Assembly: GCF_001719045.1 (NCBI RefSeq)
Contig: NZ_CP015423.1
Span: 5,568,001-5,632,000 of the forward strand
From: Paenibacillus polymyxa
Lineage (GTDB): Bacteria; Bacillota; Bacilli; Paenibacillales; Paenibacillaceae
Direction: 5' to 3'
DNA length: 64,000 nucleotides
Part shown: positions 1 through 64,000 of the stretch, in pieces
How the letters are laid out: each line of letters starts with the position of its first letter
Numbering within the stretch: position 1 is the first letter of the stretch
Translations under genes and position numbers: made by a program
Notes under the pieces: model-generated
Databases searched by the model: none
Seen by the model: only the letters and a program-made list of their open reading frames with translations
What the model was told of the DNA's origin: nothing

Positions 1-255
1 TCCCGCGTCAATGCCGTTCGGCGTATACTGGATCAAATGATCCAGGACTTCCTCGACATAGGGCTCGGTAAAGGATGAGGACATGTGGGCAAGATTGGCG
101 ACTTGTTCCTGTACTTTGGTGACGACATGAGGGTGATTGTAACCGAGTGAGAGATTGAAGGTGCCAGATACGCCATCTAAATATTCCTTACCCGAATCGT
201 CAATCAGAGTAATGCCTTTTCCGTATCTGAAGCGTTCTTTGGTTAAGGTATGCAC
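1..255 (-). CDS. Class III (PLP-dependent) aminotransferase, N-terminal part
   Basis: Only the first 85 codons are in the window; the gene runs off the left edge. The protein starts VHTLTKERFRYGKGITLIDD and continues with GKEYLDGVSG and LGYNHPHV. This is the usual N-terminus of class III (ornithine/GABA/diaminobutyrate-type) aminotransferases, in which the short beta strands precede the LGHxHP motif. An upstream ATG at 270 is possible, but GGAGGGG lies 6-7 bases before a GTG at 255, so I chose GTG. The PLP lysine lies outside the window, so the substrate cannot be inferred. An inverted repeat AGTACAT-N9-ATGTACT about 40 bases upstream may be an operator. Confidence 0.8.
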   Translation of the reverse strand, partial: MHTLTKERFRYGKGITLIDDSGKEYLDGVSGTFNLSLGYNHPHVVTKVQEQVANLAHMSSSFTEPYVEEVLDHLIQYTPNGIDAG

Positions 256-292
256 GATGTTCCCCTCCATATCAGAATATACATTCTCATTA

Positions 293-315
293 AGTACATC
301 CTTAAAAAATGTACT
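293..315. promoter_or_regulatory. Inverted repeat upstream of the aminotransferase
   Basis: AGTACAT and ATGTACT form a perfect 7-bp inverted repeat separated by 9 bases, between the aminotransferase start and the end of the MFS gene. Position and symmetry suit a dimeric repressor site; no regulator can be assigned. Confidence 0.3.
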
Positions 316-368
316 GCCCTGCTACTACATAAAGCGGTGGGCCTCACCTCCCCCAAGAATAAAGAATC

Positions 369-1577
369 TCATCCTTCCTTGCCCTGATGGACAAGGGAGT
401 CAACTACCCGTCTGCTCCTGCCATTCCACAGATGCGAGAAAATGACCGCCAGCAGCAAAATTAGGCTGAAAGCCGCCAAAATCCAAAGGGTAGCCGTCAC
501 CGACCATTCGCTCATGCTCCAGCCTGTTACATATTGAAGCACTGCTCCGCCAATTCCGCCTGACGCAATTAGAATGCTGGTCGTTCTCTCGGTCATTCCC
601 GGAATCAGCACGTTCGCATAGACGAGGGCAATACAGAAGAGACCGGACATGAATAACCCTGCACCAAAAATCAGAAGGTATGTAGCCCACTGACTGGAGA
701 CAAACGCCATTGCGACCAGAAAGCAGAAAGTTCCGATTCCGCTCCAAAGCAGGAAAGGAATATATCCTGCGGACTCTGCAATCTTCCCTGAGAACATGCG
801 GCCGATGATCATCGCAATCCATAGTATGCTAACACCTAACGAAGCTACGGATTCCCGAATCTGCAGGGTCTCGATCAGAATAGAGGGCAGGAAGTTCATG
901 AGCCCCAGTTCAAGCCCCATGTAAACAAAGAAGAATACAATGAATATTCCCAGTAACACACGGTGCTGTACAGAGTACCGGGCTTGTTCGACCGATCGCT
1001 CAGAGGTTTGGAGATCTGCTTGGATAAGGTGGGAAGAGGAGGAAGTAGGCATGGTAATCCAGAATAGCCCCAGAATAAACGTCAGAAGGGAGATGGTGTA
1101 GAAGGTCAAATACCACATTCCAAGCCAGATATACAGGCTTACCACTGCGGGAATGAGCAGTGCACCAAGTGCAAAATAGACATCCAGCTTGGACATGGCT
1201 ACGGCTTTCTGCTCTTCGGTGAACTCAATCGTGAACGCTCCGATGGACGACTCAATGATGCCTGAGCCGAAGCCAACCCAGATGGTCATCACGATAACCC
1301 AGGTCCATGAGGGGAGTACACCCAAGATGGCATACCCTGCTACGATACTAACCAGGGCAATGGACAGCATAGACTTGCGACCGATGTGTAGAGCCATGAA
1401 GGGGGAGAACAGAACACCGACAAGAAATCCGAAAAACTGAAGGAACAACAATAATCCGCCATCGCTGTACCCCAGTCCATAGTAAGGCAGTAGGACCGGC
1501 AGTAATGCTCCAAGCACCACACTAGTAATGCCGATTAACAGATAGAAAGCACAACTTAAAGCGAATAGTCTCTTCAA
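369..1577 (-). CDS. MFS transporter
   Basis: This encodes about 402 residues of alternating hydrophobic segments, consistent with 12 transmembrane helices of a major facilitator superfamily permease. HIGRKS after the second helix matches the loop 2-3 motif (GxxxDRxGRR-like). A hydrophilic central loop (around PTSSSSHLIQADLQTSERS) separates the two six-helix halves. An ATG further upstream would add a basic 30-40 residue leader with no ribosome site. GGAGGG lies 7 bases before a TTG at 1577 that gives MKRLFALSCAFYLLIGI, so I prefer that start. It is convergent with nothing and probably monocistronic. The family exports or imports small solutes; the substrate is unknown. Confidence 0.85.
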   Translation of the reverse strand: MKRLFALSCAFYLLIGITSVVLGALLPVLLPYYGLGYSDGGLLLFLQFFGFLVGVLFSPFMALHIGRKSMLSIALVSIVAGYAILGVLPSWTWVIVMTIWVGFGSGIIESSIGAFTIEFTEEQKAVAMSKLDVYFALGALLIPAVVSLYIWLGMWYLTFYTISLLTFILGLFWITMPTSSSSHLIQADLQTSERSVEQARYSVQHRVLLGIFIVFFFVYMGLELGLMNFLPSILIETLQIRESVASLGVSILWIAMIIGRMFSGKIAESAGYIPFLLWSGIGTFCFLVAMAFVSSQWATYLLIFGAGLFMSGLFCIALVYANVLIPGMTERTTSILIASGGIGGAVLQYVTGWSMSEWSVTATLWILAAFSLILLLAVIFSHLWNGRSRRVVDSLVHQGKEG

Positions 1578-1688
1578 GGTCCGTCCCTCCATAAGTCTAT
1601 ATTTTTTATATGGATTCTGTTGCTTTACTAGATTATACCTTTTTCTTGGAAATGTACATACGTATTTATATAAAAAATGTAAAAACAA

Positions 1689-2063
1689 TCGTTCGATAAT
1701 TTTACACGTATTTGCTTAATCCAGTTAAGGTGAAACCTGTTTATCTGAAGAAAGTGCATGCGGAAGGGAGAAATAAGATCAGCCCAAATTGTTTTCGGGC
1801 GCCAAACCGCTCATAATTGAGGCATAACTTTGTGTTTGCAAAATTAGGTTAGTAAGGATACCTAATAGTTATTTTCTTAATACAACTATGATTGATAGGG
1901 TAGGAAAAAGAATGTTAACCGCTTACAATTTAAAAGGGAGAGGGAATTTTTCGAAAGTCGAGAAGGAGAAAAATGAAGAAGAGAAGAAGGGATGCAGCAG
2001 CGTAATTATCAATAGTCATGTGTACGGCTTTTTTGAACTTTACAACAAAAGGAGTCTACCAAA
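1689..2063. promoter_or_regulatory. Intergenic control region with inverted repeat and cre-like site
   Basis: This region separates the divergent MFS and AraC genes. It holds TTAGGT-N10-ACCTAA (1844-1865). At 1913-1927, TGTTAACCGCTTACA resembles a catabolite-response element but carries one extra base relative to the usual 14-bp form. Either could control the AraC/Gfo-Idh locus. No experiment is visible in sequence, so both remain suggestions. Confidence 0.3.
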
Positions 2064-2972
2064 ATGAATTTTTATTTAGAAATCCCGGAGCTTGACCGAC
2101 ATTTTCCTTTCCGGAGTTTTATTAATAAAGGCGACGTGCTTTGCTATCCTCATTGGCATAAAGAAATTGAAATTGTTTATGTGACCCAGGGAACCTTGGA
2201 TCTGGGAATTAACGATATTTCGATACGCATGAAACAAGGTGAAGTTCAGTTTATAAATGGGGGTGATGTTCATTATTTCTTGGCTTCTCCCGACAGCGAA
2301 CGGGTGGTTATTCAATTTGATCTGAGCTTTTTTCAAGAGGTTTCCACATTAAGTGATCAGAAACGCCCTCTTAGAACTATATTTACGGAGATGGAGCAAT
2401 CAAGCTGGAACTGGCCAGAAGAAACAGCAGCTAAAATGCTTCCTCTGATTCAAAGCATTTATGATGAGAACGTCAACCACCACGAAGGTCATGCCTATAT
2501 GATCAAAGCGAAGTTGTTTGAGATGTTGACTCTTATTATGCGTGAAGTGCCGAGAAGCATGGCGCCAAGGCTTCCTGAAATCTCTGAAAGACCCTTAACA
2601 CAATCAAAGGACACCCTTTATAAACTGGAACGTATTTTTGAGTATGTGGAATGTCATTATCATGAAACCATTTCGCTGAAGAATGTCGCTGATTATATGG
2701 GGTTCAGCCCCTATTATTTCGCCAGGCTATTTAAGAAGAATACGGGGATGACCTTTGTAGCATTTTTGAATGATTACAGACTGAATAAGGCAAAATGGAT
2801 TTTGTTGAATGAAAACAATCCGATCACTGAGGTCGCAGAGGCAGCAGGGTTCAGTAGTGTAAAGACGTTTCATCATCTCTTTAAAGAAGCAACAGGAACA
2901 TCACCATTGAAATACCGCAGGACAATATTCGGGAATAAAACAGCAAGAAATGAGGAGGAAAGCTTTTCATGA
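2064..2972 (+). CDS. AraC-family transcriptional regulator with cupin sensor
   Basis: This is a 302-residue regulator. The N-terminal half (about residues 10-100) has the cupin pattern PHWHKEIEIVYVTQG followed by MKQGEVQFINGGDVHYF, the sugar-sensing AraC-binding fold. The C-terminal 100 residues carry both helix-turn-helices: LKNVADYMGFSPYYFARLFK and ITEVAEAAGFSSVKTFHHLF, ending in the family motif TSPLKYRR. AAAAGGAG lies 8-9 bases before the ATG. It precedes a Gfo/Idh-type dehydrogenase on the same strand by about 125 bases, so it plausibly activates that gene in response to a sugar or polyol. The ligand cannot be read from sequence. Confidence 0.9.
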   Translation: MNFYLEIPELDRHFPFRSFINKGDVLCYPHWHKEIEIVYVTQGTLDLGINDISIRMKQGEVQFINGGDVHYFLASPDSERVVIQFDLSFFQEVSTLSDQKRPLRTIFTEMEQSSWNWPEETAAKMLPLIQSIYDENVNHHEGHAYMIKAKLFEMLTLIMREVPRSMAPRLPEISERPLTQSKDTLYKLERIFEYVECHYHETISLKNVADYMGFSPYYFARLFKKNTGMTFVAFLNDYRLNKAKWILLNENNPITEVAEAAGFSSVKTFHHLFKEATGTSPLKYRRTIFGNKTARNEEESFS

Positions 2973-3096
2973 GATTTGTATGATAGAGCTATCCGATGAA
3001 GTGAAGGGAGAGTTACGCAGGACATTAAGATTTATTGATCTATGAGCAACCACTTGATATGCGGTGGGCTTAAATCAGGAGTGGAGGAAGATGAAA

Positions 3097-4155
3097 ATGG
3101 GCAATCGTATATACAATGTAGTCATTATCGGTTATGGAGGCATGGGAAGCTACCATGTTCAATTGATCGAATCTAATCAGCAACTTGCCGTTGGCGGTGT
3201 ATATGATATTGTCGATTACCGAATGGAACTGGCTGCGGCTGCCGGCTATAAAACCTATGCCAGCCTGGATGCCGTCCTTGCCGATCAGGCCGTGGATATT
3301 GTTTTGATAGCAACACCTAATGATGTTCATAAGGAAATCGCGATCCAGGCACTGCAAGCCGGAAAACATGTCATTTGTGAAAAGCCGGTTACGATAACGA
3401 GCGCGGATTTATTGGACATTGTTGAGGTGGCGAAGAAAGAAAATCGTGTGTTTACAGTACATCAGAACCGTAGATGGGATGAAGACTTCCGAATTATTAA
3501 AGATATAATTGGCAATAAGACCGTGGGTGATCTTTTCCACTTGGAATCGCGAGTTCAGGGGGCTAATGGCATCCCAGGTGACTGGCGGCAACTAAAGGCG
3601 TATGGAGGAGGAATGCTACTGGATTGGGGAGTACATCTGTTGGACCAGCTGCTTCAGATTACGGACAGCAAAATAGAAAGCGTAGCTGCTACCCTTAGCT
3701 ATATTTTGGGGACTGAAGTGGATGACGGCTTTACCAGCTTTATTGAGTTCAAGGACGGTCTGACCGCAGTCATTGAAGTGGGTACAACCAATTACGTAAA
3801 GCTGCCGCGCTGGTATATTAAAGGAACTGAAGGAACCGCAATGATTAGAGATTGGGATTTGAGTGGAGAGATCGTCACCCGAAATCCAGATGTCGCTCAC
3901 GTGGAACCCAAGCCGATTCAAGCAGGTCAAGGATTGACGAAAACGATGGCGCCGCCGTCTGAGGAATCCACCCTTAGGTTCCCGATTGAGAAAATACCTG
4001 CTGCTGCGGAAAGCTTTTATGAGAATTTTGTCTCCACCATCGAAGGAAAAGCGGAGATTGCGATCAAAAATGAAGAAGTACACCGTGTATTGGTGCTGAT
4101 TGAGACGATTTTTGAGGCGGCAGCAACCAAAAGCGTGATTCGAAGAACTATTTAA
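3097..4155 (+). CDS. Gfo/Idh/MocA-family oxidoreductase
   Basis: This is an about 352-residue NAD(P)-dependent sugar or inositol dehydrogenase-like protein. The N-terminal Rossmann fold shows VVIIGYGGMGSYHV. The EKP motif that contacts cofactor and substrate is HVICEKPVTI. The C-terminal domain has GGGMLLDWGVHLLDQ, the family's G(G)xxxDxGxH element containing the catalytic histidine. A GTG at 3064 and an ATG at 3091 are in frame, but GGAGG at 3083-3087 is correctly spaced (9 bases) only from the ATG at 3097. The neighbouring AraC gene suggests inducible carbohydrate metabolism. The family is broad and the substrate is not assigned. Confidence 0.9.
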   Translation: MGNRIYNVVIIGYGGMGSYHVQLIESNQQLAVGGVYDIVDYRMELAAAAGYKTYASLDAVLADQAVDIVLIATPNDVHKEIAIQALQAGKHVICEKPVTITSADLLDIVEVAKKENRVFTVHQNRRWDEDFRIIKDIIGNKTVGDLFHLESRVQGANGIPGDWRQLKAYGGGMLLDWGVHLLDQLLQITDSKIESVAATLSYILGTEVDDGFTSFIEFKDGLTAVIEVGTTNYVKLPRWYIKGTEGTAMIRDWDLSGEIVTRNPDVAHVEPKPIQAGQGLTKTMAPPSEESTLRFPIEKIPAAAESFYENFVSTIEGKAEIAIKNEEVHRVLVLIETIFEAAATKSVIRRTI

Positions 4156-4271
4156 ATCCGCTCTATTTTTCGATCCGTCATAAGAGAGAGATATAGGATC
4201 CTGGAGAGAACCAAACAGTATTGATCTAATGAAATTTTGGGATGCATTTAAGTAATCAGTAAACCTTTGAA

Positions 4272-4300
4272 ATGGTGAGCAAAATAATTTTGCCCACCAT
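4272..4300. terminator. Hairpin after the Gfo/Idh gene
   Basis: ATGGTG-A-GCAAAA pairs with TTTTGC-C-CACCAT around a three-base loop (12 pairs, one mismatch). No U-run follows on the + strand, so it is a weak terminator or a 3'-end-protecting stem. Confidence 0.35.
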
Positions 4301-4537
4301 AAAACCAAGTGGGTATCGCTCCACAACCGAATTCTATTGCTTGATCATTTTTAAGTTGCTGAGATTTCGAATAGGTTTAATTTACACGTAAAGAGAAAAG
4401 AAGTTTTTACATAAAATCCGCTATTTCCTCCTTATAAATCAACATATTCTACTCTGAATTCTTCCATAAAAACATAAAATAATCCATGAGAGTGATAGAA
4501 TAATCATTTGTACGAGAAAAGAGGAAGGGAGAGATCG

Positions 4538-4868
4538 TCACGGGGATACTTGTATTAACATCTGTAATTGTTGTAACGCCGATCAATGCTGATCAATGCA
4601 AAAAACGTTGATGCGGACCCTTCGAACAACCGAGGTGGTGCGAATCATGTTTCAAGCGGCAATGCAGCCAACAGTGATCCAATGAGAGTCACCAGGTGCA
4701 ACCTACCAAGATTTGATTAATGCTGCACACGATAAAGATATAAAATCATACAGGATGTTGTGTACAACTACTCTAGCCGCTGGGGTGCAAAAGGTTTATT
4801 GTACTTGATCTCCCGGATAATCCTGCCTCCGGTAAGATCGGTGAAAACGGGCCTTTCTTGAAGCCTTA
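4538..4868 (+). pseudogene. Decayed GH13 alpha-amylase N-terminal remnant
   Basis: Three frames read together give a secretory leader-like segment (GILVLTSVIVVTPINA), then DADPSNNRGGANHVSSGNAA and ATYQDLINAAHDKDIK, then IQDVVYNYSSRWGAKG. The last two segments match conserved region I of glycoside hydrolase 13 (the DVVxNHSS strand, here with Tyr instead of His). At least two frameshifts and loss of the catalytic barrel show it is dead. No intact amylase is present nearby. Assignment rests on region I alone, hence moderate confidence. Confidence 0.5.
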
Positions 4869-4930
4869 ATTTTTAAATATAAGAAGCATGAAGGAATGAC
4901 ATTCCTAGGAGTGTCGTGATTTGAGGTTTT

Positions 4931-4965
4931 AAAAACACACTCATAAACATATGGGTGTGTTTTTT
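4931..4965 (+). terminator. Rho-independent terminator
   Basis: An about 14-bp stem (AAAAACACACTCAT with ATGGGTGTGTTTTT, one G-U pair) closes a six-base loop and runs into a T-run. It follows the amylase remnant and probably ended that gene. Confidence 0.75.
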
Positions 4966-5090
4966 GGTGTTGAGGATGAGTCGTTCATGCCATTAACAGA
5001 ATTTTATTATGATTAAGTAATTCGCCATATTCCTCTTCATTGATTGAAAGTATCACAGATAACAAGAAGATGTAACATTTTTCGCAGCTT

Positions 5091-5148
5091 AGTACGTTAA
5101 TGTAGACACCTTAACGTACTTAAGAGTATTCTTATGTGTACTTAAGAG
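5091..5148. promoter_or_regulatory. Compound operator upstream of the AraC-type regulator
   Basis: AGTACGTTAA-N10-TTAACGTACT (5091-5120) is a perfect 10-bp inverted repeat. Overlapping it, GTACTTAAGAG occurs as direct repeats at 5116-5126 and 5138-5148, 22 bp apart, about two helical turns. This is the spacing expected for tandem binding by an AraC-type activator or autoregulator, and the next gene is one, starting 58 bases downstream. Confidence 0.5.
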
Positions 5149-5206
5149 GGACCCCATCGCAACCAAAACTAATGAATATGCAAGTAGATAAAGGAGGCCC
5201 ATATAT

Positions 5207-6235
5207 ATGAAGTCTCATACCTCTGACCGTATTAAAATCCCGCCAGGATTGTGGGCAGGATTATGTCAGTTAGGGTTTGGCGCCCACGACGTAGCTCGCA
5301 AAGCACGATTGCCGATCACCATTAGTACTGAAACAGTAGTCACCACCGCTCAATATTTCGCGATCTGGCAGGCATATTCTGATCTCATTGGTGACACTGC
5401 ACAAGGAATTATCAAGCTTGCGACCGTCTTTGATACAGCGAAGTACCCACCGACTGTCTTAGCGACTTACCATGCTCGGGACTACCGCGACGCTCTAAAC
5501 CGAATGGCTCGGTACAAACAACTGTGTCCCCCGGAAAACCTACATATCACTGAGAAGGGCGAGCACTGTACAATTGATCTGGAATGGCTGTCTCCCGAGC
5601 AATCTGGTCCGCCGATGCTGGTGGGTATTACGCTGGCTTGTCTTCTGGAGATTGGACGCCGGGGGACAGGTCAACCTTTGACAGCGCAGCTTGTTGAATT
5701 TCCGCACTCCATGGGCGATGTACAAGCCCTTGAAGCATACTTCGGCTGTCGCATTCGAATTGGTGCAAAATGTAACCGATTGACGCTACATCGAAGAGAT
5801 CTGGACCGTCCCTTTGTCTCGTACAACAAAGAGTTGCTGGAAATCCTGACTCCTGCTCTGGACCGATCGTTGCATGAGCAGCAGCGCAGCCGCTCAATTA
5901 CTGAGATGGTCAAATGGATCATGAAACGTAGCCTTACAGGAGGGCGTCCTGACATTCAGGCTGTGGCGAAGGAGCTCAGTATGAGCGATCGTACCTTGCA
6001 GCGCCGGCTTACTGACGAAAATACGAGCTTCAAGTTTCTATTGACACAAGCTAGGCATGAGCAGGCACGAGAGTACTTGGCAGACCCCTCGCTCGATATT
6101 AAAGAGGTGGCATTTTTGATTGGATATGAAGACCAGAATTCGTTTTACCGCGCCTTCCGCCAATGGGAGGGTGATACACCTTCAAATTGGCGGACTAAAC
6201 ACTTAGGTACAAACTCGATATCAGGAGCACGTTAG
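5207..6235 (+). CDS. AraC-family regulator with arabinose-binding-domain-like N-terminus
   Basis: This is a 342-residue protein of the long AraC subclass in which an about 200-residue N-terminal domain (OruR/ArgR-type) precedes the DNA-binding region. The C-terminus contains DIQAVAKELSMSDRTLQRRL and LDIKEVAFLIGYEDQNSFYR, the two helix-turn-helices, and WEGDTPSNWR as the terminal family motif. AAAGGAGG lies about 10 bases before the ATG. It is followed by an SDR and a monooxygenase fragment on the same strand, which may be its targets. The tandem repeats upstream suggest autoregulation. The effector is unknown. Confidence 0.88.
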   Translation: MKSHTSDRIKIPPGLWAGLCQLGFGAHDVARKARLPITISTETVVTTAQYFAIWQAYSDLIGDTAQGIIKLATVFDTAKYPPTVLATYHARDYRDALNRMARYKQLCPPENLHITEKGEHCTIDLEWLSPEQSGPPMLVGITLACLLEIGRRGTGQPLTAQLVEFPHSMGDVQALEAYFGCRIRIGAKCNRLTLHRRDLDRPFVSYNKELLEILTPALDRSLHEQQRSRSITEMVKWIMKRSLTGGRPDIQAVAKELSMSDRTLQRRLTDENTSFKFLLTQARHEQAREYLADPSLDIKEVAFLIGYEDQNSFYRAFRQWEGDTPSNWRTKHLGTNSISGAR

Positions 6236-6372
6236 GACTGCCTAATGAGTTTTATTATTTGGCGTGTTAAACAAGAACTTTGGCGCAATATGCTAGTTAC
6301 TGGACAATCCAGACAAGATAATATAATCACTATCCAGAGCTCAAGACTGTTTTAAAAAAGGAGAAGTGTATT

Positions 6373-7167
6373 ATGGATATGGGATTAAAATATAAAACAG
6401 CTTTAGTTACAGGATCAACGAAAGGCATAGGTAAAGCAACTGCCATTGAACTAGCCAAAGAAGGTGTTAATGTACTAATTAATGGACGAAATTATGAAGA
6501 GGTAGAACGAACTGTAAATGAAATTAAGTCAAATTTCCCAGCTACCTCCCCTCAAAATGCGACAGCCGATATTGTGGATATTGGACAAAGAGAAGCTTTA
6601 TTTGAAAAATACCCTAGTATTGATATTTTAGTTAACAATACGGGCATTTATGAAATTATGCAATATGAGGACGTAGACGATGAAGTATGGGAAAAATACT
6701 TCCGTACTAACGTTCTTGCTGCAAATGGATTATCAAAATTTTATTTACCTAAAATGTTGAAAAATGATTATGGCCGCATTATTTTTATTGCGAGTGAAGA
6801 AGCAATTATGCCTTCAGGACAAATGCCGCAGTATTGTATGACAAAATCTATGTTGTTATCATTGTCAAAAAGCTTATCTAAATTAACAATAGGGACAGAA
6901 GTTACAGTCAATACGATCATGCCAGGACCAACACTCTCTGAGAATGTGCACCAAATCATTGAGAGTATGTATCCTCATGAAGATATGACTTTTTCAGAAA
7001 AAGAGAAAGATTTTATGGTTACAAACCTGCCTCAATCTGAAATACAGCGATTTATCAAGCCTATTGAAATAGGTAGACTAGCTACATTTGTATGTAGTCC
7101 TTATGCATCTGCATTTAAAGGTTCTCCAATCCGTATGGATGGGGGAATGGTACCGACTATTTTTTAG
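6373..7167 (+). CDS. Short-chain dehydrogenase/reductase
   Basis: This is a 264-residue classical SDR. The cofactor motif TGSTKGIGKA is at residues 14-23. NNTG (normally NNAG) is in the central sheet. The catalytic region IFIASEEAIMPSGQMPQYCM is followed by TK, giving the YxxxK pair. The C-terminus ends in the usual dGG (RMDGGMVPTIF). AAGGAG is 9 bases before the ATG. The gene is more AT-rich than its neighbours and its end abuts, out of frame, a monooxygenase missing its own start, which suggests it arrived by recombination. The substrate is unknown. Confidence 0.88.
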   Translation: MDMGLKYKTALVTGSTKGIGKATAIELAKEGVNVLINGRNYEEVERTVNEIKSNFPATSPQNATADIVDIGQREALFEKYPSIDILVNNTGIYEIMQYEDVDDEVWEKYFRTNVLAANGLSKFYLPKMLKNDYGRIIFIASEEAIMPSGQMPQYCMTKSMLLSLSKSLSKLTIGTEVTVNTIMPGPTLSENVHQIIESMYPHEDMTFSEKEKDFMVTNLPQSEIQRFIKPIEIGRLATFVCSPYASAFKGSPIRMDGGMVPTIF

Positions 7168-7468
7168 CGTTTGTGGAGAGGCTTATGGAAAGTTGACGGC
7201 ACGTCCAGGGCAAAGGGACGCTCTTGCAGACATCTTGCTAGAAGCGGCCGATCTGTTGAAGTCGAATAATGACTGCTATTTGTATATAGTCAATGTGTCA
7301 GACGACGACCCGAATGCGGTGTATGTGACCGAACTGTGGAAAGATGCAGATGCCCATGCAGCCAGCCTTAAGAACGAAGAGGTACTGGCGTCGATACAAC
7401 GCGCCCGACCGTTGATTATTGGAGCGGAGCCCATTAAACTGCGTGCTCTAGGGGGAAAAGGCCTGTAG
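7139..7468 (+). pseudogene. ABM-domain (YgiN-type) monooxygenase lacking its normal start
   Basis: From about 7190 the frame reads YGKLTARPGQRDALADILLE, later DDPNAVYVTELWKDADAHAA and ends IKLRALGGKGL. This is the antibiotic-biosynthesis-monooxygenase/quinol monooxygenase fold of about 95 residues. The usual methionine-plus-two-or-three-residue N-terminus is absent. The frame continues upstream into the SDR gene (VCGEAYGK...), where the nearest ATG (7139) has no ribosome site. Either it is translated by coupling to the SDR with a useless leader, or it is dead. I consider loss of the start at a recombination junction more likely. Confidence 0.5.
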
Positions 7469-7571
7469 GGTCATGCTGCAGTTGCTGCTACCACAGCAGC
7501 CGATCACTCGGTTGCTTTTAAGCTAAGCAGCAGGATAGTCCTAATGAAACGCTTTTGTAATATGTGAAAGG

Positions 7572-7600
7572 TTGGCAGATAAAATTGGCCCTGGTATAAT
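7572..7600 (+). promoter_or_regulatory. Sigma-A promoter with orphan leader
   Basis: TTGGCA is followed, 17 bases later, by a perfect TATAAT. AAGGAG at 7615-7620 follows, but the only frame it could start is an about 7-codon peptide (TTG at 7629). Nothing longer is open before the terminators at 7797 and 7851, so a gene was probably lost here. The rest of 7469-7993 holds no recognisable gene. Confidence 0.5.
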
Positions 7601-7796
7601 AAGGGTAATTCACTAAGGAGAGATTTTTTTGTCTGGAGCTGTTCTTTACTAATCCAATTCCATAAAAAGAGGTTTTCATGCACCTACTATTCGTCTGCCC
7701 AATTTTTGTATTACGGGTGGGGATTTGAAAGCTTCGGAATTAGTTAAGAACAACGGATACTACCAGATCCTTAGGGATACCTGTTATAATGAGTCC

Positions 7797-7827
7797 AATC
7801 CGTGCTGGTTCAGCGCGGATTTTTTTG
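7797..7827 (+). terminator. Rho-independent terminator
   Basis: AATCCGTGCTG and CAGCGCGGATT pair around GTT with one mismatch, followed by seven T residues. Confidence 0.7.
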
Positions 7828-7850
7828 TGGCTAAATAGCAGGTGATATGA

Positions 7851-7886
7851 GGGTAGGAATGACGTATGTTCATTCCTGCCCTTTTC
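7851..7886 (+). terminator. Rho-independent terminator
   Basis: GGGTAGGAATGA pairs with TCATTCCTGCCC (one G-U) around a seven-base loop, followed by TTTTCT. It lies 24 bases after the preceding terminator, so the two form a double stop before the GNAT gene. Confidence 0.7.
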
Positions 7887-7993
7887 TAATTTTAGCAAAG
7901 GGGGATAGAAGGGAATTACTCCAATTTGGTCAAATACAACCAGACTTCTTGAATGAAAGATTCAATCTAAGTAAGTAGAAAGGTGGACAATAC

Positions 7994-8521
7994 ATGAAAC
8001 TTCAAACGAATCGGCTCATATTAAAAACACTTGATCTTAATTTAATCGAAGCAGCAGCCCAACGTGATATAGGTGCTATTGAAGCTTTGGGTTATAAAAC
8101 CAGTGATGAATGGCCGGGTCCTGATTTCTTTGAAGCTTTACCTTATTTTCGAGAACTTTTGATAAAAAATAATGGCACTAGAGGTTTTGACTCTTGGATC
8201 ATTGTGGAGAAGGATACCCAAGAAATTGTTGGAGGGATTGGTTTTTTAGGAGATCCTGATCAGAACGGTATGATTGAGATCGGTTTTGCAACGAATGAAA
8301 GTCATCGCCGCAAAGGCTATTGCTATGAAGCCGCTCAAAAATTAATAGAGTGGTCCTTAAATCATGAAGAAGTCCAAATCGTAACGGCAAGATGCGCACC
8401 TGACAATAACAGCTCTAAGAATTTGTTATTGAAGTTAGGATTTCAAATTGATCACAAAGATGAAGAATTGCTTTATTGGAAATATCAAATGAAGAAAGTA
8501 GGAGGGGGTCAGCAGAAATGA
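7994..8521 (+). CDS. GNAT-family N-acetyltransferase
   Basis: This is a 175-residue RimJ/RimL-type acetyltransferase. It begins LQTNRLILKTLD, the usual first strand. The acetyl-CoA motif A is MIEIGFATNESHRRKGYCYEA (split across residues about 95-115; R-R-K-G-Y is the pyrophosphate loop). NNSSKNLLLKLGFQ is the motif B helix. AAAGGTGG lies 8 bases before the ATG. Its stop codon overlaps the start of the truncated methyltransferase (ATGA), so the two were translationally coupled. The acceptor amine is unknown. Confidence 0.88.
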   Translation: MKLQTNRLILKTLDLNLIEAAAQRDIGAIEALGYKTSDEWPGPDFFEALPYFRELLIKNNGTRGFDSWIIVEKDTQEIVGGIGFLGDPDQNGMIEIGFATNESHRRKGYCYEAAQKLIEWSLNHEEVQIVTARCAPDNNSSKNLLLKLGFQIDHKDEELLYWKYQMKKVGGGQQK

Positions 8522-8913
8522 TCCGGCGAGATCTAGATGACGTAGATTTCATAAGAGCAAATTTAATGGGGCCTAGTTCGATTATCATGCTCGAGGAGCT
8601 ATCGAAAAATTTGACTTTGCAGAAAGGAATGCGAGTGTTGGATTTGGGCTGTGGGACCGGACTTACTTCTATCTATCTGGCGCAAAAGTTTGACATAACC
8701 GTATTTGCTGTCGATTTATGGATTAGTGCAACTGAAAACTATAGAAGATTCAGAGAGTTTGGTTTGGAAAGCCAAATTATCCCCATCCATGCAGATGCCT
8801 GCCACTTGCCTTTTGCAGAGCAATACTTCGATGCAGTCATAAGCGTAGATGCGTATCAATATTTTGGAGCGAATGAGCTTCCCAGTCCTATGGGGTGGAA
8901 TTCGCTAAACTAA
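8518..8913 (+). pseudogene. Truncated SAM-dependent methyltransferase
   Basis: The gene starts at an ATG overlapping the GNAT stop, with GGAGGGGG 9 bases upstream. Motif I is VLDLGCGTGLTSIYLAQKFD, motif II-like VFAVDLW follows, and FDAVISVDAYQYFG is motif IV. Homologues of this type are about 250 residues, but this one stops after 131 residues with the unrelated tail LPSPMGWNSLN, just after motif IV. The substrate-binding C-terminal half is gone. It is probably non-functional, though the cofactor site is intact. Confidence 0.75.
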
Positions 8914-8940
8914 CTAAAAAACGATAGTTCAACGCTACCA

Positions 8941-8970
8941 AAAAAACAGCCGAGCGCTCGGCTGTTTTTT
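8941..8970. terminator. Perfect bidirectional terminator
   Basis: This is a 30-base perfect palindrome with ACAGCCGAGCGCTCGGCTGT at its core, flanked by A6 and T6, 27 bases after the truncated methyltransferase. It can stop transcription in both directions. Confidence 0.85.
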
Positions 8971-9276
8971 AACTAACGGGCAGATTACACTAATGCAGAT
9001 TCCTCATCGCATGAAGCGGTTAATCGATGCTAGGGTCGTACAGGCTTAGGTCAAAAGAGTAAAAAGCGAGAACGGGCCATGAAGGCCTCCACAAGCTTTC
9101 TCAATTCCCGACGGGTCTACACGAATATTTCAAACACTGATTGTCGATATTCCAAAATACTGTTTAACAGTGCTTTTTTCTCTCTAATATCATCATTTTC
9201 TTTTGAAATGCCGATATAAAATTGAGTCTAGAGAACTATTTTATACATAAATTTTACCTAAAGGAAGTGGAAAGAG
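8971..9276. other. Intergenic stretch, nothing recognised
   Basis: About 300 bases between the terminator and the SLH gene. A short self-complementary ACTGTTTAACAGT before T6 (9159-9178) may be a weak terminator. I see no gene or clear promoter. Confidence 0.4.
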
Positions 9277-10044
9277 ATATTTAAAAAGAAATGGCTTATC
9301 ACCCCGTTGGTTGCGACGACACTGTTTTTCGGTCAATCTGCATTCGCGGCAAACACGTTTCCTGATGTGGAAGGAACAAAATATGAATGGGCTGCCGAAT
9401 CGATTCGTTCCATGGTCGACAAGGGCGTTGTCAAGGGCTATGCAGATGGGACCTTCAAGCCAAGCAAAACCATAACGAAAGCGGAATTTGTACATATGTT
9501 TCACAAGCTTTTTCCAGAAATCGATCATTCTTCCGGCGAACCTTCCGACTTTGTGGATGCGCGTAAACACTGGGCGAATAAAGATTTTGCAGCAATATTC
9601 AACGGGGACTACGTTTGGCCGTATGCTGAAAGTGTTGGCGGGAAATATCCAAACTATCAATTCTATGTCAAACCTGACAAACCATTGACCCGCTGGGATG
9701 TGATGATGATCGCCTCTCTTCGGACGGATTATACCAATCAGACGCTTCATCCTGAGATTGAGGAAGTGATTTCCGCAGCTGCGCAGTACAAGGATATAAA
9801 AGTTCGTCAGGCCAATTACAATGACAATTTCTCGGCCTACTATCCGGTGCTGTACATCGACAAGACTGGAGAAGAGTACAACTATGATGGAGATTCCCAG
9901 GATCAAAAGGCAGAAGCATTCTACACCCTAACCAAGATGGGAGTCCTTACTGCTAATGAAAGATACCTTCACCCAAAAGCGCTAGTCACACGGGCTGAAG
10001 CTGTTACCATTTTACAGCGTTTGTACGAAGCTACAACGAAGTAA
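9277..10044 (+). CDS. SLH-domain surface protein with ATA in place of a start codon
   Basis: The frame encodes a perfect signal peptide, (I)FKKKWLITPLVATTLFFGQS then AFA, with cleavage before ANTFPDVEG. One full SLH repeat follows (FPDV...WAAESIRSMVDKGVVKGYADGTFKP...TKAEFVHMF), then a divergent second and a C-terminal ALVTRAEAVTILQRLYE half-repeat. The codon where Met is expected, 6 bases after AAGGAAGTGG, is ATA at 9277. No ATG, GTG or TTG lies between the upstream in-frame stop (9259) and a TTG at 9307 that would delete the charged n-region. The gene either uses ATA, uses the poor TTG, or has been silenced by one ATG-to-ATA change. The protein would be anchored to secondary cell-wall polymer. 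Confidence 0.75.
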   Translation: MFKKKWLITPLVATTLFFGQSAFAANTFPDVEGTKYEWAAESIRSMVDKGVVKGYADGTFKPSKTITKAEFVHMFHKLFPEIDHSSGEPSDFVDARKHWANKDFAAIFNGDYVWPYAESVGGKYPNYQFYVKPDKPLTRWDVMMIASLRTDYTNQTLHPEIEEVISAAAQYKDIKVRQANYNDNFSAYYPVLYIDKTGEEYNYDGDSQDQKAEAFYTLTKMGVLTANERYLHPKALVTRAEAVTILQRLYEATTK

Positions 10045-10204
10045 TTTTTAAATCAATGATGATCAGACAAAAGCAAAAAAGATCCAACAAATGGCTTCAT
10101 TTACACCTCAAAGGGTAGGCTGTTAGGTTTTGATAATCCGAATTCAGAAAATAAACAAATCTAAAAGTATGTCAATGAATTTGTGGAAGAATTATTGAGA
10201 TTTC

Positions 10205-10243
10205 AAACCGCTGATCTGAACAAATCAAATCAGCGGTTTTTTT
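10205..10243 (+). terminator. Rho-independent terminator
   Basis: AACCGCTGAT pairs with ATCAGCGGTT around an about 13-base loop, followed by eight T residues, downstream of the SLH gene. Confidence 0.8.
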
Positions 10244-10290
10244 TAGTATGAACGTGGGGGAAGATCAAGCTGCATTTTTTGGAAAGTTTT

Positions 10291-10319
10291 TTGACAGGTC
10301 GACGAAATCGAGGTTAATA
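10291..10319 (+). promoter_or_regulatory. Candidate promoter of the Rrf2 remnant
   Basis: TTGACA at 10291-10296 is followed at 17-18 bases by TTAATAT. It lies about 40 bases upstream of the Rrf2-like fragment. Confidence 0.35.
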
Positions 10320-10353
10320 TAGATCCATTAAGTCCTTGATTAAAGTGGGGAAT

Positions 10354-10443
10354 CTGAAGTATTCAAAAGCAATGAAGAATGCACTCCACACGATGCTTTA
10401 TTTAATTGCCTTTGCGTCAGACAGACCGAAAGGGAATGGTTAG
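10354..10443 (+). pseudogene. Rrf2-family regulator, N-terminal remnant
   Basis: The 29 codons read LKYSKAMKNALHTMLYLIAF then ASDRPKG. This is the opening helix of Rrf2-type regulators (consensus MKYSxATNYALHTMxYL), which then stops at NG-TAG before the winged helix. The normal ATG appears as CTG, with GTGGGG upstream. It is clearly a fragment; intact Rrf2 proteins are about 140 residues. Confidence 0.55.
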
Positions 10444-10593
10444 CTTTGATTAAAATATAGTTAGTATATATCTATTAAGTCTTTAATACTTGAAATTTTA
10501 CCAAGTCGGTACATTCTATAAAGTACTGGTTTTTGTGAGAAAATGATGCACTACTATTGTGACCTGTAATCATACAAAAAGGAGACTGAACTT

Positions 10594-10830
10594 ATGTGTA
10601 GCGAACGTTCTACTAATCCCTGGAATTCGGAAGGGTATAATGACAAGCTGGATTATGTCGCCAAGCCGGAACAAGGGTCTTGTCCTTGCTTCAGCGAGGG
10701 ACGAAATCTGTAGTATTTTTCAAACATTGGCGAATATACCAGCCCGCTGGAGCAGACTGACTTCCGTGTTACGTTGGCTCAACACTTCGACAAGCCCACT
10801 CCGCTTAAGGGAAATACAGGGGCGCGATAA
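10594..10830 (+). pseudogene. Methyltransferase with internal deletion
   Basis: A good ribosome site (AAAGGAG) precedes an ATG that opens MCSERSTNPWNSEGYNDKLD. This is the N-terminus of a class I methyltransferase family that continues into an LDLGCGTG motif. Here it runs into a stop after 39 codons. In another frame, from about 10733, EYTSPLEQTDFRVTLAQHFD and KPTPLKG reproduce the C-terminal part of the same family. The SAM-binding core is deleted. The two ends are recognised from recall of the family, not by alignment. Confidence 0.5.
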
Positions 10831-10878
10831 TGATCAAACGACCACTGAATATGCTTTTGTTTTCTGAAAAATGGTATT

Positions 10879-11070
10879 ATGGCAGTTATTAAAAAAATAG
10901 CTAATAAGGTTGCTTCACAGAGAGAAACATCAGAATCAATTAAAATAGTGTGCAAAGGTTCATGCAACCGACTTCATAAAACCGTTCGTTTAGGTGAAAC
11001 GCCTTCTTTAATCCAAATAAATGACATTGGATGCATGATGATTGGTGCCGCGCAATGGTTTGAGATATGA
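10879..11070 (+). CDS. Small hypothetical protein
   Basis: This is a 63-codon frame with a basic N-terminus (MAVIKKIANKVASQ), a CKGSC motif and a hydrophobic end (NDIGCMMIGAAQWFEI). No good ribosome site precedes it. It may be a real small protein or the tail of a lost gene. I do not recognise the family. Confidence 0.3.
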   Translation: MAVIKKIANKVASQRETSESIKIVCKGSCNRLHKTVRLGETPSLIQINDIGCMMIGAAQWFEI

Positions 11071-11081
11071 ACTTTGTGGGC

Positions 11082-12467
11082 CTACGACTCATACAATTGC
11101 GCTGACTTCCAGTGCTGCCGACTCATGAATACCAAAGACAATGCAATTACCGTGAGGATAATCCCAAGCATTTGAAATCCCTTGAAGCTAAACGTACCTC
11201 CCATTACGATAGCTATCAATAATGAAGAGATAATGGTTCCCAGATATCTTGATGTGTTAAATAATCCGGATGCTACACCGATTATTTCTTTTGGAGAACT
11301 TTGGAACAGGGCTGCTTGCATACCTACATTGTTCAAACCGTTGCTAATACCGAATGCAGCTAAAGCCAAACACACGCTGATAACCGGTGAAGTTGGATTC
11401 AATGTCACGAGCCACACTGACCCCAATGTCATCAGAATTGCGGACACCAGCAATGCCGGTCGGGGTCCTGATTTATCGATCCATTGTCCTGCAATTGGAG
11501 AAGTAATTAGCGAGCACAAGCCTAAGCTTAGCATGAGAATGCCTGTTTGGAACTCACTGACATGACGTACCATTTGCAAGTAGGACGGAAGCCCGAAAAA
11601 GAGCGAGTAATATAGTACATTAACGAGCATGAATTCAACATTAACCCAAGTCATCGCAGGGTACTTGGCAAATGTACGTAAAGGAATAAAGGGTGATGTC
11701 GCTTTTAACTCATGTCGTACGAATATCCCCAGCGCAACGAGACCTATCAGCCCGACAATGACATTTCCTAATAAGATATGTCCAGATGATTTTGCTGAGA
11801 GTAGTCCAACGAGCAGGGTAACCAAAGCCACTGTGAAGAGCAGAATCCCTAATGCATCAATCAGTTCAAACCATTTACGAAAGGACATGTTGCGTGCTAC
11901 GGATGTTGGCAGTTCGTCCTTAGGAATATTCCTCCAAGCCAATACAAAGCTGGCCACCACAAACGGAATATTGATGAAAAAGATAGCAGGCCAATTCCAC
12001 CAATGAATCAAGACCCCGCCAATAAAGGGGCCAATTGCTGCTGCTCCAGATAGGAATATGGACAAAACAGACAACGCAGTTGCTTGTTTCTCTGTAATAT
12101 GAATTCGAACAATAGCCATTCCAACCCCAACCATCATGCTTGTTCCGATGGATTGCACAATGCGGAACATGATGAGCCACCCGAAATTTGGTGATAATGG
12201 AGCTAATAATGATGCAATGAAGGCTACAACAAGCCCGGTAAGAAAAATTTTCCTACGACCGAATAAATCGCTGGCTTTTCCCATGACAGGTTGAGCGATG
12301 CTACTTGCAATGTAGAAAGAAAAAATAATCCAGGAAACACCTGTAAAGTCAAGTTGGAACACATTTTGCAGACTTGGAATAGCAACAGAAACCATCGAAG
12401 AATTTAATGGGTTCAATAGTATCCCTAGACCAACTGAAATCAGTAACCACCAGCTGCGAACGCTCAT
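11082..12467 (-). CDS. MFS drug-efflux permease (DHA2-like)
   Basis: About 461 residues, with the 14-helix pattern of the EmrB/QacA family. Helix 1 is LNPLNSSMVSVAIPSLQ (the motif D1 region, with Ser where Asp is usual). KASDLFGRRKIFLTG is motif A. GPFIGGVLIHWWNWPAIFFI is motif C, diagnostic of drug:H+ antiporters. GGGGGG lies about 8 bases before the ATG at 12467; the ATG at 12482 sits inside it. It is divergent from a LysR gene across 111 bases, the classic regulator-pump arrangement. The drug or metabolite is unknown. Confidence 0.88.
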   Translation of the reverse strand: MSVRSWWLLISVGLGILLNPLNSSMVSVAIPSLQNVFQLDFTGVSWIIFSFYIASSIAQPVMGKASDLFGRRKIFLTGLVVAFIASLLAPLSPNFGWLIMFRIVQSIGTSMMVGVGMAIVRIHITEKQATALSVLSIFLSGAAAIGPFIGGVLIHWWNWPAIFFINIPFVVASFVLAWRNIPKDELPTSVARNMSFRKWFELIDALGILLFTVALVTLLVGLLSAKSSGHILLGNVIVGLIGLVALGIFVRHELKATSPFIPLRTFAKYPAMTWVNVEFMLVNVLYYSLFFGLPSYLQMVRHVSEFQTGILMLSLGLCSLITSPIAGQWIDKSGPRPALLVSAILMTLGSVWLVTLNPTSPVISVCLALAAFGISNGLNNVGMQAALFQSSPKEIIGVASGLFNTSRYLGTIISSLLIAIVMGGTFSFKGFQMLGIILTVIALSLVFMSRQHWKSAQLYES

Positions 12468-12578
12468 TTCTGGTCCCCCCATAGCGAATTAATATCATCG
12501 TACTTGAAAGCGATTATTTATTCCAACGCATTTGATGTTATAATCTCATTGACTTGAGGGAATGAATGGGGGATCATA

Positions 12579-13466
12579 ATGGAACTTCTTCAACTGCGAT
12601 ATTTTCTCGCGGTAGCTCGTTTGGAACATGTGACCGAAGCTGCACGAAGTCTGCACGTTACTCAATCGTCGCTGAGCAAAACGATTCAACGCCTGGAGGA
12701 AGATCTGGGGGTTCCTCTATTCGATCGAACAGGGAGGAAACTGCGATTGAATGAGTTCGGAAGCAGATTCCTTCACCGTGCAGAGAGGGCTTTATTTGAA
12801 TTGGAGCAGGGGAAGCAGGAGCTTAGTGATTTATCCAGCCCGGAACATGGCACTCTCGAATTGGCAGTGACCACCGCAAGCACATTACCCAATATTCTGC
12901 GAGAGTTTCGGAAAAAGCGACCCTATATTCAATTTCATGTGCAAATGCTGACCACTCAGGAAATGGTAACGCTGCTTCATAGAGGAGAGGTCGATTTTTG
13001 CTTGTCCTCACCTCCAATAGAGGGAGATGACATCGAATGCCAAATCGTGTTTATCGATCCAATTCTTGTAGCTGTTCCAAAGAGGCATCGGCTGGCAGAT
13101 CGAAGCAGTGTAACGTTGACAGATCTAAGGGATGAATGGTTTGTCGGTGTAAAGAGAGGCTACGGTACTCGCGATTTAGTGGACTCTGTATGCAAATCGG
13201 AAGGTTTTATACCTAAGTATGTGTATGAGGGGGATGAACCTGCAAGGCTTAGTACGCTTGTGGAAGCTGAAATTGGCATAGCCTTTATACCAAGCACGGC
13301 AAGAAATTCACGGGAACATCTTAAATATCTCCAAGTAGAAAATCACGAATTGGTACGGGAGATCGCTTTATTATGGCATAGGAGTCGGTATATTTCACGG
13401 GCTGCTCTGGAATTCCGTGAGGTAGTTGTAGAATATTTCGGAGCGATATCCAAACAGACAATTTAA
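12579..13466 (+). CDS. LysR-family transcriptional regulator
   Basis: This is a 295-residue LTTR. The N-terminal winged helix-turn-helix reads LLQLRYFLAVARLEHVTEAA, then LHVTQSSLSKTIQRLEEDLG and VPLFDRTGRKL. The C-terminal two-lobed periplasmic-binding-like sensor starts around residue 90 (GTLELAVTTAS). GGGGG lies about 6 bases before the ATG. It is divergent from the adjacent MFS pump, which it probably controls from the shared 111-bp spacer. Confidence 0.92.
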   Translation: MELLQLRYFLAVARLEHVTEAARSLHVTQSSLSKTIQRLEEDLGVPLFDRTGRKLRLNEFGSRFLHRAERALFELEQGKQELSDLSSPEHGTLELAVTTASTLPNILREFRKKRPYIQFHVQMLTTQEMVTLLHRGEVDFCLSSPPIEGDDIECQIVFIDPILVAVPKRHRLADRSSVTLTDLRDEWFVGVKRGYGTRDLVDSVCKSEGFIPKYVYEGDEPARLSTLVEAEIGIAFIPSTARNSREHLKYLQVENHELVREIALLWHRSRYISRAALEFREVVVEYFGAISKQTI

Positions 13467-13500
13467 TCCTATATATAAGCGAAATAAAAAACATTAACAG

Positions 13501-13547
13501 AAGCGGTAGCGTAGGACATGTTAACCAAACGTCCTAAGCGGCCGCTT
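13501..13547. terminator. Hairpin between LysR and the AraC fragment
   Basis: AAGCGG...CCGCTT and, inside it, TAGGAC...GTCCTA form a two-part stem around an about 13-base loop, followed by a T-rich tail. It is probably shared by the convergent LysR gene and AraC fragment. Confidence 0.6.
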
Positions 13548-13636
13548 ATTCTTTTATTCAACTGCAAAATTTGTAATTTCGATTTGTACGCTGCCATACA
13601 CACATGCCCAGCTATTGAAGGAGTTATTAGATTGTA

Positions 13637-13978
13637 CTAACCCATCCTTCTCAGCTGGCGAAACTGCTCTGGCGTGATGCCTGTATGCTCCCGAAATCTC
13701 TTGATAAAATAGCTGCTTTGATGAAAGCCAGTTTCCAGTGCAATCTGCTTTACAGTGAGTGCCGTGGATACAAGGAGATGTTTGGCCAGCGTTATTCGGC
13801 ATTGGAGCAAATATTGAGCTGGGGTGCTGCCCATGATCTGATGGAAGAGTGGGCTAAAATGAAAGGAGCTATAACCTGACGTCGCAGCCATTGTCTTCAA
13901 ATCTAGCATGTTCCGACAATGCATACGAATATATTCCGCCGTATGACGAATCCTCTCATGGACGGTGCCGCCGGGAGG
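13637..13978 (-). pseudogene. AraC-type DNA-binding domain, truncated
   Basis: The frame reads (GGTVHERIRHTAEYIR)MHCRNMLDLKTMAATSGYSS and later LTVKQIALETGFHQSSYFIK and HTGITPEQFRQLRR. These are both helix-turn-helices and the terminal motif of an AraC regulator. Recognisable AraC sequence stops near 13975, where a GH2 glycosidase begins on the opposite strand. The N-terminal sensor domain is missing. An ATG at 13924 could yield a 95-residue DNA-binding-only protein, but the first helix would be cut. Confidence 0.7.
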
Positions 13979-13989
13979 GGTGCCGAAAC

Positions 13990-15270
13990 TTTGAATGCTT
14001 TTATGTACAGAGCACCGGAATCTGGAAAAGTGTGTGGATTGAATATGTGAATGAGGTAAGAATCAATGAGGTCAAGATAACACCGGATATCGACCGTCAT
14101 ATGATCCGCTTTGACTTTCAGCTCATGGGTACCGAGGCTAAAGATAATTTACGCATGGAGACACGGATTGCGCTGAAAGGACAGCATGTGAAAAAGGTCA
14201 GCTTATCTGCCGACAGGCCCTGGATAACGGTGGAGGCCCATGTATTTCATGAAGCGTGTGGTCCATGGAAGCAGTGCTTGTGGTCACCGGAATCGCCCAA
14301 CTTGTTCGATGTAGAGTTTGCTCTGTATGAGGATGAGAAAGAGAGTGACAGGGTGTATTCCTATTTTGGCATGCGGAAAATATGATTGAAAACGGACAGA
14401 TTCTATTGAAATAATGGCCCTCTGTACCAGCGGCTGATTCTAGATCAGGGCTACTGGCCGGAAACTCATCTGACTCCCCCTTCTGAAGAAGCTCTTATCG
14501 AAGATATCGATAAAATAGCTGCGATGGGATATAACAGGGTTCGTAAATATATGAAGCTGGAAGACCCTCGCTTTTTATATTGGTGTGATGTGAAAGGCAT
14601 GCTCGTCTGGTCAGAAATGGCGTCGACCTTTGAGTTCAATGATCAGGCGGTTAGCCGCTTTACGAAGGAATGGCTGGAAATCGTGCCGCAGCAGTACAAT
14701 CATCCAAGCATCATAACTTGGGTCCCGTTCAATGAATCGTGGGGCATATCGACCATTGGACATGATGTAAGGCAGCAGCAGTTCACGCAAACCATCTATC
14801 ATCTGACGAAGACGATTGATCCGTATCGTCCGGTGGTTACCAATGACGGTTGGGAGCATACGGTCTCGGATATTTTGACCCTTCATGATTATGTGGAGAC
14901 GGGCGAAGAGTTTTTGGAGCGATATCAGGATAAGGAAAGCATCGTAAACAACAGCATCTCCTTTAACAATTGGAAATATGCTTTTGCAGAAGGATATGCC
15001 TACCGAGGACAACCGATTATCATAAGCGAATTCGGCGGCATTGCCTTCCAGACGGACAAGGGCTGGGGATACGGAAACCAGGTGGATTCAGTCGAAGCTT
15101 TTATCGAACGTTTCCGTGCAATCACCGGAGCAATTAAAGCGACCCCCTATCTCTCGGGCTATTGCTATACACAAGTAACCGATGTACAGCAGGAAGTCAA
15201 CGGGTTGTTGACGGAAGACCGAAAACCGAAGGTTCCGCTTGAAGTGATTCGGGAAATAAATCTGGCTTGA
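13990..15270 (+). pseudogene. Glycoside hydrolase family 2, 5'-truncated and frameshifted
   Basis: Joined frames give a GH2 protein: QSTGIWKSVWIE and the beta-sandwich to YFGMRKI (about 14385), then IENGQILL, then NGPLYQRLILDQGYWPE onward. HNPS is present as YNHPSIITWVPFNESWG, carrying the acid/base Glu; IIISEFGGIAF carries the nucleophile Glu. Two small indels (about 14385 and 14413) break the frame. The N-terminal jelly-roll is missing at the junction with the AraC fragment. The long 3' frame (14524-15270) is still open, so decay is recent. Confidence 0.8.
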
Positions 15271-15423
15271 AGCGATAATTAAGATAATAGAATTTGCAGA
15301 ACGGTTGCATGCTGTTGTTCAGCCATTGCTGGATTCACTTAACTAGAGAGTTTAAACTTGGAATAGCAATGTTGGAAAACAGGACAACTTTTCGCATACA
15401 GGCTTTTTATTAGAAAACTGGAT

Positions 15424-15765
15424 TTAATTTTTTTGGTTTTTTGTTCCCCACTCACATAACCCTTCCAAAACAGGTAATAACGTTTCTGCTTTATCTGTGA
15501 GACTGTACTCGACTTTAGGGGGGACTTGAGGATATTCTTTCCGATTCACCAGACCATCCGCTTCCAATTCTTTTAGTTGTGAACTCAATGTTTTATAAGT
15601 AATAGCCCCTATCTGTCTTTTCAGATCATTAAAGCGAACTGTTCGGTTTTCGGCTAGGAGATAAATAATAACCATTTTCCATTTACCACCAATCAGTGAA
15701 ACTGTATAACCAAAAGGTGTATCTTGAATGTTTTTAACTTTACCTTTAAATTCAGCCATACTCAT
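15424..15765 (-). CDS. HxlR-family regulator
   Basis: This is an about 113-residue winged-helix protein. The HxlR pattern is clear: TPFGYTVSLIGGKWKMVIIY, then VRFNDLKRQIGAITYKTLSS then QLKELEADGLV, and VEYSLTDKAETLLPVLEGLC with EWG. AAAGGA lies 9-10 bases before the ATG at 15765; the longer frame from 15798 lacks one. It is divergent from an arginase-family gene by 106 bases. A GTAGTAC / GTGCGTACTAC repeat in the spacer could be its operator. HxlR proteins often sense electrophiles or aldehydes, but no Cys is present in the part read here except the C-terminal one (GLCEWG). Confidence 0.9.
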   Translation of the reverse strand: MSMAEFKGKVKNIQDTPFGYTVSLIGGKWKMVIIYLLAENRTVRFNDLKRQIGAITYKTLSSQLKELEADGLVNRKEYPQVPPKVEYSLTDKAETLLPVLEGLCEWGTKNQKN

Positions 15766-15871
15766 GTTTACAATATCCTTTCGGGTAGTACCTATCAAAA
15801 TAGTGCGTACTACGTTTTTATTTGTGTTCAGTTTATACTAACCTTACTTTTGAAGTAAAGGAGAGAAAAAC

Positions 15872-16786
15872 ATGACTGAAAAAACAATACGTCTGTTAAT
15901 GCCACAATGGCAAGGGGGAAACAATCCTAATTACTCTTTTGGAGCCGAACTGCTTGCTTGGCTAGCTCCGGATAATGATCAACCCCTTATTCATGTTCCC
16001 ATTCAAGCTTATAACGGTACTCCGCTTGAAAACGAAAACGGTATGAATGGGAGAAAACAGCTACTTGAACAGTTAGAGGCTGCTCAGCATATCATTGATG
16101 CTCATAAGCCAGATCGTATTGTAATGTTTGGTGGTGACTGCTTAGTGGAACAAGCTCCATTTGCCTATTTGAACGAACGATACGGTGGGGAATTAGGTTT
16201 AATTTGGATCGATGCTCACAGTGATTTAGTTAGATATGTGGGCTATGATAACGGACATACATTACCGCTCGGAAATCTTTTGGGAGAAGGAGATGAGGAG
16301 TTCGCAAAACATGTGAAAATCCCACTAAAACCTGAAAATGTCTTTATCGCGGGATTAGCGGCTCCTACAGAACAAGAAACAGAAGCCATTTCAGAAGCGT
16401 TTCAAAGACTAGGTATAGCTCCTGCAGAATCAGACACAGAAGTGATTCAAAGACTAGGGATTAAAACTGCAGGAACCAAAGAGTTAACGAATAGTACTGA
16501 ATCTATTAGAGAGTGGATTAAAGAAAGTGGCATTAAGCATCTAGCTATTCACCTTGATTTAGATGTGCTTGACCCAAAAGCATTTCGTTCTTTACTGTTC
16601 GCCAACCCTGAAGCGCCCTATAATTTTTCTCCTGCGGGAACAATGCAAATGCCTCAGCTACTTAATCTGATTAAAGAACTATCTGAAGAAACAGATGTAG
16701 TTGGATTAGGTATAACAGAGCATATGCCGTGGGATGCTATTAATTTAAAGAATCTGCTTGGAGAGATACCTATTTTAAATAAGTAA
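15872..16786 (+). CDS. Arginase/agmatinase-family ureohydrolase-like protein
   Basis: This is a 304-residue ureohydrolase fold. Metal-site motifs are GGDCLVEQAP (usually GGDHS, so one Mn ligand His is Cys), WIDAHSDLV (DAHxD) and AIHLDLDVLDP (SxDxDxxDP-like). The fold ends in GLGITEHMPWD. The GGDC variant occurs in a subgroup whose substrate is not arginine, and the catalytic His of DAHGD...H is not obvious. I therefore do not call it arginase. AAAGGAG lies about 10 bases before the ATG. It is divergent from HxlR, which likely regulates it. Confidence 0.82.
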   Translation: MTEKTIRLLMPQWQGGNNPNYSFGAELLAWLAPDNDQPLIHVPIQAYNGTPLENENGMNGRKQLLEQLEAAQHIIDAHKPDRIVMFGGDCLVEQAPFAYLNERYGGELGLIWIDAHSDLVRYVGYDNGHTLPLGNLLGEGDEEFAKHVKIPLKPENVFIAGLAAPTEQETEAISEAFQRLGIAPAESDTEVIQRLGIKTAGTKELTNSTESIREWIKESGIKHLAIHLDLDVLDPKAFRSLLFANPEAPYNFSPAGTMQMPQLLNLIKELSEETDVVGLGITEHMPWDAINLKNLLGEIPILNK

Positions 16787-16817
16787 GTTCATACATGGAT
16801 TATAATAGAACAATGAT

Positions 16818-16882
16818 CTGCTTAATCACAAAAATACACCCCCGCAAACATAAAGTGCGTGAGTGCATTTTTATGATTAAGC
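16818..16882. terminator. Long inverted repeat after the ureohydrolase gene
   Basis: GCTTAATCACAAAAATACAC pairs with GTGCATTTTTATGATTAAGC (two mismatches) across an about 20-base loop. It follows the stop by about 30 bases. The stem itself contains A- and T-runs, so it can terminate from either side. Confidence 0.6.
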
Positions 16883-17019
16883 GATTTTGACAGCCTATAT
16901 TTGGGATTGTGATATGTAGGAGAAAATTCAACGAATTTAGTTTTATGAATGAACAGAGCTGAGAAATGACAACTTAAGAAAGTAGTATACATCACAATTT
17001 CCAAAGGAGGATATCTGTT

Positions 17020-17124
17020 ATGGCTCACCAGAAGAAAAGGAAAGAAGCAGCCTGGAAGTCACGAAAGCAAGAGCAGCATCCCCATGGTAAAGTCAAATCG
17101 CTCAAGGAGCTGTCCAGCGAATAG
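17020..17124 (+). CDS. 34-residue basic protein (DUF6254-like)
   Basis: The reading frame has an excellent ribosome site (AAAGGAGG, 9 bases before the ATG) and its own terminator. The product begins MAHQKKRKEAAWKSRKQEQ and ends GKVKSLKELSSE. It is strongly basic, with a QxPHGKVKSLxELS tail. Very short conserved Bacillales proteins (annotated DUF6254, as far as I recall) look like this. Function is unknown; too small for membrane or enzymatic motifs. Confidence 0.75.
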   Translation: MAHQKKRKEAAWKSRKQEQHPHGKVKSLKELSSE

Positions 17125-17152
17125 GAGTGAGGAGTATACTGCTTGAAAGAGA

Positions 17153-17189
17153 AGGACTGTCGGTGAAATTCATCGGCAGTCCTCTTTTT
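17153..17189 (+). terminator. Rho-independent terminator
   Basis: AGGACTGTCGGTGA pairs with TCATCGGCAGTCCT (two G-U pairs) around AATT, followed by CTTTTT, 28 bases after the small basic gene. Confidence 0.85.
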
Positions 17190-17543
17190 GCAATAATTTC
17201 GCTTACAGGAAATAATCCCTTTAATGTTGCAGACCTCATTAGGATGAAAACGCTGAGTATGTAGTTATTCATAATATTCTCTTTGTATAACAACCCAATG
17301 CAGATAGCGGGACTTGTAAAAAATGTTTTCCTGATGACAGACAGTTGGAGTTGGTTGGGGATGAAGATGCGCAGTGATCTTTCGGACATTTTAAGCTCGA
17401 TAAAAGACGCGTCTACAAACACCAAATTGCTATGCGTCACATACATCTTCACTTATTTTGGACCAGTAATTTACAGCGTTCTACTATAGAGGGTATCTTC
17501 TTAAATTCGTTTTTCTAAAGGCTGCCTGTTCCGGCTAAGAAAT
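17190..17543. other. Intergenic stretch with doubtful small frame
   Basis: A + strand frame at 17283-17489 (68 codons, MYNNPMQIAGLVKN..., hydrophobic end TYIFTYFGPVIYSVLL) and an antisense frame overlap here. Neither has a ribosome site or a recognisable family. I see no other structure. Confidence 0.25.
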
Positions 17544-17571
17544 GAAGCATCTCCTGTCCAGGAGATGCTTC
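17544..17571. terminator. Terminator of the DapA-family gene
   Basis: GAAGCATCTCCTG and CAGGAGATGCTTC form a perfect 13-bp stem with a two-base apex, 40 bases after the stop of the minus-strand DapA-like gene. T-rich bases follow on both sides. Confidence 0.7.
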
Positions 17572-17611
17572 TTCTACGTTATGATTGGGGAGTCTGAGAT
17601 AAGCTGATTTA

Positions 17612-18496
17612 TCAGGATATGATTGAATTCAGGAGACCCTGCTTCACCTGATCCGACAGGGGCATAAGTGGCAGACGCAATTGCTCGGCGGCAATAATCT
17701 CTTGTTGGGTAAGCCACCACTTGATCGCGGCCGGGGCTGGCTCTGCAAATACATGCTGGATCATCGGTTCTAGTAGCATAAAACTGTCTCGCGACCCGTT
17801 CATGTCGCCAGCCACAAAACGTTGGTATATATCCACATACTTCTGGATATGGAGATGAGCGGATGCAAGCATACCACCGGTAGCCCCCTGGCATAGCATG
17901 GCATGGAAATAGGCATCCTCTCCACAGAGGACAGGCTTGGTCTCGTACTGGGTCAATTTTAAGAGCAGATCAAGACCGCCCGTGCTGTCCTTGAGCCCAA
18001 TTATGCCATCCAGGTCCAGCACTTTGCGTATTGTATCTATTGTCATGCGACTACCCGTGCGAACCGGAATCTCATATACTAGCACAGGCAGGCCTACACG
18101 AGATACGACACGGAAATGCTCCAATATTCCTTCCTGCGTCGGCCGGTTGTAATACGGAGTGACCACCATGGCTGCATCCGCTCCTAATTCAGCCGCCATT
18201 TCCGTCCGATGCACCGTTGAATAGGTATCATTCGTTCCCGTGCCAATAACGATCGGAATGGTTTTGTTCATGCTCTTCAGAACATCCTGCGTCACATGTA
18301 CCATCAGCTTCACTTCATCCCAGGATACGGTTGGCGACTCTCCTGTCGTACCGTTAACGACCAGACCCTGGATGTCATGGCCTGCAAGATAGGTAACATA
18401 CTTCCGGTACGAATCGATGTCCAGCTTATAGTCACGCGTAAAAGGTGTAATCAGCGGTATGAAAATCCCATGAATATGTTGTTCGTTCATCATCAT
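17612..18496 (-). CDS. Dihydrodipicolinate synthase/N-acetylneuraminate lyase family protein
   Basis: This is a 294-residue class I aldolase barrel. VNGTTGESPT holds the Thr pair. TPYYNRPTQ holds the proton-relay Tyr. IIGLKDSTGG carries the Schiff-base Lys, and RTGSRMT gives the carboxylate-binding Arg. All elements for a pyruvate aldolase are intact. The isolated location, away from lysine genes, and the divergent LysR regulator suggest a catabolic DapA paralogue rather than the housekeeping enzyme. AAGGGA lies about 8 bases upstream of the ATG cluster. Confidence 0.88.
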   Translation of the reverse strand: MMMNEQHIHGIFIPLITPFTRDYKLDIDSYRKYVTYLAGHDIQGLVVNGTTGESPTVSWDEVKLMVHVTQDVLKSMNKTIPIVIGTGTNDTYSTVHRTEMAAELGADAAMVVTPYYNRPTQEGILEHFRVVSRVGLPVLVYEIPVRTGSRMTIDTIRKVLDLDGIIGLKDSTGGLDLLLKLTQYETKPVLCGEDAYFHAMLCQGATGGMLASAHLHIQKYVDIYQRFVAGDMNGSRDSFMLLEPMIQHVFAEPAPAAIKWWLTQQEIIAAEQLRLPLMPLSDQVKQGLLNSIIS

Positions 18497-18604
18497 CAGT
18501 TATCCCTTCCCGTTGAATTAAATCTAATGTAACATAGGAAACAGCATCAGAGTTATCTATAATAAACGATGATTCTAATCAAAATTTTCGATGGGGTGGC
18601 CAGA

Positions 18605-19477
18605 TTGGATTTCATTTATCTTCAAACATTTCGGGAAGTTGCCATTCGTGAAAGCTTTACAAGAGCAGCAGAAGTGCTCGGTTACGCACAATCCAGCGTC
18701 ACGACCCAGATTCAAAAGCTGGAGAAAACATATCAAGTTAAATTGTTCGAGCGCTACAATAACAATAAGATTCGTCTTACCTCCGCCGGAGAAGAGCTGT
18801 TCAAGCTTGCTGGACAAATGCTGGAGCTTTTCGAGCAATCGAAAGAAAAATTGGCCAAGCAGGGCGGAGGCTCCATGACGATCGGTACTATGGATTCCAT
18901 CGCTTCGTATTTTCTGCCGCCGTATATGCAGGCGACTCGCAAAGAATACCCAGATCTGAACATACGATTGCATACGGATCGCGAAGAGATGATTTTGCAC
19001 CAGGTGAGGGAAGGGGAGGCCGATGTTGGGTTGATCCTCGCGGACGATTCAAGCAATCCTGCGTTGCAGTGGATTACCATTCGAGAAGAACCGCTTGTGC
19101 TGATTGTCCATCCGAACCATCCGCTTATCGCTAAAGAGCGAATCGACCTGAATGATCTGGTTGATGCGGAGTGGATCATGCCCGAGCATACGTGCAACTA
19201 CAGACAACTGCTGGAGAGAGTGCTTCGAGCAAATGGAATCACCTATCGCGTGAGTCTGGAGCTGGGTAATCCGGAAGCGATCAAACGGAGCATCAAGACT
19301 GGAGAGGGTATATCCATTCTACCTCTAATGGCTGCGCTGGAAGAGATTGAACGGGAAGAGTTAAAGGTGTTACCCTTTGAGCATGCCGAGCTCAAGCTGG
19401 AAATTCAGCTTGTTCTTCATCCCAAAAAGTGGGTGTCCAACGCATTGAGCTTTTTTATGGAGAGCATGAGAATATAG
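18605..19477 (+). CDS. LysR-family transcriptional regulator
   Basis: About 290 residues. MDFIYLQTFREVAIRESFTR, AAEVLGYAQSSVTTQIQKLE and KLFERYNNNKIRLT form the winged helix-turn-helix; the sensor domain begins near residue 90 (SMTIGTMDSIASYFLP). An ATG at 18569 would add 12 residues, but GGGGTGG is 5 bases before the TTG at 18605, which gives the canonical LTTR N-terminus. It is divergent from the DapA-family gene across 108 bases and so probably regulates it. Confidence 0.88.
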   Translation: MDFIYLQTFREVAIRESFTRAAEVLGYAQSSVTTQIQKLEKTYQVKLFERYNNNKIRLTSAGEELFKLAGQMLELFEQSKEKLAKQGGGSMTIGTMDSIASYFLPPYMQATRKEYPDLNIRLHTDREEMILHQVREGEADVGLILADDSSNPALQWITIREEPLVLIVHPNHPLIAKERIDLNDLVDAEWIMPEHTCNYRQLLERVLRANGITYRVSLELGNPEAIKRSIKTGEGISILPLMAALEEIEREELKVLPFEHAELKLEIQLVLHPKKWVSNALSFFMESMRI

Positions 19478-19510
19478 ATTTTCCTCCACATCAAAATTAA
19501 TATACAATAC

Positions 19511-19541
19511 GAGCGCTTCCTAGTAGATACCAGAAGCGCTC
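19511..19541. terminator. Inverted repeat after LysR
   Basis: GAGCGCTTC and GAAGCGCTC form a perfect 9-bp stem with a 13-base loop, 33 bases after the LysR stop. No U-run follows, so it is weak. The following 290 bases contain only a candidate promoter (TTGACA at 19656, TAAATT 16 bases later) for the split SDR gene. Confidence 0.45.
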
Positions 19542-19832
19542 AAAGTTTAACGTGCCGAAAGATGAGAACTTAGAAAGCAAAGATGAACCAAAGTTTATTC
19601 AAATCATCGACGTATTTTTTCTGAAAAATAAGCAATCAATATTTGTATTCAAAACTTGACAGCAAGTCATTTTTCACTAAATTAAATGCATGCGCATGTT
19701 TTTTTATTTGGTAATGTGCTAAACCATTCGGTTACTTAATGTTTAATTAGAACAAGATGATCGACCTTACTGCCAAGAATGGTGATTTAAGTTAATGGGA
19801 AAGGAAAAAATATAATAATGAGGAGTGATTAG

Positions 19833-19958
19833 GTGAAGGTTTTGGTGGTAGGTTCAAATGGACAAATTGGACAACATCTTATCCATTTTTTGAAAGAAAA
19901 CAAAGAACACACAGTCCGTGCGATGGTTAGGAAACAAGAACAAGCTAATGCTTATCAT
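19833..19958 (+). pseudogene. NAD(P)-binding atypical SDR (YhfK-like), 5' fragment
   Basis: A GTG start after GAGGAG opens MKVLVVGSNGQIGQHLIHFL, then TVRAMVRKQEQANAYHNG. This is the Rossmann GxxGxxG and the basic NADP-contact strand of YhfK/YwnB-type NAD-dependent epimerases. Similarity stops at about 19958. The matching C-terminal part of the same family lies at 27862-28089, so the gene was split by the intervening segment and lost its middle. The truncated frame would run to 20024 with unrelated residues. Confidence 0.75.
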
Positions 19959-19966
19959 AATGGTTC

Positions 19967-20477
19967 CATATTCCTGATGTTTTGGTTTTTAGGCAAGGGC
20001 ATATTCCATTACTTTATCAAATAAAACTGGAGCCCAAAGAAGAACGAAACAATGATCGAACAGAATTGGGTAATAAATATTGTAGAACATACGCATCAAA
20101 AAAGGATTGGGAATATCAAGTAGTTTTCCCAAAAACACCTCCGATATCTCTGTCCCGTAACCTTAAGTTTTTGAAAGGTTTTTTAAAAGAGAGAAAGTAC
20201 TATTCACAATGGTATAACCCTGTTATCTATCGACTTCAGTGTATTTGGGTCTTGTCCAGTTGACCATCTTGCCTCCACATTCGTAAACAATACAGATCCC
20301 CTCTTAATTAAACCATTGATTTATCACCTCATCGCAAAAGGAACATTAATCACCAATCTCAACGAGCTTATTTCATCCCGTAGCATAATATCACTAAACA
20401 CACAGGTGAACCCCCAAGTAGAAAAAATAGATGGAGGAATGTTGTATGCATTTAACCAAATCAGGATATATGCTTAG
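19967..20477 (+). pseudogene. TnsA-like transposon endonuclease remnant
   Basis: From 19967 the frame reads HIPDVLVFRQGHIPLLYQIK. The PD followed about 13 residues later by Q-I-K matches the catalytic D114...Q130-x-K132 of Tn7 TnsA. ELGNKYCRTYASKKDWEYQVV and LSRNLKFLKGF follow, as in the TnsA nuclease domain. After a frameshift near 20240, LLIKPLIYHLIAKGTLITNL and NELISSRSIIS resemble the TnsA C-terminal winged helix. The N-terminus (with the first catalytic Glu) is missing at the junction with the SDR fragment. Recognition is by motif; no alignment was run. Confidence 0.5.
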
Positions 20478-20657
20478 TGTTGTCTTTATGGGAAAAAGTT
20501 CAAGGTGGTTACCATAAATCCCCCTCATGTGTGGCTAAGGAGGCCTGATGGTGAGGATCTAGAGATATTTTTTACTGATTTAGTGAATCACCCGACTTTT
20601 GTACTGGAAGCCTCGATGAAACTTGAGAAGCCAACAAGAGAAGAAGTCATACGATAA
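20478..20657 (+). pseudogene. TnsB-like transposase N-terminal remnant
   Basis: Immediately after the TnsA-like stop, a frame reads YGKKFKVVTINPPHVWLRRP then DGEDLEIFFTDLVNHPTFVL, ending EVIR-stop. An N-terminal beta-rich element of this form (vvxInpPxVwLrdxDGexxxvxFtDLv) precedes the DDE core in TnsB-type transposases. The tnsA-then-tnsB order supports it. Around 20730-20785, SRRKSAADDKKTE followed by an AAGGAG-ATG suggests the C-terminus of the same gene and the start of a tnsC, with the middle deleted. Confidence 0.4.
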
Positions 20658-20850
20658 AAGTGCTGTACAAATCTCTTCAACTGCAATTTTGGAATACATA
20701 AGATGAAAACCTGCTTGTTCTCCATGGATTCTCAGGCTACGAAGCCTACAGGAAGTAGACGAAAGAGCGCTGCTGATGATAAGAAGACCGAATAAGGAGA
20801 GCGTGCCATGGAAGTCCGATCCGGACAATTCGCATAGCAGCCATTGGCAG

Positions 20851-20960
20851 AAAAAAAAGGGTTGTCCCATAAGTCATAAAAATGACTAGGGACGTCCTGT
20901 TCTCCAATTGTAAAACAATAAGAAACCGTTCCTGGGTAAAATGGAGGTACCACCCGACCA
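20851..20960 (-). promoter_or_regulatory. T-box-like leader remnant or paired IS end
   Basis: On the minus strand, GGGTGGTACC (20955-20946), the core of the T-box antiterminator, is followed about 50 bases later by a hairpin (GTCCC-TAGTCAT / ATGACT-TAT-GGGAC, 20893-20864) and, five bases after it, eight T residues (20858-20851). This is the arrangement of a T-box attenuator. The bases after the core (TCC instead of GCG) deviate, and no gene follows. Alternatively GGTTGTCCCATAAGTCAT is an insertion-sequence end. Confidence 0.35.
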
Positions 20961-21073
20961 TTTGAAAGGATATGGTTTCTTTGTACATTCAATATACCAT
21001 TATGAGATAAAAAGAGGAGTTGCGCAGGACTATCCCTCATCCATGTTATGTGGCTTTGTGGCCAGCCCCTCAA

Positions 21074-21685
21074 TTAATGTCTATTAGCTCTTAAACCTTC
21101 AATAAATATGCGGTGTAATCCATCAAGAACTCGTTGGCTTGTAAAGCCTTCATCTTGGAGATGGTAATCGATATTGTGAAGCACGGCCAGCAGGGCTTCA
21201 ATAGTATATGAAATGTCCACCCCGGATACGTCTCCCTGTTCAACGGCCTCATTTAGCAGATTTCTGCTTATATTGCGCATCCATTGACATAACGGAGATT
21301 GTAACGGACGATGCCCGGTTGAGGCCCGGCTGACCTCACAGAGCCAAGGAACTTTCGCTTCTAAAAAAGATACATATCTTACGATTACATGGTAAAGCCG
21401 GTCCAAGGCAGCGGTTTCTGGGGACTGATCAAGAAATGCTTGAACTTCATCAAACAAAGGTTGGTATTCTTCATACGCGATCTCCTGACATATGTCGCCC
21501 TTATCCGAGTAGCGGCGGTATAGGCTTGCTTGTCCTACTCCAGCAGTCTTCGCAATCTGATGCATATTGACATTGTCAACACCGTTTTTGATGAAAAGTT
21601 CTCTAGCCGCCGCCAAAATTCGTCTTCGGTTTAACTCCTCTCTGGGAATTTTCAGAGAGACAGATTGCGATTCTGAATTCATCAT
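21074..21685 (-). CDS. TetR-family repressor of the hydrolase cassette
   Basis: About 203 residues. The N-terminal helix-turn-helix is RRRILAAARELFIKNGVDNV, then IAKTAGVGQASLYRRYSDKG. The C-terminal alpha-helical ligand domain is about 140 residues. AGGGAG is 6 bases before the ATG at 21685, while the ATG at 21691 touches it. The gene is the last of a co-oriented block (lactonase, MFS, amidase, GatC-like). CGGACA/TGTCCG palindromes occur in front of both this gene and the block's first gene, so it very probably autoregulates and represses the cassette. Confidence 0.9.
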   Translation of the reverse strand: MMNSESQSVSLKIPREELNRRRILAAARELFIKNGVDNVNMHQIAKTAGVGQASLYRRYSDKGDICQEIAYEEYQPLFDEVQAFLDQSPETAALDRLYHVIVRYVSFLEAKVPWLCEVSRASTGHRPLQSPLCQWMRNISRNLLNEAVEQGDVSGVDISYTIEALLAVLHNIDYHLQDEGFTSQRVLDGLHRIFIEGLRANRH

Positions 21686-21722
21686 AAACATCTCCCTTCA
21701 TCATTAATTTAACTGTTATTTA

Positions 21723-21757
21723 ACACGAAAAACGGACAATATGTCCGTTTTTCGTGT
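21723..21757. promoter_or_regulatory. TetR operator, 35-bp palindrome
   Basis: A perfect palindrome with 16-base arms around ATA, containing CGGACAATATGTCCG at its core. It lies 38 bases upstream of the tetR start. It could also act as a transcription terminator for the genes upstream, since the arms contain A5/T5. Confidence 0.8.
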
Positions 21758-21759
21758 AT

Positions 21760-21774
21760 AGGACATGTTGTCCG
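21760..21774. promoter_or_regulatory. Second TetR operator upstream of tetR
   Basis: AGGACATGTTGTCCG matches the same operator with one outer mismatch; its centre is 27 bp from the first site. A TATAAT lies just beyond on the minus strand (21783-21788), so both sites are immediately downstream of the -10 element. Confidence 0.65.
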
Positions 21775-21843
21775 TCTTCATATTATAATACATTTCGTGA
21801 AAAATTAAAAATACATTCATTTGGGTGACCGATGAGCTTTTTT

Positions 21844-22035
21844 TTATTTCTTGGTATAGTGCTTTTTGTAAATTGGAGGCAAATGCGGTTCAATGCCCGA
21901 TAGGTCCAGTTCCTTTAAACTTGCGATCGTATGAATAAACTGCTCGTATGCTTTTTTCTTGTCGCTCGTCGTATCTGTTCCGGTTTCGGTTGATGCTTTC
22001 CTGCTAACTTCAGAGTTAAGTTGCTTTTGATCCAT
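21844..22035 (-). CDS. GatC/AtzG-like small amidase partner
   Basis: This 63-residue protein has a polar N-terminus (KQLNSEVSRKASTETGTDTT) and a helical segment YEQFIHTIASLKELDLSGIE, then PHLPPIYKKH. The LxxLDLSGIEP...PP pattern resembles the C-terminal half of GatC, and of the small AtzG-type proteins that clamp amidase-signature subunits such as AtzE. GGAGGG is 6 bases before the ATG. It lies 29 bases downstream of the amidase, in the same operon, so a partner role is plausible. Similarity is short; moderate confidence. Confidence 0.6.
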   Translation of the reverse strand: MDQKQLNSEVSRKASTETGTDTTSDKKKAYEQFIHTIASLKELDLSGIEPHLPPIYKKHYTKK

Positions 22036-22064
22036 AGATTACCCTCCATCAAATATAGTCAGGC

Positions 22065-23453
22065 TTACAAATCCGGATGTCTCTTGTGCCAGTCTGTATT
22101 CATTTCATAAGTATTGCCGATACCTAGTACTGTCGCTTCTTCGAAGGGGCGGCCAATCAATTGCATATTAATCGGCAGACCGGAAGGTGAGAAGCCGCAA
22201 GGCATGCTCAGGCTAGGCAAGCCAGTCAAATTGGTCGGAACCGTAAATGAGTTCAATCTGAATACACTAGCATCATCATCTGCACGCGGCGCAGTGATCG
22301 GTGTTGCCGGCGTCAACAAGATGTCGATTCCGGACAATGCATTCAAAAAATCATTGACAATTAGTTGCCGGGCCCGCTGAGACTGAAGGTAAATGGAAGC
22401 CGGAATATCTCTACTGCTTTCAAGAAACATTCGGACGTCCGGTCCATACTGTTCCAATTCTGTCTCAAGCCACTTCTCGTGGTACGAGTACATTTCCGTC
22501 ATCATAATGGCCATCGTCGCACTTCTAACATGTTTGATCAGGGGCAGGCTAACTTCGATGATTTCTGCTCCCAGTTCTCGGAATTTATTGATAGCGGCCT
22601 TCATCGCAGCTTCCACTTCCGGCATCAAATCCTCGTAATAGTAGCTTGTCGGCAATCCGATACGCACACCCCTGAGACCATTCGGATACATCTTGATACC
22701 TGGCGCAGGCAGATCGACAGTCGATTCATCCTTTGGATCGAAGCCAGACATCACATCCAAGCACAGGGACGCATCCATGACACAGCGGGTCAACGGACCC
22801 GAGTGGTCCAATGACCAGGCCATTGGAATGATACCATACCGACTGACCCGACCGTACGTCGGCTTCATCCCTACGACACCGCACAAAGCAGCGGGTATGC
22901 GGATCGAACCTCCGGTATCCGAGCCTGTGCCCAGATAAGTAAGTCCAGCCGCTAAAGCAGAAGCCGAGCCGCCGCTTGAACCTCCCGTTACAAGTTCAGT
23001 GTTCCACGGATTGAGGCAAGGACCGAAGTGCGGGCTAGTTGTTGTCAATCCCGCAGCGAACTCGTGAGTCTGTACTTTGCCTAGCAGAACTGTTCCAGCC
23101 TCATGTAGCTTAGCTGCAACCGTCGAATCGTAATCGGGGACGAAGCTGTTCAATATTTTTGAACCGGCAGTTGTTCGGATCCCTTTAGTGTAATATAGAT
23201 CCTTATGAACGATGGGAATCCCGTGAAGGGGTCCTTTGTACCGACCATGCATAATATCGCGTTCCGATTGCTTCGCTTGTTCAATCGCCAGTTCGGACGT
23301 TTGGGTAACGAAAACGTTCAGTTTCGGATTCAAACGTTCGATGCGGTGAAGCGCATGTTCTGTAATCTCTACCGGGGATATTTCCCTTGTTCGGATCCCC
23401 TCGGCCAGCTCATGAATAGCAGCAAAGGACAGTTGGAAATTTAATTTACTCAT
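22065..23453 (-). CDS. Amidase-signature hydrolase (GatA/AtzE-like)
   Basis: This 462-residue protein carries a complete Ser-cisSer-Lys triad. GIPIVHKDLYYTKGI holds the Lys. LVTGGSSGGSASALAAG is the amidase signature with the cis-Ser. TGSDTGGSIRIPAALCGVVG holds the nucleophile. The rest follows GatA-type enzymes to RPFEEATVL near the end. GGAGG precedes the ATG. The promoter-proximal hydrolase and the MFS pump lie upstream in the same operon, and a GatC-like protein lies downstream. It probably cleaves an amide in a small imported or exported compound. A CGGACATGT half-operator lies at 23474 between the MFS gene and this one. Confidence 0.92.
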   Translation of the reverse strand: MSKLNFQLSFAAIHELAEGIRTREISPVEITEHALHRIERLNPKLNVFVTQTSELAIEQAKQSERDIMHGRYKGPLHGIPIVHKDLYYTKGIRTTAGSKILNSFVPDYDSTVAAKLHEAGTVLLGKVQTHEFAAGLTTTSPHFGPCLNPWNTELVTGGSSGGSASALAAGLTYLGTGSDTGGSIRIPAALCGVVGMKPTYGRVSRYGIIPMAWSLDHSGPLTRCVMDASLCLDVMSGFDPKDESTVDLPAPGIKMYPNGLRGVRIGLPTSYYYEDLMPEVEAAMKAAINKFRELGAEIIEVSLPLIKHVRSATMAIMMTEMYSYHEKWLETELEQYGPDVRMFLESSRDIPASIYLQSQRARQLIVNDFLNALSGIDILLTPATPITAPRADDDASVFRLNSFTVPTNLTGLPSLSMPCGFSPSGLPINMQLIGRPFEEATVLGIGNTYEMNTDWHKRHPDL

Positions 23454-23498
23454 CTATTCATCCTCCGTCTCTTTCGGACATGTCGTAAGTCTACCAAA

Positions 23499-24821
23499 CT
23501 AATTACCATAGCTTCCGCTACGATTTGCTTTTCTTGCGAATAAGTATGTCAGGATTGCCAACAGGGAAATGGTAAAATAAACAACAGAAAAAGGCATCTT
23601 TAGATCAATCAGTCGGCCGACCAGCGCAGGGCCGAATGCTCCGCCTAGGAGATAGGCCAGTGTGAAAATACCCATCCCTACACCCAGCTCAGCCGAACGG
23701 AGTGTCGTCGAAACTAAATTGCTGCTAGAGGTGAGGACACCGTTGAATCCAATCATAAGGATAATGATCAATAAAGCGTCGATCCATGGCGGCAAATGTA
23801 CGGATACCCCCAGTAGTATAAATCCGCTGATGACGAGACTTTGCGATATGACAAGCACGCGGGAGCTTCCGAAACGATCTGTCCAACCTCCGATCCGGGA
23901 TCCGAGCAAGGCTGCACAGGCGGCACCGGGAAGCATCAGCAGACCGATTTTACTAGTTGGTAAATGAAAGGAATTCTTCATCATGACAGGAAGAGTAAAG
24001 GTTAACCCCGTGTTGCATACGAAGGTAAGGAATCCAATCCCTAGAATTCGTCGGTAAGGAGCATTTTTCATGAAAGATGCATCGATAAATGGATGTTCTT
24101 TTTTCTGAATATGAGTACCGAACCATAGAAGAACTGCTGCTCCTGCAATGAGCATAAACCAATAGTTCGTAACCCCTAGCAATACCAACGCCAGTCCCGC
24201 GGAGAACAAAACAGCTCCGAGAAAATCGAATGAACCGCGGTCGTGTTTCTTGTCAGGAACATACTTGAATATCAAAGGGATAACAAATAGGCTCAGACTG
24301 GACACGATGAACAAAGCACGCCAGCCAAAGTATTGCTCCACGAAACCGCCGAACACAGGCCCGAAGCCGGAAGCAAAGGCAATTGTGGCGGATAAGGTTC
24401 CCAGCACCCGTCCCTTGACTGTAGGCTTAAAATACAGGGTTACTGCCGCATAAGACAGGGGAGAGATGGATGAGGCCCCTGCTGCCTGCAGCAGTCTTCC
24501 AATGATGACTTGCAAGTATGAAGCTGCAAAAAAGCCGATCATAGAGCCGAAAGCTAAAAGGATTAAACCAATGACATACAGCTGGCGAAAGGAAAAGGAC
24601 TCCGTTAACTTGCCGTAAGTACCGGCGCCGATAGCCATCAAAATGCTGTAACCGACCATAACCCAGCTCACCTGCGAGGAGGTCAGGGCAAAGTCAGCGG
24701 AAATCGAAGGTATAGACAAATTAAACATGGTCATATTGATGTTTCCGAAAATAATGAGCAAGCAAAGTGTCCCCATTAATTTCCGCTCATTGCCGGATAA
24801 AGCCATTGATTGAGTATCCAT
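23499..24821 (-). CDS. MFS transporter of the TetR-controlled cassette
   Basis: About 440 residues with 12-14 predicted helices. FGNINMTMFNLSIPSISADF is helix 1. GAGTYGKLTESFSFRQLYVI is the motif A region (degenerate). GFGPVFGGFVEQYFGWRALF is motif C, typical of drug:H+ antiporters. The ATG at 24836 overlaps the lactonase stop, but GGAGGG 9 bases before the ATG at 24821 makes that the likely start. Its place between the lactonase and amidase suggests it moves their substrate or product. Confidence 0.88.
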   Translation of the reverse strand: MDTQSMALSGNERKLMGTLCLLIIFGNINMTMFNLSIPSISADFALTSSQVSWVMVGYSILMAIGAGTYGKLTESFSFRQLYVIGLILLAFGSMIGFFAASYLQVIIGRLLQAAGASSISPLSYAAVTLYFKPTVKGRVLGTLSATIAFASGFGPVFGGFVEQYFGWRALFIVSSLSLFVIPLIFKYVPDKKHDRGSFDFLGAVLFSAGLALVLLGVTNYWFMLIAGAAVLLWFGTHIQKKEHPFIDASFMKNAPYRRILGIGFLTFVCNTGLTFTLPVMMKNSFHLPTSKIGLLMLPGAACAALLGSRIGGWTDRFGSSRVLVISQSLVISGFILLGVSVHLPPWIDALLIIILMIGFNGVLTSSSNLVSTTLRSAELGVGMGIFTLAYLLGGAFGPALVGRLIDLKMPFSVVYFTISLLAILTYLFARKANRSGSYGN

Positions 24822-24835
24822 AGCCTGTCCCTCCA

Positions 24836-25594
24836 TTACAGGAAGTCAGGAAAGGTGCGGCATTTTTGCGCCTGATCTCTATCGTGTCCCAAGAAAACAT
24901 AGGACGGCCGAACATCCTGAATTAACTCCTGCATGCGAGTAATCGATTTGGCAGCCATCTCTTGATCGAATGTCAAGAACGGTACGCTATTCTCGAAGTT
25001 CTCCCGAGTATAAGCAACATCAATTGTCAGTAGCACTGGACCCGACTTTTCCGTTGTGACAAGGACTGATTGATGGCCAGGGGAATGACCCGGAGTGAAT
25101 AAAGTTTGAACCCCCGGAATCAATTCATGGTCACCCTCAATGATTTGATATTGTAAATCGGGCAGCCTGCACTCTAATGGAGAGTAATCCTCATTGTTTA
25201 TGGCCGCATCATACTCTGCCCTTTGAATAAGGATCGGCGTATTGCGGAAATGCCCGTTTCCCCCAGAATGATCCAAGTGTAAATGGGAGCTAATGACCAT
25301 TTGAATATCGTCAGGTCGATAACCTACACGCTTTAACACATTTACGATCGAGTCGCCGTCAGACATGTTGGGGACGACGCGCCCTTCACGTCTAGTCCCC
25401 TTGTAGTAATCGGGATTGTTGATAAAAGCGTCGGGCATTCCCGTATCGATGAGTATCGGCCCGCTGGTCGTTTCCAATAGAAAAGACCACACAGGCATTC
25501 CGACTAATTTCCCGGGGGCAAGGGTTCGATTAACTGCCGATTGATCTAGGAAACATTCACCTACAGGTAAAAAATACAACTTTTTTATATTCAT
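24836..25594 (-). CDS. Metallo-beta-lactamase-fold lactonase (AHL-lactonase type)
   Basis: About 252 residues. The di-metal motif is SSHLHLDHSGG (HxHxDH), followed by PGHSPGHQSVL, LLTIDVAYT (metal-bridging Asp and the lactonase Tyr) and VFLGHDRDQ. This set matches the AiiA/AhlD group of N-acyl-homoserine lactonases rather than beta-lactamases. AAGGGTG lies about 9 bases before the ATG at 25594. It is the first gene after a perfect promoter with TetR operators. Quorum quenching or opening of another lactone is likely; the substrate is not proven by sequence. Confidence 0.85.
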   Translation of the reverse strand: MNIKKLYFLPVGECFLDQSAVNRTLAPGKLVGMPVWSFLLETTSGPILIDTGMPDAFINNPDYYKGTRREGRVVPNMSDGDSIVNVLKRVGYRPDDIQMVISSHLHLDHSGGNGHFRNTPILIQRAEYDAAINNEDYSPLECRLPDLQYQIIEGDHELIPGVQTLFTPGHSPGHQSVLVTTEKSGPVLLTIDVAYTRENFENSVPFLTFDQEMAAKSITRMQELIQDVRPSYVFLGHDRDQAQKCRTFPDFL

Positions 25595-25622
25595 CCCAGT
25601 TTCACCCTTCATATTATAAATT

Positions 25623-25676
25623 CGGACAGTTTGTCCGTTTTGTTTTGATTATATCGGACAAATTGTCCGATGTCAA
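25623..25676 (-). promoter_or_regulatory. Perfect sigma-A promoter with two TetR operators
   Basis: On the minus strand TTGACA (25676-25671) and TATAAT (25653-25648) are exactly 17 bases apart. The spacer is filled by CGGACAATTTGTCCG plus one base on each side. A second palindrome, CGGACAAACTGTCCG, lies just downstream of the -10 element (25637-25623). Repressor binding would block both polymerase entry and escape, giving tight control of the lactonase-MFS-amidase operon. Confidence 0.88.
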
Positions 25677-25862
25677 TTTGTCATCGGCGGTTGGGCTTCG
25701 GCAAAAGCCTTACACCTGCAACAATACGCCAAGCTAAAGAATGTCGCCTAGGTGGAGTGCAAAGAAACAACGGGGCTGCGTTAAAGCCGCAGTGTACAAA
25801 AACCAAGGGGATCGCGATATCAAAGTGAGCAAGAGTATTTGCGGCTAAAGAGCCACGCAAGA

Positions 25863-25912
25863 CAAAAGCCAAGGAGCTAAGCGAAAACAGACCGCTTAGT
25901 CCTTGGCTTTTT
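25863..25912 (+). terminator. Strong stem-loop terminator
   Basis: AAAAGCCAAGGA...CTAAGCG pairs with CGCTTAG...TCCTTGGCTTTTT around an about 9-base loop. No gene is evident on either side (25680-25950), so it is a relic of a lost transcription unit. Confidence 0.7.
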
Positions 25913-25950
25913 ACGATTATCATTCTATTTTTCTGGTGAGGGCGTTCAAA

Positions 25951-25972
25951 TGTTTAGTTTTGGGACAGCCTC
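25951..25972. mobile_element. Solitary insertion-sequence end
   Basis: Read on the minus strand the sequence is GAGGCTGTCCCAAAACTAAA. The opening GAGGCTGTCCCAAAA is typical of IS1182-like terminal repeats. No transposase or second end was found nearby, so it is a solo end left by deletion. Confidence 0.45.
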
Positions 25973-25982
25973 TTTTAACAAA

Positions 25983-26096
25983 CTACCCGTTTACCCCGTG
26001 GTTGAAAGGTACAACTGTTTCAGTAGGAGAAGTAATTGGAACGATAGCGCTAAAAAGCGCAACTGCTAGGCACATATCCGCCAATGCTTTTTTCAT
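25983..26096 (-). CDS. Phr/AloP-like secreted signal pro-peptide
   Basis: A 37-codon gene with AAAGGGAG 9 bases before its ATG. It starts MKKALADMCLAVALFSAIVP, a short cationic-plus-hydrophobic secretion signal, and ends in a polar tail TETVVPFNHGVNG. It overlaps the end of the TPR receptor-like gene by 47 bases, the standard layout of Rap-Phr pairs. I recall that a described P. polymyxa AloR/AloP system uses a mature hexapeptide of the form SHGRGG. The last six residues here, NHGVNG, share the xHGxxG form. The signal gene looks intact although its receptor is truncated. Confidence 0.6.
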   Translation of the reverse strand: MKKALADMCLAVALFSAIVPITSPTETVVPFNHGVNG

Positions 26097-26400
26097 TTGT
26101 CAGCACTCCCTTTATAATATTTTCATATTGTTGTTGCTGCTCAGTTGTAGCTAATTTTCGCACTTTTTCATACATAGCAGTGGTTGTAATGAATTCCTTA
26201 TATACATTCATATGAACTGCTATTGATAGATATTCCAGTATATAATTTATTGTGTCATGATAGGAACTTTGGTTGAGTTTATAAATTGCTAATTGATGCA
26301 ACTTTCCATTCAGTGAACCAGAAGTGACCGTATGTCTGATCGTGATCGTTTTATTGAACAGATCAATGGAAGACCATTTTAGACCTACAACCTCACCCAA
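26050..26400 (-). pseudogene. Integrase fragment fused to a Rap/Alo-type TPR receptor C-terminus
   Basis: The first 26 codons (GEVVGLKWSSIDLFNKTITI) are the box I region of a phage-type tyrosine recombinase, lacking the catalytic Arg. From about codon 30 the frame changes character: KLHQLAIYKLNQSSYHDTIN, then YILEYLSIAVHMN...YEKVRKL. This is the helical C-terminal repeat of RRNPP (Rap/AimR/Alo) peptide receptors. The N-terminal effector domain is missing. Because the downstream signal-peptide gene overlaps its end, this was a receptor-signal pair before recombination. Confidence 0.55.
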
Positions 26401-26403
26401 TTA

Positions 26404-27107
26404 AAGATTTAGATATATTTTAGAAAAAAAGGAAAAATATGATTTGATCATCGTTGATGAAACACAGCGAATATACATCCACCAACTAGAGATTATCATT
26501 GATTATGTGAGACAAAACCAAGTTAAATGTGTTTTTTTCATACGACCCAGATCAAGTCTTTACTACTAAAACTAAAGAACTCTTAAACAATTCAGTGGAA
26601 AAGATTGAGCAATTAAATCATAAAAAATATAAACTCACTCAAAAGATAAGGACTAATAAGGAGATTGCAGCTTTTATTACCAATTTATTCAATACCAATA
26701 ATATCAACAATAATATGGACTATAAAAATATTCATCTTCAGTACTTTGATTCTGCAAAATCTTTGCGATACTACTTAGAGCAGTTAAAAGAAAATAGTTG
26801 GGAAGTAATCGACTATACCAGTTCCAGCTATTACCTTTTATCAATTGATAAGTACTCAGTGGGAAATCGAAACGCTCATCATGTTATTGGACAAGAATTT
26901 GATAAAGTTGCCGTTGTAATAAACGAGCGTTTTTATTACAACGATTCTGGGCAGCTTTTGTCTACTAGAGAAGCGGGGGCACCTCCCTATTGTATGGACA
27001 AAATGCTGTACCAAATGCTAACGAGAGCACGACAGGAGATTACTGTTGTAATCTATAAAAACAAGGATATGCTGAATGCCTGTTTAAAGATAATGGGCTT
27101 AAAATGA
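26404..27107 (+). pseudogene. DUF2075-type helicase, 5'-truncated and frameshifted
   Basis: The frame opens RFRYILEKKEKYDLIIVDET then QRIYIHQLEI, a Walker B/motif II (DETQR). At a T7 tract near 26529 one extra T shifts the frame. Removing it gives VKCVFSYDPDQVFTT and an uninterrupted continuation to YQMLTRARQEITVVIYKNKD, the motif VI region of SF1/DUF2075 helicases. Walker A and the N-terminus are gone. Such helicases are common on mobile elements and in defence loci. The 3' 192-codon frame alone cannot be an ATPase. Confidence 0.6.
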
Positions 27108-27253
27108 TTGATTGTAGTCAGGAGATAACAATGTTTCGGTTCAGCCATCAATCCAGCGGGAGAAAATTTTTAGAGGTAAAGATTGATTGAATAACTGCTA
27201 CGGGCTGTGGAGTCGATCAGTTGGACTTAATTAATAAGGAAAGGATGAGTTTT

Positions 27254-27376
27254 ATGAAACTAAGCCTAAGTCGAAAAGCTAATCTTGAAGGTATGCTGAT
27301 AGGAGATCAAGTTACAATTGGAGGGCCGGCGGTAGAGGAGAACATCCGGTTTGAAGTATTGAGAAATGTGGGATAA
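27254..27376 (+). CDS. Small hypothetical protein
   Basis: A 40-codon frame, MKLSLSRKANLEGMLIGDQV..., with AAGGAAAGG upstream. It overlaps the next small frame by 11 bases. No family recognised; possibly a remnant of the transposon cargo. Confidence 0.3.
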   Translation: MKLSLSRKANLEGMLIGDQVTIGGPAVEENIRFEVLRNVG

Positions 27377-27509
27377 TACGATAGAAATTCATATCGGAAA
27401 GGTTAAATCACCAATGGAGTTTCAGCGTCGGATTAGAAACACAATCAAATATGCTCGTGAAAAAGGATATCTTATTGAATACACTTCCGGCATATTGACG
27501 CAGGTATGA
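27366..27509 (+). CDS. Small hypothetical protein
   Basis: A 47-codon basic frame, MWDNTIEIHIGKVKSPMEFQ then RRIRNTIKYAREKGY. It looks compositionally like a real protein and may be translationally coupled to the preceding frame, but is unrecognised. Confidence 0.3.
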   Translation: MWDNTIEIHIGKVKSPMEFQRRIRNTIKYAREKGYLIEYTSGILTQV

Positions 27510-27633
27510 GTTACGGTAATACATGAGACGAATTTAGCTATACTTTTTTTGATATATGTCTTAGACTTTTTTAGCCGGGCAGATTGCCTACAGTTTACTC
27601 AAACGGATGTTGTGTCGCTGTTGCGGTTCAGGT

Positions 27634-27666
27634 AGAACCAGTAGCTAAAAGGAATCTACTGGTTCT
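27634..27666 (+). terminator. Rho-independent terminator
   Basis: AGAACCAGTAG pairs perfectly with CTACTGGTTCT around an 11-base loop, followed by a T-rich tail. Confidence 0.7.
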
Positions 27667-27735
27667 CATTTCTCTTCACAGTTATAGAATGACGAGTGAT
27701 CATATTAGGGTGTGATTATGTTATTGTTGGAGGAT

Positions 27736-27848
27736 AAGTCTCAGTTATAATCCAAAAAAACGTAAAAAGTCTCAGTTATAAAGCAAGAAAGTATCACTTA
27801 TAACTAGAAATTTTAGGAATGTAAGAATAACTTTTGTCTCAAGTATAG
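27736..27848. repeat. Direct-repeat array, candidate Tn7-like transposon end
   Basis: AAGTCTCAGTTATAA occurs at 27736-27750 and 27767-27781, AAGTATCACTTATAA at 27789-27803 and TTGTCTCAAGTATAG at 27834-27848, all in the same orientation with starts 31, 22 and 45 bases apart. A further weak copy is at 27676. Tn7-family ends carry several such about 20-bp TnsB sites. The array stops about 14 bases before the 3' half of the split SDR gene. No canonical terminal ACA was found at the junction. Confidence 0.5.
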
Positions 27849-27861
27849 CCATTACTCATAG

Positions 27862-28089
27862 CTGGAAAGCAGCAGTTTGAACTACACAATCATAAGACTG
27901 GGGATTCTTTTGAATGAAATCGGTACGGGAAAAGTGGCTGCCGCGGAGAATATCACCTATGGCAGTATCCCACGTGAGGATGTAGCCCGTGCCATTGTGG
28001 CAGCTTTAGATGAGGAGAACACATACAAGCGAGCATTTGATCTGATTACTGGTGACGATTCAGTTGTCGAAGCATTGCAAAAAATCTGA
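27862..28089 (+). pseudogene. NAD(P)-binding atypical SDR (YhfK-like), 3' fragment
   Basis: The frame reads LESSSLNYTIIRLGILLNEI, then AAENITYGSIPREDVARAIV and FDLITGDDSVVEALQKI. This is the last third of the YhfK/YwnB family, including the IIRPGxLLNEPGTG substrate-loop region (Pro-Gly replaced by Leu-Gly). A TAG directly precedes it. It is the missing end of the gene starting at 19833. Together the two pieces lack about 100 central residues. Confidence 0.75.
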
Positions 28090-28104
28090 AGATGAGGATC
28101 AAGT

Positions 28105-28155
28105 GTGAATCCAAACAATAAAGAATTATTTGCACCAATTACTTTGAAGCTTTGA
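28105..28155 (+). pseudogene. Old-yellow-enzyme-like N-terminal stub
   Basis: GTG opens MNPNNKELFAPITLKL and a stop. LFxPITL is the usual start of OYE-type oxidoreductases, and the intact NamA gene follows. It may be the residue of a second flavin oxidoreductase or chance. Confidence 0.3.
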
Positions 28156-28262
28156 AATCATACCTAGAGTTGACAAATGAAACAAACATGTTAATGTATA
28201 TGCTTGTGCATGCATTTTATTGATGCATTTCATAATATAAATTAGAGAGGAGTCTTTCTTAC

Positions 28263-29285
28263 ATGAAAGATTTATTTAGTCCCTATACAATTAAAGGTTT
28301 GGAATTGAAAAATCGCGTAGTTATGCCTCCAATGTGCCAATATTCGGTTGACAAAAAGGATGGGGTAGCCACAGATTGGCATTATATACACTACGTTAGC
28401 CGGGCGGTAGGCGGAGCTGGTTTTATCATAATTGAAATGACAGATGTAGAGCCAGATGGTCGTATCTCCGATTTTGATCTTGGTTTATGGTCAGATGAGC
28501 AGATTCCTGCTCTCAAACGGATTGTAGATGCTTGTCACAGCTACGGTGCCAAAGTGGGAATCCAGATCGCGCATGCCGGACGCAAGGCGGAAGATGCTGA
28601 AGTCCCTGTAGCACCATCTGCTATTGCATTTGATGAAAATTCAAAACAACCTCGCGCGCTTACAACAGAAGAGGTTAAAGGACTCGTTGAAAAATTTCGT
28701 GCTGCTGTAGCTCGCGCTGTTAAGGCTGGATTCGACAGCATTGAAATTCATGGTGCACATGGCTATTTGATTCATCAATTTCATTCGCCACTTACGAACA
28801 AACGGGAAGATGAATATGGTAAAGATCTTACCCTTTTTGGTCGGGAGATCATTCAGGCAGCGAAGGGCGAAATGCCGGAAGATATGCCACTGTTGATGCG
28901 TATTTCTGCCAAAGAATATGTAGAAGGTGGATATGGTATTAAGGAAAGCATTGCTTTTGCCAAGGAATATCAAAAGGCAGGAGTAGATATGTTTGATATT
29001 TCATCTGGCGGTGAGGGACCTATAGCTGCATGGGGCAGACCAGGAACTCACGCAGCGTATCAAGTCCCCTTGGCAAAAGATATCAAAGAAGCTCTGGATA
29101 TTCCGGTGATGGCCGTTGGAAGACTGGAAGATCCAATTTTGGCGAATGCAGTTATCGGAAATGAAGAGGCCGATCTGGTTGCTGTGGGTAGAGGGATGTT
29201 GAGAAATCCTTATTGGTCACTGGAAGCAGCATCAAAATTGAAAAAAGAAACTGCAATCCCTACACAGTATACTACAGGGTTTTAA
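28263..29285 (+). CDS. namA: NADPH dehydrogenase NamA (YqjM-type old yellow enzyme)
   Basis: This is a 340-residue flavoprotein. KDLFSPYTIKGLELKNRVVM then PPMCQYS contains the Cys and Tyr of the YqjM active site. EIHGAHGYLIHQFHSPLTN carries the His-His pair that binds the carbonyl oxygen. MAVGRLEDP and VAVGRGMLRNPYW form the FMN phosphate site. The enzyme reduces activated C=C bonds of enones and nitro compounds with NADPH. GAGAGGAG lies about 9 bases before the ATG. It appears monocistronic. Confidence 0.93.
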   Translation: MKDLFSPYTIKGLELKNRVVMPPMCQYSVDKKDGVATDWHYIHYVSRAVGGAGFIIIEMTDVEPDGRISDFDLGLWSDEQIPALKRIVDACHSYGAKVGIQIAHAGRKAEDAEVPVAPSAIAFDENSKQPRALTTEEVKGLVEKFRAAVARAVKAGFDSIEIHGAHGYLIHQFHSPLTNKREDEYGKDLTLFGREIIQAAKGEMPEDMPLLMRISAKEYVEGGYGIKESIAFAKEYQKAGVDMFDISSGGEGPIAAWGRPGTHAAYQVPLAKDIKEALDIPVMAVGRLEDPILANAVIGNEEADLVAVGRGMLRNPYWSLEAASKLKKETAIPTQYTTGF

Positions 29286-29419
29286 GATTGACTGTATACA
29301 TTACTGATTGAGCCTGCTTGGGTCAGTAAAACGATTCGAATCGATTAAGCAAAAAAAGTACGTCCTTTAGACCTTCTGTAAAGTACTCTATCAAGGTACT
29401 CTACAAAAGGTCTAATTAA

Positions 29420-29640
29420 TGAGCTCTGCGATCCCAGAGAGCATCCAGAATATTGTTGCTCAAACCAATTTGCTGGCTGCCTGGGCAGGAGCATGGAAGA
29501 AGGTTGCCGATTGTGGCGGGAGAACTACGTAAGATTGCCGAATATGCTTTGAATCTGTGGGCGGAATCGATGACCAGACGATTCATCAAAGTACGGCATG
29601 TAGAACTTGACCTTACAAACAATAATGAAGATGTTCAGAG
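29420..29640 (+). pseudogene. Chemotaxis-receptor signalling-domain remnant
   Basis: QNIVAQTNLLA in one frame and GEHGRR-like EHGRRLPIVAGELRKIAEYA in another reproduce the hairpin tip of methyl-accepting chemotaxis proteins ([27 protein letters not shown]), with a small deletion and frameshift between. The sensor, HAMP and C-terminal helices are absent. No promoter or ribosome site is present. Confidence 0.65.
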
Positions 29641-29763
29641 GAAGATACATAAGAAGAGATTCAGTTTTAGCTCTGATGTCTTTACATTGGACTTTGTGTA
29701 GAAAAATTGGTAAAGATACAAGCTAGTTACGGAGGATTTTTTTGTATTCCATATTTTCTCTAA

Positions 29764-29829
29764 TTGACTTTGTGACTCGACATTATTATTATCTTATACT
29801 ATAAGATTAATTATCTCATACTATAAGGT
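29764..29829 (+). promoter_or_regulatory. MarR-gene promoter with tandem operators
   Basis: TTGACT-17-TATTAT (29764-29792) forms a near-consensus promoter. ATCTTATACTATAAGAT (29791-29807) is a perfect palindrome overlapping its -10 element. ATCTCATACTATAAGGT (29813-29829) is a near-copy exactly 22 bp further. Two dimers would bind on the same face of the helix. The site lies directly before marR and the ABC genes. Confidence 0.75.
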
Positions 29830-29853
29830 ATTAGCGAGAAGGTGTTGTGACCA

Positions 29854-30264
29854 ATGGATTATAAAGCATTAGCGACAGAACTATTCGAGTATATCGTCAA
29901 ATCGCGGAAACCGGCATTAGAGGAACGAGGGCACTTCTCACGTGGCGAAATGGGGATTCTCATTTGTCTGAATTTCAATAAGGACGGGGTTACCTCTGGC
30001 CACTTGAGCGAATACTTGTCCGTCAGTACGGGACGGGTAGCAACGGCACTGAAGAGTCTGGAGAAGAAAGGACTAGTTGTACGGCGTACTGATGTCAACG
30101 ACAAACGTAAGGTGATTGTATTCATTACGGATTCAGGTAAGCAATTCATGATTGATAGGCATAATGAAGGAATTGCATGGACCGAGAATGTTCTTCGAAA
30201 GTTAGACGAAGAGGATGCTAAAGAACTGATTCGACTCATTAAGCTTATTGTCTCTAGAAGCTGA
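29854..30264 (+). CDS. MarR-family repressor
   Basis: This is a 136-residue winged-helix regulator. HLSEYLSVSTGRVATALKSL is the recognition helix region and RRTDVNDKRKVIVFITDSGK is the wing with the DxxDxR motif. It starts 24 bases after the second operator and precedes the two ABC exporter genes by 75 bases, so it likely represses itself and the exporter until a drug-like ligand is bound. Confidence 0.9.
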   Translation: MDYKALATELFEYIVKSRKPALEERGHFSRGEMGILICLNFNKDGVTSGHLSEYLSVSTGRVATALKSLEKKGLVVRRTDVNDKRKVIVFITDSGKQFMIDRHNEGIAWTENVLRKLDEEDAKELIRLIKLIVSRS

Positions 30265-30338
30265 ACTTCTATGCAGATGCAGGACGCACCATACTTCACC
30301 AAACATCAAAGACTATCAGATAAAAGGAGAGCAACAGA

Positions 30339-32102
30339 ATGCTAAAGATATTCAAATATCTCAAGAAAAATGAATGGATGCTCGTACTTTGCAGCCTAGC
30401 TTTCATCGTTGTGCAGGTATGGCTTGATCTGAAGCTGCCTGATTATATGGCGGAAATTACGACCAAGCTGCAAACGGAAGGAACGCCTGTGTCCGAACTG
30501 CTGATTCCCGGCAGTTACATGTTGTTTTGTGCCGTCGGCAGTATGATTGCATCTATTATTGTGGGCTATTTCGCGGCAAAGGTGGCTGCTGGGCTGGCTA
30601 TGCGTCTGCGTGCGATGGTCTTTGACAAGACCTTATCCTTTTCTATGGAAGAGATGAACAGCTTTTCGACGGCAAGCCTCATTACCCGCTCCACGAACGA
30701 TGTTACGCAGATTCAAACGGTGGTTGCGCTGGGGCTGCAGGTGATCATCAAGGCACCTATTCTGGCCGTATGGGCTATTGTGAAGATTGCGGATAAAAAC
30801 TGGCAGTGGACCGCCTCCACAGGAGCGGCCGTGGCTGTTCTGATTTTAATGCTAAGTGTCATTGTTGTTTTCGCTCTTCCAAGTTTTCAGAGAATCCAGC
30901 GTCTCACCGATAATCTGAACAGGGTAACACGTGAGCATCTGATCGGACTTCGGGTAGTACGCGCTTATAATGCAGATCAGTATCAGCAGGAGAAGTTCGA
31001 GCAGGCTAACGTTGAGTTGACGAATACAAACCTGTTCGCGAACCGATTAATGACGATGATTGGCCCCGGTATGACCTTTATTATGTCAGGTCTGAGTGTC
31101 TCTATCTATTGTATCGGCGCTTATCTGATTAACGGGGCGGCCGTACCAGACCGCATCACGCTGTTCTCCAATATGGTCGTATTCTCCTCTTATGCAATGC
31201 AGGTGGTTATGGCCTTTATGATGGTAAGTATGATATTCATTCTGATGCCTCGCGCCTCGATCTCTGCCAAACGGATCATAGAGGTTTTGAATACCGAATC
31301 CAGCATCGTTAACGGGCATGAGACGACTGGAGAAGAGAGCGTTATGGGGCAAGTGGAATTCCGTAATGTCAGCTTCAAATATCCAGACGCGGAGGAGGCC
31401 GTGCTTCGCAACATTAGCTTTACGGCGAAACGAGGCGAGACGGTTGCCTTTATTGGCGCTACAGGCAGCGGAAAAACCAGCGTGATCAATCTGATTCCCC
31501 GTTTCTATGATGTGACCGAGGGAGAGGTACTCGTGGATGGTGTGAATGTCAGGAACTATAATCAGCAGGCACTCCATAACAAAATCGGGTATGTCCCCCA
31601 GAGAGCTGTATTGTTCAACGGTACGGTTGTATCCAACGTTTCGTATGGCGATAACGGAAGAGCAGGAGCTTCGGAGAAACTCGTTAAAGAAGCCGTTGGT
31701 ATTGCTCAAGGAACGGAGTTTGTCGAAAAGATGGATGGTCAATATCAGGGTAGAATTTCGCAAGGTGGAGCGAACGTGTCCGGTGGCCAAAAGCAGCGGC
31801 TGTCCATTGCGCGTGCCATCTACCGTCAGCCGGAAATTTATATTTTCGATGATTCCTTCTCGGCATTAGACTACAGAACAGACCGGATTCTGCGCTCCGC
31901 TCTCAAAAAAGAAACCGGCCACGCTACGACACTTATCGTTGGTCAGCGCATAGGTACTATCAAAGACGCTGATCGGATTATCGTGCTGGACCAGGGAGAG
32001 ATTGTAGGGAGCGGCACGCATGAAGAGCTGATGACGAACTGCAGCACCTATCAGGAAATCGCATATTCGCAGCTTTCGAAGGAGGAACTCATACATGGAT
32101 AA
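30339..32102 (+). CDS. Multidrug ABC exporter half-transporter, degenerate-site subunit
   Basis: This is a 587-residue protein with six transmembrane helices (residues about 15-310) followed by an ATPase domain. Walker A is GATGSGKTS, the Q-loop is GYVPQRAVLF and the signature is VSGGQKQRLSIARA. Walker B is IYIFDDSFSALD, where the catalytic Glu is Asp. That substitution marks the degenerate-site partner of heterodimeric exporters such as BmrCD or LmrCD. Its last codons overlap the start of the next gene by 8 bases (ATGGATAA), giving coupled synthesis of the two halves. Confidence 0.92.
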   Translation: MLKIFKYLKKNEWMLVLCSLAFIVVQVWLDLKLPDYMAEITTKLQTEGTPVSELLIPGSYMLFCAVGSMIASIIVGYFAAKVAAGLAMRLRAMVFDKTLSFSMEEMNSFSTASLITRSTNDVTQIQTVVALGLQVIIKAPILAVWAIVKIADKNWQWTASTGAAVAVLILMLSVIVVFALPSFQRIQRLTDNLNRVTREHLIGLRVVRAYNADQYQQEKFEQANVELTNTNLFANRLMTMIGPGMTFIMSGLSVSIYCIGAYLINGAAVPDRITLFSNMVVFSSYAMQVVMAFMMVSMIFILMPRASISAKRIIEVLNTESSIVNGHETTGEESVMGQVEFRNVSFKYPDAEEAVLRNISFTAKRGETVAFIGATGSGKTSVINLIPRFYDVTEGEVLVDGVNVRNYNQQALHNKIGYVPQRAVLFNGTVVSNVSYGDNGRAGASEKLVKEAVGIAQGTEFVEKMDGQYQGRISQGGANVSGGQKQRLSIARAIYRQPEIYIFDDSFSALDYRTDRILRSALKKETGHATTLIVGQRIGTIKDADRIIVLDQGEIVGSGTHEELMTNCSTYQEIAYSQLSKEELIHG

Positions 32103-33945
32103 GAATGAACACACCGTCGACAGCCAGCAAATGAAAATGAATCAGCGAGGTCCCATGGGTAAAGGACCCACGGGGGGCAAGGGTACTGGTGAAAAAGCGA
32201 ATAATTTTAAAAAGACCATCAGCCAGCTTGTATCCTACAGCAAGGCCTATGTGCCTATGATTATACTAGCTATGGTACTGGCCCTGGTCGGCTCCACCCT
32301 CAACGTGATTGGCCCCGATAAGCTCAGCGATATTGCCAACCTGATTCAGGAAGGAATCGTGACCGGGATTGATGTAAGTGCTGTTCAGAAGATTGTTCTT
32401 GTATTGGCGCTTTTATATGGATTTGGTCTTATCTTTAACTATTTCCAGGGCTTCATTACAGCAACCGTCTCACAGCGTCTTACAAAGAAGATGCGGACAG
32501 AACTGTCTCGAAAAATCGATCATATGCCTTTGAAGTATTTTGACTCTACGAGTTACGGTAATGTGCTTAGCCGTGTAACCAACGATGTCGATACCATTGG
32601 ACAAACGTTAAACAACAGTCTCGGCACGCTTGTCAGTGCGCTGGCTACCTTCGTGGGCGCCTTGATTATGATGCTGTATACGAACTGGATCATGACCGTT
32701 ACCGGAATTATAGCTACGCTGATCGGATTTTGCCTGATGAGCGTGATTATGAAGCATTCACAGAAATACTTTGTAGCACAGCAAGCGGAGCTTGGCCAGA
32801 TCAACGGTCATATCGAAGAAACTTATGCTGGTCATAACGTAGTCAAGGTATATAACGGGGAACAAGCAGCCAAGGAAGTGTTTCATGGCATTAACAGCCG
32901 CTTATATACAAATGCATGGAAGTCCCAATTCATGTCTGGTCTGATGATGCCAGTCATGATGTTCATTGGAAATTTTGGTTATGTCGCGGTCTGTGTCGTG
33001 GGAGCTTTGCTGGTCAACCAACAGACTATAACTATTGGAACTATTGTCGCCTTCATGGTGTATATTCGTCTGTTTACACAGCCCTTGTCGCAGCTGGCAC
33101 AGGCCGCAACCAATCTGCAGTCGGCGGCTGCCGCCAGTGAACGTGTATTCGAATTTCTGGGTGAAGAAGAATTGGCAGATGAGCGTCACAAGACCATAAA
33201 GCTGGACACTGCCAAAGGGGATGTCGAATTCAAACATGTCCGTTTCGGCTATAATGCAGATCGTATGATCATCAAGGACTTCTCCATGAAAGCTGAAGCT
33301 GGTCAGAAAATTGCCATTGTCGGTCCGACAGGCGCTGGTAAGACCACGCTCGTTAATTTGCTCATGCGGTTTTATGAGCTGAACGATGGAGAAATCTACA
33401 TTGACGGCACCCCGATTAGCCAATTAACGCGCGAAAATATTCATGAATTATTCTGTATGGTGCTTCAGGATACCTGGCTGTTCGAAGGAACGATTCGTGA
33501 CAATATCGTCTTTTCCAAAGATCATGTTACCGATGAGCAGGTGGAAGCTGCATGTAGAGCGGTGGGTCTGCACAGCTTCATTAAAACACTGCCGCAGGGC
33601 TATGATACAGTGCTGGATGACAAAGCCAATCTCTCTGCCGGTCAAAAGCAATTGATTACCATTGCAAGAGCGATGATTGAAGATTCACCCATGCTCATTC
33701 TGGATGAGGCCACAAGCTCGGTCGATACGCGTACGGAATTACTGATTCAACAAGCGATGGACCAGCTGACTGTGGGGAAAACCTCCTTTGTGATTGCTCA
33801 CCGACTTTCGACGATCAAGAATGCGGATCTGATTCTGGTCATGAAGGACGGTGACATTATCGAAATGGGTAACCATGAGGAATTGTTGGCTAAAGGCGGC
33901 TTCTATGCCGATCTATACAATAGTCAGTTTGAACATGCATCTTAA
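32095..33945 (+). CDS. Multidrug ABC exporter half-transporter, catalytic-site subunit
   Basis: 616 residues. A Gly/Lys-rich N-terminal tail (MGKGPTGGKGTGEKANNFKK) precedes six transmembrane helices. In the ATPase domain, GPTGAGKTTLVNLLMRF is Walker A and LSAGQKQLITIARAM is the signature (SAGQK). MLILDEATSSVDTR is Walker B with the catalytic Glu, and VIAHRLSTI is the H-loop. With the preceding subunit it forms an asymmetric exporter under MarR control. It lies about 2.9 kb before the peptide synthetase and could export its product, but the MarR arrangement is that of a stand-alone drug pump. Confidence 0.92.
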   Translation: MDKNEHTVDSQQMKMNQRGPMGKGPTGGKGTGEKANNFKKTISQLVSYSKAYVPMIILAMVLALVGSTLNVIGPDKLSDIANLIQEGIVTGIDVSAVQKIVLVLALLYGFGLIFNYFQGFITATVSQRLTKKMRTELSRKIDHMPLKYFDSTSYGNVLSRVTNDVDTIGQTLNNSLGTLVSALATFVGALIMMLYTNWIMTVTGIIATLIGFCLMSVIMKHSQKYFVAQQAELGQINGHIEETYAGHNVVKVYNGEQAAKEVFHGINSRLYTNAWKSQFMSGLMMPVMMFIGNFGYVAVCVVGALLVNQQTITIGTIVAFMVYIRLFTQPLSQLAQAATNLQSAAAASERVFEFLGEEELADERHKTIKLDTAKGDVEFKHVRFGYNADRMIIKDFSMKAEAGQKIAIVGPTGAGKTTLVNLLMRFYELNDGEIYIDGTPISQLTRENIHELFCMVLQDTWLFEGTIRDNIVFSKDHVTDEQVEAACRAVGLHSFIKTLPQGYDTVLDDKANLSAGQKQLITIARAMIEDSPMLILDEATSSVDTRTELLIQQAMDQLTVGKTSFVIAHRLSTIKNADLILVMKDGDIIEMGNHEELLAKGGFYADLYNSQFEHAS

Positions 33946-34063
33946 AAGTAAATGCTTGAAAGCATTAAATATCCATATAATTCCAACGAAATTGACAGCA
34001 GCATGTGGACATTATAAGGTATGAAAGCCAGAATTTTTTAATCATAATTGTGGAGGCAGATCA

Positions 34064-34372
34064 ATGAACCAGCGTTTTCGAATCACCCGTTCCATGCAGG
34101 AAAGTCCTGTGGAGCAATCCATTACCCTGGAGGAGTGCAAAGATTACTTTGCATCCCAGCCAGACTTTTCGTATTCACGAGTACTAATCATACAAGGTGC
34201 TGAGAGCACCATGTCGATCGAGGGAGACTTTTTCATGTGGAAGTATGCTGATGTAGAAATACCTTTTCGTCATTACATGGGTGATGTGTATGTGGCTATT
34301 TCCGATGAGGCTGTCGTGCCTAAGATGATTGAAATTGCAACAGATTTGCAAGCAGATGTGGTGGATGGGTGA
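34064..34372 (+). CDS. Conserved-looking hypothetical protein
   Basis: This is a 102-residue acidic protein with GGAGG 10 bases before the ATG. The C-terminal half, FFMWKYADVEIPFRHYMGDV then YVAISDEAVVPKMIEIATDL, looks like a compact alpha/beta domain. No signal peptide or membrane segment. I do not recognise the family. Its own terminator follows at 34458. Confidence 0.7.
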   Translation: MNQRFRITRSMQESPVEQSITLEECKDYFASQPDFSYSRVLIIQGAESTMSIEGDFFMWKYADVEIPFRHYMGDVYVAISDEAVVPKMIEIATDLQADVVDG

Positions 34373-34457
34373 AGAACTATTCACTATTCTTATTCTGCTG
34401 AAGGTAGTTGACTTCGTAGTATATCTTTACAGCAAATTGACAGTGCTGATTTCTGCC

Positions 34458-34492
34458 TGCTGACATCGAGTTACATAGATGTCAGCATTTTT
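34458..34492 (+). terminator. Rho-independent terminator
   Basis: TGCTGACATC pairs perfectly with GATGTCAGCA around a 10-base loop, followed by five T residues. Confidence 0.85.
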
Positions 34493-34605
34493 GTTAATTA
34501 TGTCAATACACTGGGAAGAATAATTCATACCACAAAATACATATTCCATTGGCTTGATGCTAAGAGACTTAACAGCTGGATCAACTAAAAGGGGAACGAT
34601 GCTAG

Positions 34606-34842
34606 GTTAGAGATGTTTCGCTGTTTCTCATTACGGAGGCAGTGCAAGCTGGTAAATTAGTCGAACAACCATTGACGGTAAAAAGCGGCGATTTAATTAT
34701 TGCTTTGGATGGCGCATTAATGGAGATCTCCAGTTCGGAACAGTTTGGATTGTCAGGATGGGCTGTCAGCGCTCGTTTGTATGGGATGTTTAGCGAGGAA
34801 TACAGTAATGAGATTGTTTTGCGTAAAAAAACTGTCGGTTAA
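34606..34842 (+). pseudogene. Unrecognised protein fragment
   Basis: The frame following a TAG reads VRDVSLFLITEAVQAGKLVE and later GDLIIALDGALMEISSSEQF, ending VLRKKTVG. A GTG at 34642 with GGAGG only two bases upstream is the sole start. Composition looks coding, but length and start suggest the 3' end of a lost gene. Family unknown. Confidence 0.3.
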
Positions 34843-35093
34843 TGTGAACAGCTGCGGCAAGCCCTTGTCATTTAAAAGACGTGATGTACGAGGATTTGTC
34901 TGGATTTCTGATGAGTGGTTTCAAAGGATTCGTTTCCTGTCTGGTCACAGGGCAGAAGCTCACTCGGTTGTGATGCGCTCGGCAACAAAAACGATTCGAT
35001 TCGTACACAGTATACATCACACAACAAATGTTTCCGGTACGTTCGCTGTGAGAGTATTCACTTCATTCTTAAGGGTCAAGTCGCCAAAACCTT

Positions 35094-35134
35094 AAAATAG
35101 CAAGTCTCTTGCAACATGGAGACTTGCTATTTTG
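35094..35134 (+). terminator. Rho-independent terminator
   Basis: AAAATAGCAAGTCTC pairs with GGAGACTTGCTATTTT around a 9-base loop. It marks the end of whatever preceded the AT-rich region. Confidence 0.75.
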
Positions 35135-36817
35135 TATTTTCCGTTCATTAAATTTTGCGAAAAAAATAGTTCCAAAGTTATGAGTTTTCTAAAAATTTAT
35201 ATTTTTAAAGGGGAATCAAAACGTTTCTATTAATTAAAAAATAAAATTTATAGCTTAAATTAGACGGAATTTAAGCTGAACTAAAATTTCAGGAGAAAAA
35301 TTAAAGAAAATTCCGCATGTAAATTGGTTCAAAAGATCTATTAAAAGTCACTATCTATTTAAAAAGTGAAGAGTTATTAATTTTGAATTATTCCAGCTTA
35401 ATGCAAATAAATTCCATGATATAGGTAATTAAAGATTATTGCTGAAAAAGTTGAAATTTGTCGGATAATGTCAGGATTGATTTGTTATATTTGTGTTAAT
35501 GGTATGTAACGTAAAATTTGTTTTGGCACAAGGGTTTTGGACTTTCTTGCAAACCTACATCATTTTGATTTTATCAATTTATAAAATCAAAAATTTTGTT
35601 TTGAATCACGTTAACGGGTCATGGTCAGTATTCAATTTAATAAAAAAGTAAAATTCTTGCATTTTAAGATATAAAAATAATAGAATAATATGGGTTATTT
35701 ATTGATTTCATGAAATTCATCAATTTGGAACTTATGTCCCATGCTAATCGGTTTTAAAGTTTGTATATTTAAAATAGCTAGAAAGTATTGGGAGGAAAAA
35801 AGGGATATAAGGATTTATTGTGAGATTTTGGACAGTAAGAGGATATGAGAAATTTATATGTCGACTCGGTCATGTCTTGGTTTTAAAAACGTGATCCATC
35901 TGACTGAGAAGATCCAGTTATTTTGTTTTGCCCGACATGAGGGCTTTGCCTAAATGGCTTACAGAACATGACAGTTGTTCAACAGAAGCTCCATGGGTAT
36001 CAAACAGAACAACATGCCCTCACGGCTTCCCGAAATGGCTTCATAAGTACATAAGCTGTTTTCTTTTTTAGACACTGTATGGGAGCACTGATTGTAATTG
36101 AAACAGCATGGCAGTTGTATAGGCAAAACTGCAAGATTCCCTGTCCATAGCATCATATCTGGTAAATCCGTCTCACATCATTTTCCGTATTCCAAAAGAC
36201 AGCTCTATTATTTTTAAGGTATGCGAAATATATCCTTAACAGCCTGGGAAGCCCGTTGGCTCGTCCGATGACCATCATTTTTCATCCATGTACAAAATCA
36301 GGAAGTTATAAGCGCAGTCGTGAGTATTTTTTCGCTCCTTTCATCCTAGAATTACGCTCCTAACCACGCTGCAGCAGCTCATGCATCTCACAGCATCGAT
36401 ACCCTCCAGCCAAGACTCAAACAGCACACATCACGATACACTACGTTGTTAACACTGCGGTAACCATTCTACAACCCACCACCAAGATGTACTCTCAACA
36501 TAATTCAAAAATGTTCTCACACCATACACATATTCATACATCCAGAGTCAGAGTTATTTCACTATGTCCGCCCAACTAAAAAAGCTTGCACTGCGAAAGT
36601 GTGAGTGATGAAAAAGAGAGATGTGCTTGTTTCTATTCAAATTCAGCTCTTCGAAGACACTCATATCTCAGTGGTATATCAGGAGTGGTCGCTTTTGCCG
36701 ACTGCCATTGGCAATTTAATGCCGGTGAAAAGGTACGCATGACCAGTTCCTTGACAAGGACGGTCATTTATGAGGAGTTACTTTTTACCCACATCTATTT
36801 CGCGAGGAGAGATACGT
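35135..36817. other. Long non-coding region before the peptide synthetase
   Basis: About 1.7 kb without a credible gene. The first 700 bases (35150-35870) are extremely AT-rich, with A- and T-tracts and short hairpins such as TTTTGATTTTATcaatttATAAAATCAAAA around 35569-35594. This suits binding by global regulators (AbrB-type) or a bent promoter region. The remainder (35870-36800) has normal composition and scattered short frames with no ribosome site or family. No full-consensus promoter was found close to the synthetase start. Confidence 0.5.
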
Positions 36818-39800
36818 ATGACTCAGCACAATGTTCAATTGTTTGCATTAAGCCAACCACAGCAACGTATTTGGTACACGGAGCTTGTGTATCCCAATCG
36901 CAACACGTCCACGATTATTACCACTGTTAAAATCAAGGGAACAGTTCGAATAGATGCATTGCAGCAGGCAATGAACCGGGTGATTGCACAAAACGATTCT
37001 TTTCGTATCAAAATCACGGCTCGGGACGGCATCCCCTATCAATATGTGGAACCGTTTGCTGCTCAGAGCATAGAAACGCTTCAGGTTACCCCGGAGGAAG
37101 CTGAGCTATGGGTCAGCCATCATAACGCACAGCCGTTCCCCTTGTTGGATTCGCAGCTGTATCGGTTTGTTATTTTGCGGTTGGGGGCAGAAGACACCTG
37201 GTTTAGTTTCAAAATGCACCATATTATTTCGGACGGCGTAACCATGGAGCAGGCCATTAATGAAATTACGGGGCATTATATGAATATTGTGCATGGTACG
37301 GGTTCAGATGCGTCGGCTCCAGCGAATTCATATCTCGATTTTATTCAGGTGGAGCAAAGCTATGAGCAATCGGACCGCTATCAAAAGGACAAGACGTACT
37401 GGACGGAGAAATTTGCCGATTTGCCGGAGGTTACAGGTTTAAAATCATACAATCCACTTACGGTGAGTACGGCTGCACGCCGGGAGAACTATACACTGGA
37501 GCACGAATTATATCGTGGTGTCACGGCTTTTTGCGAGGCGAATAACATCAGTATTTTTACATTTTTCCTGGCTGCTCTGTATATTTATTTGCATAAAATG
37601 ACAGGGGAACAGGATTTAACCGTGGGTACATTGTATGCTAACCGTACGTTGAAGAAGGAAAAAAATACAATGGGCATGTTCGTCAGCACTGTGGCTACAC
37701 GTCAGCGGATTGAGCCGGAATCCGAGCTACTCACCTTCCTGCAGGGTGTTGGCAAGGAGCAGTCGTCCATTTTGCGGCATCAGCGTTATCCGTACAACAA
37801 AATCATGCAGGATTTGCGTGAACAGCAAAGCGGCACGGACATTCGCCGCCTGTTTGGCGTTACCATTCAATACCGTACACTGAGCTTCTCCCGTTTTGAT
37901 GAAGCCGTTCAGCAGGTGCATACCGATTTCTGCGGAGATACGGTGAGTGACTTTGATATTGCCATGATAGACATGCTGGATGACGATAAACTTGTATTGC
38001 AGCTGGATTATCGGACCGAGTTGTTCAGCGAGCAGGAGATCGCCCGAATTATTCGCCAATTCCTGAGTGTGGTAGAGCATATGGTGAAAGGGCCACAGAA
38101 GCGGATTCAGGAGTTGTCACTGATGAGTGACGAAGAGCGGGCACAAATTATGGATGTATTTAATGCGACAGCAGTGCCCTATCCACACAATGTGGGGATT
38201 CATGAGCTATTCGAGGAACAGGCAGAACGTACACCGGATCAGACAGCGGTTATGTTTGGAAATCAGTGTCTGACCTATCGGGAGCTGAATGAACGGGCGA
38301 ATTCATTGGCACGAATGCTTCAAGCACAAGGAGTAGGACCTGACAAACTGGTTGGTCTGATGGTGCAGCGCTCATTGGAAATGATCGTAGGTCTGCTGGC
38401 CGTTTTAAAAGCAGGTGGTGCATATGTGCCGATCGATCCCGAATTTCCGTCCTCTCGTATTGAATACATGCTGGAAGACAGCAAGGCCGAAGTGCTTCTG
38501 ACCAGTCGTGATCTGGCAGAAGAACATCATTACATCGCCAATACCATGTTTCTTGAGGATGCAGCATTGTATCAGGGAGAAAGCGGCAACCTAGAGGCGA
38601 TTGCCCGCCCAGAGCATCTGGCTTACGTCATCTATACCTCTGGTTCGACTGGAAATCCGAAAGGAGTTATGCTCCAGCATCGCTCGGTACTCAACTTTAT
38701 TACCGGGATGCGTGAAATCATCGACTTTGAAGCGAACAAAACGATTTTGTCACTGACGACCATTTCATTCGATATTTTCGTATTGGAAACCATCCTGCCC
38801 CTGTTGAGCGGAATGACTGTTGTGCTTGGCGACCGCCAGCATCAGGTGAACCCTCAGGCGCTTGGTGAGTTGATTGCTCACCATCATATTGATATGTTGC
38901 AAATGACACCATCGCGGCTGCAGATGCTGATGGATCATGAATCAGGTTTCCGCGCGCTGCGAGACGTAAAGGAAATTATGGTCGGGGGTGAAGCCCTTCC
39001 GTCCAAGCTGCTCGCAGCACTGCAAGAAATAAACGGTCCCCGCATTTATAACATGTACGGACCTACAGAAACGACGGTTTGGTCGACCGTACAGGAACTG
39101 ACTCATGCTCAAGACATTAATATCGGACGTCCCATCGCGAATACCCAAATCTATATCATGAATGCGAGTGGGGAATTGCAGCCAGTCGGTGTGCCGGGCG
39201 AGTTATGTATTGCAGGGGAAGGATTGGCCCGTGGATATTGGAATCGCGAAGAACTGACGGCCGAGAAATTTGTGGATAATCCGTTTGCCGGAGGCAAAGT
39301 CGGGTATGAACGTATGTACCGTACAGGCGATTTGGCGAGATGGTCGCTGGACGGCAACATTGAATATTTGGGACGGATGGACCACCAGGTGAAAATCCGG
39401 GGCTACCGGATCGAACTGGGCGAGATTGAATCGCAGCTATTGCAGGTGGAATCGGTACGAGAAGCGGTCGTCGTGGCCCATACGGACGAAACGGGTCAAA
39501 AACAACTCGTGGCGTACTATGTGGCGAGTCAAGAACTCGGAGCCAGCGAACTGAGAAGTGAGCTGGGGCGGGAGCTACCAAGCTATATGGTGCCGTCGTA
39601 TTTCATTCAATTGGATCAGATGCCGCTGACACCGAACGGTAAAATTGATCGTAAGTCCTTGCCAGCACCGGAAGGCAGCCTGCAAAGCGGAGCGGATTAT
39701 GTAGAGCCACGCACTGCAACGGAACGGGCACTCGCAGCCGTCTGGCAGTCAGTCCTGGGCGTGCCAACCGTCGGAATGTTGGACAATTTCTTTGATCTGG

Positions 39801-41370
39801 GCGGCGATTCGATCAAGGCGATTCAAATCGTATCTCGTGCGTTCCAGGCAGGCTACAAGCTGGACATGAAGGATCTGCTTCGATATCCAACCGTTGCAGC
39901 ATTGGCACCGCACATGCACGAGGCAAGTCATATAGCAGATCAGGGAGAAGTGAGCGGGGAAACAGCGTTGCTTCCGATCCAGCACGGGTTCTTTGAACAA
40001 GAGCAAGTGGATGCGCATCATTTTAATCAGGCGGTTATGCTGCACCGGGAGCAGGGCTTTGACGAAGCTGCTTTGCGTCAGGCGCTTATCAAGCTGACGG
40101 AGCACCACGATGCACTGCGGATGGTGTTCAGGAAGACCGAGCAAGGCTTTCAAGCGTGGAACCGCGGAATACAGGAAGGCGAGCTGTATCATCTGGACGT
40201 GCTGGACTTTAGGGATTTGACAGATGCAGCCATTCTGAGCGCGACGATTGAGGCGAAAGCAACTGAAATTCAAAACAACATAAACCTGTCCGAAGGACCG
40301 CTGGTAAATCTGGGTCTGTTCCGTTGCATCGATGGAGACCATTTGTTGGTAGCGATCCACCATTTGGTGGTCGACGGCGTGTCTTGGCGTATTTTGCTGG
40401 AAGATTTGGCAACCGGCTATGAGCAATCTTTACGGGGCGAGTCTGTCCGTTTGCCCAATAAGACGGATTCCTTCCGTCTGTGGGCTGATCAGCTGTCGAC
40501 ATATGCGAACAGTTCGGCTTTGGAGAAGGAGCGTGCGTACTGGCAACAGCTGGAGCAAGCGGCAGCTACACAAGCAGCTTTGCCCAAGGATTACACTTGC
40601 AAATCCGTGGTCAAGCCTCAGCTACGAGATGACCGCACACTGACCGTGGTATGGACTGTCGAGGAAACAGAACAATTTTTGAAGCAGGCACACCGGGCCT
40701 ACAATACGGAAGCGAACGACCTGTTGCTGACAGCTCTGGGCACCGCAATTCAGGAGTGGGCAGGCATCCGTCAGGTGCTTGTAAATCTGGAGGGTCACGG
40801 ACGGGAAGCTATTTTGCCGGATGTGGATATTACGCGTACGGTCGGTTGGTTTACCAGCCAATTCCCGGTTGTACTCGATATGGGCGAGGAACAGAATGTG
40901 GGACGGCGTGTCAAGAACGTCAAGGAAGGACTGCGCCGTTTGCCGCATAAAGGAATTGGATACGGGATTTTGAGATATCTTGCTGACGGGGAAGGGGAAG
41001 CCGCTTTTGTCGCCGAGCCGGAAATCAGCTTTAACTATCTCGGACAATTCGATCAGGATTTGAAACATAATGCCTTTCGCATGTCTCCTTATTCCATCGG
41101 AGCTTCCATTAGTGACACGTTAACCAAGCGGTATGCTCTGGATATCAACGGCATGATCACGGACGGTGCACTGGAACTGACGATCAGCTACAGCAACAAA
41201 ACGTTCATGAAAAAGTCAATCAAAAAGCTGGCTGATCTGCTTCAGGAGAGCTTGCGTGAGGTATTGGCTCACTGTGTAGAAAAAGAGTTGCCAGAGCTGA
41301 CGCCAAGCGACTTGTCCTTCCAAGGACTGACAGCTGGAGAGCTGGAACATATTGTAGAGCAGACGGCTGC
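36818..41370 (+). other. NRPS module 1: starter C, A (Gly), T, E
   Basis: The starter C has HHIISDG near 37217. The A domain shows FDIFVLETILPLL, MLQMTPSRLQ, IMVGGEAL and NMYGPTETTVWS, giving a pocket code D-I-L-Q-M-G-M-V-W-(K) by my alignment to GrsA. This is closest to Gly codes of the DILQLG-x-IWK type. The carrier has LGGDSIKA, the form used before epimerases. The E domain is complete (HHLVVDGVSW, NLEGHGRE, RTVGWFTSQFPV, FNYLGQFD) although Gly is achiral. Confidence 0.8.
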
Positions 41371-44300
41371 TGCGGGTGAGCTGGAAAATATTTATTCACT
41401 CACACCCATGCAAAAAGGCATCCTGTTCCACGGTTTAATGGAGCCGAAATCCGGGGCGTACTTTGAGCAGGCGACATTTGATCTGCAAGGCAGCTTTCAA
41501 GTGGAGGCTTTTGCCGAAAGCTTAAATCAACTGGTGGATCGCCATCAAATATTCAGAACGAATTTTTATAGCGGCTGGAATGAGCAGCCTTTACAGGTGG
41601 TGTACCGTCATAAACATGCCGGGTTCCGTTTTGAAGATGTACGTTCAATGGGACAAGGAGAGCAGGATGCATACATTGCTGGTTTTGCTGAGCATGACAA
41701 AGCCGAAGGCTTTAATTTCAGCTCAGGCGAGCTGATGCGGGTGTCTGTTTTGCGTACAGGCGAGGAATCGTACCGTTTTGTGTGGAGCTTCCACCATATT
41801 TTGATGGACGGCTGGTGCTTGTTCCTAATTGTAGGAGAGGCATTTAATACGTACTTTGCCATCCTCGAAGACCGCAAGCCGGAGCTTGCCCCGGTAACGC
41901 CATACAGCGAATATATTGAATGGCTGGAGCGGCAGGACAAAGCAGAGGCTGAACGGTTCTGGAGTGATTATTTTGCTGGTTTCGAGCAGCAGACGGTATT
42001 GCCGCAGGCAAAACAGCTGGACGGTCACGCTAAAGAATATGAAGCGGACAAACTTTCGTTTACACTGGACCGCGAAGTGACCAAGCAGATGAACAAGCTG
42101 GTCAAGCAGCAGCAGGTAACGGTCAATACACTGCTGCAAGCGGCGTGGGGCGTTGTGCTGCAACGGTATAACAACAGTCGGGATGTTGTATTTGGCAGTG
42201 TCGTATCCGGCAGATCAGCGGATATTCCAGGCATCGATACAATGGTTGGTTTGTTCATTAATACCGTTCCTGTACGGATTCACAGTGAGAAAGATATGAC
42301 GTTTGCTGCGTTAATGAAGCAGATACAGGAGCAGGCACTGGCTTCCCGAGCCTATGAAACCTATCCGTTGTATGAAATTCAGGCCCTGACTGAGCAAAAG
42401 CAGGATCTGGTAAATCATATTATGGTGTTTGAAAACTATCCAGTGGAACAGCGTATGGAGCACATGGGCAGCCGTGACACGAACGGTTTTACGATTGCCA
42501 ATGCTTCAATGTCAGAGCAAACGAACTATGATTTCAACATTACGGTTGTGCCGGGGGATGAAATTCATGTCCATTTGGAGTACAACGCGCGAGTATTGGA
42601 ACGTACAGCTGTAGAGCAAATCCGTGAGCATTTGCTGCATATGATTGAAGAAGCGATTAACAGACCAGATGCGCTGGTAGATGAGCTGGAGCTAGTGACT
42701 GTTTCGGAAAAAGTGAAAATCATCGACGGTTTTGGATCAGTAGGCGTATCTGCATGGAGTGATGAAAAGCAATCAGAAGGGTTGTTCCACGCCTATGTGG
42801 AAGAAAAAGCGCAGCTTGTACCGGATCACGTGGCAGTTGTATACGAGGAGCGGCAGCTTACGTATCGCGAGCTGAACGAGCGTGGGAACCAACTTGCTCG
42901 TAGATTGCGGAATGAAGGCATTGGGCGCGAATCCATTGTTGGTATTTTAAGTGAGCGCTCGGTGGACATGCTGGTCGGCGTATTGGCAGTATGGAAAGCC
43001 GGCGGAGCATATGTACCGTTAGATGCGGATTATCCGTCCGAACGTATCCGCTTTATGCTGGAGGACAGCGGCGCGACAGTGCTGCTGACGCAAATCGGCT
43101 TGCAGGAGCGCGCGCAGGCATGGCTGGAGGAAAGCCGACAGGCTTTGGCCGGAGGGCAGTCTGAGGGCGAGCTGGAAACGGCGGTTAGCATTGAAACGAT
43201 GGAAAGAGACAGCCTTAATGAGGGATTCAGCTTGAAATCAGATTCGTCATCTAATAGCGAAGCAGCATCCGAATCCGCAGCGAACTTGCGTCTGCACACC
43301 GTACTGGCGCTGGACGATGAGTCGCTGTACATCGGGGATGCCACGGATGTGGAACCTATCAATGAGCCGCAGGATCTGGCGTATGTGATCTACACGTCCG
43401 GTACAACGGGACGCCCGAAAGGGGTCATGATCGAGCATCACAGTTTGGTAAACACAGCCGCGGCATACCGCCGGGATTACCGTTTGAACCAGTTCCCGGT
43501 ACGATTGCTGCAACTGGCAAGTTTCTCCTTCGACGTGTTTGTCGGCGATATCGCGCGGGCGCTCTATAACGGTGGCACGATGGTCATCTGCCCGAAAGAC
43601 GACCGGATTGACCCAAGCCGTCTGTACGGCTGGATTCACGACTATCAGATTACGGTGTTCGAATCCACACCGGCTTTAATTGTACCGTTCATGCAGCATG
43701 TACATGAACAGGGACTGGACATGAGCAGTCTGGAACTGCTGATCACCAGCTCGGACAGCTGCAGCGTGACGGATTATCGGGTGCTGCAAGAACGGTTTGG
43801 CGTGGATGTTCGTATTATGAACAGCTACGGCGTCACGGAAGCGGCGATCGACTCCAGCTTCTACGACGAAGAACTGTCGAAGCTGCCAAGTAGCGGCAAT
43901 GTACCGATTGGTCAGGCGTGGCTGAACGCACGGTTTTACATCTTGGATAGCCAGCTGAATCCGGTGCCGATCGGCGTGCTGGGCGAGCTGTGCATTGGCG
44001 GTGCCGGGGTGGCACGGGGATACTTGAACCGTGCAGACCTGACGGCCGAGAAATTCGTAGCGAACCCGTACGTAGTGGGTGAACGATTGTACCGCACAGG
44101 TGACTTGGCGCGGTGGATGCCGGACGGCAATGTGGACTTTATCGGCCGGATGGATTATCAGGTCAAAATCCGGGGCTACCGGATCGAGCTAGGCGAGATT
44201 GAAACGGCGATCCAGCGGGTGCCGGGTGTGCGTCAAGCGGTAGTCATCGACCGGACGGATGAGCGTGGACACAAGTACTTGTGCGGATACATCACGGGAG

Positions 44301-47300
44301 AAGCGGAGCTGCGGATCGAGGAAGTACAGGCCGAGCTGGAAGCAGCACTGCCAGCACATATGGTACCTGCACGCTTGATGCGTCTGGAGACCTTGCCACT
44401 GACCCCCAATGGAAAAATCGACCGCAAGGCCTTACCGGAACCGGAAGGAAGCATCCATACCGGTGCAGCCTATGTGGCTCCACGTACTGCGGTAGAACAG
44501 GTTTTAGCTTCAGTGTGGGCCGGGGTGCTGGGTGTCGAAACGGTAGGCACGCAGGATAACTTCTTTGAACTGGGCGGCGATTCGATCAAAGCGCTGCAAG
44601 TATCCTCCCGATTGCTGCAAGCAGGTTATCGACTGGACATGAAGGACCTCTTCAGCAATCCGACGGTAGCGTCACTCAGTCCTTTGCTTCGTACAGATGG
44701 CAAGATTGCCAGCCAGGAAGAGGCCGTAGGCAAGGTAGAACTGACACCTATTCAACGGTGGTTCTTCGAGCAGCAGCCGGTTGATCTGCACCACAGCAAC
44801 CAGGCGATGATGCTGTATCGAGCTGGGCGCTTTGACATAGACGCGTTGCGCCGTACGATGGACCGTATTGTCCAGCATCATGACGCATTGCGCACGGTAT
44901 TCCGTGAGACGGAGCAGGGCTATGCCGCTTGGAACCGCAGTGTGGAGGAAGGCGAGCTATACACGCTGGACATTGTAGATTTTAGTGGAGTTGAAGACGA
45001 ATCCACCGCTGTAGAAGCCAAGGCGAGTGAAATTCAAGCGAGCATTCATTTGAGCGAGGGGCCGCTTGTGAAGCTCGGTCTGTTCCATTGCGCTGAGGGC
45101 GACCATTTATTAATGGTCATTCATCATTTGGTTGTGGACGGTGTTTCGTGGCGTATTTTGCTGGAGGATTTGGCATCCGGTTATGAGCAGGCTGTTGCAG
45201 GTCAAACAGGCACAGCTATTCGACTGCCGCATAAAACAGATTCATTCCAGGTATGGGCTAAACAGCTGTCAGCCTATGCGAATCGTGCGACGATGGGACG
45301 GGAGCTAGCCTACTGGCAGCATATCGAACAAGCAGAAGCAAGCCTTGTGAAGCCTTTGCCGAAGGATTTCACGAATGACAATGCACGGCTCGGAGACAGT
45401 GAGGTTGTGACTGTCCGCTGGACGAAGCAGGAAACCGAGCAACTGCTCAAACAAGCTCATCGCGCATACAACACGGAAATGAACGACCTGTTGCTGGCTG
45501 CGCTCGGCAAAGCCGTGTATGAATGGTCTGGTTCCGAACGGGTGCTGGTTAACCTGGAGGGCCATGGACGGGAAGCTATTGTACCCGACGTGGATATTAC
45601 GCGCACGGTCGGCTGGTTTACGAGCCAATTCCCGGTTGTACTGGATGGAAGTCTGGGACAAGGGGGAAATACGGCTCGTCTGATCAAACGGATTAAGGAA
45701 GGGCTGCGTCATATTCCACAAAAAGGCATCGGTTATGGTATTTTGCGATACCTGTCAGATATGAATGTGCTGGAAAAAGCAGGCGTGCAGTTACAGGCGC
45801 AGCCTGAGATCAGTTTTAACTATTTAGGCCAATTCGATCAGGATTATAAAGGCAACGATCTACAGCCTTCCGCCTATTCCATTGGTGTGCCTGTTAGCAC
45901 GAACGCGGCTATGGATTTTGCACTAGATATCAATGGATTAATCGAGGATGGGGAGCTGATGTTCACTATTCGCTACGGCACAACGCAGTTCCGTCATGAA
46001 ACGATTGCACGGCTGGGAGAACTACTGGTATCCGGCTTGCGTGAAGTCATTCATCATTGTGTAGCCCAAGAGAGAACGGTGTTGACCCCAAGTGATGTCT
46101 TGTTAAAACATGTAACGCTGGACGAGCTGGAGCAATTGGTGAAAGATACACAAGATATGGGTGAACTAGAAAATGTGTATGCTTTGACACCGATGCAAAA
46201 AGGTATGCTCTTCTTCAGTCTAATGGATGAGAGTTCGGCAGCTTACTTTGAGCAGGCCACCTTTGAATGGAATGGACGGTTTGATGTGGTTGCTTTCAGC
46301 AAAAGCTTTGATCTGCTCGTACAACGTCATGAGGCGTTACGGACGAACTTTATCAGTTCATGGAAGGATGAGCCTGTACAGGTCGTTTTCCGCAATCGCA
46401 GCGGAGAGTTGTACTATGAAGACCTGCGCGGACTGGAAAAAGAAGAACGAGCAGCGCGTGTTGAGACTTTTACCCTTGCCGATAAAGCGAAAGGATTCAA
46501 TCTCGCAGAGGATGCACTCATTCGTATTTCGATCCTGCAAACCGGGGATGAAACATATCACTTTATCTGGAGCTTCCATCATATTTTGATGGATGGCTGG
46601 TGCTTGTCCTTTATGACACAGGAGGTATTCGGCAGCTATCTGGCACTGCGTGCGGGTCATGAGCCAGCGCTGGAGCCTGTCACGCCGTTCAGTCGATTTA
46701 TTGAATGGCTGGAACGTCAGGACCGTGAGGCAGCTTTGCAATACTGGCGTGGGTATCTGGCGGACTACGAGCAGCAAATTACGCTTCCACAGCAAAAAAC
46801 ACAGCCTAAATCGATGCACACCGGGGAATATGTTGCTGAAGATCTGGATTGCGAATTCCAGCCAGAGCTGGTTGCCCAGATCGAACAAGTGGCGAAGCAA
46901 AATCAGGTGACGATCAATACGCTGATTCAGACGGTATGGGGCGTCTTGTTGCAAAAATATAACAACAGTTCGGATGTCGTATTTGGCAGCGTTGTGTCCG
47001 GTCGCCCAGGGGATATTCCAGGCGTGGAGCACATGATCGGGCTATTCATTAACACGATTCCAGTGCGTGTGCAGTCTGAACAAGGTGAAAGCTTTGTCGA
47101 GCTGATGAAACGAACACAGCGGCAGGCGCTGGCTTCCAATGCCTACGATGCGTTCCCGCTGTATGAAATTCAAGCACTGACCGAGCAGAAACAGGATTTA
47201 ATCAATCATATTATGATTTTTGAAAATTATCCGGTGGAGCAGCAGATAGAACAGTTAGGCGGCGATGGGCAGGATAAATTTACGATTTCGAACGTGGTGT

Positions 47301-50300
47301 CTACAGAGGCAACCAACTATGATCTGAACGTCGTCGTGATGCCGGGAGAAGGCATCAAGATTCGTTTTATGTATAACACGCTCAGCTTTGATCAAGCAGG
47401 TATTGAGCGTCTGTATGGACATTTTGCCCGTATCTTGGAGCAAATTTCGCTCAACCCAAATGTTCGTGTTGAAGAGCTGGAACTACTCACAGCGGCGGAA
47501 AAGCAGCAGATTACAGAGGCATTTAATGACACCGCTTGTGCTTTTCCGTCTCATCAGACGATCCATCAGCTGTTCGAGGAGCAGGTAGAATATACGCCAG
47601 ATCAGATGGCATTGGTGTTTGGACATCAGAGTCTGACTTATCGGGAACTGAATGAACGGGCGAATTCATTGGCCCGAATGCTTCAAGCACAAGGAGTAGG
47701 ACCTGACAAACTGGTCGGACTGATGGTACAGCGTTCAGTGGAAATGATCGTAGGCCTTCTAGCCGTTCTCAAAGCAGGTGGTGCTTATGTGCCGATTGAT
47801 CCCGAATTTCCGTCCTCTCGTATTGCATACATGCTGGAAGATAGCGAGGCCACAGTGCTTCTGACCAGTCGTGATCTGTTGGAAGAGCATCATTGCAACG
47901 CCAATGCCATATTTCTTGAGGATGCAGCCTTGTATCAGGGAGAAAGCGGCAACCTGAAGACGATTGCCCGGCCAGAGCATTTGGCTTATGTCATCTATAC
48001 GTCGGGTTCGACTGGAAATCCGAAAGGAGTTATGCTCCAGCATCGCTCGGTCCTCAACTTTATTACCGGGATGCGCGAAGTCATTGACTTTGAAGCGAGC
48101 CAAACCATTTTGTCACTGACGACTATTTCATTCGATATTTTCGTCTTGGAAACCATCTTGCCCTTGTTGGGTGGAATGACGGTCGTGCTTGGCGACAGCC
48201 AGCATCAGGTGAATCCGCAGGCACTTGGTGAGTTGATTACTCAACATTCGATTGAGATGTTGCAAATGACCCCATCCCGATTGCAAATGCTGCTAGGTCA
48301 TGAAGCAGGTTCCCGCACACTGCAAAGCGTGAAGGCTATTATGGTCGGGGGTGAAGCCCTTCCGTCCAAGCTGCTCGTAGCACTGCAAGAAATAAACGGT
48401 CCTCGCATTTATAACATGTACGGACCTACAGAAACGACAGTTTGGTCGACCGTACAGGAACTGACCCATGCGGAGCACATTAATATCGGACGTCCTATCG
48501 CAAATACCCAAATCTATATCATGAATGCGAATGGAGAATTGCAGCCCGTCGGCGTACCGGGTGAGTTATGTATTGCAGGGGAAGGATTGGCCCGTGGGTA
48601 TTGGAAACGTGAAGAACTGACGGCCGAGAAATTTGTGAATAATCCGTTTGCTGATGACAAGTCAGACCATGAGCGGATGTACTGTACAGGCGATTTGGCA
48701 AGATGGATGCCGGACGGCAACATTGAATATTTGGGTCGGATGGACCATCAGGTGAAAATCAGAGGTTACCGGATCGAACTGGGCGAGATCGAATCGCAGC
48801 TGCTGCAGGTGGAGTCGGTACAAGAAGCGGTCATCATGGCACGCACGGACGAAACGGGCCAAACACAGCTCGTGGCGTACTACGTGGCGAGTCAAGAGCT
48901 TGGAGCGGGTGAGCTGAGACAGGAGCTGGGACAAGAGCTGCCAAGCTATATGGTGCCGTCGTATTTCATTCAGTTGGAGCAGATGCCGCTGACACCGAAC
49001 GGTAAAATCGACCGCAAGTCCCTGCCAGCACTAGAAGGCGGTTTGCAAAGCGGAGCGGATTATGCAGCGCCACGTACTGTAACAGAACGAACACTCGTAG
49101 CGATCTGGCAGTCCGTCCTGGGCGTGCCAACCGTCGGTATTTTAGACAATTTCTTTGACCTGGGCGGCGATTCGATCAAGGCGATTCAAATCGTGTCTCG
49201 TGCGTTCCAGGCAGGCTACAAGCTGGACATGAAGGATTTGTTCCGCTATCCCATCGTCGCAACGCTGGCACCGCATATGCACGAGGTCAGTCGTATGGCA
49301 GATCAGGGAGAAGTGAGCGGAGAAACGGCGTTGCTTCCGATCCAGCATGAGTTCTTTGCGCAGGCCCAAGTGGATGCGCATCACTTTAATCAGGCCGTTA
49401 TCCTGCACCGGGAGCAGGGCTTTGACGAAGCTGCTCTGCGTCAGGCGCTTGGCAAACTAGCAGAGCACCATGATGCACTGCGGATGGTGTTCAGCAAGAC
49501 CGAGCAAGGCTATAAAGCATGGAACCGCGGAATACAGGAAGGCGAGCTGTATCATCTGGACGTGCTGGACTTTAGGGATTTGACGGATAAAGCCATACTC
49601 AGCGCGGCAATTGAGGCGAAAGCCAGTGAAATCCAAAGCAGTATCCAACTGCATGAAGGGCCGTTGTTGAAGGCGGGCTTGTTCCACTGTGCAGATGGAG
49701 ATCATCTCCTGATGGCGATTCACCATTTGGTCGTGGACGGGGTATCCTGGCGTATCTTGTTTGAGGATTTGGCTACTGCCTATGAACAGGCCGTTCATCA
49801 GGAAGTGCTTCAGCTGCCGGACAAAACGGATTCCTTCCGTTCCTGGTCACAAAAACTTTCCACCTATGCGAATAGCACAGCCATGGACAGTGAACACGCC
49901 TATTGGGAGCAATGGAACGCAGCTGCTTGGGCTGACCAAGTACGTTTACCTGAGGATCAAGCGCAGACTGAGCCCTTTACCTTGGCTGACACCGATACAG
50001 TGGTCGTCCAGCTTACGGAGGAAGAGACATCAAAATTATTGAAGCAAGCACACCGCGCATATAACACGGAAGTGAACGATCTACTTCTGACGGCACTGGG
50101 CATGATGCTGTACACGTGGACGGGTCATGAACGCAGTCTGATTAATTTAGAGGGACACGGGCGTGAGAACATTTTGCCGGATACAGATATTTCTCGTACG
50201 GTAGGCTGGTTTACGAGTCCATATCCGGTATTGCTGGACGTTGGTTGTGATCCCGCTTGGTCAGAACGCATCAAACAGGTCAAAGAGAGCCTGCGCCTTA

Positions 50301-53300
50301 TTCCCAATAAAGGAATGGGCTACGGAATCTGGAGACATCTGAGTGAATCCGGCCAAGCCGTTGGTCAGCAAGCAGGTGTGCTGAACCTTGGTCAATATCA
50401 AGCTTTTGCCGAGCCACAAGTAAGCTTTAACTATCTCGGACAGCTGGATCAGGACTTGCCAAACAGCGGTATGTGTATGTCTCCTTACTCAATTGGATCG
50501 GTCGTTAGTGACCGGACGAAGATGAAATATGCGCTCGATGTGAGCGGGATCGTAACGAACGGCATCCTGGAACTGGACATTCGGTATAACGGCAAAGCCT
50601 TCCGTAAGGACACCGTCCACATGCTGGCCAATCTGCTGAAATCCAATCTGCTTGAAATGATCGAGCATTGTGTCACACGGGAGCGGACCGAATTGACTCC
50701 AAGTGATGTATTGCTAAAAGGTCTGACCCTGGAGCAATTAGATACGATTAAGGAGCAGACCAAGACGGTTGGGGAATTGGAAAATGTGTATCCGCTAACC
50801 CCCATGCAAAAGGGGATGCTGTTCCATAGTTTGATGAATGCAGAAACAGGCGTGTATTTTGAACAGGCGACCTTTGATCTGGAGGGGTACTTTGAACCGT
50901 CCCTATTCGAGGAAAGTCTGAAGCTGCTGGTTAGCCGACATGCTATATTACGGACGAATTTCTACAGTGGCTGGTATGGTCAACCGTTGCAGATTGTCTA
51001 TCGTCATAAAAATCCGAGCTTCCGTTATGAGGATGTCAGAGGGCGTGAACACGCTGTAGCTGAATTTGTGGCTCAGGATAAAGCTCGAGGCTTTGATCTA
51101 AGCAAGGATGCGCTTATGCGCGTATCCGTCTTCCGCACGGGTGAAAGCTCATACCGTTTTGTATGGAGCTTCCATCATATTGTGATGGACGGATGGTGCC
51201 TGTCCCTGATGACGGACGAAGTGTTTGGTGCATATGTTGCCCTGCTGGAGCACAAGCAGCCAGAGCTGGCACCTGTCAAGCCGTATAGTGACTATATCGA
51301 ATGGTTGGAACATCAGGATGCACAGGAAGCGACCCGTTATTGGAGTGACTATTTGGCAGGTTTTGAGCAGCAAACCTTGTTGCCTGGTGAGAACGCACAA
51401 GCTTCTGTCGTCGCACGCAATGAAGAACCAGACGGAAGCGGTGAAAGTTCAAATGCCGGCTATGTTTTGGAAAAGCTGCCCTTTAGGTTGGGTAAAGAAC
51501 GGACTGCGGCATTAAACCAAATGGCCAAGCAACAACATGTCACGATTAACACATTGCTGCAAAGCGTGTGGGGCGTTATTTTACAGCAATACAATAATAA
51601 TCAGGATGTTGTGTTTGGTGGTGTGGTATCCGGTCGTCCGGCAGACCTTCCAGGCGTGGAGAACATGATCGGATTGTTTATCAACACGATTCCAGTACGC
51701 ATTGGCAGTGCACCGGATGCTACATTTGCTGAAGTATTGCAGCGCACCCAGGAACAGGCTTTGGCCTCCAGTGTCTATGATACGTTCCCGCTATACGATA
51801 TCCAGGCACTGACTGAACAAAAACAAGACCTGATTCATCACATTATGGTCTTTGAAAACTACCCGATCGGGCAACAGATGAAGCAGATGGGCGGTTCCGG
51901 CGAGACAAAGGCACAAACAGGCTTCTCGATTGCCAATGTGGCACTTGCCGAGCAAACCAACTACGATTTTAACCTGATTGTCGTGCCTGATGAGGATATC
52001 TCTATCCTGCTTGAATACAATGCGCTCGTGTATAGCCGGTCTGCCATGCAGCGTATCCAGGGCCATATCGACCATGTCATCGGACAAATCGTGAATAATC
52101 CGCATATCCGTGTGAATGAGCTGGAATTGGTGACACCGGAAGAACAGGCACAGCTCGTTCAGGTCTGGGGGGATACGGCGGCAGCCTATCCGCAGGATCA
52201 AACGCTAAGTGCACTGTTCGAGCAGCAGGCAGCGAAAACACCGGATCAGGTGGCAGTGTTGTGCGGAGCGGAATCGTTGACCTACGCTGAGCTGAATGAG
52301 CGCGCGAACCGTTTGGCTCGGACGCTGCGTGCGGAAGGTGTTGAACCGGATCAACCTGTAGGCATACTGGTTCACCGTTCGCTGGACATGATCGTAGGCA
52401 TTTATGCGATCCTCAAAGCAGGCGGAGCTTATGTACCCATCGATCCAGACTATCCGGCGGACCGCATCCGCTTTATGCTGGAGGATTCGGGTGCGAAGCT
52501 GATACTGACGCAATTGCATTTGGCGGAGCAAGCCTCACTGAGTTTCGACGGCCAGGTGCTGGTGCTGGATCGCGAGGACATTTACCACGAAGACGGCTCG
52601 AATCTGGAGCCACTGGCTGGGCCACACCATGTAGCCTATGTCATCTATACCTCCGGCTCCACGGGAAAACCGAAGGGCGTGATGGTGGAGCACCATTCCG
52701 TGCTGAACCGGATTTTGTGGATGCATGATCGGTACGGCTTGAGTGCGGAAGATACGATCCTGCAAAAGACGGCCTTCACGTTCGACGTGTCGGTGTGGGA
52801 GCTGTTCTGGTGGTCGCTGGTCGGCTCGAAGGTGAGCTTGCTGTCGGTAGGCGGGGAAAAGAACCCAGAAGACATCGTCGACACGATTGCCCGCGATGGC
52901 GTGAGCACGATGCACTTTGTACCTGCCATGCTGCATGCGTTCCTGGAGTACGTGGAGCAGCAGCCACGGGAAGTGATGCAAGCGAAGCTGGGCACGCTGC
53001 GCCACGTATTTGCCAGCGGCGAAGTGTTGCCGCCACAGCATGTGGCCCGGTTCCAGCGGCTTGTGTCGAGCCTGGCCGGAGCGAAGCTGATCAACCTGTA
53101 CGGCCCAACCGAAGCGACGGTGGACGTATCGTACTTCGATTGCGAGCCGGATGAGGAATATGGAGTTATTCCGATCGGAAAACCGATCCAAAATATTCGT
53201 CTGTACATCGTGAAGGAAGGCACGGAGCAATTGCAGCCGATCGGGGTTGCAGGAGAACTGTGTATCGGCGGTGTCGGTGTAGCCCGAGGCTATCTGAATC

Positions 53301-56300
53301 GTCCAGAGCTGACGGCCGAGAAATTTGTGAAAGACCCGTTTGCCGGCGGGGAAGCAGGCTATGAGCGGATGTACCGTACAGGTGATTTGGCGAGATGGAT
53401 GCCGGACGGCAACATTGAATATTTGGGCCGGATCGACCATCAGGTCAAAATTCGGGGCTACCGGATTGAGCTGGGCGAGGTCGAATCGCAGCTGCTCCAA
53501 GTGGAATCGGTACGAGAAGCGGTCGTCGTGGCTCGTGCAGACGAAACGGGCCAAAAACAAATGGTGGCCTACTATGTCGCCGGACAAGAAATGGGTGCCA
53601 GTGAGCTGAGAAGTGAGCTGGGCCGAGAACTGCCAAGCTACATGGTGCCATCGTACTTTGTACAGCTGGAGCAGTTGCCGCTGAGTCCAAATGGAAAAAT
53701 TGACCGCAAGGCTCTACCAGCACCAGAAGGCAGCCTACAAACCGGAACGGATTATGCAGAGCCGCGTACTGCTCAAGAACGCGCTCTAGTAGCGGTCTGG
53801 CAGTCGGTACTGGGACTACAGACTGTGGGTATCTTGGACAATTTCTTCGATCTGGGCGGCGATTCGATTAAGGCGATCCAAATCGCATCCCGTGCGTTCC
53901 AGGCTGGCTATAAGCTGGACATGAAGGATTTGTTCCAGTATCCGACAGTGGAAGCACTGGCACCGCATATGTATGAGGTCAGTCGTATGGCAGATCAAGG
54001 AGAAGTGAGCGGGGAAACCGCTTTGCTTCCGATCCAGCATTGGTTTTTTGCGCAGGAGCGCGAGCGTCCGCAGCACTTTAATCAGGCAGTTATGCTCTAT
54101 CGTGCCGAGGGCTTTGATGAGACGGCAGTTTGCCAAGTCATGGATCATATTGTGAAGCATCATGATGCGCTTCGTACGGTTTTCCGTCAGGCTTCATCCG
54201 GTTACGAGGCTTGGACACGCGGTGTAGATGAAGGCGCGTTGTATACGCTGGAAACGATTGATTACCGTAAACAGGAAACCTATGCGGAAGCGCTGGAAGC
54301 GAAGGCAAGTGAAATTCAAAGCAGCATCCACCTGTCCGAAGGACCTCTGGTCAAGCTGGGATTGTTCCGCACAGCCGAGGGCGATCATTTGCTCATAGCC
54401 ATTCACCATTTGGTGGTGGACGGGGTATCGTGGCGAATTCTGTTTGAAGATTTCTCGACAGGTTACGAGCAGTCGATCAAGGGCGAGCCTGTACGATTGC
54501 CCTATAAAACGGATTCCTTCCAAACATGGGCACGGGAGTTGTCGTCTTACGCCAACCGTCCTGAGGCTACATCGGATGAAGCCTACTGGCAGCAGCTGGA
54601 ACAGGCCAAAGCGGAAGCTGCGCCGCTGCCTAAGGATTTTGCCTACGAAGGCTCCTTGAATGCTGACAGCGAAGTGCTGACGGTAGAGTGGACCGAAGCT
54701 GAAACCCAGCAGCTGTTAAAGCAGGCCCATCGCGCTTATAACACCGAGGTCAATGATTTGCTATTGACCGCGTTAGGATTGGCGATGCACAACTGGACAG
54801 GCGCCGGACAGGTGCTGGTTAATCTGGAGGGACATGGCCGGGAAGCAATCCTGCCAGAGGTGGATATTACACGTACAGTAGGCTGGTTTACGAGCTTGTA
54901 TCCGGTGCTGCTGGAAATGGGCAAGGGAATGACACTGGCACAGCACATCAAAGAAACGAAGGAAGGTCTGCGCCGCATTCCACATAAAGGGCTGACCTAT
55001 GGCACATGGCGCTACTTATCTCCTGCGTCTGCATCAGGTGAAGCGCATGCGATTGCAGCAGAACCGGAAATCAGCTTTAACTATTTGGGGCAGGTCGATC
55101 AGGATGTGCAAAACAGTGGAATCACATGGTCATCCTATAGTGCAGGGGAGACAGAGGATGCACATTCACCGCTGCAATATACGCTGGATTTGAACGCGAT
55201 GATCTCGGAAGGCACGCTGCGCTTGACGATCGCTTACAGCCGTAAGCAGTATCGCCAAGAAACGCTGGAACGTGTGGCGAGACTGCTGCAATCCGCTTTG
55301 CAAGAGGTGATTACGCATTGTGTCGCTCAGGAACAGCCGGAGCTGACGCCGAGTGATGTGTCCTTCAAAGGTCTGACGACTAGAGAACTGGAACAAATTG
55401 CCGAACAGGCGGCACATACCGGTGAGCTGGAAAATGTATACGCGCTGACGCCGATGCAAAAGGGCATGCTCTTTTACAATCTGATGGATTCGCAATCGGG
55501 AGCATACTTTGAACAGGCCTCCTTTGATCTGCGAGGACATTTTAATATCGCTGCATTTGCGGCCAGTTTGGATGTATTGGTGCATCGGCATACGGTACTG
55601 CGCACGAACTTTTACAGCGGCTGGAGAGATGAACCGCTTCAGGTCGTGTACCGGAATAAGCGCAGTGAATTGCATGTAGAGGACCTGCAGGATATGGATC
55701 AAGAGAAGCAAAACGAATACATCCTTGAATATACGCGCAAAGACAAGCAAAGAGGCTTTGATCTGGCGCAAGATGCTTTGATGCGTGTGGCTGTTTTGCG
55801 CACAGGTGAGGATGCGTACCGTTTTGTATGGAGCTTCCATCATATCGTGATGGATGGCTGGTGCTTGTCGCTGGTGACAAACGAAGTGTTTGCGAGTTAT
55901 TTTGCGATACTGGCCCATAAGCAGCCGGAACTGGCACCTGTAACGCCGTACAGTCAATATATCGAATGGCTGGAACAGCAGGATCGTCAGGCCGCATCAG
56001 GTTACTGGAGCAAGGTTCTGGAAGGATATGAGGAGCAGTCCCGCTTGCCACAGGCAAAAATCCAGGGTAAGACGGGGTATCAGGCGGATCGTCTGGATTT
56101 TGACTTAGGTGCGGATCTAACGGCTGGCATTCAGCGCGTAGCCAAGCGTTATCAGGTGACGATTAATACGTTGATGCAGACCGTTTGGGGCATTTTGCTG
56201 CAAAAATATAATGGTACAGATGATGTGGTGTTTGGCAGCGTGGTATCTGGACGTCCGGCAGACATTCCGAATGTGGAGCACATCATTGGTCTGTTTATCA

Positions 56301-59300
56301 ATACCATTCCTGTACGCATCCGCAGTCAAGTGGACAGTTTATTCTCAGACATGATGAAGCAAACCCAGGAGCAATCGATCGATTCCCATGTCTATGATAC
56401 GTATCCGTTGTATGAAATTCAGGGGTTGTCGGAGCTTAAGCAGGATTTGATCAATCATATTCTTATTTTTGAGAACTATCCGGTAGAGGAACAATTGGAG
56501 CAATTAGGCAGCGGTGAAGAGTCCAGCTTCACGATCACAGGAGCCGAGTCTGTCGAGCAGACCAACTATGACTTTAACTTGGTGGTGCTGCCGGGCAACA
56601 CTATTCACATGAGCTTTGGTTATAATGCCCTTGCCTTTGAACGGGAAAGCGTAGAGCAAATTCGAGGTCATCTGATGCAGTTGCTGGAGCAGGTGACAGC
56701 GAATCCGAACATTCGTGTACATGAACTGGATATGGTTACGGCACAGGAGCGTGAGCAAATCGTTGAGGTTTGGGGGAATACAGCGGCAGCCTATCCAAGC
56801 GAGCAAACGATCCACGGCTTGTTCGAGGCGCAAACCGCGCAGACGCCGGAGCAGACAGCCTTGTTCTTCGAAGGAGAGCAGTTGAGCTATCGCGAGCTGA
56901 ATGCACGCGCCAATCGTCTGGCTCGTACCTTGCGTAGTCAAGGTGTGACGAAGGATCGTCTGGTGGGCCTGATGACTGAGCGTTCGGTGGACATGATCGT
57001 AGGTATCTTCGGGATTTTAAAAGCTGGAGGTGCATATGTCCCCATCGATCCGTCGTATCCAGAGGAGCGTATCCGCTACATGCTGGATGACTCGGGAGCG
57101 AAGTTGCTGTTGACACAAAGTCATCTGGTAGACAAAGTCACGTTTGACGGCCGCATGCTGGTGCTGGATGAAACGCAGGATGTGTACCATGAGGATCATT
57201 CCAATCTGGAACCGTGGTCCGGTCCGAACGATCTAGCGTATGTGATCTACACGTCGGGTACAACGGGGCAGCCGAAGGGTGTAATGCTGGAGCATCATGG
57301 GCTGTGCAATCTGAAAACGTATTTTGATCAGACGCTTCGGATGAGCACGTCGGATCATGCGTTGCTGTTCGCCAGCTATTCGTTTGATGCGGCTTGCTGG
57401 GAAATCTTCCAGGCACTCTTCTGTGGAGCCACACTGTATGTACCAACGTCAGAGACGATTTTGAACTACGAGCGGTTTGAGCAATATATGGCGAATCACC
57501 AAATCACGGTAGCAGCTTTGCCGCCGACCTATGCGGTGTATCTGGAGCCAGAACGGATGCCAAACCTGCGTATTTTGTTTACGGCGGGTTCAGCATCTTC
57601 AACCGAGCTGGTGTACAAGTGGAAGGATCAGGTGGCGTACTACAACGGCTACGGTCCAACCGAAAATTCAGTGGCGACGTCCATCTGGCCGGTATCCCAG
57701 GATGAGAGAGCTGGACAACTGATTTCCATCGGACGCCCTGTGCCGAATCATCGGGTATACATGGTGGATGTGCATGGACATTTGGCTCCGGTAGGCGTCG
57801 CGGGTGAACTGTGCGTGTCCGGTCCGGGTCTGGCTCGGGGTTATCTAGATCGTCCAGAGCTGACGGCTGAGAAATTTGTATCGAACCCGTTTGCGGCTGG
57901 CGAAGCCGGCTATGAACGAATGTACCGTACGGGTGACTTGGCGAGATGGATGCCAGACGGCAACATCGAATATTTGGGCCGGATCGACCATCAGGTGAAA
58001 ATCCGGGGCTACCGGATCGAGCTGGGCGAGGTTGAGGCACAAATTTTGAAAGTGGAGGACGTACAAGAGGTCATCGTACTGGCCCAGGCGGACGAGCAGG
58101 GACAAAACCAACTGGTGGCGTACTATGTTGCTGAACGGGAAGTAAGCGCTGGTGAGCTACGCAGCTTACTGGGCGAGGAGCTACCAAACTACATGGTGCC
58201 TTCGTATTTCATCCAGCTAGAACAAATGCCACTGACGCCGAACGGTAAAATCGACCGCAAGGCCCTGCCGGCACCAGAAGGCAGCCTGCAAAGCGGAGCG
58301 GATTATGCAGAGCCGCGCACAGCGCTGGAGCAGACTTTGGTTTCGATTTGGCAGGCTGTATTAGGAGCCAAGAGAGTCGGAATTCTGGATAATTTCTTCG
58401 ATCTGGGCGGCGATTCGATCAAAGCGATCCAGGTATCCTCCCGTTTGCTGCAAGCGGGCTACAAGCTGGACATGAAGGATTTGTTCCAATATCCTTCCAT
58501 CTCGCTGCTGAGCGGTCATGTACACAAGGTCAGCCGTACAGCCGATCAGCGTGTGGTTTCGGGAAGCGTTAAGCTGACTCCGATTCAACAATGGTTCTTT
58601 GGACAATCCTCAGCAGAGCCGTATTATTTCAACCAGTCGGTGATGCTGTATAGAGCACAAGGCTTCGATGAAGCCGCATTGCATCAAACGGTGACCAAGG
58701 TAACGGAGCATCATGATGCTTTGCGTATGGTCTTCCGTCAGACCGAACAGGGCTATGAAGCGTGGAATCGCGGTTTGAACGAAGGCGAGCTGTATCGTCT
58801 GGACGTTGTTGATCTGACGGATGTGCAAAACATTACAGATGTTGCAGCAGCCATTGAAATGAAAGCCAATGCCATCCAAAGTTCCATTCGTCTGGACGAA
58901 GGACCGCTGGTGAAGCTGGGACTTTTCCGCTGCATGGATGGAGATCATTTACTGATTGCCATTCACCATTTGGTCATAGACGGGATTTCGTGGCGAATTG
59001 TGTTTGAGGATTTTGCCACGGGATATGAGCAGGCCGTGCGGGGAGAAGCGATTCGCCTGCCTTATAAAACGGACTCTTTCTCCGCTTGGGCAGAGCGCTT
59101 ATCACAATATGCGAATAGTCCGGCGATCGAAAATGAACGCGAATATTGGCAGCATCTCGCTCAAATGGAAGTCGCATCGTTGCCTAAGGATCAAGAGAGA
59201 GCGGAGGGACAACATTCTCTAATCAGAGACACTGCGACGGTGACCGTGGCTTGGAGTGAACAGGAAACACGACTGCTGCTTCAGGAAGCACATCGTGCGT

Positions 59301-62300
59301 ACCACACCGAGGTTAATGATCTGCTGTTAACCGCACTCGGCACAGCGGTATATAACTGGAGCGGTCAGGAGCGTGTGCTGGTCAATCTGGAGGGACATGG
59401 CCGGGAAGCCATTGTTCCAGATATCGACATCACCCGTACCGTGGGCTGGTTTACAAGCCAATATCCGGTGCTGCTGGATGTGGACGGAAAGGCAGCAGTC
59501 GGGCAGCGAATCAAGCGGGTGAAGGAAGACCTGCGCCATGTACCGCATAAGGGTATTGGCTACGGCATTTTGAAATATATGTCTCAGGAAGATGCTAATT
59601 CTTCATGGACCCTGCAGCCTGAAATTAGCTTTAACTATTTGGGACAATTTGATCAGGACTTGGAAAATGGGGATATTACGCTGTCTTCACATTCAGGTGG
59701 AGAGCCGATGAGTGACCATACCGTACTGGAGCATCCTTTGAATGTGAACGGAATGATTACAGCGGGCGCGCTGACACTGGAAATTCGCTATGACAGTAAG
59801 GTATATCATCAGCAAAATGTAGAAAAATTTGCGCAGTTGCTGCAGGAAAGCTTGCAGGAAGTGATCGCTCATTGTGCCTCCAAAGAGCGGAGTGAGCTAA
59901 CACCAAGTGATGTATTGTTCAAAGGCTTGACGCTTAGGCAGCTGGAACAATTGACAGAGCAAACAGCTTCTGTGGGCGAGCTGGAAAATGTATATGCTCT
60001 TTCGCCTATGCAGAAGGGGATGCTGTTCCATAATCTAATGGAGCCGCAGTCAGGCGCCTACTTCCAGCAAGCCTCGTTTGATCAAAAAGGCAGCTTTGAT
60101 GTTGAAATTTTCCGCAAGAGTCTGGATGTACTGACACAGCGTCATGAAGCGCTGCGAACGAATTTCCATATGTTTGAGACAGGGCACAGTCAGGAGCCAT
60201 TGCAGATCGTATTCCGTCACAAAGATAGCGACCTTTCTTTCCAGGATATACGGGAAATGCAGGAAGCGGAGCAACAGGCATATATCCAGGCGTTTAAGCA
60301 AGAGGACCAGGCTAGGGGCTTTAATCTTGGTACGGATGCACTCATGCGCGTACAGGTATTGCAAACCCATGAAGAAACGTATCATTTGGTCTGGAGCTTC
60401 CATCATATTGTCATGGATGGCTGGTGCTTATCGCTCGTTACGGGTGAAGTGTTTGGTACGTACTTTGCGCTGCTGGAGCAGAAGCAGTCGGAGCTTGCTC
60501 CTATCACACCATATGGCCAATATATCGAATGGCTGGGGCGTCAGGATGAGCGTGCAGCAAAAGAATATTGGAGCAGCTATTTGGCCGGCTTTGAACAGCA
60601 GACGTTGTTACCTGGATCGGATACTTCATCGAAAGACCAAGCGGCTAATACTGTATCCACTACATCGGGTGAAACCAGCGAATATATTTCTGAAAAAATA
60701 ACGGTAGATCTGGACCCAACGTGGAGCAAAGCCATACACCGGATTGCGAAGCAGCAGCAGGTCACGATTAATACGCTGATGCAGAGCGTGTGGGGCCTGA
60801 TTTTGCAGATATATAACAACAATGAGGATGTTGTGTTCGGCAGTGTCGTTTCTGGACGTCCGACGGATATTGCTGGTGTAGAGCATATGATCGGTCTGTT
60901 CATTAATACCATCCCGGTTCGGATTCAAAGTGAACGGAATGCCACTTTTGTGGAAGTGATGCGGAAAACGCAGGAGCAAGCGTTGGCTTCGGGAGCCTAT
61001 GACAGCTTCCCGCTGTATGAAATTCAGGCGCTGACCGAGCAGAAGCAGCATCTAATAAACCACATTATGGTATTTGAGAACTATCCGGTAGAGGAGCAAG
61101 TCGAGCAGCTTGGTGAAGTTCGTCCATCCGCTTTTGAAATTACGAATGTAGAGGTTGTTGAGCAAACGAACTATGATCTGGACTTGATTGTGATGCCCGA
61201 TGAAACATTCCGCATCATGTTCAGGTACAACGCCAATGTATACGATCGGTCTACAATAGAGCGGATGCAGGGACATGTACTGCATGTCATCGAGCAAATC
61301 GTGAACAATCCGCATATTCGTGTGAATGAGCTGGAATTGGTGACACCGGAAGAACAAGCACAGATCGTTCAGGTCTGGGGGGATACGGCGGCAACCTATC
61401 CGCAGGATCAAACGTTAAGTGCGCTGTTCGAGCAGCAGGCCGCGAATACACCGGATCAGGCAGCAGTGTTGTGCGGATCGGAATCGTTGACCTACGCGGA
61501 GTTGAATGAGCGCGCGAACCGACTCGCACGCACTTTGCGTGCGGAAGGCGTCCAACCGGATCAGCCTGTAGGCATACTGGCTCACCGTTCTCTGGACATG
61601 ATCGTAGGTATTTATGCGATCCTCAAGGCAGGCGGAGCCTACGTGCCAATTGATCCAGAATATCCGGCAGACCGTATCCGCTTTATGTTGGAGGATTCAG
61701 GAGCGAAGCTGGTACTGACGCAGTCGCATTTGGCGGAGCAAGCCTCACTGAGTTTCGACGGCCAGGTGCTGGTGCTGGATCATCATGAGCAGGATGGCCA
61801 AGACATTTACCACGAAGACGGTTCGAATCTGGAGCCACTGGCCGGACCGCACCATGTAGCCTATGTCATCTATACCTCCGGCTCCACGGGAAAACCGAAG
61901 GGCGTGATGGTGGAGCACCATTCCGTGCTGAACCGGATTTTGTGGATGCATAATCGATACGGCTTGAGTGCAGAAGATACGATCTTGCAAAAGACCGCCT
62001 TCACCTTTGACGTGTCGGTGTGGGAGTTGTTCTGGTGGTCGCTGGTCGGCTCGAAGGTGAGCTTGCTGTCGGTAGGTGGGGAAAAGAACCCGGAAGACAT
62101 CGTAGATACGATTGCCCGCGATGGCGTGAGCACGATGCACTTTGTTCCCGCCATGCTGCATGCGTTCCTGGAGTACGTGGAGCAGCAGCCACGGGAAGTG
62201 ATGCAAGCGAAGCTGGGCACGCTGCGCCATGTCTTTGCCAGCGGCGAAGCGTTGCCGCCACAGCATGTGGCCCGATTCCAGCGGCTTGTGTCGAGCCTGG

Positions 62301-64000
62301 CTGGAGCGAAACTGATCAACCTGTACGGTCCAACCGAAGCGACGGTGGACGTATCGTACTTTGATTGTGAACCGGATGAGGAATATGGAGTTATTCCGAT
62401 CGGGAAACCGATTCAGAATATTCGTCTGTACATCGTGAAGGAAGGCACGGAGCAATTGCAGCCGATTGGGGTTGCGGGCGAACTGTGCATCGGTGGTGTC
62501 GGCGTAGCCCGAGGCTATCTGAACCGTCCAGAGCTGACGGCCGAGAAATTCGTAGCCGACCCGTTTGCCAGCGGGGAAGCAGGCTATGAACGGATGTACC
62601 GCACAGGCGATTTGGCGAGATGGATGCCGGACGGCAACATTGAATATCTGGGCCGGATCGACCATCAAGTCAAAATCCGGGGTTACCGGATTGAACTGGG
62701 CGAGGTCGAATCGCAGCTGCTCCAAGTGGAATCGGTACGCGAAGCGGTCGTCACGGCGCGTGCGGATGAAACGGGACAAAAACAAATGGTGGCGTACTAT
62801 GTTGCGGGGCAAGAGATAGGAGCCAGTGAGCTGAGAAGTGAGCTGGGCCGGGAGCTGCCAAGCTACATGGTGCCGTCGTACTTTGTACAGCTGGAACAAA
62901 TGCCGCTGAGTCCAAATGGCAAAATTGACCGCAAAGCCCTGCCAGCACCAGAAGGCAGCCTGCAAAGCGGAGCTGATTATGTCGCACCGCGGACGTGGGT
63001 GGAAGTGAAGCTGGCGCACATTTGGCAGGATGTGCTGGGCCTCACGCAGGTCGGTGTGAAGGAAAACTTCTTCGAGATTGGCGGACACTCGCTGCGGGCG
63101 ACGACACTGGCCTCGAAGATTCACAAGGAGCTGAACAAGCCGCTTCCACTGCGCAGTATTTTTGAAGCACCAACGATTGAGCAACTGGCAACGGTGTTAG
63201 AAAGTCTGGATCAAGTAACATATGCGTCCATTCCGGTAACGGAAGATCGTAGCTTCTACCCGTTATCTTCGGCGCAAAAACGACTGTATGTGCTGCATCA
63301 GTTTGATCCAAGTGATGTGAACTACAACATGCCGTCGGTGCTGCAAGTGAGCGGTCCGCTGGACGTAAAACGAGTAGAAGACGTGTTCCGTCAATTGATC
63401 GCCCGCCATGCAACCTTGCGTACCCGCTTTGAGCTGATCGACAGCGAGCCAATGCAATGGGTTGAGGACACCGTGCCGTTCAAAGTGGAATATACGAAGG
63501 TACAGGTAGAGCGTGCGACTACGGATACAGATCAGGACACATCTACAGATTTGGATACAGCTACGGACACGACGATCAGCCAGGAAGCACAAGAACGGGT
63601 ACGACAGTTTGTGCGTCCGTTCGATCTGAAAGCTGCACCGCTGCTGCGGGTAGGCTTGGTGGATCTGGGCGCACAAGGAGCAAAGCAGGCATCCCAGCAT
63701 TTACTCATGCTCGATATGCACCATATCGTTTCGGATGGTGTGTCGATGGAGGTACTGACCGATGAATTTGTCCGCTTGTATGGCGGTGAAGAGCTACCGG
63801 CATTGCGGATTCAGTACAAGGATTATGCGGTATGGCAGCAAAGCGAAACCCACCAGGAGTGGATGCAGCGTCAGGAAGCGTACTGGCTGGGTACCTTCCG
63901 GGGCGGCGTGCCTGTGCTGGATCTGGCAACCGACTTTGCCCGTCCGGCGGTGCAGAGTACGGCAGGGGATACGATCGAATTCGGACTGGAGCGTGAAGTT
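36818..64000 (+). CDS. Giant non-ribosomal peptide synthetase, tridecaptin-type (3' end outside window)
   Basis: One open frame of 9,061 codons runs from an ATG preceded by GAGGAGA to the end of the window without a stop. Domain order is (C-A-T-E)x5, C-A-T, C. The start lies directly at a condensation domain (MTQHNVQLFALSQPQQRIWY), so no loading module is present and an acyl-CoA is probably the first donor, as in lipopeptides. Pocket residues read Gly, Dab, Gly, Ser, Trp-like, Ser. With the E domains this predicts acyl-Gly-D-Dab-Gly-D-Ser-D-Trp-Ser-..., the N-terminal order of tridecaptins. Tridecaptin naming rests on this order and on recall of the family; the remaining modules are outside the window. 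Hence no symbol is given, although triD is the likely counterpart. Confidence 0.9.
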   Translation, partial: MTQHNVQLFALSQPQQRIWYTELVYPNRNTSTIITTVKIKGTVRIDALQQAMNRVIAQNDSFRIKITARDGIPYQYVEPFAAQSIETLQVTPEEAELWVSHHNAQPFPLLDSQLYRFVILRLGAEDTWFSFKMHHIISDGVTMEQAINEITGHYMNIVHGTGSDASAPANSYLDFIQVEQSYEQSDRYQKDKTYWTEKFADLPEVTGLKSYNPLTVSTAARRENYTLEHELYRGVTAFCEANNISIFTFFLAALYIYLHKMTGEQDLTVGTLYANRTLKKEKNTMGMFVSTVATRQRIEPESELLTFLQGVGKEQSSILRHQRYPYNKIMQDLREQQSGTDIRRLFGVTIQYRTLSFSRFDEAVQQVHTDFCGDTVSDFDIAMIDMLDDDKLVLQLDYRTELFSEQEIARIIRQFLSVVEHMVKGPQKRIQELSLMSDEERAQIMDVFNATAVPYPHNVGIHELFEEQAERTPDQTAVMFGNQCLTYRELNERANSLARMLQAQGVGPDKLVGLMVQRSLEMIVGLLAVLKAGGAYVPIDPEFPSSRIEYMLEDSKAEVLLTSRDLAEEHHYIANTMFLEDAALYQGESGNLEAIARPEHLAYVIYTSGSTGNPKGVMLQHRSVLNFITGMREIIDFEANKTILSLTTISFDIFVLETILPLLSGMTVVLGDRQHQVNPQALGELIAHHHIDMLQMTPSRLQMLMDHESGFRALRDVKEIMVGGEALPSKLLAALQEINGPRIYNMYGPTETTVWSTVQELTHAQDINIGRPIANTQIYIMNASGELQPVGVPGELCIAGEGLARGYWNREELTAEKFVDNPFAGGKVGYERMYRTGDLARWSLDGNIEYLGRMDHQVKIRGYRIELGEIESQLLQVESVREAVVVAHTDETGQKQLVAYYVASQELGASELRSELGRELPSYMVPSYFIQLDQMPLTPNGKIDRKSLPAPEGSLQSGADYVEPRTATERALAAVWQSVLGVPTVGMLDNFFDLGGDSIKAIQIVSRAFQAGYKLDMKDLLRYPTVAALAPHMHEASHIADQGEVSGETALLPIQHGFFEQEQVDAHHFNQAVMLHREQGFDEAALRQALIKLTEHHDALRMVFRKTEQGFQAWNRGIQEGELYHLDVLDFRDLTDAAILSATIEAKATEIQNNINLSEGPLVNLGLFRCIDGDHLLVAIHHLVVDGVSWRILLEDLATGYEQSLRGESVRLPNKTDSFRLWADQLSTYANSSALEKERAYWQQLEQAAATQAALPKDYTCKSVVKPQLRDDRTLTVVWTVEETEQFLKQAHRAYNTEANDLLLTALGTAIQEWAGIRQVLVNLEGHGREAILPDVDITRTVGWFTSQFPVVLDMGEEQNVGRRVKNVKEGLRRLPHKGIGYGILRYLADGEGEAAFVAEPEISFNYLGQFDQDLKHNAFRMSPYSIGASISDTLTKRYALDINGMITDGALELTISYSNKTFMKKSIKKLADLLQESLREVLAHCVEKELPELTPSDLSFQGLTAGELEHIVEQTAAAGELENIYSLTPMQKGILFHGLMEPKSGAYFEQATFDLQGSFQVEAFAESLNQLVDRHQIFRTNFYSGWNEQPLQVVYRHKHAGFRFEDVRSMGQGEQDAYIAGFAEHDKAEGFNFSSGELMRVSVLRTGEESYRFVWSFHHILMDGWCLFLIVGEAFNTYFAILEDRKPELAPVTPYSEYIEWLERQDKAEAERFWSDYFAGFEQQTVLPQAKQLDGHAKEYEADKLSFTLDREVTKQMNKLVKQQQVTVNTLLQAAWGVVLQRYNNSRDVVFGSVVSGRSADIPGIDTMVGLFINTVPVRIHSEKDMTFAALMKQIQEQALASRAYETYPLYEIQALTEQKQDLVNHIMVFENYPVEQRMEHMGSRDTNGFTIANASMSEQTNYDFNITVVPGDEIHVHLEYNARVLERTAVEQIREHLLHMIEEAINRPDALVDELELVTVSEKVKIIDGFGSVGVSAWSDEKQSEGLFHAYVEEKAQLVPDHVAVVYEERQLTYRELNERGNQLARRLRNEGIGRESIVGILSERSVDMLVGVLAVWKAGGAYVPLDADYPSERIRFMLEDSGATVLLTQIGLQERAQAWLEESRQALAGGQSEGELETAVSIETMERDSLNEGFSLKSDSSSNSEAASESAANLRLHTVLALDDESLYIGDATDVEPINEPQDLAYVIYTSGTTGRPKGVMIEHHSLVNTAAAYRRDYRLNQFPVRLLQLASFSFDVFVGDIARALYNGGTMVICPKDDRIDPSRLYGWIHDYQITVFESTPALIVPFMQHVHEQGLDMSSLELLITSSDSCSVTDYRVLQERFGVDVRIMNSYGVTEAAIDSSFYDEELSKLPSSGNVPIGQAWLNARFYILDSQLNPVPIGVLGELCIGGAGVARGYLNRADLTAEKFVANPYVVGERLYRTGDLARWMPDGNVDFIGRMDYQVKIRGYRIELGEIETAIQRVPGVRQAVVIDRTDERGHKYLCGYITGEAELRIEEVQAELEAALPAHMVPARLMRLETLPLTPNGKIDRKALPEPEGSIHTGAAYVAPRTAVEQVLASVWAGVLGVETVGTQDNFFELGGDSIKALQVSSRLLQAGYRLDMKDLFSNPTVASLSPLLRTDGKIASQEEAVGKVELTPIQRWFFEQQPVDLHHSNQAMMLYRAGRFDIDALRRTMDRIVQHHDALRTVFRETEQGYAAWNRSVEEGELYTLDIVDFSGVEDESTAVEAKASEIQASIHLSEGPLVKLGLFHCAEGDHLLMVIHHLVVDGVSWRILLEDLASGYEQAVAGQTGTAIRLPHKTDSFQVWAKQLSAYANRATMGRELAYWQHIEQAEASLVKPLPKDFTNDNARLGDSEVVTVRWTKQETEQLLKQAHRAYNTEMNDLLLAALGKAVYEWSGSERVLVNLEGHGREAIVPDVDITRTVGWFTSQFPVVLDGSLGQGGNTARLIKRIKEGLRHIPQKGIGYGILRYLSDMNVLEKAGVQLQAQPEISFNYLGQFDQDYKGNDLQPSAYSIGVPVSTNAAMDFALDINGLIEDGELMFTIRYGTTQFRHETIARLGELLVSGLREVIHHCVAQERTVLTPSDVLLKHVTLDELEQLVKDTQDMGELENVYALTPMQKGMLFFSLMDESSAAYFEQATFEWNGRFDVVAFSKSFDLLVQRHEALRTNFISSWKDEPVQVVFRNRSGELYYEDLRGLEKEERAARVETFTLADKAKGFNLAEDALIRISILQTGDETYHFIWSFHHILMDGWCLSFMTQEVFGSYLALRAGHEPALEPVTPFSRFIEWLERQDREAALQYWRGYLADYEQQITLPQQKTQPKSMHTGEYVAEDLDCEFQPELVAQIEQVAKQNQVTINTLIQTVWGVLLQKYNNSSDVVFGSVVSGRPGDIPGVEHMIGLFINTIPVRVQSEQGESFVELMKRTQRQALASNAYDAFPLYEIQALTEQKQDLINHIMIFENYPVEQQIEQLGGDGQDKFTISNVVSTEATNYDLNVVVMPGEGIKIRFMYNTLSFDQAGIERLYGHFARILEQISLNPNVRVEELELLTAAEKQQITEAFNDTACAFPSHQTIHQLFEEQVEYTPDQMALVFGHQSLTYRELNERANSLARMLQAQGVGPDKLVGLMVQRSVEMIVGLLAVLKAGGAYVPIDPEFPSSRIAYMLEDSEATVLLTSRDLLEEHHCNANAIFLEDAALYQGESGNLKTIARPEHLAYVIYTSGSTGNPKGVMLQHRSVLNFITGMREVIDFEASQTILSLTTISFDIFVLETILPLLGGMTVVLGDSQHQVNPQALGELITQHSIEMLQMTPSRLQMLLGHEAGSRTLQSVKAIMVGGEALPSKLLVALQEINGPRIYNMYGPTETTVWSTVQELTHAEHINIGRPIANTQIYIMNANGELQPVGVPGELCIAGEGLARGYWKREELTAEKFVNNPFADDKSDHERMYCTGDLARWMPDGNIEYLGRMDHQVKIRGYRIELGEIESQLLQVESVQEAVIMARTDETGQTQLVAYYVASQELGAGELRQELGQELPSYMVPSYFIQLEQMPLTPNGKIDRKSLPALEGGLQSGADYAAPRTVTERTLVAIWQSVLGVPTVGILDNFFDLGGDSIKAIQIVSRAFQAGYKLDMKDLFRYPIVATLAPHMHEVSRMADQGEVSGETALLPIQHEFFAQAQVDAHHFNQAVILHREQGFDEAALRQALGKLAEHHDALRMVFSKTEQGYKAWNRGIQEGELYHLDVLDFRDLTDKAILSAAIEAKASEIQSSIQLHEGPLLKAGLFHCADGDHLLMAIHHLVVDGVSWRILFEDLATAYEQAVHQEVLQLPDKTDSFRSWSQKLSTYANSTAMDSEHAYWEQWNAAAWADQVRLPEDQAQTEPFTLADTDTVVVQLTEEETSKLLKQAHRAYNTEVNDLLLTALGMMLYTWTGHERSLINLEGHGRENILPDTDISRTVGWFTSPYPVLLDVGCDPAWSERIKQVKESLRLIPNKGMGYGIWRHLSESGQAVGQQAGVLNLGQYQAFAEPQVSFNYLGQLDQDLPNSGMCMSPYSIGSVVSDRTKMKYALDVSGIVTNGILELDIRYNGKAFRKDTVHMLANLLKSNLLEMIEHCVTRERTELTPSDVLLKGLTLEQLDTIKEQTKTVGELENVYPLTPMQKGMLFHSLMNAETGVYFEQATFDLEGYFEPSLFEESLKLLVSRHAILRTNFYSGWYGQPLQIVYRHKNPSFRYEDVRGREHAVAEFVAQDKARGFDLSKDALMRVSVFRTGESSYRFVWSFHHIVMDGWCLSLMTDEVFGAYVALLEHKQPELAPVKPYSDYIEWLEHQDAQEATRYWSDYLAGFEQQTLLPGENAQASVVARNEEPDGSGESSNAGYVLEKLPFRLGKERTAALNQMAKQQHVTINTLLQSVWGVILQQYNNNQDVVFGGVVSGRPADLPGVENMIGLFINTIPVRIGSAPDATFAEVLQRTQEQALASSVYDTFPLYDIQALTEQKQDLIHHIMVFENYPIGQQMKQMGGSGETKAQTGFSIANVALAEQTNYDFNLIVVPDEDISILLEYNALVYSRSAMQRIQGHIDHVIGQIVNNPHIRVNELELVTPEEQAQLVQVWGDTAAAYPQDQTLSALFEQQAAKTPDQVAVLCGAESLTYAELNERANRLARTLRAEGVEPDQPVGILVHRSLDMIVGIYAILKAGGAYVPIDPDYPADRIRFMLEDSGAKLILTQLHLAEQASLSFDGQVLVLDREDIYHEDGSNLEPLAGPHHVAYVIYTSGSTGKPKGVMVEHHSVLNRILWMHDRYGLSAEDTILQKTAFTFDVSVWELFWWSLVGSKVSLLSVGGEKNPEDIVDTIARDGVSTMHFVPAMLHAFLEYVEQQPREVMQAKLGTLRHVFASGEVLPPQHVARFQRLVSSLAGAKLINLYGPTEATVDVSYFDCEPDEEYGVIPIGKPIQNIRLYIVKEGTEQLQPIGVAGELCIGGVGVARGYLNRPELTAEKFVKDPFAGGEAGYERMYRTGDLARWMPDGNIEYLGRIDHQVKIRGYRIELGEVESQLLQVESVREAVVVARADETGQKQMVAYYVAGQEMGASELRSELGRELPSYMVPSYFVQLEQLPLSPNGKIDRKALPAPEGSLQTGTDYAEPRTAQERALVAVWQSVLGLQTVGILDNFFDLGGDSIKAIQIASRAFQAGYKLDMKDLFQYPTVEALAPHMYEVSRMADQGEVSGETALLPIQHWFFAQERERPQHFNQAVMLYRAEGFDETAVCQVMDHIVKHHDALRTVFRQASSGYEAWTRGVDEGALYTLETIDYRKQETYAEALEAKASEIQSSIHLSEGPLVKLGLFRTAEGDHLLIAIHHLVVDGVSWRILFEDFSTGYEQSIKGEPVRLPYKTDSFQTWARELSSYANRPEATSDEAYWQQLEQAKAEAAPLPKDFAYEGSLNADSEVLTVEWTEAETQQLLKQAHRAYNTEVNDLLLTALGLAMHNWTGAGQVLVNLEGHGREAILPEVDITRTVGWFTSLYPVLLEMGKGMTLAQHIKETKEGLRRIPHKGLTYGTWRYLSPASASGEAHAIAAEPEISFNYLGQVDQDVQNSGITWSSYSAGETEDAHSPLQYTLDLNAMISEGTLRLTIAYSRKQYRQETLERVARLLQSALQEVITHCVAQEQPELTPSDVSFKGLTTRELEQIAEQAAHTGELENVYALTPMQKGMLFYNLMDSQSGAYFEQASFDLRGHFNIAAFAASLDVLVHRHTVLRTNFYSGWRDEPLQVVYRNKRSELHVEDLQDMDQEKQNEYILEYTRKDKQRGFDLAQDALMRVAVLRTGEDAYRFVWSFHHIVMDGWCLSLVTNEVFASYFAILAHKQPELAPVTPYSQYIEWLEQQDRQAASGYWSKVLEGYEEQSRLPQAKIQGKTGYQADRLDFDLGADLTAGIQRVAKRYQVTINTLMQTVWGILLQKYNGTDDVVFGSVVSGRPADIPNVEHIIGLFINTIPVRIRSQVDSLFSDMMKQTQEQSIDSHVYDTYPLYEIQGLSELKQDLINHILIFENYPVEEQLEQLGSGEESSFTITGAESVEQTNYDFNLVVLPGNTIHMSFGYNALAFERESVEQIRGHLMQLLEQVTANPNIRVHELDMVTAQEREQIVEVWGNTAAAYPSEQTIHGLFEAQTAQTPEQTALFFEGEQLSYRELNARANRLARTLRSQGVTKDRLVGLMTERSVDMIVGIFGILKAGGAYVPIDPSYPEERIRYMLDDSGAKLLLTQSHLVDKVTFDGRMLVLDETQDVYHEDHSNLEPWSGPNDLAYVIYTSGTTGQPKGVMLEHHGLCNLKTYFDQTLRMSTSDHALLFASYSFDAACWEIFQALFCGATLYVPTSETILNYERFEQYMANHQITVAALPPTYAVYLEPERMPNLRILFTAGSASSTELVYKWKDQVAYYNGYGPTENSVATSIWPVSQDERAGQLISIGRPVPNHRVYMVDVHGHLAPVGVAGELCVSGPGLARGYLDRPELTAEKFVSNPFAAGEAGYERMYRTGDLARWMPDGNIEYLGRIDHQVKIRGYRIELGEVEAQILKVEDVQEVIVLAQADEQGQNQLVAYYVAEREVSAGELRSLLGEELPNYMVPSYFIQLEQMPLTPNGKIDRKALPAPEGSLQSGADYAEPRTALEQTLVSIWQAVLGAKRVGILDNFFDLGGDSIKAIQVSSRLLQAGYKLDMKDLFQYPSISLLSGHVHKVSRTADQRVVSGSVKLTPIQQWFFGQSSAEPYYFNQSVMLYRAQGFDEAALHQTVTKVTEHHDALRMVFRQTEQGYEAWNRGLNEGELYRLDVVDLTDVQNITDVAAAIEMKANAIQSSIRLDEGPLVKLGLFRCMDGDHLLIAIHHLVIDGISWRIVFEDFATGYEQAVRGEAIRLPYKTDSFSAWAERLSQYANSPAIENEREYWQHLAQMEVASLPKDQERAEGQHSLIRDTATVTVAWSEQETRLLLQEAHRAYHTEVNDLLLTALGTAVYNWSGQERVLVNLEGHGREAIVPDIDITRTVGWFTSQYPVLLDVDGKAAVGQRIKRVKEDLRHVPHKGIGYGILKYMSQEDANSSWTLQPEISFNYLGQFDQDLENGDITLSSHSGGEPMSDHTVLEHPLNVNGMITAGALTLEIRYDSKVYHQQNVEKFAQLLQESLQEVIAHCASKERSELTPSDVLFKGLTLRQLEQLTEQTASVGELENVYALSPMQKGMLFHNLMEPQSGAYFQQASFDQKGSFDVEIFRKSLDVLTQRHEALRTNFHMFETGHSQEPLQIVFRHKDSDLSFQDIREMQEAEQQAYIQAFKQEDQARGFNLGTDALMRVQVLQTHEETYHLVWSFHHIVMDGWCLSLVTGEVFGTYFALLEQKQSELAPITPYGQYIEWLGRQDERAAKEYWSSYLAGFEQQTLLPGSDTSSKDQAANTVSTTSGETSEYISEKITVDLDPTWSKAIHRIAKQQQVTINTLMQSVWGLILQIYNNNEDVVFGSVVSGRPTDIAGVEHMIGLFINTIPVRIQSERNATFVEVMRKTQEQALASGAYDSFPLYEIQALTEQKQHLINHIMVFENYPVEEQVEQLGEVRPSAFEITNVEVVEQTNYDLDLIVMPDETFRIMFRYNANVYDRSTIERMQGHVLHVIEQIVNNPHIRVNELELVTPEEQAQIVQVWGDTAATYPQDQTLSALFEQQAANTPDQAAVLCGSESLTYAELNERANRLARTLRAEGVQPDQPVGILAHRSLDMIVGIYAILKAGGAYVPIDPEYPADRIRFMLEDSGAKLVLTQSHLAEQASLSFDGQVLVLDHHEQDGQDIYHEDGSNLEPLAGPHHVAYVIYTSGSTGKPKGVMVEHHSVLNRILWMHNRYGLSAEDTILQKTAFTFDVSVWELFWWSLVGSKVSLLSVGGEKNPEDIVDTIARDGVSTMHFVPAMLHAFLEYVEQQPREVMQAKLGTLRHVFASGEALPPQHVARFQRLVSSLAGAKLINLYGPTEATVDVSYFDCEPDEEYGVIPIGKPIQNIRLYIVKEGTEQLQPIGVAGELCIGGVGVARGYLNRPELTAEKFVADPFASGEAGYERMYRTGDLARWMPDGNIEYLGRIDHQVKIRGYRIELGEVESQLLQVESVREAVVTARADETGQKQMVAYYVAGQEIGASELRSELGRELPSYMVPSYFVQLEQMPLSPNGKIDRKALPAPEGSLQSGADYVAPRTWVEVKLAHIWQDVLGLTQVGVKENFFEIGGHSLRATTLASKIHKELNKPLPLRSIFEAPTIEQLATVLESLDQVTYASIPVTEDRSFYPLSSAQKRLYVLHQFDPSDVNYNMPSVLQVSGPLDVKRVEDVFRQLIARHATLRTRFELIDSEPMQWVEDTVPFKVEYTKVQVERATTDTDQDTSTDLDTATDTTISQEAQERVRQFVRPFDLKAAPLLRVGLVDLGAQGAKQASQHLLMLDMHHIVSDGVSMEVLTDEFVRLYGGEELPALRIQYKDYAVWQQSETHQEWMQRQEAYWLGTFRGGVPVLDLATDFARPAVQSTAGDTIEFGLEREV
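38201..40230 (+). repeat. Intragenic duplication, copy in module 1
   Basis: This segment (A1, T1 and the front of E1) matches 47564-49593 in module 3 at an exact offset of 9,363 bases with roughly 90% identity by eye. Checked anchors: catgagct/catcagct, ctgaatgaac, gacaattt, gatcaggg and gctggact all keep the same offset. Confidence 0.85.
41371..46150 (+). other. NRPS module 2: C, A (Dab), T, E
   Basis: The C domain is of the D-donor type (HHILMDGWC). The A-domain pocket read from SFDVFVGDI, VFESTPALI, LLITSSDSC and NSYGVTEAAIDS is D-V-G-E-I-S-S-I-D-(K), the diaminobutyrate code known from polymyxin synthetases (ornithine has G at the sixth place). A 45-residue Ser/Glu-rich insertion (about 43140-43275, including SDSSSNSEAASES) sits between core motifs A2 and A3. 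The E domain is intact, so D-Dab is predicted. Confidence 0.82.
46151..50760 (+). other. NRPS module 3: C, A (Gly), T, E
   Basis: The A domain repeats module 1 with the identical pocket (D-I-L-Q-M-G-M-V-W) and aligns to it at a constant offset of 9,363 bases without indels from about 38201 to at least 40220. The carrier is GGDSIKA. The E domain again has intact HHLVVDGVSW and EGHGRE. Predicted Gly with a catalytically complete but chemically idle epimerase. Confidence 0.8.
47564..49593 (+). repeat. Intragenic duplication, copy in module 3
   Basis: Partner of 38201-40230; same adenylation specificity and carrier. Confidence 0.85.
50761..55400 (+). other. NRPS module 4: C, A (Ser), T, E
   Basis: The pocket from FDVSVWELF, MHFVPAMLHAF, HVFASGEVL and NLYGPTEATVDV is D-V-W-H-F-S-L-V-D-(K), identical to the EntF serine code. 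An intact E domain (HHLVVDGVSW near 54411, RTVGWFTSLYPV) gives D-Ser. The C domain is of the D-donor type. Confidence 0.85.
52085..53755 (+). repeat. Intragenic duplication, copy in module 4
   Basis: Runs from the end of C4 through A4. It matches 61295-62980 almost base for base, with one 15-base length difference (five residues around LD-x-DIYHEDG). Confidence 0.85.
55401..59960 (+). other. NRPS module 5: C, A (aromatic, probably Trp), T, E
   Basis: FDAACWEIFQ, AALPPTYAVYL, LFTAGSASS and NGYGPTENSVATS give D-A-W-A-F-A-G-V-A-(K). This is a GrsA-Phe-like pocket enlarged by Ala and Gly where Phe enzymes have Thr/Ala, consistent with Trp. Co-linearity with tridecaptin position 5 (D-Trp) supports it. 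The E domain has HHLVIDGISW. Phe or Tyr cannot be excluded. Confidence 0.7.
59961..63220 (+). other. NRPS module 6: C, A (Ser), T
   Basis: The A domain is a near-copy of module 4 (same DVWHFSLVD code) at an offset of 9,210 bases, becoming 9,225 after a 15-base insertion at about 61780. The carrier changes to IGGHSLRA, the His form used before L-specific condensation, and no E domain follows. L-Ser is predicted, matching tridecaptin position 6. Confidence 0.85.
61295..62980 (+). repeat. Intragenic duplication, copy in module 6
   Basis: Partner of 52085-53755. Similarity ends where module 6 switches to a GGHSL carrier, i.e. at the A/T linker, a known recombination point in these enzymes. Confidence 0.85.
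63221..64000 (+). other. NRPS module 7: C domain, partial
   Basis: FYPLSSAQKRLYVLHQFDPS opens an L-donor condensation domain; MLDMHHIVSDGVSME carries the active-site HHxxxDG. An Asp/Thr-rich insertion (TTDTDQDTSTDLDTATDTT, about 63516-63573) sits between the first two core motifs. The rest lies beyond the window. Confidence 0.85.

What the first reader, a model, noticed from the sequence alone, without database searches (positions are those of the whole stretch)
21074..25676. TetR-controlled lactonase-MFS-amidase-GatC-like cassette
An AHL-lactonase-type hydrolase, an antiporter-like MFS, a GatA-like amidase and a tiny GatC-like partner are co-oriented and share one operator type with their TetR. 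A lactone-opening plus amide-cleaving pair next to a pump would fully dismantle an N-acyl-homoserine lactone or a lactone-amide antibiotic. I know of no described system with this exact composition.
Basis: partly seen in the sequence, partly recalled or inferred. Interest (0 to 1): 0.75.

Follow-up and report, generated by a model that had tools for sequence, protein, structure and literature searches.

The report
Mobile lactone-and-amide dismantling operon
A small, self-contained and horizontally travelling operon in soil bacteria seems to switch on when a particular lactone-amide molecule arrives, open its ring, cut its amide bond and pump out what is left, although the target molecule is still unknown.

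Summary
The five genes are real and co-oriented on the minus strand: AiiA-type lactonase, MFS exporter, amidase, 63-residue GatC-like protein, TetR. They share a CGGACA-N3-TGTCCG operator; one copy fills the 17-base spacer of a perfect TTGACA/TATAAT promoter, and close variants of this layout recur in 13 of 13 loci examined. The unit is a compact ~4.65 kb horizontally moved cassette: its DNA is 93-96% identical in four Paenibacillus genomes whose gatA DNA is only 75-77% identical, and shared homology ends near the promoter and the tetR stop. A pump-less core (TetR, amidase, GatC-like, AiiA) occurs in P. ottowii, Paenactinomyces and Bacillus atrophaeus. The amidase/GatC-like pair descends from another conserved cluster (LysR, isochorismatase-type hydrolase, oligopeptide importer), seen at 9 of 19 amidase loci. 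The lactonase keeps its catalytic residues, but F64/F68/F107 of B. thuringiensis AiiA are Tyr/Arg/Leu, so long-chain acyl-homoserine lactones are possible but not the favoured substrate. My reading: a TetR-inducible two-enzyme cassette against a lactone-amide with a polar or short side group, substrate undetermined. My searches found no described system of this composition; closest are Rhodococcus qsd and AtzE-AtzG.

The parts
25648..25676 (-). Operon promoter TTGACA-N17-TATAAT, 12 of 12 consensus bases; the spacer is TCGGACAATTTGTCCGA, i.e. operator 1
   Evidence: variants of the layout (10-12 of 12, spacer 16-18) in 13 of 13 loci examined
25655..25669 (.). Operator 1, exact CGGACANNNTGTCCG, inside the promoter spacer
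25623..25637 (.). Operator 2, exact, 32 bases downstream of operator 1, just before the lactonase start
24836..25612 (-). AiiA-family metallo-lactonase (258 aa as listed; probable true start at 25594, 252 aa); HLHLDH, H176, D198, Y201, H243 kept; Y70/R74/R75/L113 at the AiiA F64/F68/V69/F107 positions
23499..24836 (-). MFS transporter nearest to Tet(L)/FexA-type exporters, start overlapping the lactonase stop by one base
   Evidence: 94-99% identical in 8 other genomes with the full cassette; absent in 3 of 12 amidase-plus-AiiA loci
23475..23489 (.). Degenerate third operator (CGGACATGTCGTAAG, 3 mismatches) before the amidase; one mismatch at this spot in P. pabuli, P. alvei and P. macerans
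22065..23453 (-). Amidase-signature hydrolase (462 aa); K84, S159 and S183 in the HKD, GGSSGGS and TGSDTGGS motifs fit the Lys / cis-Ser / Ser triad (triad assignment recalled); below the GatA and AtzE curated cutoffs
21844..22035 (-). 63-aa GatC-like partner: predicted helix 23-41 (low confidence), then the conserved ELDLSGIEPHLPP arm
21760..21774 (.). Operator in front of tetR, one mismatch
21733..21747 (.). Operator in front of tetR, exact, within a longer inverted repeat (read by eye)
21074..21691 (-). TetR-family regulator (205 aa), presumed owner of the operators
   Evidence: beside the amidase/AiiA pair in 12 of 12 such loci
21024..25685 (.). Approximate extent of the transferred unit: in P. 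alvei, P. macerans, P. pabuli (G001), G031, G039 and G041 homology starts at 21024-21073 and ends at 25677-25685 (25776 in P. macerans)

Best explanation
A mobile, TetR-repressed detoxification or signal-dismantling operon. Without ligand, TetR sits on the operator that fills the promoter spacer and on the next one, shutting the operon and its own gene. When the target enters the cell, TetR lets go. The AiiA-type enzyme opens a lactone ring. The amidase, stabilised by the GatC-like peptide as in AtzE-AtzG, cuts an amide bond of the same molecule, which makes inactivation irreversible. The MFS pump, an add-on in the main Paenibacillus version, removes the compound or its products. Shown here: gene content, operators and promoter, conservation, purifying selection, horizontal transfer, intact active-site residues, altered lactonase pocket, relationship of the amidase pair to the importer cluster. 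Inferred: repression by this TetR, amidase/GatC-like complex, action of both enzymes on one molecule, direction of transport. The target is not established. A homoserine-lactone-like or other lactone-amide with a short or polar, perhaps anionic, side group would fit the pocket better than a long-chain AHL.
For: Amidase, GatC-like, AiiA and TetR stay together in 12 loci of Paenibacillus, Paenactinomyces and Bacillus, with the same operator. Of 18 AiiA loci of this sub-clade 12 have the amidase beside them, against 0 of 9 loci of other AiiA types, within the stretches held. Operator inside a promoter of 10-12 of 12 consensus bases in 13 of 13 loci examined. Cassette DNA 93.4-95.7% identical to G041, G039, G031 and G001, whose gatA DNA is 75.5-77.0% identical, while the close relative G015 has gatA at 92.3% but only a 75% match in the amidase region. 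dN/dS 0.09-0.17 for lactonase, pump and amidase against six diverged copies. Catalytic residues kept. AtzG is a non-catalytic, obligate partner of AtzE (passages of PMC6219798). QsdR, a TetR-type protein, represses a lactonase operon and is released by homoserine lactone (passages of PMC6262395).
Against: No biochemical evidence that both enzymes act on one molecule. 6 of 18 sub-clade AiiA loci lack the amidase (two of these AiiA genes are broken or partial), and 5 of those 6 also lack the operator, so the lactonase may act alone. The amidase is 58-71% identical to enzymes in a cluster with no lactonase, so it might process an unrelated small amide. The small protein matches GatC only weakly (PDB profile hit E 0.054; hhalign probability 3.5%; no Pfam family), and its model is low confidence (pLDDT 64.7). 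The pocket argument is suggestive only: positions 68-69 vary among F107-type AiiAs too (often Glu/Asp), the sub-clade itself has exceptions (F64 in B. atrophaeus, G68 in P. ottowii, Q68 in A. dauci), and the genome's second AiiA also lacks F68 and F107 (P68, M107).
Confidence: 0.6

Rival explanations
1. Classical quorum quenching: the cassette destroys N-acyl-homoserine lactones completely (lactonase, then amide cleavage of the acyl-homoserine), protecting a Gram-positive host from toxic AHLs or disrupting neighbours, as a one-operon counterpart of Rhodococcus qsd.
For: Lactonase exceeds the curated AiiA cutoff; an AHL amidase is proposed to work with the qsd operon from outside it, and 3-oxo-AHLs are cited as bactericidal to Gram-positives (passages of PMC6262395); an 'AmiE amidase family' of AHL acylases is listed in a review (passages of PMC5474475).
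Against: F64, F68 and F107, listed as pocket residues of an AiiA (one passage of PMC12388617; a phenylalanine clamp is cited in PMC6062542), are Tyr in 26 of 27 and Arg/Lys in 26 of 27 at 64 and 68 among database members selected by L107 and R69. 3 of the 8 genus genomes with the cassette also carry a second AiiA, though that one is not of the full-clamp type either, so the redundancy argument is weak.
Confidence: 0.33
2. Resistance to, or catabolism of, a lactone-amide antibiotic or mycotoxin (for example a dihydroisocoumarin amide), with the pump as first line and the two hydrolases as second.
For: TetR plus an MFS nearest to Tet(L)/FexA plus hydrolases is a resistance-type layout; mobile cassette in different genomic sites; basic Arg/Lys-Arg pair at the pocket loop might suit an anionic ligand.
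Against: No known resistance determinant identified: the MFS scores 190 bits against a cutoff of 650 at best and is absent from 3 of 12 loci. I did not search the flanks systematically for biosynthetic clusters. The compound class named is from my own knowledge, not from a call.
Confidence: 0.35
3. Two unrelated functions sharing a regulator: AiiA-type lactonase for one compound, amidase/GatC-like pair for an unrelated small amide (nitrogen scavenging).
For: The amidase pair's relatives live in importer-linked clusters with an isochorismatase-type hydrolase nearest to RutB, and stand-alone AiiA of the same sub-clade exists in Cohnella pontilimi, Baia soyae and Alicyclobacillus dauci.
Against: The AiiA-linked amidases sampled form one well-supported clade (100/99) apart from one metagenome row, and stay with AiiA and the operator in three genera; no isochorismatase-type gene or binding protein of the importer cluster was found in the cassette loci, only generic ABC matches of 31-33% in two.
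Confidence: 0.2

Closest known systems
Rhodococcus erythropolis qsd operon (QsdR, QsdA, QsdC; passages of PMC6262395 seen)
   Same: TetR-family repressor beside a lactonase gene, palindromic putative operators, proposed need for an amidase to complete the system
   Different: QsdA is a phosphotriesterase-like lactonase, the operon carries an acyl-CoA ligase, the amidase is outside the operon, and no GatC-like protein appears in the passages seen
AtzE-AtzG (1-carboxybiuret amidohydrolase; passages of PMC6219798 seen; biuret hydrolase structure 6c62, which I recall to be AtzE)
   Same: Amidase-signature enzyme with a small non-catalytic GatC-derived partner encoded next to it
   Different: Cassette amidase scores 323.9 bits against the AtzE cutoff of 425.75; partner only motif-level similar to GatC and not compared with AtzG itself; no cyanuric acid genes
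AiiA of Bacillus thuringiensis (PDB 3dha, 2a7m; species attribution partly recalled)
   Same: 57% identity; metal ligands and Y194 kept
   Different: F64/F68/V69/F107 replaced by Tyr/Arg/Arg/Leu; embedded in a regulated operon
LysR / isochorismatase-type hydrolase / amidase / GatC-like / oligopeptide importer cluster of Cohnella and Paenibacillus relatives (found here; no name known to me)
   Same: Amidase 58-71% identical with a GatC-like ORF directly downstream
   Different: No lactonase, cassette TetR, operator pair or cassette MFS; importer and LysR regulators instead
GatCAB amidotransferase
   Same: Amidase and small protein are distant relatives of GatA and GatC
   Different: Below the GatA cutoff (368.5 vs 481.1); no GatB in the operon; the genome has its own gatC-gatA-gatB

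Membership tests
AiiA-type AHL lactonase | Curated whole-protein score (NF045699 cutoff 375) | tested here: met
   439.6 bits; the own genome's second AiiA scores 402.7
AiiA-type AHL lactonase | HXHXDH, H169, D191, H235 metal ligands and Y194 | tested here: met
AiiA-type AHL lactonase | Phenylalanine pocket F64, F68, F107 (a feature of B. thuringiensis AiiA, not shared by all curated members) | tested here: not met
   Y, R, L in the window; among 27 database members selected by L107 and R69, Tyr64 in 26 and Arg/Lys68 in 26; two further relatives of about 70% with V107 were left out by that selection (P0138, P0167)
AiiA-type AHL lactonase | Hydrolysis of AHLs | not testable with these tools
   needs purified enzyme
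AtzE-AtzG amidase pair | AtzE curated score (TIGR02715 cutoff 425.75) | tested here: not met
   323.9 bits
AtzE-AtzG amidase pair | Small GatC-derived partner encoded next to the amidase | tested here: inconclusive
   small ORF beside the amidase in the window and in all 9 importer-linked loci; GatC is the best of 177,635 PDB sequences but at E 0.054; Pfam GatC reaches only 16.2 of 23 bits in one of 5 proteins tried and nothing in the window protein
GatCAB amidotransferase | GatA curated score and gatB partner | tested here: not met
   368.5 vs 481.1; gatC, gatA and gatB elsewhere in the genome
qsd-type quorum-quenching operon | TetR-type repressor with operator palindromes at a lactonase promoter | tested here: met
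   (sequence level; binding not tested)
qsd-type quorum-quenching operon | Phosphotriesterase-like lactonase and acyl-CoA ligase | tested here: not met
   metallo-beta-lactamase family instead, no further gene in the operon
Tet(L)/FexA drug efflux MFS | Curated scores of named pumps | tested here: not met
   best 190 bits against a cutoff of 650: a relative, not a known resistance pump

The most novel reading that the evidence does not exclude
A previously undescribed mobile operon family that completely dismantles a lactone-amide. An AiiA sub-clade with a rebuilt, basic pocket has been paired with a GatCA-derived amidase taken from an importer-linked catabolic cluster, under one TetR whose operator occupies the promoter spacer. 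Its natural target would be a lactone-amide signal or antibiotic other than ordinary AHLs, so part of what databases name 'AHL lactonase AiiA' would be misnamed.
Probability: 0.33. Interest if true: 0.75.

Novelty: new variant of a known kind. Interest (0 to 1): 0.6.

Why it matters
It gives a directly testable operon in which both halves of complete lactone-amide breakdown are co-transferred and co-regulated. In Rhodococcus the amidase is outside the operon and its role was left for future work (PMC6262395, passages). It flags an AiiA sub-clade that automatic annotation names AHL lactonase although its acyl pocket differs. It shows a GatC-like peptide travelling with a non-tRNA amidase that falls below the AtzE cutoff, in two kinds of gene neighbourhood. 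The TetR/operator/promoter unit is compact enough to serve as a biosensor for finding the ligand.

Tried and rejected
GatCAB or AtzE membership: rejected on curated cutoffs. Plasmid carriage: no plasmid record covers more than 3% of the cassette (7 records, amidase-region matches only), and all 488 plasmid records with an AiiA match are below 60% identity. TetR as a QsdR relative: I saw no QsdR entry among the 57 PDB sequences at E <= 0.001; best are SCO3833 and other generic TetR proteins; a weak ScbR-family score (45.5 of 150 bits) was not pursued. Phylum-wide sample for the amidase: 2 of 398 genomes, both already known. Whole-genome operator search: 244 matches per strand at up to 2 mismatches, the same as its reversed control, so uninformative at that laxity; its capped listing shows one exact site, at the start of a radC-like gene (by eye), and did not list the window's own sites, so I do not use it as a regulon count. 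Sporomusa, Caproiciproducens and Lacrimispora amidases fall inside the cassette clade but their neighbourhoods were out of reach. dN/dS against the near-identical L082 and L083 (few changes; 0.16-0.43 where defined and above zero) and the saturated L090 and L058 is not in the quoted ranges. The structure model of the 63-mer was too weak to search with.
Full report
WHAT IS THERE. Five co-oriented genes occupy window 25612-21074 on the minus strand. In order of transcription they are an AiiA-family lactonase (NF045699, 439.6 bits, cutoff 375), an MFS transporter nearest to Tet(L)/FexA-type pumps but far below their cutoffs, an amidase-signature hydrolase (PF01425, E 6e-123), a 63-aa ORF without a Pfam or NCBIfam family, and a TetR-family regulator. 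The lactonase stop and the MFS start overlap as TAATG. Many relatives start six residues later than the listed lactonase ORF, so the true start is probably 25594.

REGULATION. Exact CGGACANNNTGTCCG palindromes lie at 25623, 25655 and 21733, with a one-mismatch copy at 21760 (1 of 100 shuffles of the window reached the observed 6 matches at up to two mismatches). The operon promoter is a perfect TTGACA-N17-TATAAT at 25676-25648, the only 12/12 promoter in the scanned stretch; promoter-like sites in general are not more frequent than in shuffles. Its 17-base spacer is the operator plus one base on each side. I examined 13 loci (window and 12 relatives) by taking the best-scoring promoter within 140 bases upstream of the first gene. 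In all 13 an operator-like palindrome lies in or across the spacer: 12/12 in 5 loci, 11/12 in 6 and 10/12 in 2. Spacers are 16-18 bases; in B. atrophaeus the spacer copy has two mismatches, and in P. ottowii its last base falls in the second hexamer. In P. ottowii, B. atrophaeus and Paenactinomyces the promoter faces the amidase rather than the lactonase; the gene start for Paenactinomyces was my estimate, as its amidase is disrupted. This is strong sequence evidence for direct repression; that this TetR is the binder is inferred from its constant presence. Five sub-clade AiiA loci without the amidase have no such operator pair.

A TRAVELLING CASSETTE. The same five genes occur in six other genomes of the genus sample and, by named records, in P. 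pabuli (one of the six), P. alvei and P. macerans. In the six distant species homology to the window starts at 21024-21073 and ends at 25677-25685, or 25776 in P. macerans, close to the tetR stop and the promoter. Beyond that their flanks do not match the window's. Among themselves most differ, but G041 and P. pabuli share part of one flank and G039 and G031 a short stretch; the nearest relatives G033 and G014 match the window further out. Cassette DNA is 95.7, 95.1, 94.9 and 93.4% identical to the window in G041, G039, G031 and G001, whose gatA DNA is only 75.5-77.0% identical. G015 (P. ottowii) has gatA at 92.3% but a best match of only 75% over 1312 bases of the cassette. This is horizontal transfer of the unit. 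No mobility gene is part of the shared block. dN/dS against six diverged copies (L084-L089) is 0.10-0.17 for the lactonase, 0.10-0.16 for the pump, 0.09-0.13 for the amidase, 0.13-0.43 for TetR and 0.28-0.56 for the 63-mer, the last on few changes.

CORE AND ACCESSORY PARTS. P. ottowii, Paenactinomyces guangxiensis (amidase disrupted there) and Bacillus atrophaeus carry TetR, amidase, GatC-like protein and AiiA with the operators but without the MFS. In B. atrophaeus the unit sits between abnA-like and araA-like genes (by eye). Gordonibacillus has a deletion derivative: AiiA, 200 residues of MFS, TetR. Counting distinct loci, 12 of 18 loci of this AiiA sub-clade have the amidase next to them. 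The six without it are Gordonibacillus, Cohnella pontilimi, Baia soyae, A. dauci, Paenibacillus CC-CFT747 with an AiiA in three pieces, and Aneurinibacillus with a partial AiiA; the last two are assigned by identity only. None of the 9 loci with other AiiA types has it within the 11-16 kb held. Relatedness among loci means these are not independent events.

WHERE THE AMIDASE CAME FROM. In 394 genomes of the family the amidase (E <= 1e-150) was found in 19. Ten are AiiA cassettes; nine have no AiiA in the stretch held. All nine have LysR-type regulators and an oligopeptide-type ABC ATPase near the amidase. Eight of nine have an isochorismatase-type cysteine hydrolase, nearest in the PDB to RutB. 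Eight of nine have a family-5 solute-binding protein; in the ninth the contig ends first. A GatC-like ORF follows the amidase in all nine. The AiiA-linked amidases form one clade (100/99, with 4 rows of unknown context inside) nested among the importer-linked ones, apart from one metagenome row. The simplest account is that the cassette borrowed an amidase/GatC-like pair from a catabolic importer cluster.

THE SMALL PROTEIN. Across 15 aligned members E49, P50 and P54 are invariant and I48 nearly so: the SLKELDLxGIEP arm resembles the NELDTxxIEP stretch of GatC. A profile search of all PDB chains puts GatC first (3h0l_C, E 0.054; 4wj3_C also listed, E 1.6). The hhalign comparison is inconclusive (probability 3.5%, E 0.012). 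The model predicts one helix (23-41) and an extended tail at low confidence. GatC-like is therefore a well-motivated, not proven, assignment. In AtzE-AtzG the partner is non-catalytic and AtzE is insoluble without it (PMC6219798, passages).

THE LACTONASE POCKET. In an alignment of 102 rows (summarised) the window enzyme keeps C14, T67, H104, H106, D108, H109, H169, D191, Y194 and H235 of AiiA. It has Y, R, R and L at F64, F68, V69 and F107. Among 27 database members selected by L107 and R69, position 64 is Tyr in 26 and position 68 is Arg or Lys in 26. The 37 database members with F107 have Phe at 64 in 32, and acidic residues at 68 in 19 and at 69 in 25. Exceptions within the sub-clade: F64 in B. 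atrophaeus, G68 in P. ottowii, Q68 in A. dauci, and V107 in two database relatives. F64, F68 and F107 are listed as substrate-pocket residues in PMC12388617 (one passage). PMC6062542 says F68 and E135 narrow the AiiA site and cites a phenylalanine clamp for longer AHLs (passages); the original clamp paper is not held. The own genome, G014 and G015 (3 of the 8 genus genomes with the cassette) also carry a stand-alone AiiA, of yet another type (F64, P68, M107). So the two AiiAs of one cell differ, but neither has the full clamp. These are sequence inferences; AHL activity has not been measured.

KNOWN SYSTEMS. The nearest concept is the R. erythropolis qsd operon: a TetR (QsdR) released by homoserine lactone, a lactonase, and an AHL amidase outside the operon (PMC6262395, passages). 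An 'AmiE amidase family' of AHL acylases is listed in PMC5474475 (passages). My literature searches for lactonase, amidase and TetR combinations (listings only, except the papers named) showed no system with this composition. The library lacks most subscription papers.

VERDICT. A real, conserved, mobile, TetR-linked lactonase-amidase cassette. AHL as substrate is possible but not favoured. Novelty: a new variant of known kinds of part in a combination I found undescribed.

Noticed in passing
window 19833-19965 and 27877-28083: The two ends of one NAD(P)-binding SDR-like gene seem to lie on either side of the region (N-terminal piece VKVLVVGSNGQIGQHLI..., C-terminal piece NYTIIRLGILLNEIGTGK...; family recognised by eye), as if an island of about 8 kb containing the cassette had interrupted it.
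   Followed up: partly
window 26050-26400: ORF resembling a fragment of a phage-type integrase (by eye), a possible remnant of the element that brought the island.
   Followed up: no
G000:C1:127387-128136 (L108): Second, stand-alone AiiA (56% identical to the cassette one; F64, P68, M107) in the same genome, above the AiiA cutoff, without cassette amidase, TetR or operator in the 16 kb held.
   Followed up: partly
L091-L099 (nine genomes): Conserved cluster LysR / isochorismatase-type hydrolase / amidase / GatC-like / oligopeptide ABC importer, perhaps an amide-scavenging system; I made no literature search for it.
   Followed up: partly
L054 5174-6342: Gordonibacillus kamchatkensis cassette with an internal deletion: a 200-residue MFS piece directly followed by tetR; no amidase or GatC-like match on the 8.2 kb contig.
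   Followed up: no
window 21727-21760: The exact operator before tetR is the centre of a longer inverted repeat, which might also act as a terminator between the 63-mer gene and tetR (read by eye).
   Followed up: no
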